Assembly: GCA_030765065.1 (NCBI GenBank)
Contig: CM060979.1
Coordinates: 107,868,350 to 107,932,349 of the forward strand
Reading direction: 5' to 3'
DNA: 64,000 nucleotides
From: Deroplatys truncata
Lineage: Eukaryota > Arthropoda > Insecta > Mantodea > Mantidae
The notes below the pieces were generated by a model. The model saw only the letters and a program-made list of their open reading frames with translations. It made no database searches and was not told where the DNA came from. The position numbers and the translations under genes are program-made. Below, piece after piece: positions 1-64,000 of this stretch; position 1 is the stretch's first letter, and every line of letters begins with the position of its first letter.

Positions 1-2230
1 TGTTATTCAGAATCAGGATAAAATACATAATAAACAACATAAACTAATCTGAGGTGAGTTACTTGAGGCCCTTTTGGCACCAAAGTTATAAATAATAATA
101 TCGCACATATGGTTCACTGTCAGTCTTTTAATTCGAAACCACTTCCGAAAGAAAGCAGCAAGTCCTGCAGAAGGCGACTCTTAAACCGCATCAGATCTTC
201 GTTCCAAGGAGAAATATACTGCACCAGGTACTGAGTGAAGATGCTGAAAAGATGTGTGAGCCTCAGAGCGAATGTGTGCAGAGATGATACTAAGTCCCAA
301 TCTATATATAGATGTTTCAGTGGTATCAAGGTACGTTTACTATAAGCCTTAAAACTTGATTTTGAAAGACCTGTAGACAATTAATTTTGCTTCCGGCTGC
401 ATCTCCAAAAATTGGACAAGCATGCATGAGTAAAGGACGAAGTAAGGACTTGTACAAAAAAGAACCATGTGGTATTTGCAAAGAAGACTTACGGTTGAGA
501 ATAGGATACAATTTGCGTAATCTGGAATAAGTGAGATTTAACTTTGAATTAATGTGAGAGTTCTAGATTAGTCGACGATCAAACCGTAGGACAATATATT
601 AACAGTGTCATCAGCATGTTTCCAGGATATGGGAACAGTTTGTAAAGTAATAGGAGGGGAAGAATGGGACGACGCAATGTAAAAATCGTGGTTTCACATT
701 TCATGTGCCTCAAATAAATTCTCCAGTATTCAATCCATGTCATTAGAATATTAAGAGACGTCTGTAAACTATGAGCAGCAATGAGTGGTGGATGGTAAAA
801 ATGGCGATATTGTCAGCCTACACGACGATGTTAAAATGCAGTAAAACAGGTATGTCATAGGTGAATAATTAACGAGGACAGGTGATAAATTGGAACCTTG
901 AGGCACTCCAGACATGGCTGGCCGCACAGAGGATAGAATAGGACCATTCCGTGCTTGAAAAATACAACGTGGGCGTAAGCTATCAATTACACGATGAAGT
1001 TAATTTGGCAACCCAATGTTCCGAAGTTTATAGAGCAGACCGGGGATGTTACACTCGATCAAAAGCTTGTTTCAAATCCATAAATGCTGCGACCTGTGTT
1101 GTTTAAGCTCAAAAACGCCTCGTTAATAGCTGAAGTTGATGGGTTGTAGAGTGGTGTCTGCAAAAATCAGATTGTTGTGGTAATGCTACTGAGTTGTTCC
1201 TTATAAGTTTGCTTAATATTTTATGGATGACTTTTCAAAAAGTTTTGAAACTGTAGAAATAGGCTAATAGGGCGATAACTAGAGGGTAAGGAAGGCGGTA
1301 GTCCAGATAGATATCAATCGCATTTTCAATATCCTGACTGAACACAGCATACCTATTGGGATTTGGCGTGAGTGTAATTTGAAAAATATCCGCCAATGGC
1401 TCACAGTTTGCAGGTTTATGTTTATGCACATAGTCCTGGAATTTTAAGGGTGGCACAACAGTAGGTTCCCGAATCAACCATTTCGTCTACTTCCATTTTC
1501 TGCCGAAAGGTTAGACAAGTAGTATTGATATAACGATATTTATCTAGAGCTCGCGGGTTTGTCCGATTAATTGATTTAATCTTATTGAAATGGCCATTCC
1601 CGTCGTATCTTATGTTTGGCTTTCAACAGTCTACAACTGTTGAGGGAAGCGCTTGATAATGCGAAGTATTCCCGTGAAAACTCGGCATACCACTAGCAGT
1701 TTTCAACGAGTACATAAAAGAGTTTGTGAACTGCTGTAATGCTGCATCATTATCAGAAGAGGACTGTAGGCGATATGCAGCCAGCAACTCAAGGTACAGC
1801 TGCTTCTGAAAGCATTCCCAGATCATTATTCCTTGGAGGCGAACAGGAAGGGAAGCGCATTGCACTTCACAAGGAAACAGAGATGATAGGGCAGTGATCG
1901 GAATCCATCTCGGCAACAGTGTGCAAGCGTAAGGGCTGACTAATGTTCTTCAAAAGTGGCACATCTAAGATGTCCGTAAAACAGTAGGATTTAAGAGTAG
2001 TAGGTAGGATCTGTTGGAGCTGTAATGAGTATACCATTGTGGTCGGCTGCCGAGAGAAGACATCTTCTGGAGGAGAGGTTACAGCACATCCCCATTGCGA
2101 ATGCTTGCTGTTTAAGTTACCAAACAAGGAACAGAAAACAGAAGCGGCAGGTCCTGTTCCTCCAACTGAGCTGAGTGTGGGCGATAAGCTGCAATTATAA
2201 AAACTCTCTCGTATAAAACACGCCTACCAC
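1..2230 (-). mobile_element. Jockey-clade LINE, decayed, cut by window edge
   Basis: Minus-strand fragments of a Jockey-type non-LTR retrotransposon protein follow each other in the expected order. The endonuclease part lies at about 1,870-2,200, with GNLNSKHSQWG (Jockey enzymes usually have GDxNAKHxxWG) and SDHCPI. A linker and start of the reverse transcriptase follow at 1,235-1,920. A GVPQGSNLSP motif (RT core) sits near 890-920, and an RT C-terminal thumb piece (YKSLLRPLLMHACPIFG, LQVFQNQVLRL) at 326-511, continuing to about 120. No frame stays open for more than about 100 codons, so this is a dead copy. The 5' end near 2,230 lies inside the endonuclease domain, so the copy is 5'-truncated as is common for LINEs; the 3' end lies beyond base 1. 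The clade is assigned from motif style only. Confidence 0.85.
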
Positions 2231-2704
2231 AAACTTACCCATTATTATACATTAAGTTACCATATGGGAATATTATAAGTGTTAAATGGGATTCATTGCT
2301 TTATAATGGTGTAGCTAACGCCTAAAGCAATGAGAGAGCATTTGAATATTCGTTCTGTCATATTAAAGAAAAGAAAATTCGTTTTTAATTTAAAGAGAAA
2401 CTAAACGTTCAAGCTGAGTAAAATTTGCCTTCGGATAATAATTTGATTTATTTATAACCGTAGTATAGTAAGGCATTGTGAAAAATCCGATGTCTCCAAC
2501 TACTCGAATCAGGGATAACACTATTTGGCTTCAATCGTAAATGTAAGAATATTGCTAGCTTCTGCGAATGTAAGGATTGTTCAACAAAATATTGTATTTT
2601 TTTCGTTATTTGGTAAGTAAGGTAGTCAAACACTACAAAAGCAATCAAACAACTGCCAGATACCAGATTGGTTTACTTTCTTTTATTATAACTTGTTATT
2701 CTAA
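2231..2704. other. Unassigned AT-rich DNA
   Basis: I see no coding signal, RNA or recognisable repeat. The open frame on the minus strand at 2,448-2,648 has no family resemblance and I treat it as chance. Confidence 0.4.
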
Positions 2705-3245
2705 CCGAACCAGATGGCTAAGCTGATAACCTGTTGGGCTCACTTTCGGGAGTTCCCGGGTTCGACTTCCGTTGAACCGATCACTCTGCCCGAATGCTGG
2801 GGTGGTTCTCCTTTTACTACAAATTTCCTGACCCCTTTATTTCCTTCCGTCTGTTTTACTTCATCTGTTTCAGGGTTGAAGGACCAAGCGACGGCGCAAT
2901 TGACGCGTTGCAACATGACGGTGGAATTCGCGCTCTGGAAAGATTTATCACTGGTATTTATGGGACTGCTGGAGTCCCCTTCCTTGCTGGGAGCTGTCTC
3001 GTCTATTCCTGGAACACCCAGGCTGCGGGCGGATGAGGCAGGGCCAGTCGGCGTCAGGAATAGTTAGGGATTCGTTTTCCGTTTTTGCTAGTGCATATCA
3101 CCATCGCCCTTCGAGTCTCCCTTTCATCCCTTCCTTCCGGGAGCCACGTTGGAAATACAAAGGGATGGCCTATGTGCGGTGCTAAGCTCCAGTTAGTGGA
3201 GATCGTTCTTACGTACTAACTCCTCCCTTCCCTATCTTAAAACGT
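2705..3245 (+). mobile_element. SINE-3 copy, GC-rich, tRNA-like head
   Basis: This is an island of higher GC in AT-rich DNA. It begins with a pol III promoter-like head: an A-box-like TGGCTAAGCTGATAACC near 2,713 and a B-box-like GGTTCGACTTCC near 2,760. The body shares blocks with two other copies at 6,500-7,322: CGAATGCT(G/A)(G/A)GGTGGTTC, TCTGTTTCAGGGTTG, GACCA(A/G)GCGACGG and, near the end, CACGTTGGAA followed by AAAGGGA. The open frames inside (117 and 80 codons) shift between copies and are not a gene. I found no clear target-site duplication. Naming it a SINE is inference from the head plus copy number; a different short element is possible. Confidence 0.6.
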
Positions 3246-3734
3246 GTATTGCAATTTTCGTTTGAACTTTAAATTGTTAAATCCAGATGTAAAGTGTGAA
3301 ATTTTCTTAGGTCAGTTGTAACTATGAATAACGTTTTATTAGAACGCTATGCTAATAACTGTGTTGCGCTAAAACGTTATATAGCTATTACACGGTTTAA
3401 TGAGAAACAAAACGAAAAACAAGAGTGCTGCAAGCCCGAAATGAGATATGGGAGCTATTGTGGAACATTACCGTGTCATGATGGAGGGTGGGGGAAGACG
3501 AGAAAGTATGATGTAATAAACAAATGATATATGTGAACATTTTTTAAATCAGTTGTAGTATGGCAACAGAATAAACCAAAAATATTATTTGCCAAGTAGG
3601 ACAAACGCTGTCACGCATGGTTTTACAATTAAAATTTACACTTAGCACTAAAAGGTGAATGATAAAGAACGCTGGAAATACGGCTACACATTTAAGAAAT
3701 GTTCACTCTCAAAGAGATTCAGGGTTAATTACAC
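3246..3734. other. Unassigned AT-rich DNA
   Basis: No recognisable feature. The 67-codon plus-strand frame at 3,324-3,527 has no family resemblance. Confidence 0.35.
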
Positions 3735-4625
3735 ACTAATTGCAGAACTCAATTATTCAGATGTTAGGTTGGGGGGTATTTCATGGAAATGGTGTCGTAT
3801 TCTTGGAAGATACTAAACTGAAATACCAAATGTGGTATCTACCCACCTTTTTTTACACAGTTAAATGCCTTTTTCTAAAACTGGTTTTTACCTGTCTTGA
3901 AGGATCCCAAAACGAGTGTTTACGGTGAAATTTCATTACTGAACTTTTGGATGGAATATTCTATCTATAATACGTAAGTGGTAGATAAAATAAAAATCTG
4001 ATGTAATACATACACATGACTTTCTCTACCCTCTATCTTTATTAGTGGGTATACAAACTATTCTTACTAAAATTTATCTTTCTATCCATTACATTTTAAC
4101 CAAAAAAACTTTGCAGAAATAGCTACATTACAGATTTTGTTATAGGCACAAAGAGAACAGCAATAGTCAAATGTTTAAGAACTGGATACGCTATACGCTT
4201 AACGTTTTCCAGTTGTACAAGATTATACAGAATTCCTTCTGAATGAAAAGGACTTCACAGGCTATTTCCAGAAAAGTTAAGATATACCGTTTATTTGTCA
4301 TGTGATATTTTACTCCAAATCGTTAAAACCATTTTTAAGAAAAACAAAATTTTCGAAAAATGTTCCATGTAAAGTGTAGTTGGGGTGAGGGAATTTTCTT
4401 GAAAATCTTCCTGTTGCAGCTTTATAAGGCACTGAGCCTAAATACCAAGTATTTATCCGACTTTTAGTTTTTTTAGTTATACTGTTCACACACACACTCA
4501 CAGATACACACAAACTTCTTTCTGAAAATGCTTTCTTTGGATTCACGGTGCCTCAAAACATGTATTTTCGGTAAAATATCGGTAACGAACTTTTGGGTGG
4601 AATACAAAAGTTCAAAATATCTGAG
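3735..4625 (+). repeat. Rep-A, old forward copies
   Basis: Two adjoining forward pieces of the Rep-A family, strongly diverged from the 27-33 kb cluster. The first (3,735-3,990) carries the unit end: GAAGATACTAAACTGAAATACC, then a TTTTGGATGGAATATT block and a decayed AGTAGAGAAAGT terminus near 3,980. The second starts at ACTTTCTCTAC near 4,019 and holds the conserved blocks TTTCGAAAAATGTTCCATGT, CTAAATACCAAG and an embedded CA-rich tract at 4,487-4,512. It ends with TTTGGGTGGAATAC near 4,600. The join between the two pieces, with ATCTGATGT then CACATGACTTTCTCTAC, is the same join seen in the main cluster. The open frames here are shadows of the repeat. Confidence 0.75.
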
Positions 4626-6495
4626 TTAACCTCTACTCTACAACCATCATTAGGCACCAAGTGCTTTCGAAGTGTTTCTTCATTTGAAGAAGTACCTTGG
4701 TGAACTTTCGCCTTGGTTGGTGAAAAATGAGCTCTATAGACATGACTTTCATCATGCGACATCATTCCATGGCTAAACACCGACTAATATGTGCTTCATG
4801 TGCCAATAACTACAAAACATCCATACACAGTGTAATGCCGTGAAGCCGAATGGCAATAACACATTTTGAAAACAATATCATATTAAACTGTTTCAGCGCA
4901 CTGTTTAGTATATAGCATACGCATATCTTCTTTTGTTATTAGAATTTGAGGAAATGTAAATTTATTCATAGCAACAAGCACTTCTCCTTTGATCGGACTG
5001 TCCCAAAATCAATATCCTTTGTACTGACAGTTGTTGCCCGGGGCACCAAATGCGCCGATTTCAACGCCGTAAACATACAAACACACAAGCAATTGCGAAA
5101 GTGCCACTGACAAGTGTTACTATTTGGAGAAAGTCAAAAGGGAATAAAATACATGATTTATACAGCTATGCTTGGAAGCAAAAGTTTTAGTAAATATAAG
5201 TAACACATCATTTTTACGGCAAAGTTTTGAATCCAAATTTAGGCTAACTTACACCAAAGTACGCTTTGTTTAAAAATAATTAAAAATGCATTCGATAATA
5301 ACAGAAACTGTAGTTAGAAAAAACCTGAAAAACATATTTGTGCTTTTTAAGTACAGTCATAACTTTATTAACATGCATTTAAATGCCTACAAAAAACCCT
5401 GTCGTTCAGCTGTGAGGGGTTAGTGGGTTATTAATGTTTAAAACTTGTATGTGTACTTTCTTTATGAAATCAACAGACAGTAATTATTCTGCTGATCAAG
5501 TAATGTGTGGGGAAACGTTTTTAGTTCAGCAGCATTAATCGTACTGAAATTTCTTATAACTTTGCTGGACTGCAGATCCTTTTCTGCCGATAAGTATGTC
5601 TATTCAGGATAAAAAAGTTGGTCTTAATTCAGTATAATAAAATATGGGTTTAAGTCAGTCATTTCTACAACCATCTAAATATAATAGGTAAATATAGAGA
5701 ACTCGAGCCTGCAGGATAGCTTAAATATTTATGTCCAAACTTTCTCTGATAATTAAAAACACCAGAAAGTAAGTTCTCAGTTGATTTATTTAATGTGTAT
5801 AAATAATCAACCCACAAAATAGACTGAAAGTTTGAAAATAGTGTTGCTGCGTTCAGCATTCATAATTTAGTATGGTCGGATTTCAATGATTTTCACATAT
5901 TTCATACCATTGTCAGCCTTTGTTTCAAAGCACATAATGTGCGTATTCTCAAACTATTTAGTTTAATCCATTGATATAAAGAAAGTCAAAGCCTTAAGGT
6001 GTAATTATTGCTGTTAAAGCTCTACCATCAATAAAATCAGCATTACCTGCTTATTCGGTCTGTGATACACTGCAATGCAACTCCAGAGTTCTCGTTTATC
6101 ATGTTTAGAATGTTTTTATTTCCCAGGTATGCCTTACCCGTTTTTATTCATACTTATTAAAACAGAATTGAATCTGATATTCACTTCAAAGCTATCGTAT
6201 TCCGAAAGTTGCCGACAATTAAGCCACCGTCAGTAATTGTGGCTTTATGTAAACAAACGCAAGGTAACTGGCATGCTGCAGGAAGCGGAAATGCTTGGAT
6301 CAGTGTATTGGCACCATCCAGTGGTGAGAAAGTTGCATTCGGTTACTGAGTGCCCGAATGATATGGATAAAATGGGGCCTGAGGCAGTTGCATTCTAAAT
6401 ACCTGTATGGTTTTTCCTCAAGTACCTGAAGATGTAAATTTTTGTCTTAATAATTTTATAAAATGTTATAAACAATCACGTATACTAAAGTTACC
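4626..6495. other. Unassigned AT-rich DNA
   Basis: About 1.9 kb without a supported gene or repeat. There are patches of higher GC near 5,030-5,070 and 6,230-6,330 but no open frame or family match. Confidence 0.35.
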
Positions 6496-6499
6496 TTTA

Positions 6500-6990
6500 C
6501 AGTAAGATCGATCACCGGTGACCGCCCACTCTGCTTCATGGGTTTTTCGAGGTTTCCCCGGGTCGCCAGGCGAATGCTAAGGTGGTTCATCTCCTTCCTC
6601 TCATTTCTTACATATACCCATTATTTTCCTTGCCATCTGTTTCAGGGTTGTAAGACCAGGCGACGGTGTTCTGAAGGTTGCGGCTGGGCGGTGGCTTACG
6701 TTCTGTAAAGGTTTCTTCCCTGACGTCGCTGCGATACTGCTTAGTTAGGTCTCTCCTCAGCATAGGGCTCCACTCCGGGGGACTCTGGAGATTGGTGAGT
6801 TGTGCGTTGGGACCGTGCGGCGTCGGATGCGTTCTATCTGGAAAAGTTAGGGACCCTGTCCATGCTTGCTCCCGTCGATATCCGGATCTGGTCGCCCTTC
6901 AGGTCTCTCCCCTCATCCTTCCCTTAGAGGGGTCACGTTGGAAGCATAAAGGGACCTAATGGCACTGGTGTAGCCGGCTCCCCCTCGCCT
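6500..6990 (+). mobile_element. SINE-3 copy (forward)
   Basis: Second copy of the GC-rich element at 2,705-3,245. Shared blocks in order: TTTCCCCGGGTCGC, CGAATGCTAAGGTGGTTC, CATCTGTTTCAGGGTTG, AGACCAGGCGACGG, GTCACGTTGG and AAAGGGACC. The head is eroded, so pol III boxes are not clear. The plus frame of 93 codons at 6,678-6,959 is not conserved with the other copies. It meets the reverse copy tail to tail near 6,975-6,990. Confidence 0.6.
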
Positions 6991-7322
6991 GTGGCTTACA
7001 CATTCCCTTGGTGGGGGGCCCGGAACTGAAGTCCGCCCCATTCTGGGGGAAGAAAGTTTCCACAGAGCATCCTTTCCTTCTGCCATGCACATGCCGAGAC
7101 CTTCCGCCGACACTACAACCCTGAAACGTGAAGTGAAATGAGAATGGAGGTGAATGGAAGGACAGGAAATTCCGGGGACTTGATAATTCCTTCCTAGTAT
7201 TCGTTTAGCGACCCGGGGAAACCCCCGAAAAAAACCATGGGTCAGGAAATTCGGCCATGGGGATGGAACCAACGACCTCGCCAATGCGATACCGCCTGAA
7301 CCTTCCCGCTTGGTGAGAAAAG
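6975..7322 (-). mobile_element. SINE-3 copy (reverse, tail to tail)
   Basis: Read on the minus strand this starts near 7,320 with a tRNA-like head (GGTTCCATCCCC resembles a B box), then CATGG, TTTCCCCGGGTCGC, GAATACTAGGAAGG, CACGTTTCAGGGTTG and a GGAAACTTTCTTCCC block that parallels GGTTTCTTCCC in the forward copy. Together with 6,500-6,990 it makes an inverted pair sharing a tail-to-tail junction. The 123-codon minus frame at 6,913-7,284 is this repeat read through, not a gene. Confidence 0.55.
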
Positions 7323-8038
7323 AAGTAAGAATGGAAAAGAGGGTTTTGAAATGAGGTATTTGGTCTTTTGCACAAAACTGTGATGGACTAGTTTAAATTA
7401 CACCAGCTGAACTGCAATTGCAACTTAATTAAATTCATTTACCTCCTCCCGCTCTTTATGCAGTTATAGAGCAGTGTTCTAGAAGACTAATCCTCTCCTT
7501 TACCCCTTTTAATTATAGTTTCGCACAGTTCTGGTTATTCCTAATAGCGGATGAACAATCCTCTGATATTCACAAAAAAGGATGTAAAATATCAGTGGAA
7601 CATCTTACTTCCTAAATCTTCCCTACCTCCGACACTCTTCCAAGATCTGAAAATACTACAGAGCCTGTATGTATCCTTTGGCGGTGGTACAATCATCGGT
7701 CAAAATGGTCGAATAATTTCTTGGATGGTTACAGTAGTTGATATTTTAAACCTTTATACCTCGCTTTGGTCCAATAGTTAATTAATAACATAAAGCTATA
7801 TATTTTTCACATAATGAATGGACCCTTACATATACAAGGAAATGGAAGTGAAGCAGGTGAACACCAGCATTTCTCACTCCCAGGCCGCCAAGTTAACCGC
7901 TTTGGAACAGACACATAGACTACGACCAACGAAAAAGAGTATTGTGGGTTGTTAATTATAAAACATCGGTTGGATGATTTCTAATTCAGCTGGACATATT
8001 TCTTTCTCGTTATAGAATTATTTTGAAGAATGTTTGTT
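7323..8038. other. Unassigned AT-rich DNA
   Basis: No recognisable feature; the 76-codon plus frame at 7,551-7,781 has no family resemblance. Confidence 0.35.
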
Positions 8039-9004
8039 TGTTACGTAATTTATTAGCACCACGCTTTGGGCGTCAATATGAAGTAGGTTGTATTGAAGGA
8101 GTTGTATTATATTTCAACTATTGGGGAGTCGAACTTGTAGTACTTGCAACCGCACGTATAGTAAATAGTTACCGGTAGCCTTCGTCCCAAATGTACTTTC
8201 AGGTGGCCTTTGCCTCAAGTTTAAAAATATTAGCTTTGAAATTTGACTGTTTCTTTAGTATTATATTTATGTTTGCCTCAGCTGCGTCAGTATTATTGTT
8301 AGAGACATGTTTCTCCTGGTAGGGTTGTGGTGCGACTGAAGAATGTAAGCTTACACAGATTTTTAGTTTTAATTCACTCCTTTTTATTAATCCTTGAAAC
8401 AAATTAAATAGCAGTTCACTGATATAGAAAGCCGTGAGATTCTTTTATTTAATGCTTGCACTTTATAACACGTAAACTATTTTCGTCTCACACGAATACG
8501 TATTTAATTTCTCGAGGACATATCTCGCGTCTGGTTATGAGCACTGTTTGGAGGCAACTGAACTGTATTCCACCTCTTAAATTTGTACATTTCTGTATTT
8601 AAAATCTCTGATTGGCTAATCCTAGTCCAATAGAATACCTTCATTTAACTAAAGGCTTTTTCTGGTTGTTCATTGGCTATTTTTAAACCGTCTCAAAATT
8701 TACATTATTGCTGCTCTAATAATGACCAGTAGCATTTAAACTTCCTTACTCATTATTGCCTCAAGGTTACCTCATTGTTAGCAACTTTAAACCTATTTCT
8801 CACAGCTCCTACATTATTAAATTACGTAACATATTCACATAACATTATTACACATGGATACAATAATATAAACATATACGATGACTTTAATATACACTTT
8901 TTAGATATTGTTACACACATATATTGTTTTAAGGCGGGCTGTTATTGAATTTACATATTGTATAATTTGACTGAAATCATTTAAGTGTTAAAAATACTGC
9001 CTTA
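8039..9004 (+). mobile_element. Rep-B copy 1, solo-LTR-like repeat
   Basis: A ~966-bp repeat found four times in the window. It starts TGTTACG and ends near GCCTTA (GCCTCA in other copies), so the ends approximate the TG...CA of LTRs. Internally it has three ATTGGCT/CCAATAG boxes at about 8,600-8,680, a TTTTTAAACC block and a GCGGGCTGTTATTGAATTT block near the 3' end, suggesting a promoter-bearing sequence. It has no coding region. I could not see a target-site duplication. It looks like a fossil solo LTR; an alternative is one arm of an inverted-repeat element, because copies 3 and 4 sit head to head. By eye it is about 90% like copy 2. Confidence 0.55.
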
Positions 9005-10732
9005 ATTTACCCTGCTAACGATCTTGATTATAACATGTAAAGCAAATAGAACGAAACCTTAAATATGTTATATTTATATGGTTATAAACAGATTTGATTC
9101 TCTTTTGTTTTGCTGTGCCTTAATTACTACATCATGACCATCTATATGTATGTACATATATTGCTTGGAGCGAAATATCCGCGACATTTGTTTTATTTTT
9201 CATGCGTTTCCTGTGAAGTAACAACTCAAGCATGTTCTTTTATAACCTCAATGTGTGCATATTCAAGTATAAGAGCTTTTAAAATCCTTTTTAATCTATT
9301 GTAATTTATGAACTGAAATTAGCAGGTGTTTTTGGCTCCATGTCCTTCGGAATGACTTGGTCTTTTTAATGGAGAAAAAAGCATTAAGATTGGTTGAGTG
9401 GTTTTTGAGGTTACCATACATACACACACATTTTCTATTTTTATAATATTAGTTACTGTCTTTTAGGGAAAAAATACACAAAAGCGAATTGCTGTTAGGA
9501 TTTTTAACGCTGATCACATTCTTCCCTCTGTGTCCAGTACACGCTGGTCAGTAACAGTATTGGAGCAGCTAATGTGTTCCCGGCTGTGTATGATATCGAT
9601 CTGACTCTAAAAGGACAGCACAGGGAATCCCCATGTGGCACAGATTTGCCAGTGGAATCTCTGGACTGCGGGTCTCCAGAACGTGCCACAGGCTGGGATT
9701 TTGATCCACATGAGACCATTGCTTTATCACTGCCAAGAGAGATTCTCTTCTGGATATTAGTTTGTTTTTTGCGTCAGTGGTGAAGGCTTGTGCTGATGGA
9801 CTTGATGGCAAATCACCTTCAATAATGCATGATCAATATCGCTAACACTGTAGATCACTTTGCGCCTTGAGTGGTCATAGTTCAAGGATGATTTGTTGGA
9901 ATTCTCTGCTGTGTCGATATCTGTGAATATAGATGCCATACCTCTGTTAAATACTATTGAACTTCACCATCCATCTGCAGCATATTCAGAATCTCTCTAT
10001 TGCCTTGCACTGATTAGGAACAAGGTGCATCACAAGCATGATGACTTGTGTACGTGTACAGAATCTTGCCTTCAAATACTGGTATTAAAATAAATATAGA
10101 AACTCGGGAATTTTAATTCATTCAGGATGATTTTGAAAAGGTGCAGAAGTGCATAAAATGTTGTACCTATACGCTGATGTAGGAATTCGAATGCGCTAGA
10201 CACCCTTCGCTGAATCTGCAGGAATAACTGGCATGTTATACAAAAGTTAATGTAGTTCAGACCTTATAAACTGTAAAGCAAATTGAATTTTAAAGACAAT
10301 TAAAAATATTGTAAGTGCATATTTTATGCCGCATTAAGAAATACACATATTTGGAAAAAATATTATATCTTTTCTAATCTTTGACGTCTTTTGATATTTT
10401 TATTGATCTTTTGGGGAACCCAACGCGTTGCTAAAATCATTCTGCATATAAAATATTGCCGTAAAAATATATTATTTTGAATTTTTGTGAATAGCCTCTG
10501 AAGTCATTTTCAGTCGTATGAAATATTATACATCCGGAAAAACATAAGAGATGGAATAAAAGTTATTGCAAGAAAACTATAAAACATTGAAATATATATG
10601 CGCTTAACAATCATGAATTATATGCTGTTTTTGCTTACGTTCTCTCATGTTAAAACCTAATGCGATGGATATCTGTGCCCATTTGGATATGAAGAATATT
10701 ATTGTTTCACGTTGTTTGCCCCACGTATGGTT
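9005..10732. other. Interval between two direct Rep-B copies
   Basis: Mostly AT-rich and unassigned. A patch at about 9,510-9,800 has higher GC and is open on both strands (69-80 codons), for example minus-strand residues WSHVDQNPSLWHVLE. I recognise no family and cannot tell an exon from chance. No LTR-element coding motifs, primer-binding site or polypurine tract were visible, so I do not read 8,039-11,691 as a single element. Confidence 0.35.
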
Positions 10733-11691
10733 TGTTACGTTATTTATTAGCACCACGCTTTGGGCGTCAATTTTAAGTAGTGTGTATTGAAGAAGTTGTA
10801 TTATATTTCGAACGTTGGAGAGCCGAACTTGTAGTAGTTGCAACCGCACGTATAGTAAACAGTTTCCGGTAGCCTTCGCCCCAAATATACTTTCAGGTGG
10901 CCTTTGCCCCAAGTTTAAAAAAAATATTAACTTTGTAATTTAACTTTTCTTTAAATATTATATATTTATGTTTACCTCGGCTGCGTCAGTATTATTGTTA
11001 GAGATACGTTTCTCTTAGCAGGGCGTGATGCGACAAGAATGTAGGCTTACACAGATTATAATTTTATTCACCCCTTTTATTAATACTTGATACGATTTAA
11101 ATAACACTTCACTGATATAGAGAGCTGTGAGATTCTTTTATTAAATACTTGCACTTTTTAACACGTAAAACTATTTTCGTCTCACACGAATACGTAATAA
11201 ATCTCTCGAGGATGTGACTCGCGTCCGGTTAGGAACACTGTTTGCAGGCAACTGAATTGATTTCAACGCCTAAACTTATAAATTTCTGTATTTAAAGTCT
11301 CTGATTGGCTAATCTTACTCCAATAGAATATCTTTATTTAACTAAAGATTTTTCTGGTTGTTGATTGGCTATTTTATAAACTGTCACAAAAATGACATTA
11401 TTGTTGCTCCAAGAATGACTAGTAGCATTTAAACTTTCAAATTCATTATTGTCTCAAGGTTACCTCATTGTTAGCAACTTTTAACCTCACAGCTCCTACA
11501 TTATTAAATTACGTAATACATTCACATAACATTATTACACATGGATACAATAATATAAACATATACAATGATTGTAATATACACTTTTTATATATTGTTA
11601 CATACATATATTGCTTTAAAGCGGGCTGTTATTGAATTTATATATTATATAATTAGACTGAAATTATGTAAGTGTTAAAAATACTGCCTCA
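10733..11691 (+). mobile_element. Rep-B copy 2, solo-LTR-like repeat
   Basis: Second direct copy, ~959 bp. It starts TGTTACGTTATTTATTAGC and ends ATACTGCCTCA. It shares with copy 1 the blocks CACCACGCTTTGGGCGTCAA, GGTAGCCTTCGCCCCAAAT, GGCTGCGTCAGTATTATTG, CGTCTCACACGAATACGTA and the three ATTGG/CCAAT boxes near 11,300-11,370. It has no coding region. The flanking bases do not form an obvious target duplication. Non-coding solo-LTR-like fossil, moderate age. Confidence 0.55.
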
Positions 11692-12731
11692 GATATTAGC
11701 AATTTATTTTCTTTCGCAACTGTTCATTATCGACAAATTCAGCTTTTAATTGAAACAGTTGAATGTTGTTTCCACTAAGTCCGTGTTGCCTAAGTAGAAA
11801 TAATTTCTAGAAAATGGTTTTATTGTTATTATAAAATAGTAGAACAATTGCTTATTGCATAGATAGTATAATATATAACATAAGGAATACGGGTGAAACA
11901 GTAATAAGTAGAAAAACACACTTAGGTAAGATGTTTTTATCTTAAAATTCTGAACACGTATAGGTGATCTATAAGCCTCTCCTTCCGTTTTTTGAAGTTT
12001 TAATTTTTTAAGGGTATATTCATATCACTAGAAAGATAAAGTCTCCAAGTTTCGTGAGCTCTTTCCAGCTGTCACACATTAATACGGTATTCAATTTACT
12101 TCCGTCAATGCTTCAGAGTCTCGCGGTCGACATGGTTGATGTAAAATCCCCATTAATAGCTAACAACAAAGGCACACCCACTTTCAGGATATAGATGCTG
12201 GCTTAAACAATGCTCATCCTTAAGTTTGCTGTGGGCCCAATGACGTTGCTCTTGTAATCAATGTTTGTTTTTATTTGACATTTTGGTTTAACTCCACACG
12301 GTGTAGGTATTCTGTTTTTCTAGAAAATCCTCTTGGTTTATTTCAGGAGGCACGTTTTCTATTGCAATATCAGCCTGCATACAAATGAAGCCGCATGTTA
12401 ACGTGGAGTCGGCATCAACTACACCAGCTACTACATGTGTGATCTTTAATTTGAGGTGGAAAAGGGGCGCGGAGGAATGGCCTTGGATATCTAATGGAAA
12501 AATAAAATTAATATAATACATACAATCGATTTAACTTTCTCTAAATAATGTAATTTATTGTTATACCTATTAAATACGTTTTGATATGTAAAAGCCTGGC
12601 TCTATTGGTTTTCTGATAAATGTTGGAAGAATCATCTCAATACTTATTTTGTTGAAGGTGCACAGGAGGAAATAAGAGTCCCACACGGCAGTCAGTTACG
12701 TATGTTTTCTTATTTTTGCATTTCCTTATGC
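11692..12731. other. Unassigned AT-rich DNA
   Basis: About 1 kb with no supported feature; the 77-codon minus frame at 12,288-12,521 has no family resemblance. Confidence 0.35.
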
Positions 12732-12748
12732 TGTATTTGTTGAATTGA

Positions 12749-13127
12749 AGGCGGCGCCGTGGCCGAGTGGTTAGACCGCTCGCCTCCCACCGAGGCGGCC
12801 CGGGTTCAATCCCAGGGACCTGCATGTGGGATTTGTGGTGGACGAAACGGCGTCTGGGCGGGTTTTCTCCGGGTTCTCCGGTTTCCCCCACCATTCATTC
12901 CACCAACTGCTCCATCATCACCTTTCCTTTCATCCATTTCACCAACATTTCGTTTCATCTACTTCCTTCTTCCCATACCAGGCATCGGGCTGATCCCCCA
13001 TCCTGGATGCTCTATCTGATCCATGAGTGTCTGCTCCTCGACGGGCCTCTGACCCCAGGCACCCGCTTGTAAGTCCTGGGGGGGTGTAAGTCATACATAA
13101 GAAGAGGGTAAACAGATAATGGATGAA
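12749..13127 (+). mobile_element. SINE-1, young tRNA-like SINE with 17-bp TSD
   Basis: The head resembles a Leu/Ser-type tRNA: TGGCCGAGTGGTTAGACC (A box) near 12,769 and GGGTTCAATCCC (B box) near 12,803, with the GC-rich arm between them. The body contains CGGGTTTTCTCCGGGTTCTC, a motif type I associate with SINEs of many invertebrates. The element is flanked by an exact 17-bp duplication, TGTATTTGTTGAATTGA, at 12,732-12,748 and 13,128-13,144. Perfect flanks imply a fairly recent LINE-mediated insertion. The frames of 85-101 codons crossing it on both strands are by-products of its GC content. It is a SINE, not a functional tRNA: the cloverleaf is followed by ~300 bp of body. Confidence 0.9.
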
Positions 13128-13199
13128 TGTATTTGTTGAATTGAGTTGAGCAACTGACGAAAAGAAGATCCGATAGTTTATTCTATAACTCCTTAAAAC

Positions 13200-13895
13200 C
13201 ATGTTGGGATGTAAATATTTTTACTACCCATGAAAAACGGTACAAAATAAGAATAAAATACATGATTCCCTTATATTATTTATATCATCTGTATTTATTA
13301 TTTTAGAATTGACAAGCTTCTTTCTGCTAAAGCAGATAACGATTTCGATTAAAAAATCATATATTAAAAATATTTACTTGATAAATAAAATGTATATCTT
13401 GAATTTTCTGGGAATAGCTTTTGAAGTGTTCATTTGGAAGAAATTTTGTATAACTGGTAAACGTTAAGCGATAGGGAAAAATTACTATATAAAAATGCAG
13501 AGCTCTTTAAAACACACATTTTATTTAAATAAGTCTTTTATGGTATAAGACGTTTCTGAAATATTCGTTAATTAAGGTTAGAATTGTGGATTTCTTAGTC
13601 ATCCTCTTAAAGTCCTTTCGATATTCAGTTGTTTCTCTTGTTGCATGTAAACAGTATGGAATTTTAAGGCTAGCATATAGCGTCCAGTCTTAAACGTTTG
13701 ACTATCTATGTCTTCTTTGTAACTATAACGAAATGTGTAAGGCAGCTATTTCTGCAAAGGTTTATTTGGATTAAAATGCAGTAGGTAGAAAAGTAAGCTT
13801 GAGTAAGATTAAGTTGTTTAGTCACTAATAAAAGTTAGAGGATAGAAAGGTATGTGAATGTCTCATATCAGATTTTTTTAAGTACGATTTCCAAA
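13200..13895 (-). repeat. Rep-A, reverse copy of the second subfamily
   Basis: Read in reverse, this holds Rep-A blocks such as TATATCTTGAATTTTCTGGGAATAG (split across 13,392-13,416) and AACTGGTAAACG near 13,450. It closely parallels 32,560-33,120: both have AACAGTATGGAATTTTAAGG, GCATATAG(C/T)GTCCAGT and TATAACGAAATGTGTAA, which the main cluster units lack. It ends in the family joint, with GTTAGAGGATAGAAAGG then ATCAGATTTTTTTAAGTACG, at 13,840-13,890. Confidence 0.7.
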
Positions 13896-15903
13896 TTGTT
13901 GGAAGGTAAAGGCTTTCCATGCTTTTTGCAGAGTAGATGAGAAAGACATTTCCCCCATTTTCAAACACTTTTACGCGCATATACGTTGTGAAGTATACGA
14001 AATCTAAGGTTGTATTAACCTTGAGGTAAGCAAGGTTAACAGATGATATGCAGTTTTATAGCACATCGCTTATCCCATAAACTATATGTGCACTATAAGT
14101 CCTAGTACAGGATGACCCTATTCAGGGTTTTTTACCGGAGGGAACACGAGGTTAATCCATCTCTCATTTTGTTCTTCGGTTTGCCTACCCTCCAAGGAGT
14201 TTCTGTCCTATTAGCACTGTTGTCGTAAAGTCCAAAGTCCAGCCTGCCCAACATGTGAATTTGGAGGAATAAATGAGGAGAGTTGCAGTGGTATCATAAA
14301 TACGCTGCTCTAACTCAATACTTCGGATCATTTCCATTGACAGCAGCTCGTACATGGACGTGTCGCCACTTGTCTACCTTTTATATGTGTGGGATTTTCA
14401 GTCAATTAATACATGTTCCTTATTCATTTCACACATACAATTCTAATATGATAAACTATCTTATAATAGCTTACCAGAGGAATTCAATTTACTATCAACT
14501 TTAGCTCCACTCAACTAAAGTGTTTTCGTAAGCTTATACACCTTGTCTAACGTTTTATGCTCTTAAGAAGAGGGGGAAAAACGCTCTGGTGTCTCGTGCA
14601 TGATATGCATAATAAGCGCACCTAGGAAAGTCTCTGTTGTCTCAAACAATTTATGCAAGACAAGGAAGCCCCTCTTTCTTTTGCGTCAGGCCTTTGTGAC
14701 TGGTAGCTAGAACAACGTTTAAACTGCAGCCATGTGCAGACTTCCAGGTTGCTGCACTTTCACGATCTAGACCAGAAAAGAGGATATTTTTATCGTGATT
14801 TTTACGTCAAGTTCAAAGCAAGAATAAAAAAAGCAGAAGTCGTGACCTTTACATCCGACATTTACCAGATGAAGGGGTCGTTCCCGAAAAGGATTATCTC
14901 GGAATGAGAGCACCTTTAGAGGAAGAGGAAACTTTGGGATTTAGTTGCTGTAACTTAATTTTTTAAGCACTTAGAGAGAAAGTCATCTAACGCACGTAAT
15001 AAATGCTTTATGCTTTCCATTTAGTTTTCATATCCGAAAAGGGGTTTCCTTCTTTTATGTTATATTTATACATCATCTTATTTTAACGAAAGAAGGATGA
15101 TGCACATCTACTTGCATGTGGAAAATAACTCTGACCTGTGAAGCATAAACAGCTCAATAAGCTATGCTCTTTAAAACCTCCAACTGCACAAATGAATATA
15201 CATTTGAACTTAAAGCCTGAGGCAAAGGTATCTTGGTAAAATCTAATGCGAATTGCATTTCAAGCCTTTCCTAATTACTAGTTGAGCATTTTGCAAAATT
15301 AGAACAAAGAAATCTCGTAACAAACGTAGTGTTAATAAGCGACCCACAAATAAGCGCAAACCAAGTGTAAAAGAAAACGTATTTATATGATTAAATGCTA
15401 TGTTATTGAAAAGCTGAATTTGCGAATGTTGGTGTCATTGCCGAGATTCGTACTTTCTTACCGGATTCTTTAGATACGGATCTTCAGCTTACCAGGTCGA
15501 TGCTCCATCACTGATCGACCATGACGGATCTATCCCAACGTGCAAAGGATACACTACGATGTATCGTTTAATTTTTAGGCTACTAGGTAATAACACTGTA
15601 GCCCAATAAATTAATTTATAGGCGCTGAAATACTTACCTTCCTCTTCAGCTGGCTCCCAAACTTCTGAAGATACAAGGAACTCTCACATTACCCATCCCT
15701 ATTCCGATAAAATATCGTTACTAGGCCCTCGAACAAGGCCAGCCTATACTTATCATTCGATGCCCAAGAACTTGATACTTCCCTTCTTACTTGCGGGATA
15801 TGATTACGATGGCGAACTGCTTATCTCTGGAGTTTCAAATTAGGTGAGTATGCAAGGCAGGGGCGGAGAAAACGGGGCTCGCGTGTTATTTGCCTCTCCT
15901 AGA
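13896..15903. other. Unassigned AT-rich DNA
   Basis: About 2 kb without a supported gene. A possible very decayed tRNA-like head on the minus strand near 15,435-15,530 is too weak to call. Confidence 0.35.
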
Positions 15904-16284
15904 GTCGGCCATCGAACGAGTTTGACCATTAATTTGTACCATTTATGCCTTAGAACACAACTGAACTCTTGCACACGGGCTAGTTGGGTATATTAGAGTT
16001 CGATCGGCGTCCTGCTCTCAGTCCATTCCAAACGAGTTGTGTATCATTTCCTTACGAAGGTCCTGTGTGGCCAGATACAAGTGAAGGCTGTCTGTTTGCT
16101 TCACTGACATGTTTGTAGCACCGTGCCTTATGCGCAGCCTAAGTTCGCGTGGTATTTCGGGATGGAGGCGAGTAACACCAACTAAAAATATTTTTCTGTA
16201 ATTAAATTGAGGAGTTTATCAGCTCGAACATAAAACCTGAAGAAGTGATCTATGGAAGCGCTTCAGAATTATTGTCGATAACAT

Positions 16285-16318
<34 letters not shown>

Positions 16319-17170
16319 TGTTTAGAAGTATTCATAGATTTACTTTTAAGAAAACTTCCTTTGATCTTATTTTTATAGCATTTCAGGTTTCATATTGAAA
16401 AACATTAAGGTGCTTCCAAGTATCCTTAGTTTTCCGGTAGAAATTTTTCTAATTAGTGACTTTATTCTCAGATTTGTTAATCGCATCTGGTTAAAACAAA
16501 ATGCAATTTTAGGTACAACAAACATTATTTCAGTAGTGGGCTTAATTGCACATAGCATTAATTTAAGGCAACTTAATGAGAATTGCTTTGTGTTGAAGGT
16601 TCATATATAATAGTTTGCTTTAATGACAGTTATGTAAAGTATTTCTTGAGTTTAAGGAATAATCATTATTTAACTTATTGTATTGTATACAGTTTGTAAT
16701 GTTTAACTAAATGCTTATACACATGACTCTGATTTTTTCCCCTTTTTTTCCCCTTTACAGAAATTCTGAATAAAATTATATATAAAACCTGTATAATATT
16801 TTTATTTAGATTTTTGTTTGTGTCACACGGTAACGAAAGAAAAGAACCTGACAAAATGGAATTTGGTATCATAATGTCGTAAAAGAAGTTTTCACCTAAA
16901 GTAGGTAGAAACAAAGTTGAAAACGTAGAAACATGGCATATGATGTTATTTTAATTCATTTGCCTTAACACACTGAAGTGTTTATGCCTGAAGACACAGC
17001 TATGATGCGAACTGTTGAACGAGCGAATACTCGAGCGCTTAAATATCTTATTTCCCAGAGAGCGCATAAATGAAGCAGAGTTCGGTATACTCGCTTTTCG
17101 GAGTTGGGCTCGAAGGAACGAGCGAGTCTCATGTACCATATGAAACGAAGGATTAAAACGCACGTACTTG
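15904..17170 (+). repeat. Long direct duplication, copy A
   Basis: Two blocks here recur in the same order about 2.5 kb downstream. Block 1 (15,904-16,190) has CATCGAACGAGTTT, TTGTACCATTTATGC and GAACACAACT. Block 2 (16,625-17,170) has TTTAACTAAATGCTTATACA, CAGAAATTC(T/C)GAAT, GTAGGTAGAAACAAAGT, GAACGAGCGA and GAACGAGCGAGTCT. Identity by eye is about 65-80%, so the duplication is old. A 420-bp stretch between the blocks, including a trinucleotide array, does not match the other copy. The short motif ACGAGCGAG / CGAACGAG recurs several times. Function unknown; a promoter, an LTR pair or a plain segmental duplication are all possible. Confidence 0.6.
16286..16318. repeat. (AAT)n microsatellite
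   Basis: Perfect trinucleotide run of about eleven units inside duplication copy A; absent from copy B. Confidence 0.95.
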
Positions 17171-18406
17171 ACAGCTCTTGCCTCGTCCTCTTTTGCTGGG
17201 GGACCGATTGTTTTATAGGTATACTAGGTGTTGCATATATGGCGATTTGGCGAACGTAGGCACCACTGAGCTAAGGGAACATAAAGGTTATGGTGGGTCA
17301 AATGTACGCAATTATGACAATTTAGGGAAGTCTATTTCACTTTGAGGAATCGAAAGAATGCTTATATCAGAAGTCAGTTTGTATTGTAATGGTATTATGC
17401 GTTAAAAAGAAAGATTTTAACATGCTGAAGTATTTTCCATTAGATGATGCACCAAAGGAAGCATTATAAAAGGAAAGCGTGAACATAGAACGAAGGTTTT
17501 GACAACCGCTAATGATAAATATAAACATTTTTGACCCACATTGAATATTTTAATGAACTCTACCTTATCTTTGCAGTAGGGCTTCCCAGGTATTTAAAAT
17601 TGTACATGAATGAAAAATACTTCAGACAGTGCACAGGAGCTTCATGACTTAATTTGTTTTGTTACTACCTCAAATTTATAATATTTTAATGAAAATGATT
17701 AAGAACCGTTTTTGGAAAACGTAAGAAAACGAAATATTTTAGTAAATAAAAGGTTATTTGGGAGTATTTTCGTGAATACCTCGTCACGCATACAATTCCC
17801 TATATTTGTTTTTTCATTCTTCAGATGTATTCAAAGCATTTATTTAGTAAAATATCGATTTTGAATTTTTGAGTGCATTGCAATACTTCCTTTCCTTTGA
17901 TCTCGAAACGTAAGTTTACGCCTCTAGTGCACCTGATATGCAGAATTTGTTGTTAAAACTGCTGGGATATACATAAAGTGTTTAAGTAGTTTTCCACTAT
18001 ATTGAATAGTGTCAATACCATCCGCAAAAACATATTTGTGGAAAACAATTGCAATAGTTTCTTCATGTATTTTCAGGATGTATAGGTCCTTTCTGTTCTA
18101 CTACCTACCTCTACTATGTGTGTTTTAAACGTGATCATAACATGAATGAAATAGAACAAAAAGGAAAAGAAATAAAGATTATGAAATGAACAGTGTACAG
18201 CACACTCGCACCGAATGCACCGGCCTGCGGCAAGTCGAGGAGCGAAAGTCAAGTCTCCCCGGTGACGATCAGGAAATCGGAACGTGCAATGTCATGACTA
18301 AATCTGAAGGCCTGGACAGCGAGCGTAAGAAGTTAACTGTATCGCGAACCACATTTAGCGACTTGTTTACAACAACTGATAAGGAAAAGATAATGCACTC
18401 TAGAGC
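17171..18406. other. Spacer between duplication copies
   Basis: About 1.2 kb of AT-rich DNA. Only the end, near 18,186-18,400, is less AT-rich and open on both strands (100 and 61 codons); I recognise no family there. Confidence 0.35.
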
Positions 18407-19366
18407 TGTCCATCGAACGAGTTTTGGACACTATTTTGTACCATTTATGCTTCGAACACAACTTAGCTCCTGCATACGGACGAGTTAGGTGTACTGCTTC
18501 CCGAGCAGTGTCTCTCAAACATTCTCAAACTCTCTCAGACCATTCCGTTTGGTATACCGAAGGAGTATATGTCTCATTTCCTGTTCGAACGTCCAGAGTG
18601 ACCAGACCCAAGGGGAAGGCCCAGTCTGTTTACTTCACTAGTGTTGTTGCCCTCCTTATACGTAGTTGAATTTCGCGGGATAATGTAGTTGAATGATACA
18701 AGTGAAATGCAGGCGCAATGTATGCAGTAACAGTGAATTGGTAACAGTAATACGCTTCGTCGGCTGTTTTACAATTAGTTTATTATTCGGCTATTGTGTA
18801 TGTAGATTATGAGGTATAGTCTTGCTTTGAAGGCATGATAAAATTTCAACTTTGCTAGAATTTGTGTTGGGAATTGTTTCCTAAACCACAGACTGTTAGT
18901 TCGCATTGGGCCTTCTATACACTCTTCCAGTCTCTGAAAGAGATCGTTAAACTATTCCTTAAACACTAAATTACTCATCTCTTTGTGATAATCACCACTA
19001 CTTTTATACTGGAACACTAAATCTTCCCCTTCTATGAACCCATATTTGGCCTACTTGTCATGGCAGATCATTAGATAATGTTCCTTTACCTAATGGAATC
19101 TTTAGACCACCATTTCATTTAGAATCATGTCAGATAAAACTTCTAGCGCGGTTTTGATTTACCCTAGTCTCATCATTGTAAATTAAGGACGAGGGTGTTC
19201 TTCTGGACTTTAAAGAATAACCATTATTTCATTTTTGTATTATAATATATAATCTGTAATATTTAACTAAATGCTTATACAGACGACTTGAGTTGTGTTT
19301 TCTTCCCACAGAAATTCCGAATGAAATTCTATATTAAACTCTTTTACATATCTATTTTATAAGTAT

Positions 19367-19415
<49 letters not shown>

Positions 19416-19795
19416 TTAGACGTAATGATAAAACAAAGCTTGAAAATGGAATTTGTATATCATAATGTGGTAAAATAAATCTTGACGGTAACAATAGGTA
19501 GAAACAAAGTCGAAAACGCAGTACCATGGGTTAGGCGACTGTCATCCTTTGCTTAACGCATGAAGCAATACGCGGACAACACTACTATTATGCAAACTCA
19601 CGAACGAGCGAAACCTCGAACGAGTAGATACCCATTTCTCACAAGAGCGCATGTGAACCAGAAGCTCGACCATAATTGGATATGGATATATTCGTTGATG
19701 CTATCCGAACGAGTTGGGCTGGAAGAAACGAGCGAGTCTGATTGCGTACCATACGAAACGAACGAGTAAAGCGCATGTCCTTGACAGTTCTGGTA
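18407..19795 (+). repeat. Long direct duplication, copy B
   Basis: Counterpart of 15,904-17,170. Block 1 is 18,407-18,690 and block 2 is 19,205-19,795, with the same motif order as copy A: CATCGAACGAGTTT, TTGTACCATTTATGCT, then AACTAAATGCTTATACAGAC, CACAGAAATTCCGAAT, TAGGTAGAAACAAAGTCG and AAACGAGCGAGTCTG. The 500 bp between its blocks are unrelated to the corresponding interval in copy A. An (AT)n run expanded inside block 2. CGAACGAG-type motifs are denser here (19,598-19,765) than in copy A. Confidence 0.6.
19371..19410. repeat. (AT)n microsatellite
   Basis: Uninterrupted AT dinucleotide run of about 20 units inside duplication copy B. Confidence 0.95.
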
Positions 19796-20459
19796 CACTC
19801 CTGTCAATTCCGTAATGCGTACAGCATTAGCGTATCGCAGGACAACGAACCATAGCTTAGTACCTCTCAACCTGAAACCGCCTCCACCTAATGTTTCCCT
19901 GTCTAAACCTCCAGGCTTAGTGATGACGTTACCAGACAAAGGAGACGTGCGTGCATATTTGTTAATTCCCTACTACCCAAAAATAAACCCATTCCTACCT
20001 ACATATATACAACTTTCCACACTCATACACATGGTGATATAACATCATGTCACATTAGTGAGATAATTTATTTTAATGCATTATGCCTGGAAATAGATAA
20101 ATAATAAATAATTTAAACATGCTAATACAGTAATGCTGTGTGTATTTTTGAAAAATAAATTTATGAACCTTCCATTTCTTTGGCAAACCCCCTTTCTTTC
20201 GAGTTTAACATATTCCAAACTCAAACATGTCAAATCTATGTTTTCAAATTAGGCAACACGATGGTAATACACTATAGACCTATGTATTAATTTCCCAAGT
20301 TTACTTGCCTATCGCGACAGCTCTTCAGTATTTTCGGCAAATTTTAGCAATAGCTCTCGAAGCGTAACGTGCTCCACGTTACTATCAACAAGGACTGGTT
20401 ACTACATTAAATTTTATAAAGGCTTTAATATTTAAAGTTTCGTCCCTTCATCAATATCT
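19796..20459. other. Unassigned AT-rich DNA
   Basis: No supported feature; a 75-codon plus frame at 19,815-20,042 runs out of duplication copy B and has no family resemblance. Confidence 0.35.
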
Positions 20460-21480
20460 CGTCATCTTCTTCTTTTTACGGCTAAGGCCTTATGGACCTA
20501 TTCCATCTCCAAATTGAATTGAATTTTTCCCGCTATTCTTTTCTTGCGTCTTCTTATTCGCATTGTTGCTTGTAGGATACAATTGTATACAGTTTTTGTA
20601 ATTTTTGAAACTGGCATACGTCCTAAATGTTCTTTTCATCTAATTTGGAATTATTTTATTATTTCTAAAATGCTCTGTATTTTTAATTCTACTTTCTTTT
20701 TCTTTTCCTGCCTAGCAGTGTATATCCCACTACAAATCTTAAAATCTCATTTCGCTGCCATAAGTCCTCTTTCATCTTCCTTCCTTAGTACCCAGTTTTC
20801 GCTGCGTGTAGTAGACACGGCTATTAAGGCCATGACTTTGTAAAATTTTAATAAAGTCTCCTTTCGTACTTGTCTTCCTAATGCTCGGAGTACGGTTCCA
20901 CATAAGTAATTAAAAGATTTCAGCATGTCATCTATTTTAGAGTTTTTCTCCCCCATAAGCTACTTTAAATCCTGGTATTTGAATGTGTTTATCTGTTGTA
21001 TTATTTTATCATTTATTACATCTTTTTTTCCAATAGGCTGTGATTCCAAAAATGCCACTACTTTCCTCTTTTCAGTTGATATAATCATATAATACCTTTT
21101 AGCTATCTCATCTAATTTATTGATCCCTAACTGCACGTCATTTCCACTCCGACCTAAGATCACTTGGTCATATATGCGAATAAAGGAGTTGTAAAATTTC
21201 CATTATAAATTATAAACGTTTAATATTACATAACCAAGTTCTGTTTATCTTACCCATATAAAAGTGTGGGCGAAAGAGGGTATCCTTGTCGCACTCCATA
21301 GTTAATTTGTCATTTTCTCATTTCTATTCGGTATTTTTATTTGTACATATTCTAGTATTTTGATATAGTCTTTACTCTATCAAACGCTATTTTGTAGTCT
21401 ATAAAACGAGATAGGTTGGCAAATTAAATTGGGGACGTTTTTGAATAATGTAAGTAATCCAAACAATTTTAGTACTTCCC
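20460..21480 (-). mobile_element. RTE-type LINE fragment, RT core to C-terminus
   Basis: The minus strand gives successive pieces of an endonuclease-reverse transcriptase of the type common in insect genomes. A DYKIAFDRVK-like piece lies near 21,375-21,405 and GVRQGYPLSPTLL near 21,260-21,300. The active-site region reads RIYDQVILGRSGNDVQ near 21,140-21,180, where the family usually has a YADD-type box followed by QV or similar. Then come LDEIAKRYYMIISTEKRKVVAF and INDKIIQQINTFKYQ (20,960-21,163). The C-terminal domain reads LRALGRQVRKETLLKFYKVMALIAVSTTRSENWVLRKEDERGLMAA (split; 20,747-20,956). The element is 5'-truncated and in several frames, so it is dead. RTE affiliation is inferred from motif style. 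Confidence 0.8.
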
Positions 21481-23829
21481 TGGTGATTTTGAACATGCAA
21501 AGATCATTTTTACACAGTTGGGCTTTTACATGGCTCTGCAGCGTACTGTTGCGTACGCTGGAAGTGAATGGTAGAAAATCCAGGGAAAAAATAAATAAAA
21601 CAAAATAAACTAACTTTATATATAGTATGACGTATTATTATTTAATGTGCGTTTTAAATAAAACTTTGTCCCCCCTGTTTACTGATTAGGCTTGTTTTCA
21701 TGAGCTTCAGTATGAATCTACGAGAAAATCCAGTAATGTGGGCATGCAACTCTTGGTTACTCCGCTTTTCCCAGAAATTCACCTTAGTCTGAATATGTTA
21801 TTTTTTGAGAGCATAAATTAAAGAAAATGCCGTGATTTTGCTCTCATTTCTTCGATTTTGTAGATCTCTTTACCCAGCTTCAAATTGCAGCAGACTGCTT
21901 TAATTTAAATGCAACTTTCACAAATACAAGTAACTTTGCTGCGTTGCAGGCATTCCTAGTATGCGTAAAAATATTATAGGAACTGTTGCTTGTGACAGGA
22001 ATTAAGTAGCGACCGAGAAACGGAAAAAGGCCCAAAAATTACTAGTGAAACTAAGAAGTGTAGTGATAACATCAGTGTAATGTGTACGCCTAGTCAATTA
22101 AATTTGTCCTTAAGCCAGGAGCAATTGTATACATAGAATGTGGATCACATATGTGTGAATTAAGAAGCTGTAAATTAATACAGTAAAGTATTTGCAAATC
22201 ACAACGTTTTACCAAACGGTTTTGTCTTAATTACTAAATATTATGCATTGTAAACTGTTTAAAGGCGGTTTTATTCAGCTGATGTAAGTATTCAATGCCG
22301 AATTTTCTTTAAAAACTTACGGATAATCCATAACTGATGGAATGTCTGTGTTGAAGATGACAGCATTGCAGTGAGTAGCATTTCTTTTCCCCGAGGCAGA
22401 CGTTCCTCTATAACATGACTACATACCAGAACGAAGTTCCTTTGCTCTGTTGGTTAGGAATGTGTGCGTGCCTTGGCTTTTGACAGACTTCATTAAATGC
22501 TCAATGCGATATTTCCTGGGGAACATCAGGTGATAAGTTCAAGGAATACCAGAAGATCAGATGGAAAATATGGCCCTTCAATGTGTGCAAAACCGAATTC
22601 AACAAGTTTCAAATATTTTATAACAAAAAGTTTTTGTTTTGCTGGAATATCATAGTATGTTATTATAAAACTTGGTCCTTCCCTCCTAGATGGATCTTTA
22701 TTGCTGGGTATATTAAACTGTTATGATCTACTGGAAATACCAATCGAAGTACGTTCAAATTAACCACCCTGAGGAGCGCTACCTAATGGCTTCAGTAGTA
22801 ATGACTGTGAAAGGACCCTATGGTAAGAGCGCAAGCCATTTCTATGAGAGCCTGCGAGTTTCATGACGGTATCAAGGCGAAGTGAAAACATGAATTCTAT
22901 AGCTTCTAGACGAACATATTATTTCACAAGCTAACATTTCTTGTTGTATAACGCTGCGAAGTATAAAAAGAACTGTGCAGGAATTAAGGGCTTGAAATGC
23001 AGCTGGAAATCAATAATTAGTTTATATTTAAAGAATGCGATAAATATTATTTTATAAAGTTTAAGTACATCTGTGAAATGGCTTTAGAATTCTTGTGAGT
23101 CATTGCCCGGATGTTTATCTAAGCAGGGGTTTGATGGTATGATTTTTGGGGAAATGATCACCTCATGCTTGATATATGGGTGGATTATGCAATTCATGTT
23201 GAATTGTGTATACGTCAGTACTAGCTACGCACTAGTCAGTATTCTCGTTGGGTATTTACATTTAGAGAATTTGTTTTGACGGTTCGACACTCGGTCGATC
23301 ACTTGCCCTAGCAGGAGTCTGTACCGGACAGTTTTTTTAAATTTATTTTGTGCTAATAATTTCTGTTAGGCCCTGCGTACGACGAAGAAAGAACGCCGGC
23401 GCTGGTTTGGGCTAAATCATTACGTCACTATATATTATGCTCCTCGATATCGTTACTGGACTACTCACTGGTGATAATATTTTAGCAGCTATAATGAAAA
23501 ACAATTATCAGAAACTGCTTTGAATTACAAGCAAACAAACACCTAAGAAGTAGAATTTAATGTTAATTCTTCGAAAAGTAATGTGGAAGAATGCTCATTA
23601 AATATACTAATTTACAGAACTTAGAAGTTCATCTTTAACATAAGTAGAAAATAGAAGTAAGCTATTTTAGTAGGGTTGATTTTCAAACTGCGATTATTTG
23701 AATATCAAGGAAATTGTGGTCATACCCCCTTCAATATGTAGCTTTCTGAGAATGCAAATATTTTCAGATAGAGATATTGTTGAACTGGTAGCGCTGGTAT
23801 GAGTGCTTTACCCTATGAATGCGATCGTT
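21481..23829. other. Unassigned AT-rich DNA
   Basis: About 2.3 kb with no open frame above 60 codons and no recognised repeat. Confidence 0.4.
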
Positions 23830-24240
23830 TCAACGTTTCACATTAAAAGGAATCTCTGGTTAGTCCTTTCTGTACATCTTGAAGCAGAAAGATTTTGAAA
23901 CTACTCGTGTTAGAAGAAAAATGAATAAATGTCTGTTTGTTGGTTATTTTTAAGTAATCCAGTATTTTTAAATACTTATATCTTTCCAGCTTTTCTACCA
24001 CATACCTAGTAGATAGAGGAAATATTGTATTCCACCCAAAAACGTATTGTGGGGATTTCAAAGAAAAACATTTATTGAGCCTCCGAATAAAAATATAAGT
24101 TTTACAAAACGTATGTGCTTGGGTGTGGCTGTGGTTGTTAATAGCATAACTCAGAAACAAAAATGATTGAAAAACACCAAATTTGCGGTTTGAGTTCAGT
24201 ATTATTGAAAGATGCGACACAAAAGTATTTAAGAAAATCC
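23830..24240 (-). repeat. Rep-A, reverse fragment
   Basis: Carries the unit end in reverse: CTAGTAGATAGAGG, then GTATTCCACCCAAAAACG near 24,028, then a GTGGCTGTGGTTG tract where other copies have the CA/TG microsatellite, then CATAACTCAGAAACAAAAATG and AAAGATGCGACACAAAAGTA. Open for 125 codons on the minus strand (23,843-24,220). The equivalent region of the 28.5-kb copy is also open for 131 codons, but the residues agree only loosely. Confidence 0.7.
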
Positions 24241-24284
24241 TCTCGCCATAAACTGTAAAATCTAATTAGCTGAGTTTCATCAAC

Positions 24285-24660
24285 AATAGAAAGAAGTGCG
24301 TCCAAGGCTGCTTCGTCACGGAGGTCATGTTGGCATTTACGTTGAGGTCGTCTAATGTCTCGAATGTTATTCTTCTTGGTTTCATTTTCAAAATCTTTAC
24401 GCCATGATATCTAGTTTATAGCTACCCTTTGGTTTAAGTTAAAAGTGTTTAATTATTGACTGATGATTTCATTTATGATCTGGTCTTTACGGGTACATCC
24501 AGCAACTTTTCTCATAAATTTCATTTCTACCGTTTCTATTTTTCTTCTATCTGACCCCTTCCCTGCCAAATTTTCTGATCGGTACACCAGTTTGGGTGCC
24601 GCCATAACTTTGTAAAACTTCAGGCTAAGTTTAAAATATATTAGGTTGCCATGCGGACGC
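24285..24660 (-). mobile_element. RTE-type LINE, 3' C-terminal fragment
   Basis: Minus-strand translation gives APKLVYRSENLAGKGSDRRK, then ETVEMKFMRKVAGCTRKDQI, then NEIISQ and, after breaks, NNIRDIRRPQRKCQHDLRDE. This matches the C-terminal domain that follows the RT core in the same LINE type as 20,460-21,480 (family pattern: YGSExW, EMKFLRxVxGxTRxD, N(E/I)xI). It is a separate, 5'-truncated copy beginning just downstream of that domain's start. It directly follows a Rep-A fragment. Confidence 0.75.
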
Positions 24661-27139
24661 TAGTCAAACTAAGTAAATCATACAATAAGTATGTTATGAA
24701 TAGGAGACTTAAAATTTATGCATAATGTTCAAACTTTAAACTCGCTATATCATCCGCAGATTAGTAATTGCTTATAGCCTTTGCTCAGTGACTAGCGCCT
24801 ATTAAAATTTATATGACAATAATTCTTGTGGGTCAGTAGTGCTGTTGGAACTGCGACGTTGATCCCTGGTATATGTGAATTAGTTAGTTTTAAAATTTAG
24901 CAGAACAATGGAGCACCCTGTCAGGAATTGACTGAGAATGTCTGTTTAAGGCACTACTAGGCACCGCTCGAGTCCCTATGAACTCTATTGTCACGTTTCA
25001 AAAGCAAATATTGCCCTTTCACGCTTTCCCCTTAATACGACAATTCATAACTGCAGTCATCACCATTGAGGCGGGCAATAAAACATAATGAAATAAAACA
25101 TATGAAAACAAAATGCAGAATACCGAACAAGTTGGCTGAGATGATTGTGTTTGAGGTCTCTGCAAACTGGGTTATTTGTGGTTCCCTCTTTCGTCAGGTA
25201 AGCCTAATATTTCTGGGCCCCAACACAAGGCTCCACCACGAGTTAAAATGAAATCTAGAAATAAAATAACACACGTAGGACTCCAAGGCTATAAAGGAGC
25301 AAATTGCAAAAGACAATGGCACGGGAAAGAGACTACGCAAGGCCAAGTGTGTAGGATTACACCCACTAAGAACCATAACTATAGAGCAGTTCAATTTCAC
25401 GACCCTAAAAATATGAATGGAAATAAAACAAAGTGCAGGAAGACTTTATGTAAAAGAGGCCATCCATTAGCAAGTTGCTCGTGCAGATAGTACAGGGAGT
25501 CACTAGAGGTTCGTATCAGAAATAATCTCCCAATTAAAGTGACGTTCAGCAAATAGAAAGGCTAACACATCAGGAGTTTATGTCTTACGGTTACCCTCTA
25601 TCACTGGTTAGTACATTCGGTTCGTATTCCGCTTACACTATATGGAATCTGAATTTGAAAGTAATCTGTTTTGATTTTATTTCGAAACTTTAATTTTCAA
25701 AAGATTCAAACGAAAACCTTTCGGACTAGCGTTTTAGCGTTTTCCTAATAAATTTCCTCCTCAATTATTATTTTTTATTAACGTAAAAATTACTTTGCAT
25801 AATAAATTAAACACACTCAGAATACGCTAATGACATCGTTAGTTTATTTCAGTTTTTACTCTCTGCCATGGAGACTTTTGGAAAACACGCAAACGATGCA
25901 CAGGTTATAATAGGGCAAAGAAATATAATCTGGTTTAGCAAAACATCCCCACTTAAAACCCACGATCTCATAAATCGTAGCTGTAACAAAGTGGGAGGGA
26001 GTGATATACATCAGAACGCCTTATCGAAAGTTTTCCCTGCTTACAAAGCATTATATAATGCATGTGTGCAGGGAGCTTCAAGGCAGAATTTCATGTACAC
26101 AATGAGTGGAAAAGAAAGAGAGAAGGAGAGGTGACCTTATCTTTGATCATAGAAAGCTTTCCCCTGCATCACATCCATCATGCCATTACATCGATAGCAC
26201 ACAACATAACAAACCCATCACGCTTTCCGCAGAGCAACATTGCTGTTTAAAATTCTCTTTCAAACCTTTTCTTCTTTTTCGTGTTTTAATTTCCGCTGTG
26301 CTTTAAATACTTTCCCTTCTATAAATATAGCCAAACTGTATACAATAATGGCAAGGAACTCTCTTGGCTTCCACCAGTGGGTCTCGTTTTGCTTCCCGAT
26401 AAAGGTTGTTTCTGAAAGTTTAATTCGAATTTTCCACTTTAAGAGTTCTTGCATTAATCATTCGGTTCGTTTACTAGGTGTCCTAGACCCTTTGTCACCA
26501 AAGATAAGGGTTATCACAGAGTAAAAATGGATAAATATTAAATATATCTTAAAACAATGCGAAATATACTCTTCAAATATACAGATAATAAAGCAGCTGC
26601 GCAGTTAACCTTAGCGATCACTGTGTGAAGATATATAATACATTGAATAAAGCCATTATAGCGGTACAGGGACATCATTCCGTCCCATAATCTATGCGTC
26701 TGAATTCAAATTCCAGTTAGTTAAAGTTTCCTGGCTCAGGATTTATTCTTCGGTTTCCTCACTGCTGAGGATGAATATGTGGAAGGTTAGCAACCTTAGG
26801 TTTCCTAAGTTTTCATTTCATACTTTCATTCATTAACCATTATGCCCGTGCGATAAATAACATAAAAAAAGAAAGAAAGAAATGAAACAAGAAGGAAATA
26901 TATCTTCTGAATAGACAGACAGAATTGGAAAGGTGCACTGGAAGCTATATTTCCCCTGAATTTTAATTATACGTATTTCCTTTCCGCATATGAGTAATTT
27001 TGCATTTATTTTCGGTATTACGAGTTTAATAATCAAACGCTGTATCACATGATATTTTAATTGTTTATTTTCTATTGTAAAATCTTGACTCTGTGAGACA
27101 GAAATGTTAAATTCTGAACGCAACACCTAAAAATCTATT
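24661..27139. other. Unassigned AT-rich DNA
   Basis: About 2.5 kb. Overlapping frames of 60-104 codons occur on both strands at 25,066-25,490 and 25,868-26,524, but none shows a domain, and frames on opposite strands overlap. I cannot support a gene. Confidence 0.35.
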
Positions 27140-27773
27140 TAAAGATTATTTTTACTTTCTCCACTACGTATAGTAAGTAGGAGAAGTAATGCATTTGACT
27201 CAAAAATTTGAAGTTGAAATTTCACCGGCTGTACATGTTTCGAGGGTCCCTGAATCCAGGAAAAGCATTTTTAGAAAAAGGTCCTCCGTGTGCGTGTCTG
27301 TGAGCAGCATAACTCAAAAACGAAAAGTCGGATAAATACCAAACTTCGTATTTAGGTTCAGTATGTTTCAAAGATGCGACACGAAGATTTTCAATAAAAT
27401 CCCCCTTCCTAGATTACCCTTTACATGGAACACTTTTCGAAAATTTTGATTTTCTCAAAAATGGCTCTAAAGACTTTGATTAAAATATTATATATTTAGA
27501 TATGACATTTTCATGACAAATGAAATGCATATCTTGAATTTTCTGGAAATGTCTGTCAAAAACCCACTTCATTCTGAATAACTTTGCACAACTGGTAAAC
27601 CATAAGAGATAAACAAAATGTTACTACACAAAAAATCTAATGTGTTACACTCACATGACTTTCTCTACTATCGAGATGTTAATCTTACAGCTAATTTTCT
27701 TGTAGATGCAAAGGGAATTGCTAGGCTTTAAGCGATAGTCAAATATTTTAAGAGGTGGTTGCTATGTGGAGTA

Positions 27774-27843
27774 TATAGAATGGGATGCTAAGGACCACAG
27801 CAGTTAAAAAGCGTCCATAAATAAATGGTATAAAAAAACTCCA
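27774..27843 (+). mobile_element. SINE-2, 5'-truncated tail
   Basis: About 70 bp match the 3' end of the SINE copies at 43,532 and 54,405: ATAGAATGGGATGCTAAGGA, then AGTTAAAAAGCGTCC and ATAAATAAA. It interrupts a Rep-A block (GTGGAGTAT | CCATTCT), so it inserted into a Rep-A unit. No clear target duplication. Confidence 0.8.
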
Positions 27844-27891
27844 TTCTTTTTGCATTACCAGACAAAAAATCTGATGTGTTACACTCACATA

Positions 27892-28753
27892 ACTTTCTCT
27901 ACTCTTGTACAATCTAATTTTACAAACGCCTATTCTCCATATGCTTCATGTTAATCGAGATATCGAGATGTCAATCTTATTCGTAATTTTCTTGTAGATG
28001 CAAGGGAAATATGGTAGCTTTTAAGCGATAGTCAAATATTTTAACGCTGGTTGCTATGTGGCGCATTCCATTCTCTTTGCATGTCCAGGACATAAAAAAA
28101 ATGAATAACGCATTTAAGAAAAAGTATAAGTATTGGAAAATTTAAGGAAATAACAAGCAATATCTCGAAAACGGTTCACTCAACAAAAGAAATGTATATG
28201 ACATAAGTTGTGTATTTTAACGGGATCTACATTCTTTGTGTAGTAAAATTTTGTCTATCTCTTATGGTTTACCAGTTATGCAAAAGTCGTTCACAATGAA
28301 GAATACTTTTGGAGACATTCCCAGAAAATTCGAGATATACATTTCGTTTCTCATGACATTATCTTAAACATATGATATTTTCATCAAAATCGTTAGAGCC
28401 ATTTTTGAGAAAATTAAAATTTTCGAAAAATCTTCCATGTAAAGGGTAGTCTGGGGTGGGGGGATTTTCTTGAAAACCTTCGTGTCGCATCTCTGGAAGA
28501 TACTGAACCTAAATACCAAGTTTGGTGCTTATCCGACTGTTCGTTTTTCAGTTATGCTGTTCACAGACACACACACACACACACACAGACACACACACAC
28601 ACACACACACAGACACACACACGGACATGTTTCCAAAAATGCTTTTTTTGGATTCAGGAGGTCTCAAAACATGTATTTCCAGCGAAATCTCGGTATCGAA
28701 TTTTTGGGTGGAATGCAATACTTCCCCTACTTACTATACGTAGTAGAGAAAGT
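27892..28753 (+). repeat. Rep-A, most complete unit
   Basis: An 862-bp unit running from ACTTTCTCTACT to AGTAGAGAAAGT, which are exact 12-bp inverted termini. In order it holds an ATGCTTCATGTTAATCGAGA block (27,946), a TAGTCAAATATTTTAA block (28,028), a TATCTCGAAAACGG block (28,161), TTTACCAGTTATGCAAAAGT (28,268), TTTTGAGAAAATTAAAATTT (28,403), the CA microsatellite (28,565-28,622) and TTTTTGGGTGGAATGCAATA (28,699). The next forward unit starts at 28,783 after a 29-bp linker. The 131-codon frame at 28,470-28,865 crosses the linker and is mostly the microsatellite; I do not call it a gene. Confidence 0.75.
28565..28622. repeat. (CA)n microsatellite embedded in Rep-A
   Basis: CA dinucleotide run interrupted by CAGA. 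Shorter or decayed tracts lie at the same point of other Rep-A copies (4,487-4,512; 30,018-30,055 as TG; 31,752-31,790), so the tract is part of the repeat. Confidence 0.95.
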
Positions 28754-31700
28754 AAAAAAATCTGATGTGTTACACTCACATGACTTTCTCCACCCTTGTA
28801 CAAACTATTTTTACAAACGCTTATTCTCCATATGCTTCATGTTAATCGAGATATCGAGATACTAATCTTATTGCTAATTTTCTTATAGATACAAGGAGAT
28901 TGGTAGGCTTTAAGTTATAGTCAAATATTTTAAGAGCTGGTTGCTAGGTGGAGTATTCCATTCTCTTTGCACTACCAGGACAGAAAAAAAAAATGAATAA
29001 CGAATTTGAGAAAAAGTATAAGTATTGGAAAATTTAAGGGAATAACAAGGAATATCTCGAAAATGGTTCACTCAACAACAAAAATGTATGTGACATAAAT
29101 TGTGTATTTTAACGCGAACTACATTTTTTGTGTAGTAAAGTTCTGTCTATCTCATATGGTTTACCAGTTATGCAAAAGGCGTTGACAATGAAGAATACTT
29201 TTGGAGACATTCCCAGAAAATTCGAGATATACATTTCATTTGTCATAAACACATCTTAAACATATGATATTTTAATCAAAATCGTTAGAGCCATTTTTGA
29301 GAAAATTAAACTTTTCGAAAAATGTTCCATGTAAAGGGTAATCTGGGGTGGGAGGATTTTCTTGAAAACCTTCGTGTTGCATCTCTTGAAGATACGGAAC
29401 CTAAATATCAAGTTTGGTGTTTATCCGACTGTTCGTTTCTGAGTTATGAGAATACATTTTTTTTGTTCAGTGAACCATTTTCGAGATATTGCTTGTTATT
29501 CCCTTAAACCTTCAATGCCTATTTTCTCAAATGGGAATCGTTATTTATTTTTTTTGTATTGGAAATGCAAAGAGTATTAATCTGCGGCAAAGAGAATGCT
29601 GATGCACATAGCAACTAGCTATTAAGAGATGTCTATGCTTAAAGGCTACTGTATTTCTATATTGCCCTTGCAAATACGAAACAAGGGGAACATAGTTAGC
29701 CTTAAGCAATAGTAAATTATTTTTAGAACTGATCGCTATGTGTAGAATGTCTTTGCATGTCAAAAGATCGTTTCTACAAATGTTTATCTGGATTAACATG
29801 AAGCATATGGTGAATAAGCGTTTGTAAAAATAGTTTGTACAAGAGTAGAGAAAGTCATGTGAGTGTAACACATCAGATTTTTTTACTTTTTCTACTACAT
29901 ATAGTAAGCAGGGGAAGTATTGTATTCCCCCAAATTCGATACCAAGATTTCACCATAAAATATGTTTTGAGACTCCCTGAATGCAAAAAAAGAAAAAACA
30001 TTTTTGGAAACTTGTCCGTGTGTGTGGTTGTGTGTCTGCATGTCTGTCTGTGAATAGAATAACTCAGAAGCAAACAGTCGGATAAACATTACACCTGGTA
30101 TTTAGGTTCAATATCTTCCAGAGATGCGACACGAAGGTATTCAACAAAATCCTTACACCCCAGATTATCCTTTACATAGAACATTTTTCGAAAATTTTAA
30201 TTTTCTCAAAAATGGCTCTTAACGATTTTGATTAAAATATCATATGTTTAAGATATTTTCATGAAAAATAAAATGTATATCCTGAATTTTCTGGGAATGT
30301 CTCCAAAAGTATTCTTCATTGTGAACGACTTTTGCATAACTGGTAAACCATAAGAGATAGACAAAATTTTACTATACAAAAACTGTAGATCGCATTAAAA
30401 TAACAATTTATGTCATATACATTTTTGTTGTTGAGTGAACCATTTTCAAGATATTGTTTGTTATTCCCTTAAATTTTTCAATACTTATTTTCTCAAATGA
30501 GAATTCGTTATTCATTTTTTTGTCTTGGATATGCAAAGAGCATTAATCTGTGGCAAAGAGAATGGTGCTGCACATAACAACCAGCTATTAAGAGAGATGT
30601 CTGTGCTTATATTGCCCTTCCAAATACCAAACAAGGGGAACATAGTAAGCCTTAAGCGATAGTCAAATATTTTTAGAACCGGTGGCTATTGTAAAATGTA
30701 ATTCTCTTTGCATGTCAAACGATCGTTTCTGCAAATGTTTATCTCCATTAATATGAAATAGATGGAGAATAGGAGTTTGTTAAAATGTTTGTACAAGAGT
30801 AGAGAAAGTCATGCGAGTGTAACACATCAGATTGTTTTGTCCTGGTAATGCAAAGAAAATAGAATACTCAACATAGCAACCGGCTGTTAAAATATTTGAC
30901 TATCGCTTAAGCCTGCCAATTCCCCTTGCATCTACAAGAAAATTAGCAATAAGATTGATATCTCGATTAATATGAAGCATATGGAGAATAAGCGTTTGTA
31001 AAAATAGTTTGGACAAGAGTAGAGAAAGTCATGTGAGTGTAACGCATCAGATTTTTGTGTCTTGGATATGCAAAGCGTATTAATCTGTGGCAAAGAGAAT
31101 AGTGCTGCACATAGCAACCAGCTATTAAGAGATATGTCTATGCTTAAAGGCTACTGTATTTCTATTCTTCCCTTGCAAATACAAAACAAGGGGAACATAG
31201 TACGCCTTAAGCGTTAGTCAAATATTTTTTGAACCTGTCGCTATGTGTAAAATGTAATTCTCCTTGCGTCAAGAACATAAAAAAGAACAACGAATTCTCA
31301 GTTGAGAAAAACTGTAAGTATTGAGAAATTCAAAGAAATAACAAGGAATATCTCGAAAATTGTTCACTTTACAAACAAAAGAAGTGTTTATGACATATAT
31401 TGTGTGTTTTAACTAGATCTGCATTTTTATGTAGTAAAATTTTGTCTCGCTTGCGGTTTACCAGTTATGCAAAAGTCGCTCAGAATGAAGAGAACTTTTG
31501 GGGACATCCCCAGAAAATTCAAGATATACATTTTATTTGCCATAAAAATTTCTTAAACATATGATATTTTAATCATAATCGTTAGAGCAGTTATTGAGAA
31601 AATAAAATTTTTCGAAAAATGTACCATGTAAGGGGTGTTTTGGGGTGGGAGATTTTCTTGAAAACTTTCCTGTCGCATCCCTGGAACATATTGAACCTAA

Positions 31701-33130
31701 ATACCAAATTGGTGTTTATCCGACTTTTCGTTTTTGAGTTATACTGTTCACAGACAGGCAGACACACGCACACACACATACACACACAAGATGTACACAT
31801 GGGCATGTTTCCAAAAATGCTTTACGTTTTTTATGTCCTGGACATGCAAAGAGGATGAAATGCTCCACATAACAACCAGCTCTTAAAAGATTTGACTATC
31901 GCTTAAAGCCTACCATATTCCCCTTACACCTACAAGAAAATTAGCAATAAGATATAGCCTGCAAACGTTTATCTCGATTAATATGAAGTAGATGGAGAAT
32001 GGTTTGTACAAGAGTAATGAAAGTCATGTGAGTGTAACGCATCAGATTTTTCCCATAGTTTTGTTTCTCCTGAGCATGCAAAGAGAATGAAATGCTCCTC
32101 ATAGCAACCAGCTCTTAAAACATTTTACTGTCGCTTAAAACCTAGCATATTCCCCTTGCACCTACAAGAAAATTAGAATAGCATTAAGTATCTGCAAATA
32201 TTTATCTCGATTAACATGAAGTATATGGAGAATAAGCGTTTGTAAAAATAGTTTTGTATAAGAGTAGAGAAAGTCATGTGAGTGTAACACATCAAATGTT
32301 TACTTTCTGTACTACGTATAACAAGTATGGAAAGCATTGTATTCCATTCAAAAATTCGATGTTGAGATTTCACCGGAAATATGTGTCTAAAAAGGGTCTG
32401 TGAGTTTGTGAACAGTATACTCAAAAATGAAAACTCGGTTAAATACCAAACTTGGTATTTAAGTTCAGTATCTTCCAAGGATGTAACACGAAGATTTTCA
32501 AGAAACTCCCCTCAGCTACCCCTTAGTTGGAACATTTTTCGAAAATTTTGTTTTTCTAAAAAATGACTCACGATTTTTATTAAACATATTTACATGACAA
32601 ATAACATGTATATCTTGAATTTTATGAAATAGCCTTTGAATTTCTCTTCATTCGGAAGGAATTTTGTATAAGCTTCAATAACTGGTAAACGTTAAGCGAT
32701 GGACGAAAATGTACAAAATAAAAAATATGTAGATCTCTTTAAAACACATAAATTATTTCAAGTAATTTTTATTGTGGTATAAGTCATTTCTGAGATATGC
32801 GTTATTAATGGTTCGAATTCTTCATTACTTGGTCATTATTTAATGTCCTTTCAACATTCACTTGTTTCTCATGAGTGCATGGAAACAGTATGGAATTTTA
32901 AGGCCAGCATATAGTGTCCAGTTCTTAAATATTTTACTATCGCTGTTCTCTTTGTATCTATAACGAAATGTGTAATGGGCTATTTTTGCAAAGGTTTATT
33001 GGTATTAAAACGCTGTAGACATAAAAAGAAACGTTAGTAAGAGTAGTTTGTATACTCACTAATAAACGTTAGAGGGTAGAGAAAGTCATGTGAATGTTTT
33101 TACGTTTTGTACTGCAGAATAGTAAACCGT

Positions 33131-33450
33131 GTTGGAAATCTTTACTAGTTGCAGAGTCATTTGTAAGGGCTGCCTAACACCCTGATTTATCTACACTCAT
33201 TTTATATCTCACTTGTGAATGAGGCACTCTACAAATTCACCAGATGTGTATGGAATTATGCATAGTCTGTCAGTGTTTAACAGTGTCGCACATCCTAGAG
33301 GAACGTTTCAGTTGATCTAGAGTCACTTCCGATACAATGGTCACTCTTGTTTGACGATGCACCGAGGCCCTGAGCATATTATTTGTATGTTAATGCTACT
33401 CTGCTACAACGACGACCCCTATGTCCTGAATGTCAGGTACGCCTTGGCCT
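33131..33450. other. Unassigned spacer
   Basis: No recognisable feature between the Rep-A cluster and the probable LTR. Confidence 0.35.
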
Positions 33451-34153
33451 TGTAGCGGGAAATCGTCGATGGGTGCCGTTTGTAGCGGGAAATCGTCGAT
33501 CCTTGGGTTGATGTGGTCTTCGGCAGTGTTCTTCCTCGGCTATTGATGCTTGTCAGTTGTTGCGTATTCCATTCCTAACTATATCTAATTATTAATTCTC
33601 AGGTTATAGTGGGTGAGGCAAGTTTAAGAAATACGCTGCAATTTTCCCTTAATAAATGAAGTTTATTCACAATTGAAATAAGTATGGGCGGCTAGCTCCC
33701 ATTATTATAATCCCACCACTTTAAATTAGTCAGGAGCCTAGCTATCTGCACACGCACTCCCACCCTTGTGCACCCACGTGTATCTGTAGCACCTCGTGTC
33801 GACGTTAATTCTTGAAGATCAGTTAGAGAGAGCCTGGGCTCTGAGGCCTTGCCTGCCCTTATATACGGGAGCCTAGTGACGCTCACCTCTGCGTTTAAAA
33901 ATGCAACGACGTTCCCTATTGGTTCTCAGACAGCGTTACCTTAACATGTATGTGTGGCTTCAGATCCGTGCGCTTAAGCGCCATCTTGTAGCGTTGTGGA
34001 ACCAGTTCCATATCTCCGTCTCTTTCTTTTCTCTATCTGTGTCTTTCTATTTCTCGTATCGTTACCGGTTCCCTGCCTGTTGGCTTGGTGAAAGGTACGC
34101 TCTACTTAGGATTATGCTTTCTTGGAATTCTGCTAGCTCACCCGTTTCTTACA
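33451..34153 (-). mobile_element. Probable solo LTR, minus orientation
   Basis: A GC-richer block with LTR-like design. On the minus strand it starts TGTAAGAAACGGG (34,153), has CCCGTATATAAGGGCAGG near 33,860 (TATA box), AATAAAC near 33,665 (poly-A signal) and ends CCCGCTACA, so it opens TGTA and closes TACA. The 3' terminal 20 bp are present twice, at 33,451 and 33,481. No coding region belongs to it and I see no target duplication. Family (Gypsy or BEL/Pao) cannot be settled. Fossil of unknown age; a host promoter region is the main alternative. Confidence 0.45.
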
Positions 34154-35092
34154 ATCAGCTCTCTACAAATCTTAGATGTTGAATATTTTAATATGTTAGT
34201 GAATTAAAGTATTACTGTATACAATTCTTATATGTATGGTTCCCCTTCCATATGTACAATTCCTATATGTATAATGTATCCGCTTTCAGCCTGTTGCCAT
34301 GTTGTATAGCGAAACCGATATTACACCATGCGGTTGCGTACATGGGGCACTGCAAGTGAACAATCTTAACCGGTTTCGGTGCTCGACATTTCCAATATCT
34401 ATGCATGGTGGCTCGCACTCGTGTTTTCTTTCCACTCGCCCTGCACCGGCCGACGGTTCACTCATCTGTCACACCGAGTCCTCGCATTCTATGTTAACCA
34501 CTTGAGCAACAAAGAGTGACTGGTTATGTACACAGCTTGGCATTCGTGGCGTAAGAAATGAAGAATAGCACATATAGATAATACTTTGTAGTACTGTACT
34601 GTAGTGATTCACATCTCTGCTTTTCATACTGGAAACGGAGTTCGATCTCCCGTGGTGAATAGTTGCTTCCTTTTGTAATTTAATGCAATCAGTTACGTTT
34701 CCATATATAAATATAGAAACTTTATAAATAAATATACTTTTACGCTCATGTAACGAATTCACACAATTCAGAACTAATTTTAGGATAACCTATATTCTCT
34801 TGGCTCTTAAGTTAGCTGTACGTAAACGGTTTTCCGAAAATTTAGCTTTATTTACGTCATTCGAAAGCATAAATGAGAGAAATTGCAGAGGCTTGATGAA
34901 CCAATAGAAACACCTGATATCTACTGATGCGGATAGGGTTTCATCAGTGACTTAGGTTACGAGGCTGAGCATCATCACAGCCATCATGGACTAACATGTA
35001 TTTTATCGCCTCATAGTTTTCCCACCCGCCAATGCTTTTGAGATTCTTTGTATTACTTTTGTGTACATACACTCTTATGGATTTTTGTTTCA

Positions 35093-35124
<32 letters not shown>

Positions 35125-38034
35125 CTTACGTTCTTTCACATACAAGGGTAATACATTTTTGTAATACTGCACTTTACAAGCAATAAAATTGGCAGATATC
35201 ACCACTAATAAAACTGATTTGGTAAATCTAACATAGCGCGTATATTATAATATCCATGTTATAATACACCTACATGTTCCCACGTATAATACTTGCAATG
35301 AAGGAAAGTTTACCTACGTGCAGTGCGCGATTAGAAACATCCAGGCAGTTTGTCTTAGAAAAATGCTGCGAAGATGAAGCAAAGTCATAGTTTCTGAAGC
35401 GTTGTATTAACTCTAAATTAGCTTACGTGATTAAACTTTGCATTCATATTTCCTACCATGAGAATACCGATGTAATTCTTCCTGGGGCTATGAGGAGAAG
35501 ACTCCTTAAGTTTCTGTCCAACTTTTTATCAAAATCCTGTGATCGTTTTCTGTCCACAAATCAGGTAGAATTTCTTTTATATCAGTTCTAAAATTCATGC
35601 ATAGTTTCCTCCCACACTACTGCAGCTCGGATCTCAATAGACGTCAGATCACTTAGCAGTATCGATACGTCCATATTCAGCTCCAAAATCAACAGGAATT
35701 TGAATTAAGGAGGTGAAATATGGCCTGCTGAACACTTAAATTTCGTATATGCGCATCATGTATTTCAATGCACTCGCCTCGAAAGGTCTGCTTTATTTAG
35801 TGAGCTATGTGATCTTTAGCGGTGCCAGAATTAGCCTGGAGGTTTTGGTGTGTTGCAGGAACTCAGCGGCCAGCGGTCGTTTTAAAACCTCCAAGTTTTA
35901 CACCAGAGCAGTTAATAAATCATATACAAGGGCCTGCTTGTCTCTTATTTCTCTAAATGTAGTTCTGATATGGTTAAAAGCTGACATTCTTTTCTTGTCG
36001 ACAGGAATGTGTCTCAAGCTTTAATTTTATTTTCTGCATCTACTTTAAAACTGCGTACTCTCAACGCATGCAGATTCGATGTCTATGCTTCTGCCTGAGG
36101 TATACGCAGCTGAATCTCTTTTAAGATTCACTTTTAAATAATATTAAAAAAAAAGCACAGCCATATTTCAGATAATTCAGGTATACATCATCAGCAACAG
36201 TGTACTCGCCGAACACAGCATATACCACGATGTAAATCGCCGAGTGCTCGTCTGCTTGCTTCGTGATTCATCGGAACACTCATAAATTCACAAGACGGAT
36301 CTTCAGCGTCGTCGACTAGACAGGCTACGATCTATTGCGCTCGTCCTCTTGCAGGCCTATAGAATACTCATGTTCGCCACACAGTTACAGCATGATAGTT
36401 GTATACACTGTACTGGGTTCATCAATTAATGCTATACTAAATATTTACTGTCATAAGCCTCCGAATCCAAGCCTTGTTTTAAAGCTTAATTCCTACTCCT
36501 TAGTTAATTCCATGTGTAACAATCATGAAAAAATTTGAACATCTCATTGAACACATTTCGTGAAAATGTTGAGGATATACTCAAACACGAATTTCATTTT
36601 CCTCTAAAGAAACAGATAACAGCTTTCAGGAACTTTCAGCAGCTAGGAATGTGGTAGCAAAAGAGTGATTTTCCTCAAACCATTATTAATTTTTGAAACG
36701 GTATAGGCTAAACGTATTCACGAAGGATGAATTTAGCACTGCGGCAGAATATAGGTCCATCTTGCCTACTTAACCTTCAGGAGGGAATACGTAGGACGGC
36801 CATATGGCAGGCAGGCACCGCGCAGTGGAGTCTCTGACGTTTCCAGATTATCCTCCTTGACATCACACCTATCCATAAGGACAGGTCGGAGGAACCTATT
36901 TTCAGGAAAAAAAAACAAGTGTCTCTTAAAAACACATCCTCCGCATACATCACTGTACTCCGTGTATGGCCCATCAACCCTGAAGGAAATAAAATTAGAG
37001 GAAATAAGGGGAAGAAAATTTCGTGGTGCGTAAGAATTCATTCTAGCATTAATCTAAAGAAAACGCGAAATAACATCCTTATAGGTTAGCATTCGTATCA
37101 TCTTAAAAGTTATATTAATGTGTCAAGTTAAGCTACGCTTCTCCATTCGCTATGTTGGTAACTGATAACATTTGAGAGACATAACACTAAAGTTCCCTGC
37201 GATACATGTAGAAATTTATATAATGGTGTCTCCGTCAACTGATCACTCAGTGTGTCTTAGGCTCATCTATTAAATAACTGATTCAACTTATTGACACATA
37301 TTTGTGCGGTATATTAAAACAAATAATATGTTTTCCAAAAGCTTAACAGTATGTCAGAGACATTTTAACGAAAGCTTTGGTCAGTATTTATTCCATAATA
37401 AATACGTAAGTATCCCTACTGTGCAATATATTTTTTGCTCTTTCAGTAACTTAACGGCTCACTGATTTTTATTAAAAAATGGAACGATTTTATATATGCA
37501 AAACCCTGTGTAGGGCATCCAAAGGCTTTCCCTTCTTCCGTCCACAGCCCGCAGCAGCAATTCTTTTCCTTTTCGCTTCCCTTTTTTATCTAACATTCTG
37601 TTAGAGAACAGCCGTGCTCCTAACAAATCATCACATCTGCCACGCTGTTTGCTTAGCCTTTCTAGTTCTCCAAGATGAATAACGCGTTCGCTTATCTTGT
37701 CTCAAGGAGCGTTGCTCTTGGGCTGTATATTTACATGGAATAGTAAGTGAGTGTGCACCGTTATTTTGTTTGTCTTTAAAACACACAGCGCAAGTGGATG
37801 GAAAGAAACTTTACGTCATTATTTATAATTAAAATACGTGAAACAAGGATTCGCCTTAACAAAGTTATGTCTGCTCGCCTTCCCAAGAAGAGGGAACTTA
37901 AGGCACGTTCTAAGCCAGTCTTGATATTCTGCCACCCATGAGAGAAACCAGTGTCACGTATTCTTTCCATTTTCTTTGGACATTCTTTTGGATGCAAAAA
38001 AATAGTAGTTTTTCTTGTCCTCTTTCAGTTTATA
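34154..38034. other. Unassigned AT-rich DNA
   Basis: About 3.9 kb with no supported gene. Open frames up to 97 codons occur on both strands without domains. The minus-strand stretch 37,041-36,766 has TTATTTCC...TTCAGGGTTGATGGGCC, faintly like part of SINE-3, but the rest does not match. Confidence 0.35.
35095..35124. repeat. (TTA)n microsatellite
   Basis: Perfect trinucleotide run of ten units. Confidence 0.95.
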
Positions 38035-38292
38035 CAGGGTAGACTATTTGATTTGAGACTGTACAAATATCTCAAAAACTAAGCGTTGTAGAAAGAAATG
38101 TCTTTAATAAAAGTTGCTTATGTTATGGGGGAAAGTAAACCTTAAAATGACCATCACAACGTCCTCCAAATAAAACATGACTAATTGCATTTGCCTTCTT
38201 CCATAATATCAAGCAGATTTTATTAAAGACATTTCTTCCAAAACGCTTAGTTTTGGAGATATTGTACTGTTCAACTTAAATGGTCCTCCCGG
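38035..38292. mobile_element. MITE with ~95-bp inverted arms and TA flanks
   Basis: A 258-bp palindromic element. The left arm starts CAGGGTAGACTATTTGATTT and the right arm, read in complement, starts CCGGGAGGACCATTTAAGTT. Further in, both arms share ATCTC(A/C)AAAACTAAGCGTT and GAAATGTCTTTAATAAAA. It is flanked by TA on both sides (38,033-38,034 and 38,293-38,294), as expected for a Tc1/mariner-type target. No coding capacity. A non-autonomous DNA transposon; the autonomous partner is not in the window. Confidence 0.85.
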
Positions 38293-38294
38293 TA

Positions 38295-41249
38295 TTAGAG
38301 GAGATATGTGATGCAGTGACTTTTTACACATTTTATTTTTAGTTTTCTTAAGTATTACAGGCTGTCAATGTAGTGTACCAATACAATTTTATAGAATTTA
38401 CAAGCGGTAAAAAACAGAAATACTTGTATAACATAAGGGATTTACAAAATGCATTTTTGGCAATGTTCAATTCGACATATACTCGTGCATGTTAACAACT
38501 AGTTTCGAAGTTGAACCAGTATAGGTATATCTCAAATACGCTCCTGATTAAACAGTGACACCGCCTTCTTATGTTATGGCTCTATGCAAGGACTATTCAG
38601 CCTGACATAGATACACGAGTGTCACGAAAAGTGGCCAGTGCTCCATCAATCGCCTAATCAACAGTTTGCACAATTATAGTAATTTACTCACAAGTGGAAG
38701 GAATAATTATTAAGTATTTTTTAAGTTGAATGTATTTCCCACCAGTGATGATACATGTTATGTCGAGATGACAGTAAAAACAGCCTTGATACGAGACAAG
38801 TGGAATGAACAGCTCCCCATCTCTGCTCTACAACAATGATGTTTTGTATACAAGGAAACTGTTTTTCACTCCAGGAGGGCTGCCCCATTCAGAGTCATAT
38901 ACACACCCCTCGCCTGGCTGAAACAGCATACATAGACAATCACGGTCATATCTAAACTAACATTCTCCTAGCCCTCTTAGCATTTTTGTGGAAATATAAA
39001 GCCTAGACTGCAATGCAAAATTACTTTAAAACATCACGAAGAAAAGGTCAATAGGGGACAATCCATATTTAGCCTAAGTTATTAATAATAGAATTTCAGT
39101 TGTAGCTGAAATTGCGTATGTGTAAGCAAAAATTGATAGATTAATCAGATCCTTAAATATATCGCTCTTAGTCACATAGTAAGAATAAAGAAATATATGG
39201 CGTATATTCGTATTAAGGAAACTTTATGCATGAGGATTGTTTTATAGCTTAAAAACTATATGCAACAAAGTATTATAGGAATATCAAAATCAGTTGTAGA
39301 AGCTACTTTTCGTCATCTAATCATGAAACATTATCTGGAAGCTAAATTATTATGTCATTTAATGCGCTATAGAGACAATAATTTACTACAGATAGAGGGT
39401 GCACTAAAATAGTATTTAAATATCGCCCATTATTTTGTAACTAAGTTGTTTTTTATTTCCAGGTCTCTAATATAATTAATAACCAATAACTTAGCGACGT
39501 TAGCCGTAAGCATACGAACTGACAGAGCACTAACATGCAAATACTAGTCATTTTAATGATGTTTTTAATCATAACTTCTATGTAAATACTTTTCAAAGAA
39601 GGTGAGGTGAAATTTATCAGTTACTATTTGAAATAATATTTCATGTTAAGAAAATTTTCCTCGCTGCTACTAATTCATTTGCTGCTTATAATGAGGGCAA
39701 ATATTGTTATTACTTATTTATTTATTTATATATTTATTTAGAAGCAGCAGAAATTAAATTCTTACATGTGGCAGGATATACCCTTTTAGTCTGAAGAAAG
39801 GCTGCCTCATATGATCCTAAATTATAATCCACAAGGACATAGAAGTCGAAGACACCAATTAAAAGATGGAGAGAGCAACTACTACAAGCAGCCGGATCAA
39901 ATCATAAATGGTCTGAACCTTGATATCAGATGATGATAATGATCATGCTGATTTATTTTGTTTATGTACTTACGTTATTCGCTCTGCTTACGCCTTTAGA
40001 CCAATAATGTAGAATTCAATATACATTTAATTTTACTGGTAATCCGAAGTAACAAAAAAGGGGGGAACCATTCTATTATCAGGTCTGCACCATCTGTATA
40101 ATCGCTTATCGCTTTCTCTTGAGTGTGTCGGGGCTCTACAGCAGCAAACTAAGACCTGTGTTGCCCATTGAATGTCCTATATAGCATTTAAGCAAACACA
40201 GAACACAAATTGTCATTTTTGCCGACGAAGACGAATCACTTTGGTTATATTCCAAATCTACAACAAAAGCTGCCTCTTACAAACGATTTTGAGGGATATA
40301 ATAGTATATTTTTAAACGTAGTATTTTTCAAAATTTCTGAGCTGATGGCTGCTGCGCCTTCGTCATTATTATATTTACTGATAAATAAATAGTATCAGTA
40401 ATCCATAAACTACCGTTACGAAAAACCGATGAAGATTGGCAGGTAGCATTTTAAGCTCAAATTTTGTATATTATGAGTTCAATCCAGAGATTATTTATAT
40501 TGAAACTATTAGCTATGACAACTGAGAATACTACTTTCTTTGATATTACATAACAATTCATTTTGGGTTCCATACCGGGCAATATACAATATTATGTCAA
40601 ATCACAAATCGGTATTGATTTGTGAGCTAGAATAATTATAACAATGAATAATAAATAAAAACGTAACGTAGGAGCTCTCCTATTTTGTGTTTCGCAAAAG
40701 TATTACGATGTATTTTCTATTTGTTCGCTTGATTGAGATGTTCTGTAATTCTCTGCTAGTCCTCAGGCTAATGTGTTTTTACCAATCAGGTCTCTACCTC
40801 ATGAATTTATCTGACAAACGGTGAACATCTTCCTGAAAATCTTCATACTTTTTGGTGTACTTAAAGAGATTGACAGTCTGAAATTTTATTCTATTGTACG
40901 TGCCGTTTCTTGGAGTTCTTATCGACGTAATCTCTGTCTTTGAATGTTCAAAAACTGTTTTATTATTTTACAAGCTTTTTACTTACGACGGGGTCTGAGA
41001 GTATGCAGAAGGATGTTGATAGTTTGTAACGATGACAACGACAAGCATACACCTTTGTGCGTCGAATTTTGGACCACTTCTGGTGTATATTATGACCTGC
41101 TGGTTCTCAAGAGCGGCTTTACACTGTATTCCTATAGTTACAGCTTTTTCAGATACACATAATTGCGACTGCTGGTTTTCCTTCAAAAATCAGGGTAATC
41201 AACTTTTTCTCCTTCTACACTTAAAGGATTAGGCAAGAATGCCTGTTCG
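38295..41249. other. Unassigned AT-rich DNA
   Basis: About 3 kb without a supported feature apart from a short imperfect TTTA-rich run near 39,709-39,739. Confidence 0.35.
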
Positions 41250-44200
41250 GCTTTAAAGGCGAGTCAGATCATGGTTTCCTTGGTCTTCCTAGGGTGATTT
41301 CTTCTTTGGGTATTTTGTTGAATATTCCTCGTTAAGTCTTACCCGCCAGTATTCTGTGAATAAGCTGTATTGTCCAACGTTTGTAACCAAATAAAAGTAC
41401 GCATTATCAGCCATAGAAAAGAATTGTGCAATGCAGGGCTCACTGTAAGTAGATTTAAATGTAGAATATCGGTTTGTGAAGAATTCCAATCAGTAAGTGT
41501 CAAAGTGCGATGTTTCCCTTAAACCCAAGTCCATATCGCCGCTTTACCGGAACATTTTAGTATACTCGATGCTGAAGTTATCTGCTCCGTTTCAAAATGG
41601 ACAATTTAGGGAGGTAACCATCCGGTGGCGACATAGTCTGCCGTTGGAAGAATTTAATTTACAATGCCATGTCTTGCTCCCTATCCATTAGAGGTTAATC
41701 TGTGAAAGGTCCAAGCATCTCCAAATGCGCTTTCAGGGCAGCTATGGATATTTCGTTTGTACATGAGGGCTAAAGGTAACAGCTTGAGGAAGAACAGCAT
41801 AAACATCTGTAACAATGCCAAAGTCACAATTTTCTAAGTGCTCCGGTGGCAACAGGTCCAAAGCATGATACATTTCAGTGGAAAATCTTGTCATGCTTGC
41901 CCTACCTCCAAAACGACGTGTATGTTCGTTGTAGCATGATGTCCATTGGGTCACCCTGATTATTCGGGGAAAGCAGGACCATTATAATTATCAAGGCTTG
42001 AGATTAGAGAGCCACGTCTAGTAATATCCAGTCGCCTTGGACGTTTGGGAAACCTAATACAGTGCACATAATAGATAGAGCTTTCCCGTCCAGATAAAAT
42101 AAATCAATATGTGTTCTGTTCTCCTATTATGCCATTTTGTCGGTTGGAGAGGATGTACAAGGAATTATGCTTGGCGCAAAGCTATTACAGAACCATATAC
42201 GTTTTACCAAATTCATCATCCTGGCTTTCTGATGATACATCACACCATGTAAGATATTAATACGAGACGTCTAGTTGTATTCTCTCATACCCGCCTCGTT
42301 CTTACTGAATTAGATCCTCAGAATCTGCTACGCTACGCAGTAGCTATGCCTAAATCTAATGTGTGCGGAAGCTGTAATCCAATTGGCTTTGTTGGACTTC
42401 CTCATATAAAGTGTCATACATGTAGTTTCCTCGTGTTACTTTAAACAAACCCTTAGGGAATAACATCTGGGGGCGTGGTAACCATTCCAGTAATATCATC
42501 TGCTTAGGCTGTTACCGCAGTGAATCAACATACAGGGCGAACAATATCACTTACATGGGGAAACGTTGTCGTACCGAGCGTTTAACCAGTATAGCAGCTG
42601 TTAGATACCCATTGCAGAGGACTTTAGAAGAAGCAGCATCATACAGGGCTCGGATAAGGTTACAGAGCTGGTCAAAGGCAGTCAAACGTTTCCGCTGTAC
42701 CTAATGAACACCACTTTGTCGAAGGCTTTCTCAAGGTCTAAGTTAATTATTGCAGTGGACTTGTATACGCAGCGCAATGTACAACCTCTTCAAGCAGCTA
42801 ACATATGGCAAATAGTCGCTCCTTTATATACTGCAGCCTGAGATTCACTAATAGTATGTGGTATTATTTTCTGCAAGCCAGCATAATTATTTTAATCAAA
42901 CATCTTGTAATAATATTTCAATAGTGTGGTTTCTTTGTCTGAGGAATCTGCGGAAGTTCAACTACTATCACATTGGCAAAGTAAGTTGCAATCGCTCCAT
43001 AATTTCTGGAAGACTTCAAGTACTTCTTTCTGGATATAGCGTAAATAATGCTTGTAAAATTCATATGGTAGGCCATTAGGTCCTGCGGAGGTCTGCAATT
43101 TAGATTCTTGGACCACTCCATTAATTCTGAATCTGAAATTGTTGCGTATCCTGCCACAACTATTCCGGGACAGCATGAACCAATTCAGACATATATACGC
43201 CTCTACGTAGTCAGGTAATCTGCGGATACGGAGAGCCGCAGAAAGCTTACAGTTTACGAATAATCCCGGCCGTAGTGGAAAATTTTGTCCAATGTTTCCT
43301 CGTAGTGCAATCTGGCCAAACTCCCCTGCAGTTAGTGTGCTTTTCAAGCCTCTGAGTACTTTTATCTCCCTACGAGTTGCTGGGTATCTTCACCTTGCTG
43401 CTGGCGTATGTGTAGCTCCCGAAGGACTTAAAGATAATAGGCCATGGTTTATCTCCTAGCCAGAACTAATGGCAGGCTGCATCTCGAAAGAATTACTTAG
43501 TGCAGATCTGGCTCAACATACTTACCAGGAGTGGTCCTCTTTGGTCTAGGGGTATCATGCTAGCCTCCATTTCCCGCGGTCGTGGGTTCAAACCCGGCGG
43601 AGGACGATGGATATTTTTGGCATAAAAATCCTTAGCATGGCTTCCTTCGGATGGGAAGTAAAGTCAGTGGTCCCGTCTTGTAGATGGACAGCACGTAAAA
43701 TAACCTCAAACCTGTTAAAGAGGCCTCTGAGCACAATTTCCAATCTTTCACGCCAAATATAGAATGGAAATCAAAGGATCATAGTAGTTAAAGAAGGTAC
43801 ATAAATAAAACTCAATTTAATTTTTTACACTCACCAGGAGGCTTTATTCTGTACTAGGAGAAAGATTCCCGCAATCGTGACCAACAAATCCTTAAAATCT
43901 ATCAAAACTTCCTCATTCATAAGCACCGAGCAGTTGGTTTCCAGTAACCTCTACCTCTACTGTAAATCGCTGTCCTACGTTTAGTGACATGTATGAATGC
44001 GTTATGATCACTAATTAATGTCACAGGTACTATTTCCGTACGATAAAAGTGTGGTAACAGTTGAGCTGGAACGTACACGTGGTTCAGCCTTGGTCTGTAA
44101 TCGAAGCCATACACAAATCCATATTACAAATATTTACCTCCTGTAAAAACTAATGTCTACGTAATTACTTATCAAGAATCCCCTAAACATTGTTGTTTGA

Positions 44201-45450
44201 CAACCTGTCGCAGGGGTTAAAGTTAGGTGTTATCCTATCCTGAATTGTAGCGGAATGAGACTAACCAGGTAGCACTCCAGAAACAAAACAACCCCAGTTG
44301 TCACTGTCCAAGTTCGGATAAACTTTAATAAGCTTTGGTGAACGTAAGTGATCCTCATACTCATCGCTGTAACCTAGAGCCGGCCGCTTGCCTGAGTCTG
44401 CCACTTTCACTTCGGTACGAGCCGGAGGGTTACATAACAATTGTTGCACATCCTGAGATTGCTGTCGTATCGGGATACTTTCCATCCCCATCCACCTGTG
44501 TTGGCTTTGTAGAACCAGGATATCAACTATAAAAGAAAGTATAAGCATTCTGCCTATCTCTAACAGGTGTACCTCACCCGCCGACAGCTCTACCTTTTGA
44601 TGACTAAATATCTACATGTCTCCAGCCTGAGAATGAGCAGCTTGAGGGGCTACGGCAGGCATTTCGAACCATCCTGTTTCTCAACAAAATGAGTGGGATG
44701 TCTGTCTAATGCTGCATATTCTGATTCTGCAGCAACGATCGTTGTCTCCACCTCTGCAGAACACCTTCCTCGTTTGAAGAGTTCCCTAAAGTGTTCAAAG
44801 ACCACGGATCCGCCTCAAACGTCATTGTCAAAATTGACAACCTCTTGTGGACGACAGCATCGAATACCTTTTGGCACAATTTATTTTCAGTTTTTGACCC
44901 TTCATCAAATTTCATAAATTTATCAATCAATTACCGCCGCCTCGCTGAAAGTTGCGGGTCGTTTGTTTGGGTTTATAGGTAGTCTCTGCACGAAGGGACA
45001 AGCTGCTTTAAAGTGGGTAGTGTCATGGCCGAAATCACAAGCTTGTGGTTGTCCGATGTAACTGATAGCCACCAACTACATATCGATAATCAAACTAGCC
45101 AGCATATTACATTTTAGCTCCATTTCCACTCTGTTCTCGCCGTTGTTAGGCGGGAAAAGTTACCGAGAGCTCCATTTTCCCTGCAGATATCATACACTGT
45201 ACCTAATTGACTCAACTCCTGTGATAACACTGCTAAAGGCACCTCAGAAGGCAGGTTCAACACCCGACCATTAGCTGTTTGCTATTCATCCGCTGTAAAA
45301 TTCACTTTCGTGATTTTGCCGAAGGTTACGTAAACTTTTGCTCTTCTTTATAATGAGCTATAAGATTATCGCACATTAGCGCCAGTATCAATTTCACTAG
45401 ATAGTTCTTTCTCTAGTGTTAATCTGGAGAGTGTCTTCTTGATCTGCTTG
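41250..45450 (-). mobile_element. L1/Tx1-like LINE with ORF1 and ORF2 remnants
   Basis: Minus-strand pieces in the order of a two-ORF LINE. ORF1 (about 45,420-44,930): NLPSEVPLAVLSQELSQLGT, then YIGQPQACDFGHDTTHFKAA, which is the YxGQPxxC...H...C zinc-knuckle pattern of gag-like ORF1 proteins, then PINPNKRPATFSEAA. ORF2 endonuclease: VDILVLQ (44,520) and RPRLNHVYV...SDHNAF...GRGYWKPT (43,917-44,114). RT: SAGPNGLPYEFYKHY (43,090), INLDLEKAFDKV (42,720), RSVRQRFPM and LFALYVDSL (42,520-42,590). C-terminal pieces reach about 41,290. All frames are broken. It is long for a dead LINE (4.2 kb) and is interrupted by SINE-2 at 43,532. Clade assignment is inference. Confidence 0.82.
43532..43828 (+). 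mobile_element. SINE-2 inserted in the LINE, 12-bp TSD
   Basis: The head resembles a Pro/Gly-type tRNA: TTGGTCTAGGGGTATCATGC (A-box region), GTGGGTTCAAACCC (B box), and TCCTC at the 5' end can pair with GAGGA at 43,600. Body and tail match the copy at 54,405: CTTCCTTCGGATGGGAAGTAAAG (split), GCACGTAAAATAACC, AGAGGCCTCTGAGCA and TAGTTAAAGAAGG...ATAAATAAAA. It is flanked by ACTTACCAGGAG (43,520-43,531) and ACTCACCAGGAG (43,829-43,840), a 12-bp duplication with one difference. It lies between the endonuclease and RT parts of the host LINE, so it is younger than that LINE. Confidence 0.9.
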
Positions 45451-48400
45451 TAGTCTCAAAATTTAATAAAGATGTATTAAGATATACTCAGTTAAGCAAG
45501 AGTGTCTGGAGACACTGATAACCATATATACAGCAGCACACAAACAACTCTCACCATTGCCGGCCAGTTAAAACTCGCACATTGCGGACAGACAACCTCT
45601 AGGTTCGCCAGCCACTGCACGACTCTTAAAATGTCTGATCTCACCTAGCTAATGGCCGTGAAACATGGCAAACTTAAGTTGTTCGTTGTATGCGCGAGGC
45701 TCGAAGTACGAACCAAGTGTAAGGGGTGAGTGATTCATGTTCTGTGACAGGAGCATAACACTGATAGCCACACAGTTCATAAAGTTACTTTCAGTTAAAC
45801 AGTTATTTTTGGAACACCACAATTTTGGAATAGACCCTCTGAGTTTGCTTCAGTGTTCATTTTCCTCGCTAGCCGGCAGTACAAAAGAGATAAGTGTGGC
45901 TAAAAAAACGGTGAAGTGACAAAACGGACTTGAGGAGAAGCAACTCGAGGCAAGATGCAGCAACAATGGTCATAAAATCTAAATGTCTGTCCTCATTCAC
46001 CTTCCTCAATATTTCCCTTACGTCATGGAGCGAGTCTCAGTTACTAAAATATTAAAGCGGATTTACAAAGTCCTAGGTGCTTGAATACAAATATATTGGA
46101 TCTACAAAAGTACATGCTTGACTTTTAGTTGAAAATGCCATGGAGTCGGAAACAGTTGCTGCTCCACAGAATATGCACATAAAATATTAAAATGCCGCGG
46201 ATATTAAATGAAATTTTCATTCCAAGCAATATATGTTTACGGATGGTCATGATTTGGCAATTGAGAAGCTGCAAAACAAAAGAGAATGGAACGTGTTTAT
46301 GACGCTACGATACGCATGCGCTACCAATGCCTAAATATTTTAATAACCTTATGTAAAAATGTTTTACTTTATTTCCCTTTTACTCTGTTAAGAGAGGATA
46401 CTAAACGATTATATGAGAGAAGATTGCTAATATTATGGTCGCAGGCTGCATGTCTTTTCCAAAGTGGAAGTGTAGAGTCTACATGTTACCAGCGTTACAT
46501 CTATTTCATTGTATATGTTAAGGATTTCTGTAAAATGTGAAAACGGTGCAGGTTTTGTGCTATTAAATAACTGTGAGACTAAAGAGGGTGCAATGGTTTA
46601 AAGTTTCACCTACTACAATTATTTAACAAGTTATTCGATCATTCCGATCGTTGATTCTTTCACAGCCGAAGTGTGCTTATAGACCATGTAGAATTTGCAG
46701 AACTTGGAAGACTGTCGGAGGAAAGTTAGGGAAGTCAAACGTTCGCCGAATTTGAACACACTTTTGCGCGAACTTCAGGGTGTTTTTCATCTGTTATTAG
46801 TAATAGCCGGTGCTGTACAACATTACAATTACAAAGAAAAAATGGGAGGTATTTCCATAAAAAATTCCTAGTTCATTCTATGATTATGTTGTATAGCGCT
46901 AGGGAAAGTAAAGAGAATAATGAAATCGTCATTCGGGCTCAAAAAGCCACCCGCACAACGTCGGGCAACCAGCTAATTGCTAACTTACATGCTTGCTTTA
47001 TATTATAAGTTTATAACAACAATAAATATTGTATTTGCATATAATGCAGTTAAATGTGAAATGAAAGACTGACTCGACAAATCTGATACAGTAATGATTA
47101 TATTGTTTTTTTGTAAATTATATGAGAAAAAGGACGAAATGTACAAAAGCTGCCCGGTGTATATCTATCAGTACTAAAATATTTATGAGATGCAACATAT
47201 CTGTAATCAGCGGGCGTCCTGTATTAAGTGAAACGCTGTGCAGTCGTTGCTAGGGAACCCCCACCTGATGAGCGTCATTAGCATCTAGCCTCTCTCCCTT
47301 ACCGGAAGTACAATAGCGCCAGAAGGTGAGAGGCGTATTTGGTCATTTCGAGGATGTTCTCTCCTCGTTTTCTTGCTGATAAGAGACATGCTGCAGGAAG
47401 TGTTGCGATAACATGGGTTTTATACGTGCACAAAGTCGGCACATAACCTGGAGACAGACTTGATGATGTCCAAAGCTGTAAATTGCAGCAAACACATGTT
47501 ACCTGAGGCATTTTACAAATTCTGTGTAGCAATATTTTGGGGCACAGCAGAGTTTTGTATTCTGAGGGCTATTTTTATAACAAGAGATCCAATCTATGCT
47601 TCGAAAGGATCACCGCTTTGAAGACAAGGTCTGCAGCTTCTGCCTTTTAAGTTCGTCCACCAAGTGGTTGGGTAAAATACAGGTTCTCTTTTATTTCATG
47701 TGCTCTACTTCGTTAATACCCTGCTATATGAAACTACTGTCCTAGTCACTTCCCGAAAGATCAATTTCTCATCTTATCTAATATTTCCTTTTTATTTTCT
47801 CTTACCTCTAACTTCAGGTACGGAAAGCATTATTTACCACATCAAACATCGATACCGAAGTTTTATACATCTATACATATTTGGATACCCTTAAGGGTGT
47901 ACAGCTTGAAAGTTGCAAACATTGATTTTTAAAAATGTATGCAATTGTGTGCTTGCAAATATTTAAGTGTATTTTGCAGAAATAATTATTTTAATATCGC
48001 ATTCGTTTCAGCGCAATGCCTTAAAAGACAAGGTGCTGTACCATGTTTAGATAGCGTCAGTGAGAGCCATGCCTACCTTTTAGGGAATTTTTCCATTTAT
48101 AATTTGTTTTAATTTGGACTTGTTTGGAAGCTAAAAATTTCACACATGCCGTGCCCAATGCTTTGAATATTAAGTTCGCTGCTGTTTTGTTTGTTTTGTT
48201 GGTTTGGTTATGCTTACTCCCACCAACATATTTAGTTCCATGATTATATGCTAAATTTATGTTTATTTACTATGAAATCAGCAGAAACATTTTAATTCCA
48301 TTTTAATACCTATTGCCACTCTGGGATTGATTTTGCTCTTTTCCCCCAAATATATACACTTGTTGAATACTGCAACTCATTTGGTAGGACTGGAACTGCT

Positions 48401-49239
48401 CTCTGCCGTTAAGACAGCCTTTATTTCACGTCCAGAAATATGCTGTTGGTGGAGTGTGGCTAGACCCACTGAGTGCTCTATCTCGCCTATAGTTTAAAAG
48501 GGGGTGGGCCCAGGTTAAATAATCGGTGGTACTGCATCCTGGATGATAACGGGGCACGTAAAAGCACCCAGTGTGAGATCTGTTTTGCAAGTTTTCTAAA
48601 CATGTTGTTACACTCACATTTTTAAGAAGTATTGAATTAAAACAATAAACCTTTATGGCTCTTAAGAATTTTAACAGGTCTGAGATGCAAATTTTCAGTG
48701 TAGAAGTAGTTTAAGCAATAGAGAATCATAACTTCTGTGCTATTGAATTGTCCGGTTTTGATTGTCAATGGTACTTTTACGCTACTTTTTCACATGTAAA
48801 TGACCGCCTTTGAACAAAATCAGTTTTTAGTCATTTTTACATTGTAAAATGTACCCAGAATTTTTCAGTCTTAAAATTCATTTCCCACAAAGCACATTTT
48901 TAGAAACCTTATCCTTTGCAATTTAGAACTACTGAGGGATTTAAATGGAACGTTTTGTGCATGTCACTGTATACATAATCCAGAAAACTGACCATAACTA
49001 TGCTCCTGTGTCTGATAGTTTTTCTGAAAACGATATGATTAAATAAGTTTATAATATGTTTATCCAGATAGAAGAGTAGTTCTGGCCATTTACGTAAAAG
49101 AGAGCTTAAAAATAATATGATCTTTGACTTCAATAGATACTTTATATGGTTGAACCATAATTAATAAAATTACTTGAATATCACCAATTCTTATTCCTCT
49201 CAAGCTGTATCTACCCCCTTAATAAAACAGTATTTTTGT
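45451..49239. other. Unassigned DNA, start may be LINE 5' UTR
   Basis: About 3.8 kb. The first few hundred bases are less AT-rich and could be the 5' UTR of the minus-strand LINE that ends near 45,450. A patch at 48,420-48,565 has GGGCACGTAAAAGCACCC, reminiscent of GCACGTAAAAGAACC in SINE-2, but no tRNA-like head. No gene is supported. Confidence 0.35.
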
Positions 49240-49520
49240 ATAAAACTAATTCCGGCGCCTATGTGTCAGTCTGTTAGTCAACTTTCTGTAAACGGTATAC
49301 CGCAAAAATGAATCACCTGAGAGATACTAAACTTTTTACTTAGGTCTGGTATATTAGGGATGCAAGACGTACATTTTCAACGAGCCCGCACTCGAAACAA
49401 CAATTTGCTTGGGGTATTTTCGTTGCTGTTTTGTTTTTCATGCATAGCTTTAACTATTCGTGAATAAAATTTAGGTATAATATGAATTTTACATAAATTA
49501 AGTGAAGTAGTTAACTTTTA
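49240..49520 (-). repeat. Rep-A, very old reverse fragment
   Basis: Weak but collinear match to Rep-A in reverse: AAACGGTATACCGCAAAAATG, GAGATACTAAAC, TTAGGTCTGGTATATTAGGG, ATGCAAGACGTACATTTTCAA parallel the cluster blocks GCATAACTCAAAAACG, GATAAATACCAAAC, TATTTAGGTTCAGTATCTTC and ATGCGACACGAAG.TTTTCAA. Confidence 0.45.
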
Positions 49521-50689
49521 TGTAACAACAAAGCCCTAAACGGTAAAATTTAAAATGAAAAATGTTCATTATTCTGTTTCACTAACACCGTGAAAAGAAC
49601 GCTATTATAATTGCTAACACACAATTAACAGCTAAAAAAAAATAAAAGGAAGAAAACAAAACCTTTTATTGGTGTCTTAGATTTTACAGTGTCTATTAAC
49701 GCAGCATTACCTAATTTATAATTTTTTTCGACATATATATTAATACTGACAAACATAAACTGCATATAAAGCAAACCTTCATTTAAAAAATTTACAGAAT
49801 AAAAATATAAATATAAGATGAAGTATGGAGAAAACAGTGTGAATATTGCATGTAATGTTATTTAAGGTCGCACATTATAGAAATGTCTATCCTTTAACCA
49901 TTAGTTCTGTGTGCTACCGTTCTCAAAAAGCAGCTTATAGCTTATCAAGAACCTCATAATTACAAGGTAATATTGTGGCACTTATTTTTACCATCCGGCA
50001 TTTTTAAATAAGTTACAAGGACATCGCCCTCCTGATGCTGAATATACACCACTCATTTGTTTTCTCCTTCCGTTTACTTATACTAGTATTTTTATTCGTA
50101 TGAAATCACTTCATCTTCTGATATTGGCCAGATTTTTGTAAAATTTAGGATGCTGGTTCTTATGACTCTGTCAAAGCAGACGATTTCTGTTTCTATAAGG
50201 AATCAAAATTTGTAATGAAATTTTTTTCTTGCTTTTTTCTTCTTACACTAAGCGTTATGTGTAAATGTATTAACAATAATTATTATTGTTATGCATGAAA
50301 TTAAGTTCCGCATTGGAAATTTTATAATAACAATAAAACGTTGAGTTAAATAAATAAAATAGCTAATGTGTAACAATTACGCGCCTTTCTGTACTCATTA
50401 TCATATAAAAATTACTCACAGAGACGCTTGCTTTTTCACCCATTTTTGCGTTTATCCTGATAAATATTATCCAGCAATGCTTTCAATTAGATAATTTATG
50501 GGGCATTACCCAAATACATAGATGCAAGATGATAAGGAGACAGTGAACTGTTTTAAAATCTATGTGGTTTTTATCTGGTAGCTATTCTTTGTATTATTCA
50601 TGAGAAGTCTCCCAAAAAGACCACAATTTACAGTACATATTTGTGTATCTGTTGTTCATTCTTAGCTACTTTAAGGTCAATGAGAATGA
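49521..50689. other. Unassigned AT-rich DNA
   Basis: No open frame or repeat recognised. Confidence 0.4.
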
Positions 50690-51010
50690 AGACTAATTCA
50701 GAAGCTATTTACCAAAAATTCAGGAAAATGATTGTTTTGGTACGGTTTTCGCGTAGCATATATAAAAAGCGTCTGTGTTTGTTATGAAACTTTTATTTAT
50801 CCAAGCTTTCCTTTATGAGCAGTGCTGACCACAGTGCGAAAAATAAAGATACTGGCAAGAGATATACGATCAAGGAGCTTTTTCTAAAACCGTACGTCTG
50901 TATATTCAGGAAGTCTGAAGGCATGCATTTTCGACGACATTTTGATATGGATTTTTTGGGTGGAATTCACTGTTTCACATAAATTATGTAAGGGGATAGA
51001 GGAGACAAAA
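50690..51010 (+). repeat. Rep-A, old forward fragment
   Basis: Contains the forward unit end: TTCAGGAAGTCTGAAGGCATGCATTTTCG (split at 50,907-50,935), TGGATTTTTTGGGTGGAATTC and a decayed GGGGATAGAGGAGACAAA terminus at 50,992-51,010. The earlier part is less certain. Confidence 0.5.
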
Positions 51011-51270
51011 ACTGAGGTTAACTGATATACAAGGCCAAAACCTTACATTGTCACAAGAAGACAAATGATTCACAAGAAACATGAACCTTACAACTTCCGT
51101 CGACTGTCCTCTAGAGCTGGTGTTCTCAACCTATGCTACGTGAGCTACTGCCGAGTGGTACGTAAACTTTTGCACTGAAACAAAACCATTGGTCAGAAAT
51201 TACTTAAACTTGTAAAGTTTTGCTGATTGCACGTCTGAGTAGTGGAGTAATAGTCCAAGTTTGTGTACGT

Positions 51271-52195
51271 TGAGGCAGTACTTTAACACAATGATTTCAG
51301 TCTAATTATATAATATATATATATATAAATTCAATAACAGCCCGCCTTAAAGCAATATGTGTATTTAACGATATATAAAACGTGTATATTACAGTCATTG
51401 TATATGTGTATATTATTGTATCCATGTGTAATAATGTGGGAGCTGTGAGAATAATAAGTTAAAAGTTGCTAACAATGAGGTAACAATGAGGTAACATTGA
51501 GGCAATAAAGAGTTTGAGAGTTTAATAATGTTACTTGTGATTCTTGGAAGCAATAATGTAATTTTAGTGACAGTTTATAAAATAGCCAATCAACAACCAG
51601 AAAAAGCTTTAGTTAAAAGAAGGTATTCTATTGGATTAGGAATAGCCAATCAGAGACTTGAAATACAGAAATTTACAAATTTTAGGCGGTAGAAATCTAT
51701 TCCGTTGGTTGCAAACAGTGTTCCTAACCGGACGCGAGACACGTCCTCGAGAAGTTTAATACGTATTCGTGTGAGACGAAAATAGTTTACGTGTTAAAAA
51801 GTGCAAGTGATTAATTAATGAATCTCACAGCTCTCTATATCAGTGAGGTGTTATTTAAATCGTGTCAAGGATTAATAAAGTAGTGAAGTAAAAATTAAAA
51901 TCTGTGCAAGCCTACATTCTAAGTCGCACCACAACCCTGCTAAGATATCCATGTGTCTAACAATATTACTGACGCAGCCGAGGCAAACATAAATATAATA
52001 TTTAAAGAAACAATCAAATTACAAAGTTAATATTTTTTAAAAATTAGGGCAAAGGCTACCGGAAAGCGGGTACTATAGGTGTGGTTGCAACGAATTTCAA
52101 GTTCTGTAACCCAACAGTTGAAATATAATACAACTCCTTCAAGGCAACAACTACTTCAAATTGATGCCCAAAGCGTGGTGCAAACAACGTAAAGA
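51271..52195 (-). mobile_element. Rep-B copy 3 (reverse)
   Basis: Reverse copy of the solo-LTR-like repeat: TGAGGCAGTACTTTAACAC at its left edge is the complement of the Rep-B 3' end, followed by AACAGCCCGCCTTAAAGCAA, the paired ATTGG/CCAAT boxes (51,580-51,660), ACTGACGCAGCCGAGGCAAA and GCCCAAAGCGTGGTGC near the 5' end. Non-coding fossil, somewhat more diverged than copies 1 and 2. Confidence 0.55.
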
Positions 52196-52229
52196 TACTA
52201 TCTACTTCAACGTACTCACGCACTATACT

Positions 52230-52431
52230 TTAACCTCATTAACCTTTAACACGTTTCACAGAACAATTCATTGAATAGTGAAGGTAGAGATTTATTTTAG
52301 GAGGAATTGTATTGTAGTTCGATTGTTGAGGAGCCAAACTTGATGAAGTAACAGCCCCACATATTTGTACAAAATTTCCGGTGGCTTTCGCCCCAACGTT
52401 TAGAAATCAACTTTGTATTTATGTTTCTTTA

Positions 52432-52477
<46 letters not shown>

Positions 52478-53219
52478 GTTTGCCTCGGCTGCGTCAGTAT
52501 TAACTTGTGGAAACATGTATCTCTTATCAGGGGGTGATGCGGCTAAAGAATGTAGGTTTACACAAATTATAAGTTTTACTTCACTCGTTTTATTAATCCT
52601 TCACACGATTAAATAACACTTCACTGATATACAGCGCTGTGAGATTATTTATTAATTACTTGCACTTTTTAACGCGTAAACTTTATAATATTCTCGCCGT
52701 AATGAATTGTCGTCTCACACTGAATACGTATTAACTGCTCGGGAACGCGTATAGCGTCCAGTTTGGAACGCTGTCTACTAGCAACTGGCGTTTACTGCTT
52801 AAATTTGTAAATGTTTCTATTTCAAATCTCTGATTGGCTAATCCTACTCCAATAGAATACTTTTATTTAACGTTCAGATTTTCTGGTTGTTGATTGGCTA
52901 TTTATAAACTGTTTTAAAATATTACATTATTTTTCCAAGAATTACTAGTAGCATTATTAAACTTTCGAATTCATTATTGCCTCAAGGTTACCCAATTGTT
53001 ACCTCATTTTTAGCAACTTTCAGCTTCTGTTCTCACAGCTCCAACAGTGTTAAATTACTTAATACATTCACAAAGCATTATTAAACATATAAACATTAAT
53101 ACAATGATTTTTAAATACATGTTATATATTTCATTATACACATATTGCTTTAAGGCGGGCTGTTATTATATTTTATATAATTAGACTGAAATAATTTAAG
53201 TGTTAAAAACACTGCCTCA
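52230..53219 (+). mobile_element. Rep-B copy 4 (forward), head to head with copy 3
   Basis: Forward copy, the most diverged of the four. It has GGTGGCTTTCGCCCCAA (52,380), CTCGGCTGCGTCAGTATT (52,485), CGTCTCACACTGAATACGTA, TGATTGGCTAATCCTACTCC (52,832), AAGGCGGGCTGTTATTAT (53,150) and ends ACACTGCCTCA at 53,219. Its first ~150 bp align poorly. With copy 3 it makes an inverted structure with TGAGGCAGT...ACTGCCTCA at the outer edges. Non-coding fossil. Confidence 0.55.
52436..52472. repeat. (TA)n microsatellite inside Rep-B copy 4
   Basis: Uninterrupted TA run at a point where copies 1 and 2 have only AAATATTATATATTTATG. Confidence 0.95.
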
Positions 53220-53412
53220 ATAACAACAGATCAAACAGATTTAATTCTAAATATTACACACAAGAAATACATCAGTAGTATTGTTATAAACGTAGATAAA
53301 TGCAGTTTACTACAAAATCGTCGTAACATTTGCTTATTGGTAATCTAAGTAATATCCTGTATTGAATATAAAGGTATGTCAGTTGAAAAGGTTGAGAACT
53401 CCTGCTCTACAA

Positions 53413-54393
53413 GAGAACAAAGTAGTAGAGTTGTGTGAAATAAGATTGCAGCAATGGTTTGCTTCCGAAGAACGAACACGAAAGAAAGGGAAGGGAAGGG
53501 CAGCGCAGACTGGTTGTACAATCATGTACAAAGGAATCAGGCATTCCGCTCCTCCCTCATCAGCACCTCTGCCTTCCCTTTCCGCAACCCTGAGTTTCCT
53601 TGCGTATTCTCTCTGCGCTGGGAGCAAAGGATGTATTTCTCTGACGTCACGGAACATTCAGATTGGTCGCACAGCACTAAAGTTTAAGCTAATACTGGCC
53701 GAATAAGACGGTTGTTTGAGAATAGTCTTTGTAGTTGTAAAATTTAACATACACACATTCTTTATCTTAAAAACCACAGTCGCCGCGATAGTGGTCTTCT
53801 TTGTCAAAAGTGCCCCTTTTCTCTGATTCATCAACTTCATCAAGTCCTACATTACCTACAAAAAGTATGCACTACTTTAATTAAGCATGGAAATTCTTAG
53901 TGAAAGGTCTGCTGATAAACAAACGACACGTCACTATAATGATAAATTAAATTTCTCCTATGATGATCTACAGGCAGTATTCTGCCTCCCGGTTAAGATC
54001 TTTATTCGGAGATTTCTTTTACCCATGGATGAATACTCGATAGATACAGCGCTTTAGGAGGTTCTACTCAAGTTGATCTGTAGGAAGCTACCTACATCAT
54101 GTTAAAATGCTATGCATATATTGATTACCCATTTTCGAGGAACCTATACAACGGTACGGCTGTAAACATTAAAAAAATGCTAAGCATGCAGTTTAGAAAA
54201 TGTTGAACAGCTGCACTTTTTTCATATTGCAGCAACTTTGTAAAATGTATATACAACAACCTTATAAAATACATTTTGATCACATATTACCACTATATCA
54301 CGATGAATTTGCATGTTATTATTGGTTTTGTTTTTGTTGCTTTGTCTCGCGAATAATTTAGTATTTCCCGTCGCGAGGTTTTGAGGTATTCTT
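53413..54393. other. Unassigned, with a GC-richer patch
   Basis: At 53,450-53,690 the GC content rises and frames of 77-114 codons are open on both strands, without a domain. TGACGTCA (53,642-53,649) followed by ATTGG (53,662-53,666) resembles a CRE plus an inverted CCAAT box. This could be a small promoter or another repeat; I cannot tell. Confidence 0.3.
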
Positions 54394-54404
54394 CACGTTC
54401 CTTT

Positions 54405-54683
54405 GTCGTCCTCCGTGGTTTAGTGATACCATGCTAGCCTCTATTCCCAAGGTCGCGGAGGGCGATGGATTTTTTCGGGCGTAAAATTTCTTGGCATGAC
54501 TTCCTTCGGAAGGGAAGTAAAGCCGGTGGTCCCGAGTCGTAGATTTACGGCACGTAAAAGAACCTAAAGACTGATAAAGAGACCTCTGAGCAAAATTACC
54601 GGTCTTTCACGCCCAATATAGAATGGGATTCTAAGGACCATAGTAATTAAAGAGCGTCCATAAATAAAATTCAATTTTTTTGC
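54405..54683 (+). mobile_element. SINE-2 copy, exact 11-bp TSD
   Basis: Second near full-length SINE-2: GTCCTCCGTGGTTTAGTGAT at the head, ACCATGCTAGCCTCTATTCC, then CTTCCTTCGGAAGGGAAGTA, GGCACGTAAAAGAACC, GAGACCTCTGAGCAAAATT and the tail AATTAAAGAGCGTCCATAAA. The B box is partly lost (the GGGTTCAAACCC present at 43,580 is missing here). Flanked by exact CACGTTCCTTT at 54,394-54,404 and 54,684-54,694. Confidence 0.9.
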
Positions 54684-54694
54684 CACGTTCCTTT

Positions 54695-57415
54695 CGCGGC
54701 CACCTGCCGCGCTAGGTTCGCGGGATCGCGTAATTGCTGGGTTGCCCTTCCTTTCTTCCTTCTTCATGGGAGTTGGTTTCTGGCAGTACTTTTGATCAGA
54801 CCTCTGAGTGAATGTTTCAGGTTTATGACCTAGCAAACTTTTATTACAGCAGAAACTTGGGATTCCTTCATCGGTATGTCATTGCTTGGGTTTGCCTGTT
54901 ATTATTAAGTTTTTCAGACCGGATGTACAGTATTTCACAGTCCTTTCATTTGTTCGCGTAGCCACAGGCATGGTTTATTTTTGCAAGTTTTAACGAGGTT
55001 TAACGATATACAAATTTATTGCAAACTGTTATTGTTATTCTTTAATTCTTAAATTGATAAAGTCGTTATGAAGTGAAACGGGGCGTTGTCGATTGTTACG
55101 GGGTGATTAATTGTTGTTTTAAACTATGTATGAGTGTTCTGATTCACGTTAAAGGTACTCACGCCTCCTTTATCTATATTTAAGTTATAAACAGTCCTTG
55201 TTTTACGCTAAGGATACTAGTGTTTCCTTCACCTTGAGCAATTTGTGAAGAATCAAATCTTGAATTTTATATGAAGCCCAGCTTTGTATATGTTACACTT
55301 ATAAAAATGTTTTCTACTTGATTCTGTTGTTTTAAAGCCGTCTGGGGCAGGGGGGGGTATTCTCTTACTCTGTAGTGAGTTTGGCCGTGACCTCGTTTTC
55401 GATCCGCCCGCTTCCTTGTAAGCCTTACCTCCATCTTAGATGTGAAAATTAATAACAGCAAAAGGGCACGAACATTGCAGATATGCTGAATTTTAGATTC
55501 CAAAGTTTCAAAATACATCAGTTTACATGCACGAGGAAGTTGGTACTAATTTTTATTGTTATTTAAATAGTGTAAATAAGCCATACCAGTAAGATAACTT
55601 TAAAGTAATGGTAAAAGTGTATTTAATTTATAATTTATGGTAAACTTTCAGGTTGATGTTAATAACTTATGTAGTTTTAGTGTAAATACAAATACAGGAG
55701 AAAACGAAACTAAAAAAGCTTCAAAAACAAAGTTACAAAATTCTAAAAATTGCCTATATATTTCCTTACCATCAAATTAAGAAAGCTTCAAAGGCTCTAC
55801 GCCAAACCCTTATTCAAATTTCTGTGAGAGAATTTTTATCCAGAAAAATAGGTGTCATTTTCAATTGCAAAATATCTAACCCTTTCTGTGGTGAAGCAAG
55901 CTACAGGGGTGACTGAATTGGAATGCAGTACTCTCACTACCAACACAACTTTGAAGCAGCCCAAAAATAGTTCACGTTTTCCTAGAGTTTAAATAGCAGG
56001 AGGACTCAATTTCAGAACCTTTAAGGTAAAACGCACATCTAATCGTTTAGCCCTAATTTTTAATTTCAAATCGCTTTAGTAACCAGAATTTCCAAACCAG
56101 TTTTGGTACTTTCCTTATAAGATACTACGGAGCCTAAAAATTGTTTGAGGTAGTATGGATTCAACAAAGAGATGTTAGCAATTTTATTTCTGAAAGTTTC
56201 GTGTTTTATATCACTGAAGCAAAGGCAAAGGCAATTACAAATTCCTTCTACATAACTTTCTTACTACAGAACATTTAGTATACTTAAATAAGCTTCCTAT
56301 ATTGTACATAAGAGGTTAAGTTCACAAGTTTGAGACAAAATTCAATACAAGACCCAAATTATAGATGTAGTATAACGTCACAAACAAACAACCAACCGTA
56401 AACCCAAAATAGAATTTGTATAAAGTCGATCTTATTGAAGTCGTAGACCTAACCAATATCCTTGGGTAGAAAAGAACAAACTATCTCTTAGGTTGAGGTA
56501 TAAAGTGATAAAACTAAACGTTAGAGGGCTGAAATTGGATGTATACCAAGCCAGAGCAAAACGCGAGAGCAGAATTTGCTACATAAAAATTCTGTCATGA
56601 CGCGGGCAGATGGAGACCTCTAGAGATTTTACTGTTATTTCCAGGGCGATATCTCAGTTTTATGTTCCTCAGGTTGATTTTTGTCTCGCGGTTTGAATCC
56701 CTTATTTGAAGTAAGGAGTTAAGCTAGAAGCATGTGTTAAGTTAAATTAATATTCTTGAACAGATGTACGAGTAGTGTCAATGCAAAGGTCAGGGAATTG
56801 CATGACATTGGAGAGACACATTAACAATTATGCAGGGTGAATCGATGCACTTAATTTTGATCTGCCCACTAACATAGGGATAAAGGTGTCAAATATTACA
56901 CTTATGTTATGGAACCTAAATAGTTATGGAAAGAAGTACTTTTAAGAACAATAGTTTATGTTTCTTCCACATAATTTTGATCTAAATGATACAAGAAGTT
57001 ATTGTTAATTATTTTATAAAGTTGAAGAGTTTAAAATTTGGCTTCTCATATTGGATACTCTTTATCCTCTATTTATGCACTGTTGTCACATCAGTGCACA
57101 AATATCCTTAAAGATAATATACAGCTAATAATTTACATCAACTGACTTTATGTCATAAAACAAACACTGCGTCATTGTCTCGGTCATCAGAAGATTATGA
57201 ATACCTTGAGTGAAGTTATTCTTGTTCTGTACCTTCTTCTCTCATATAGCGCATGTTTTCCGATGCTCTTGCCGCTGTTATGTCGTGTCGGTGCGGTTCA
57301 AGAAATCCGGTAAAACGTTCGAGATTTCCTCTTCAAAGGGAGTTTGAGATCTTGGAAATGCTCTTAATTTCCGGGTATTATGCGTAACTTTGTTTATTAA
57401 CATTTGGTCCGTTAG
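54695..57415. other. Unassigned AT-rich DNA
   Basis: About 2.7 kb with no supported feature. The 83-codon minus frame at 55,267-55,518 has no family resemblance. Confidence 0.35.
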
Positions 57416-57419
57416 CCCC

Positions 57420-59930
57420 TTCCTTGACGGCTGCCATCCTGCTTCTTATTTGTAAAAAGAACAGTGTTTGTTGTCAGTGGCAACAGAAAAGACGTCCTTG
57501 GCTGCGTCGAAAACTTAATGGATTAACACGTCTCGTGAAAGTTGAACTCGAGCGCCTTCAGGGTGACCGTATCAACGTCAGCTGCCAAGCATTTCACCCA
57601 ATGATAAAACACTATGGGATGCTACAAGAAGATGTCTTCGCGAGCCAGCCCTCATAATAGCTCTTTCTATTGGTGATGGTCCTGTTACAGAAGTTAAAGA
57701 TGAATGTAACATATTCCCTTCCCATTACGAACAGACTTTCATTCCAAATCCGCCTTTATTTGACGCTACTATTCGAAACATCATCTCCATGCTCTTCGAC
57801 ATCAACCCACTAAACACAGAATCTCTTTTATGACCTTTAATGAACTTCATTATTTGTTTCGATGTCTTCCTCCTAATAAACATCCTGGACACGATTTGCT
57901 GCCTAATGTAGTCCTAAAAAGCCTGACTAGTAATGCAATTGCTTACTTGCCATCCATCTTGAATGGTTACTTTCTACACAACTGGAATTTTTCTCAGATC
58001 ATAATATTTTATAAACCAAACAAGTATAAAACTCTTCCTGGTTATCATCCAATTAGTTCATTACTGACGTTATGCAAACTCCAAGAATAGGTAACACTTC
58101 GATGTCTTCTTAAATATGTCTCTCGGAACAACATAATTATAGACTTTCAGTTCGGATTTCGTTCTAAGCTTATACTTTTGTTCTAAGTTTATACTTCGCA
58201 TCAGCTGTGAGACAGAATGTGCCGGAATTAATTTTATTATGTACTAATTTATTCAGTGTTCAATTTAATCTATAAATTATATAAGTGTACAATGTGAAAA
58301 CAATGTAAATAGTAATTTTTGTATAACGTAATATTTGTCGTGTACATAATGTTCCTGTTTCACTAGATTTAGAATGTCTTGAAAGCTGCAGTTAGGATAG
58401 AAACATGCTGTTTCCAGGTGCAGCTAAAACGGTATCCTTTGTGTAAGAAAATAAAGGTAAAGGTTTTATGACTCTGTTTGTTTCCGCTCCGGATGTATGG
58501 AGCGAGGCAAATATTATAACGGCAGTTTTACCGTTGACTTTTAGTAGAGGACCGTCCACAGTGTAAGACGGACAGCTGAGTTGAGAAGGCAGTACACAGG
58601 GGAAGACAGTGGTGATATGTGAACAGGAACAGTATGTAATGTTAGAGTGAAGAAGTAATAATAAATAGTCCTAAAGCAAACGTTCCAGTGTGTAATCAAT
58701 TCCTCTATAAGCTCCCATTGCCACAACTGAGATCGACGAGCTTATCAAATGTCATGATAGGCAGAGTCCATGCAAACATCACCGCTGAGATCCATCTAGC
58801 CAGGGTAACAGCGAGAAGGACTACAAGACGAAGCCACGTCGAAACAATAGGCAGGGATACCGACGCAGCTGTTACGTTTAAATCATTCGATTGTTCATGG
58901 TTTTGAAAATCGTCAGCACACAACAGCCCTGTGTCTAGACCTAGCACATGCCTTCGATAAAGTATGGCACAATAGCTTAATCCTCAAACTCTATCGTTTG
59001 GCCTTCCTCAATATTTACTCGCTACCATCTGCAGCTTTCTATCATAACACACTCTTTTTGTTCGTATTGGTGGTACTCACTCGTCTCGGTGCTCTATTAA
59101 ACCAGGAGTTCCACAGGACCCGATAGCGACTCCGATCTCGTTCAGCATCTACAACTACGATCTTCCTGATTTGGCCTCCCTTCCATATCTTTATACACCG
59201 ACGACACTATTGTATTCTAATCACACGCAGATCTCCCCGAGGCTATTTGCATAATTGAAGCTTCTCTTGATCGTCTTGTAGATTGGTTTCACGATTGGCG
59301 AATACTTACTAACACCGAAAAAAACTGAAGCTTAGGTTTTTTCCTTACGATATATCAGTAACGCCTCTGCCCTGCACATTCATAATAAACAAATCCTCTG
59401 GCTACCTTCTACAACTCTTATAAGTATCTTAGAGTAATGCTGGACAACAAACTCATTTGACGAGCCCATATTAATCGCTCCATTTCATTGGCATCCGGAA
59501 GACTTTCTAAACTCTATCCATTTTTCATTAAACACACATTTCTTGGTCTTGAATACTCTCTTCTACTTTACAAATCTCTTGTTCAATCCATTCTCACATG
59601 TGCTTTCTAGGTTTGGGGCACTGCTAGAAACACTCACCTCCACCATTTACAAGTGCTCCAAAACAGATTCCTGAGGATCTCTATCAATGCTGCTTGGTTT
59701 GTCAGGAACCAACAGCCACATCGAGAACTCGAGCTTCCTGTTCATCAGTTTATAGGCAAGATCGCCTCTCGCTTTTTCTCACACTTGCCAGACGTTCCAG
59801 GAGCTGCGACATATAAAATCGGAGTACGCACCCAACAGCCAACCCTGAAGAGATGGCTTCCACAGGATCTCCTACTCAGCAACTCCGATGATCCCGATCA
59901 CTAACTACACTAAGTTTCTCTCTGAGTATC
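57420..59930 (+). mobile_element. Jockey-clade LINE interrupted by an LTR
   Basis: Plus-strand ORF2 remnants begin downstream of the endonuclease: KRRPWLRRKLNGLTRLVKVE (57,498), then RT fingers with LPPNKHPGHDLLPNVVLKSL, then IIIFYKPNKYKTLPGYHPIS (57,860-58,060). QFGFRSK follows at 58,148. After the insertion come HGFENRQHTTALCLDLAHAF and DKVWH (58,890-58,975), KPGVPQDP near 59,100, PYLYTDDTIVF (YADD-type box) near 59,185-59,217 and C-terminal LQVLQNRFLRISINAAW (59,645-59,700). The last frame ends at 59,904. A 19-bp tandem duplication (GTTCTAAG at 58,161 and 58,180) lies just before the insertion. The copy is 5'-truncated and broken in several places. Clade inferred from motif style. Confidence 0.85.
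58208..58867. mobile_element. Solo LTR in the Jockey LINE, 4-bp TSD
   Basis: A 660-bp insertion that begins TGAGACAG and ends CGACGCA, so TG...CA, and is flanked by GCTG at 58,204-58,207 and 58,868-58,871. The LINE frame reads ...TSHQL up to the left flank and continues LRLNHSIVHGF directly after the right flank, which fixes the insertion site to the base. Inside are TATA-like (ATAAATTATATAAG, 58,270) and AATAAA signals (58,450; 58,660) on the plus strand and no coding region. Termini plus 4-bp duplication fit a solo LTR of the Gypsy or BEL/Pao kind. The flanking identity extends to CAGCTGT, so a 5-7-bp duplication cannot be excluded. Younger than the LINE. Confidence 0.75.
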
Positions 59931-60459
59931 ACTTTTTATGACTATGTAATTTTTTATCCTAATTCCATAGTTAAGAAGAGCCACGTTGATCTTCCATAGG
60001 TGTTAATAAGTCTGTATTTATACTCTATTATTCACAGAGATCTGTAAAGCATGTAATGCTGGACGATCATAATCAATTTAAAAAATTATATTTGATAATC
60101 ACTCTTTCATATTAGAAACTTTCATTTCATTGCATTAACTTAAATGTGGTTTTAACGGTAAGTTAAGCTTTGGGTCAGAATCAGCAAGTACTTAATGGCT
60201 GAAGAGAATATTATGGTAGACATTTTGGGGTAAGTCGGATTGAATTTTAAAATTTCAGTGCCATAACGGGAGTCACATCATGGATATTTGACTGTCCGTG
60301 TCAATGCTGTTGCCCCTTAAGCTACATGGCGGGATGCCCGCACATGCATTAAAATTTCTCATCGAATTGAAGTATAGGATGCGACAGTGGGATGTATCAG
60401 TTTTTACAGATCCATTATGATATATTCACAACTAATTAAAAGAAAGCACTTGCACTGGA
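59931..60459. other. Spacer, first part possibly LINE 3' UTR
   Basis: AT-rich, no feature recognised; the LINE 3' UTR may extend to about 60,060, but no poly-A tail or target duplication is visible. Confidence 0.35.
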
Positions 60460-61425
60460 AGTAAGCCAGTGCTATGTAGTTTATTGATTCTTACTAGTTT
60501 TTAAAAACTACATTTTGCAAGTTGCCTCCATGGAAACGAACACATTCCTGCAAACTACTGTAAAAATTCTGCATGACTGGCACCAACAAAACAGAATCGA
60601 AGTCACATTTTCCTTCCTTATGTTTTCTTTCAGCAGGATGATGGTGCGAGGCTTATTGCAATACACCCTACTTTTCAAATAACCCCATAGGAAGTAATGA
60701 GCTGCAGTCAGATCAGGAGATCTTGGCGGCCAGGCTATGTCTCCTAATCGTGAAATTATACGTCCTGAAAATATGTTTCACAGATAATTCAATGAATCAC
60801 GAGTAGTCTGTGCTGTGGCGCTATTTTGCTGAAACCATAATTCATCATCAAAATTAATTTCGTCCGGGAATTTCCAACTAGTGAGCATTTCTTGGTAGCG
60901 TTCTGAGTTGGCGGTCACAGTACGACACCTTCTTCGAAAAAGTACGGGCCGATAATTCCAAAGGACACAGACGCCACATCAGACCATTAATTTTGGACTG
61001 TACAGTGGTCTTTCCCATATTTATAAGGGTTGTTCATTACTCCAATAGTGAAAATCCTGTTTATTTGCATAACCAGAAAGGTGGAAATGTGCCTCATCCG
61101 ACATAATCAATACGTTCAGAATACCCGGATTAGAATTGAAAATGTCTGTAATGTGTCTATAAAATTGCATCGAAGTTTATTAGTTGGTTTAACTCGATGC
61201 AGAAATGAGAATTTTTACAGATGAAATTTGAGATCACGGTGTAGGATGCGGCGAAAACTTCTGATCGATGGATTCAAAGCCATTGACTGACGCCTTGCAG
61301 CACGATTTGGAGTTTGCTGCACAGCTTCCATAACTCTCGCAATGTCCTCAGGCGTGCGGACTATTTTCGCACTACCAACAAATTTATCACAAACATTGCC
61401 AGAATTGTTAAATTTACTCACCCGA
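60460..61425 (-). mobile_element. Tc1/mariner-type transposase remnant
   Basis: The minus strand starts with a helix-turn-helix region: RTPEDIARVMEAVQQTPNRA then ARRQSMALNPSIRSFRRILH and RDLKFHL (61,215-61,421), close to the N-terminal half of insect IS630/Tc1/mariner-type transposases. Downstream, in changing frames, come the later landmarks of that family near 60,660-60,760: a GRIISRLGD-like piece, WPPRSPDLTAAHYFLWGYLK (family pattern WPPRSPDLTxxDFFLWGxLK) and VYCNKPRTI. All of the catalytic domain is frame-broken and the copy is dead. The aspartate usual in DFFLWG is replaced by histidine in this reading. Terminal inverted repeats were not found; the right end is abutted by the first tandem array at about 61,430. 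Confidence 0.85.
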
Positions 61426-61429
61426 GTAG

Positions 61430-62370
61430 GATATATAGGAGAGAGCTGGCGCAGTTTTTTGCGTTTATATGGGAAAGGATAGGGAAAACGAGGCTAGATG
61501 CGACGGTTCAAGGAGGAAAATGCGTTTATATGGGGGAGATAGGGAATACGAGGACTGACGCTAGGCTAGACAGTGGTAGGAGGGAGAGTGCGCTTTATAT
61601 GAGAGAGGTAGAGGAATATGAGGAGAAGTGCTAGGCTAGACAGAGGCTGAGTAATGTATGGTTTATATGAGCGGTATAGGAAAACGCGGAGATGTGTTAG
61701 GCTAGACAGGGCTTGAAACGTAGTGCATGGTTTATATGAGAGATATAGGAAAACGAGGAAAGGTGTTAGGCTAGACAGAAGTCGAGGAGTAGAGTATGGT
61801 TTATATGAGAAGTATAGGAAAACGAGGAGAGGTATTAGGTTAGGAGAATTGAGTTTGTGTTTATAAGGAGAGACGAGAAAACGGAGAGAGATCCTATGCT
61901 AGGATAGACAGGTGTTAAAGTTAGGTTAGATAGGAAACCAAGGAGTGATACTCAGCTAGAGGGGGGTAGGAGGGAATGAGCTTTTGAGAGGTAGGGGATA
62001 CGGGGAGTGGTGTTAGACTAGACAGAGGTTTAGAGTATGCGTTTATATGTATGAGAAGTATAGGAACAGGAAGAGGGGTGCTAGGCTAGTCAGAGGTTGA
62101 GGAGTAGAGTATAGTTTATATGAGAGGTATAGGAAAACGAGGAGAGGAGTTAGACTAGACAGAGGTCGAGGAGCAGAGTATGGTTTATGCGAGAGTCATA
62201 GGTAAACGAGAGAGGCGTTAGGCTAGACAGAGCTAGAGGAGTAGAGTATGGTTTATATGAGAGGTATAGGAACAGGAGGAGAGGTGTTAGGCTAGACAGG
62301 TAGTGTAGCAGTAGGAATATGGACTTATATACAGGAGAGCTAGGGAATATGAGGTGCTAGACTTGAAAGC
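61430..62370 (+). repeat. Minisatellite 1, ~75-bp units
   Basis: About a dozen imperfect units around GTTAGGCTAGACAGAGGTCG, AGGAGTAGAGTATGGTTTAT and ATGAGAGGTATAGGAAAACG. Spacing between the better-preserved units (for example near 61,690 and 61,765) is about 75 bp. The first and last units are the most divergent. The purine-rich strand is the plus strand. Confidence 0.9.
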
Positions 62371-62442
62371 GACTTTAGACGTGAACTTAGTGGAAAACTG
62401 TTTCATGTCAATGTTCTAGACATACCCATCACGTAACCTATT

Positions 62443-62640
62443 CAGGGAAAAGGTGACTCGTTCAGGGGAAAAAGGTGACTGCTCAGGGAAAAAGGAGGTC
62501 CACAAAGGGAAAAAGTTGACTAGCAAAGGGAAAAACGTGACCAGCAAAGGGAAAAAGGCGACCAGCAAAGGGAAAAATGTGACCAGCAAAGGGAAAAAGG
62601 TGAGCCATAAAGGTAAAAAGGTGACCTGCAACGGGAAAAG
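62443..62640 (+). repeat. Minisatellite 2, 21-bp units
   Basis: About ten units of 21 bp: CAGGGAAAAAGGTGACTG at the left, AAAGGGAAAAACGTGACCAGC in the centre. As 21 is a multiple of 3, both strands stay open: plus frame 62,453-62,644 reads as a GKKVTSK heptapeptide repeat and the minus frame as TFFPLLV repeats. There is no flanking exon evidence, so I treat the frames as a by-product of the period. Confidence 0.9.
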
Positions 62641-62644
62641 CTAA

Positions 62645-64000
62645 CCCACTAACACTAACAGGTAAGTAATTCAGCTAGTATTGCAAGAGGTTGACTGCAT
62701 CATAGCAGTGTATGATTTCACATGTAATTCAGCTAGTATCGTATGTATTTAGGCTAATTCATCTAGTAACACAGAATAGATTCCAGAGGCTAACTGCATC
62801 ATGGCTCTGCATAATTTCACAGATAATTCAGCTAGTATCGTAGGTATTTAGGCTAATTCAGCTAGTATCACAAGAGGATAGATTCTAGGGTTGGGTATAG
62901 CTTAGTGTCGTATTTCACAGGTAATTCAGCTAGTATCGTAGGTATTTAGGCTAATTCAGCTAGTATCACAGGAGGCTAGATTCCAGGGTTGGGTATAGCA
63001 TAGTTTCATATTTCACAGGTAATTCAGAGGGTATCGTAGGTATTTAGGATAATTCAAGTAACATAGGTGTTTAGAGTAATTAAGCAAGTATCACAGGAGG
63101 CTAGATTCCAGGGTTGGGTATAGCATAGTTTCGTATTTCAGAGGGTATCGTAGGTATTTAGGATAATTCAAGTAACATAGATGTTTAGAGTAATTAAGCA
63201 AGCATTACAGGAGGGTAGGTTCCAGGGGTTGGTTATAACCTAGCTTCGTATTTCACAGATAGTTCAGGTAATATCGTAAGTATTTGAGGTAATCGACAGA
63301 GCTTCACAGATATTATTGATAATTTCGATCAGAGATTTGTATCACAGCTATTTAAGGTAAATGCAGATGATTCAGGTTGTATCAATGGTATTTGAGTCAT
63401 CTTAACAGCTAATTCAGATAGTATCACAGGTGCTCGTGCTAATTTAGAGCAGGAATTCGTATCAGAGCTAGTTAAAGTAATTTCACATGATTCGGGTAGT
63501 ATCACAGGTATTTAAATCATTTTCATAGCCAATTCAGCTAGTATCGTGAGCATTTAAGCTAATTCAGCTAGTATCACAGGAGGCTAGATTCCAGAGGCTA
63601 ACTGCATCATAGCTATGCATGATTTCACAGCTAATTCAGCTAGTATCGTAGGTATTTAAATCATTTTCATTGCCAATTCAGCTAGTATCGTGAGCATTTA
63701 AGCTAATTCAGCTAGTATCACAGGAGGCTAGATTCCAGAGGCTAACTGCATCATAGCTATGCATGATTTCACAGCTAATTCAGCTAGTATCGTAGGTATT
63801 TAGGCTAATTCAGGTAGTATCACAGGAGGCTAGATTCCAGGGTTGGGTATAGCATAGTTTCATATTTCAAGGTAATTCAGAGGGTATCGTAGGTATTTAG
63901 GCTAATTCAGCTAGTATCACAGGAGGCTAGATTCCAGGGTTGGGTATAGCATAGTTTCATATTTCAAGGTAATTCAGAGGGTATCGTAGGTATTTAGGAT
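62645..64000 (+). repeat. Minisatellite 3, ~30/~98-bp higher-order array
   Basis: An array running off the right edge. A ~30-bp subunit AATTCAGCTAGTATCGTAGG + TATTTAGGCT alternates with a ~68-bp subunit AATTCAGCTAGTATCACAGG + AGGCTAGATTCCAG. The second continues in two versions: GGTTGGGTATAGCATAGTTT or AGGCTAACTGCATCATAGCT. Each combined unit is about 98-100 bp. Units near 62,645-62,830 and 63,240-63,500 are the most divergent; units after 63,540 are nearly identical to one another. Confidence 0.92.

What the first reader, a model, noticed from the sequence alone, without database searches (positions are those of the whole stretch)
27140..33130. Rep-A: a cluster of non-coding repeats with no recognised family
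Nearly 6 kb consists of one repeat family in mixed orientation, and the window holds at least five further copies (3.7, 13.2, 23.8, 49.2 and 50.7 kb) spanning a wide range of ages. It has no transposase, RT or pol III head that I can see, yet its internal block order is well kept. I do not recognise it. It could be a non-autonomous DNA transposon, a foldback element or a dispersed satellite.
Basis: partly seen in the sequence, partly recalled or inferred. Interest (0 to 1): 0.7.

Follow-up and report, generated by a model that had tools for sequence, protein, structure and literature searches.

The report
Abundant non-coding Helentron passenger transposons
The repeat cluster is a nest of short non-coding jumping DNA elements that share both ends with a gene-bearing rolling-circle transposon of the same genome and pile into one another at runs of T; the kind is known, but this family is unusually abundant.

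Summary
5,899 of the 5,991 bases at 27,140-33,130 belong to one repeat family in mixed orientation. Copies at 3.8, 13.3 and 24.0 kb are real, one at 17.5-17.9 kb was missed, and those at 49.3 and 50.8 kb are too weak to claim.

The family is recognisable: a HINE/DINE-1-like element, i.e. a non-autonomous Helentron (rolling-circle transposon) of about 884 bp. On the element strand it begins T5-ACTTTCTCTACTACG (hairpin), holds a microsatellite, and ends GTAGAGAAAGT-CATGTGAGTGTAACACATCAGA plus T's. Both ends recur on a ~10.4 kb Helentron of the same genome, read in two copies (Rep-helicase plus a borderline endonuclease match); in 39 of 39 other scored copies similarity stops at the same 3' terminus.

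Ends within 2 mismatches number about 267,000 each. Elements insert at T-runs, including one inside themselves and those at their own ends, giving nested and head-to-tail arrays like this cluster. Exact junction counts put a second element at 35% (B side) or 19% (A side) of internal T-runs. New family, known kind.

The parts
27870..28753 (-). Complete non-autonomous Helentron (HINE), positions 1-882 of the profile; 98.5% to the majority sequence
27636..27867 (-). 3' module 'A' (profile 657-791 and 849-882) directly behind the complete copy, giving B-A-A; pieces 27669-27867 and 27636-27669 are 88.0% and 97.1% to the majority sequence
28761..29448 (-). 5'-truncated copy (profile 196-882), 92.3%, head-to-tail with the complete copy
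27154..27639 (+). Partial copy with the 5' end (profile 1-524), 85.4%
29452..29877 (+). Partial copy (profile 555-882) with the 3' end, 89.0%
29885..30831 (+). Second complete element (profile 1-882), 89.3%
30834..31051 (+). 3' module A (profile 656-882), 91.2%, behind the complete copy, again B-A-A
31052..31189 (+). Fragment of module A (profile 654-765), 82.6%
31168..31824 (-). Copy without either terminus (profile 108-765), 85.4%
31810..32046 (+). Module A (profile 632-882), 86.1%
32059..32294 (+). Module A (profile 653-880), 89.0%
32302..33097 (+). Old element in two pieces (profile 1-87 and 174-871), 82.8% and 75.2%
28727..28758 (-). 5' terminus: T5 + ACTTTCTCTACTACGTATAGTAAGTAG, subterminal inverted repeat nested in a hairpin
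   Evidence: DNA fold z -3.4; TTTT plus these bases, 31/31, identical in the Helentron
27864..27902 (-). 3' terminus: GTAGAGAAAGT (inverted copy of the 5' subterminal repeat), short palindrome ATGTG..CACAT, CAGA, T-run
   Evidence: 97% over 39 bp to the Helentron 3' end; hairpin weak, z -0.9
28562..28622 (.). (CA)n microsatellite inside the element
3767..4613 (-). Old dispersed copy in three pieces (72-82%)
13336..13872 (+). Old dispersed copy, profile 356-882 (72%)
17524..17894 (-).
23991..24252 (+). Old dispersed copy, profile 4-302 (75%)

Best explanation
Rep-A is a HINE: a non-coding, internally deleted derivative of a Helentron, mobilised in trans by the Rep-helicase/endonuclease protein of gene-bearing Helentrons in the same (probably insect) genome. 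SHOWN: fixed ends; both ends shared with a ~10.4 kb Helentron; insertion at T-runs; very high copy number; copies sitting in the internal and terminal T-runs of other copies. INFERRED: the Helentron protein recognises the shared ends, replicates one strand by rolling circle and inserts it at a T-run. Repeated insertion into an internal T-run (B-TTTTTTT-A) gives nested B..B-A..A blocks, insertion at terminal T-runs gives head-to-tail copies, and insertion into T-runs of the other strand gives mixed orientation. Start or stop at an inner terminus may yield mobile composites (B-B-A, B-A-A). The window cluster is a pile of such insertions of different age.
For: Same 5' and 3' ends in 20 of 20 fetched best copies. 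58 complete elements in the held loci and window, 744-1,111 bp, 45 of them 850-895. Balanced genome counts at <=2 mismatches: 267,872 5' ends and 267,309 3' ends, reversed-pattern control 0. Two Helentron copies on different chromosomes, 99.4% identical over 7,533 bp, lose similarity right at the Rep-A 3' end (31/33 bases) and carry the Rep-A 5' end 31/31 with a leader largely made of Rep-A modules. Similarity stops at query 494-506 (CAGA ends at 490, T-run at 497) in 39 of 39 other scored copies at 96-100% identity (40 of 562 candidates scored). Pfam: Helitron_like_N, DUF6570, PIF1; Exo_endo_phos_2 at the C-terminus, 27.4 bits against a cut-off of 27.4. T-runs: 67 of 84 5' ends preceded by >=5 T, 91 of 103 3' ends followed by >=5 T. 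Empty sites: T7 became T5-element-T7 in a tandem repeat of about 92 bp (L041) and inside Rep-A (L025, one case in L015). Exact junction counts: B|B 17,490, uninterrupted B|A 32,331, A|B 6,514, A|A 7,582, controls 0.
Against: The endonuclease match sits exactly at the cut-off in the C-terminal 300 aa and was not listed at E 1e-3 for the 2,200-aa frame; Exo_endo_phos is below its cut-off. The 3' hairpin is 5 bp and no better than many shuffles (32 of 200 for Rep-A, 67 of 200 for the Helentron end). The 3' subterminal repeat lies 22 nt from the terminus, not 38-60 as in mite HINEs. Whether the T5 at the 5' end is element-borne or a target duplication is not settled, though TTATT in 5 of 58 copies favours element-borne. 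Only two Helentron copies were read at letter level; the 5' end was compared only between these two. Copies used for ends and profile were picked by similarity or by an exact 3' end, so they lean young.
Confidence: 0.95

Rival explanations
1. A cut-and-paste miniature transposon (MITE) with a TTTTT target duplication and a short inverted repeat.
For: About five T's are added at the insertion sites compared, and an 11-bp inverted repeat links the two ends.
Against: The inverted repeat is asymmetric: terminal on one side, 22 nt inside on the other. A TTATT variant of the 5' pentamer recurs in 5 of 58 complete copies. Both ends are those of a Rep-helicase Helentron.
Confidence: 0.02
2. A retroposon (SINE-like) in the reader's orientation, because that strand ends in an A-run.
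Against: A-runs lie at both ends; 5' and 3' ends occur in nearly equal numbers, so there is no sign of 5' truncation bias; both ends match a rolling-circle transposon; no tRNA or Rfam match in the window.
Confidence: 0.01
3. The clusters and tandem modules arise mainly by rolling-circle read-through or unequal exchange (satellite-like growth), not by repeated insertion at T-runs.
For: Long runs of B modules (L023); head-to-tail junctions 6,514; a 3.4 kb tandem repeat carrying one copy per unit in the stretch read; B|B junctions outnumber A|A (17,490 against 7,582), which simple nesting alone would not give.
Against: In 6 of 58 complete copies both flanks are the two sides of the internal T-run of another copy, and in 3 more both flanks are the two sides of a T-run on the opposite strand of another copy, as insertion predicts. 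The A|A pattern (at most 9 T's) loses long T-runs, so it undercounts. Inverted neighbours in the window need insertion, not tandem growth.
Confidence: 0.25
4. Random segmental duplication of anonymous DNA.
For: None beyond the repetitiveness.
Against: Fixed ends in 20 of 20 fetched copies and about 267,000 copies of each end against 0 for the reversed pattern.
Confidence: 0.005

Closest known systems
HINE / Helentron pairs of the mite Metaseiulus occidentalis and Culex (Thomas et al. 2014, PMC4067079; passages and section 6 seen)
   Same: Non-coding element with subterminal inverted repeats, 5' and 3' palindromes, microsatellite or tandem repeats in some copies, T-rich target, variable T-runs at the ends, derivative of a Rep-helicase-endonuclease Helentron
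   Different: 3' subterminal repeat 22 nt from the end instead of 38-60 (mite); internal T-run between two modules that is itself an insertion site; about 267,000 copies of each end
DINE-1 / INE-1 of Drosophila (same paper)
   Same: 5' inverted repeat whose first arm lies in the subterminal repeat, microsatellite, 3' stem-loop, TT target, very high copy number
   Different: Sequence kinship to the DINE-1 core was not tested; the anatomy alone is compared
Cg_HINE of the Pacific oyster (PMC7492417; abstract and section 9 seen)
   Same: Non-autonomous Helentron that spreads satellite-like arrays; T-rich target, no target duplication found there
   Different: There the array is a central repeat inside one element; here arrays are modules and whole elements stacked at T-runs
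FoHeli non-canonical Helitrons of Fusarium oxysporum (PMC5148889; passages seen)
   Same: Self-insertion and composite elements with several 5' termini are described or proposed there
   Different: Other termini and another preferred target (TNAT^A for FoHeli1 and 2); one nested example is named there, whereas junctions here number in the thousands

Membership tests
HINE (non-autonomous Helentron) | Non-coding interspersed element with defined ends | tested here: met
   20 of 20 fetched best copies share both ends; 58 complete copies in held sequence; of the stop-to-stop frames of 120 aa or more only two, 140 and 134 aa, overlap the cluster (not searched against families)
HINE (non-autonomous Helentron) | Subterminal inverted repeats, adjacent to the 5' end and some way inside the 3' end | tested here: met
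   ACTTTCTCTAC / GTAGAGAAAGT, 11 bp (12-15 in mite); 22 nt inside the 3' end rather than 38-60
HINE (non-autonomous Helentron) | Palindrome at the 5' end | tested here: met
   DNA fold of 41 nt at the 5' end, -5.7 kcal/mol, z -3.4, 3 of 200 shuffles as good
HINE (non-autonomous Helentron) | Palindrome of 5-10 bp near the 3' end | tested here: inconclusive
   5-bp stem ATGTG/CACAT present, but 32 of 200 shuffles fold as well, z -0.9
HINE (non-autonomous Helentron) | Insertion in T-rich sites, at least two T's on each side | tested here: met
   82 of 84 5' ends preceded by >=2 T, 97 of 103 3' ends followed by >=2 T
HINE (non-autonomous Helentron) | No target-site duplication | tested here: inconclusive
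   About five T's are gained; the TTATT variant argues they belong to the element
HINE (non-autonomous Helentron) | Autonomous Helentron partner with the same ends | tested here: met
Helentron (the partner) | Rep/helicase protein with a C-terminal endonuclease domain | tested here: met
   Helitron_like_N and PIF1 well over cut-off; Exo_endo_phos_2 at the C-terminus E 3.2e-6, 27.4 bits = cut-off 27.4, seen only when the last 300 aa were searched apart
Canonical Helitron | 5' TC, 3' CTRR, insertion between A and T | tested here: not met
   Element strand starts T5-ACTTTC and ends CAGA at a T-run
HINE / Helentron | Rolling-circle transposition catalysed by the partner protein | not testable with these tools
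   No transposition assay; inferred from shared ends

The most novel reading that the evidence does not exclude
The element carries its own landing pad: an internal T7-8 run followed by a perfect palindrome (ATGTCC-T-GGACAT) imitates a terminus, so that, by exact junction counts, a fifth to a third of these sites have received, or been fused with, another copy. The resulting composites would be mobile as units (the gene-bearing Helentron itself has a doubled leader module), making this a self-stacking transposon that turns into dispersed satellite-like arrays across the genome.
Probability: 0.2. Interest if true: 0.5.

Novelty: new member of a known kind. Interest (0 to 1): 0.35.

Why it matters
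It names a repeat that looked orphaned and pairs it with gene-bearing Helentrons that are nearly identical to one another (40 of 40 scored copies, the query included, 97-100% over 1,997 bp) and may still be active. It also gives a countable system for how rolling-circle transposons nest, fuse and seed satellite-like arrays. That the Helentron mechanism is still mostly inferred is my recollection; a young family with hundreds of thousands of ends makes it testable in population data.

Tried and rejected
I first noted 'no endonuclease' from the Pfam run at E 1e-3 on the 2,200-aa frame; the C-terminal 300 aa alone gave a match at the cut-off, so I withdrew that, but the match stays borderline.

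I first thought that modules A and B amplify on their own; flank mapping shows that nested insertion explains part of it. I also asked whether self-insertion is enriched: 35% occupancy of the internal run (B side; 19% on the A side) against an average of 0.16 insertions per T>=7 run is only about 2-fold, and about 30-fold if all T>=5 runs count as targets (tract density taken from 58 kb of this window, 23 and 316 tracts). So T-preference alone may suffice. Exact-match junction counts are lower bounds, and the gap of at most 5 bases loses long T-runs. Led nowhere: Rfam and tRNA scans, exact 3' end in viral contigs (0), papers on katydid or bush-cricket Helitrons (listings only). Of 19 regions fetched from the start of C1 as a copy sample (L034-L052), L040 held no end (wrong coordinates on my side) and L046 was only 401 bases; 15 of 19 entered the divergence count, which took complete copies of 800-960 bp.
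Full report
CHECK. Self-comparison of the window shows one family between about 27.14 and 33.10 kb in both orientations. The copies at 3.77-4.61, 13.34-13.87 and 23.99-24.25 kb are real, and 17.52-17.89 kb is an unlisted one. Those at 49.26-49.47 and 50.80-50.98 kb are no longer found at E 0.01 when microsatellites are masked. The reversed window gave one hit, at the CA repeat, and none on masking. Identity to the majority sequence ranges from 70.1 to 98.5%.

GENOME. The window lies at C5:107,868,350-107,932,349 of a 4.29 Gb genome with 818 contigs. It has 5 matches to 7tm_6 odorant receptors at E <= 1e-10, all over the cut-off but each with stops in the aligned stretch. This family is insect-specific by recall, so the host is probably an insect. 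One sequence (C16) exceeds 627 Mb. That this might be the X of an orthopteran is a guess that I did not test.

ENDS. The 862-bp unit matches 40 of 40 scored places, the window's own included, over its full length at 96-100%, out of 2,372 first-look candidates. In the 20 next-best copies, fetched with flanks, both boundaries are the same; outside them lies either unrelated sequence or another Rep-A module. The 5' 41 nt fold into a hairpin (z -3.4, 3 of 200 shuffles as good); the 3' palindrome is 5 bp and weak (z -0.9, 32 of 200; for the Helentron end z -0.3, 67 of 200). Counting ends with up to 2 mismatches gives 267,872 5' ends and 267,309 3' ends, reversed-pattern control 0 for both. These counts include satellite units and nested modules. 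At 0.23-0.88 kb each this would be roughly 1.4-5.5% of the genome (inference).

PARTNER. Pfam Helitron_like_N has 152 matches in the genome (150 of 291 candidates scored); 18 listed rows have open frames over 2,000 aa without stops in the match. Two such copies, on C13 and C9, were read. Their 3' parts are 99.4% identical over 7,533 bp, and similarity ends right after GTAGAGAAAGTTATGTGAATGTAACACATCAGA plus T's, the Rep-A 3' end (31/33). Upstream, similarity begins within about ten bases of a T-run + ACTTTCTCTACTACGTATAGTAAGTAG, identical to the Rep-A 5' end; the first 1.9 kb or so of a non-coding leader of about 2.6 kb is Rep-A-like and includes a doubled B module. From these coordinates the element spans about 10.4 kb. 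A search with 601 bases crossing its 3' end scored 40 of 562 candidates: the query itself and 39 others at 96-100% identity, all of which stop at query 494-506, where CAGA ends at 490 and the T-run at 497 (one further 34-bp match left aside). 40 of 40 scored copies of a 1,997-bp coding stretch, the query included and out of 171 candidates, are 97-100% identical. The protein carries DUF6570, Helitron_like_N and PIF1 helicase, and its helicase part matches PIF1 helicases and the Helraiser transposase among solved structures. Its C-terminal 300 aa match an endonuclease family exactly at the cut-off; the whole frame did not list it at E 1e-3. I take the partner for a Helentron, and Rep-A for a derivative that keeps leader modules and the 3' end but lacks the gene.

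TARGETS. In the held sequence 67 of 84 5' ends have at least five T's in front and 91 of 103 3' ends at least five behind. Empty sites: in a tandem repeat of about 92 bp (L041) AATTTC-T7-GTTACT became AATTTC-T5-element-T7-GTTACT; at one site inside other Rep-A copies T7 likewise became T5-element-T7 (L025 and one case in L015, with the window's copy as empty site). A TTATT variant of the 5' five bases occurs in 5 of 58 complete copies, which suggests that these bases belong to the element. Thomas et al. 2014 describe the same variable T's and no target modification (PMC4067079, section 6 read; passages), and the oyster paper reports T-rich sites without duplication (PMC7492417, abstract and section 9).

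CLUSTERS. In 6 of 58 complete copies both flanks are the two sides of the internal T-run of another copy, and in 3 more they are the two sides of a T-run on the other strand of a copy; several others lie head to tail at terminal T-runs. Genome-wide exact junction counts are: uninterrupted B|A 32,331; B followed by a new 5' end 17,490; A|A 7,582; head-to-tail A|B 6,514; all controls 0. So 35% of internal runs counted on the B side, and 19% counted on the A side, adjoin another element. Nesting would give B..B-A..A blocks (L023, L021, L012), and insertion into the other strand's T-runs gives mixed orientation. The window shows two complete copies, each with an extra A module behind it (28,753 down to 27,636 on minus; 29,885-31,051 on plus), plus truncated and older pieces. 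Composite elements with several termini were proposed for Fusarium Helitrons (PMC5148889, passages). Whether B-B-A and B-A-A units move as such, which the excess of B|B over A|A hints at, and whether the palindrome after the internal T-run matters, is open: enrichment over other T-runs is about 2-fold for T>=7 and about 30-fold for T>=5.

AGE. The 54 complete copies used for the profile lie at a median 1.9% from the majority sequence, range 1.2-10.4% (picked by similarity or exact ends, so leaning young); 15 copies from the start of C1, picked by an exact 3' end, have median 2.8% and fall into a group at 1.3-3.2% (9) and one at 7.5-8.2% (6). With the near-identical coding copies this suggests recent, perhaps ongoing, movement; activity was not shown.

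VERDICT. A new, very abundant family of a known kind. Paper searches looked for words, not sequences, so they cannot tell whether this very family has been named.

Noticed in passing
L033 = G000:C1:20300-27300; the motifs recur with this spacing to about C1:122.6 kb: A tandem repeat of about 3,409 bp near the start of C1 carries one complete HINE per unit in the stretch read; the two units overlap at 98.9% identity. A satellite monomer has captured a Helentron passenger.
   Followed up: partly
L032:2530-3000 and L030:2-1801: The N-terminus of the Helentron protein shows a weak, below cut-off match to Herpes_teg_N (a viral-type cysteine protease family, by recall), E 4.2e-5 and 0.0027 for two pieces searched apart. 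Other Helentrons are reported to carry OTU proteases.
   Followed up: no
L030:542-1465: An in-frame array of 63-bp units (about 21 aa, KMKNTKNLKGREIKNIWSKPE-like) inside the Helentron frame; it may explain part of the frame length variation of 2,108-2,543 aa.
   Followed up: no
window:8036-9006, 10730-11691, 51270-52192, 52307-53221: A separate family of about 950 bp with a similar 3' end in the four window copies (...ACTGCCTCAA-like) and, in many of the 40 scored genome copies, the same 3' end with ragged 5' ends; 9,749 first-look candidates. It looks like a 5'-truncating retroelement; unnamed.
   Followed up: partly
window:61460-62300 and 62667-64000: Tandem arrays with 69-bp and about 97-144-bp periods at the window's right end.
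   Followed up: no
G000:C1:38116489, C13:170325206, C4:128870265, C16:246487701: A second Rep family scores higher on Helitron_like_N (187-196 bits) but has a stop within the match in each of these four rows; it appears distinct from the Helentron family and perhaps older, not aligned.
   Followed up: no
whole window: CpG observed/expected is 0.80, only mildly depleted.
   Followed up: no
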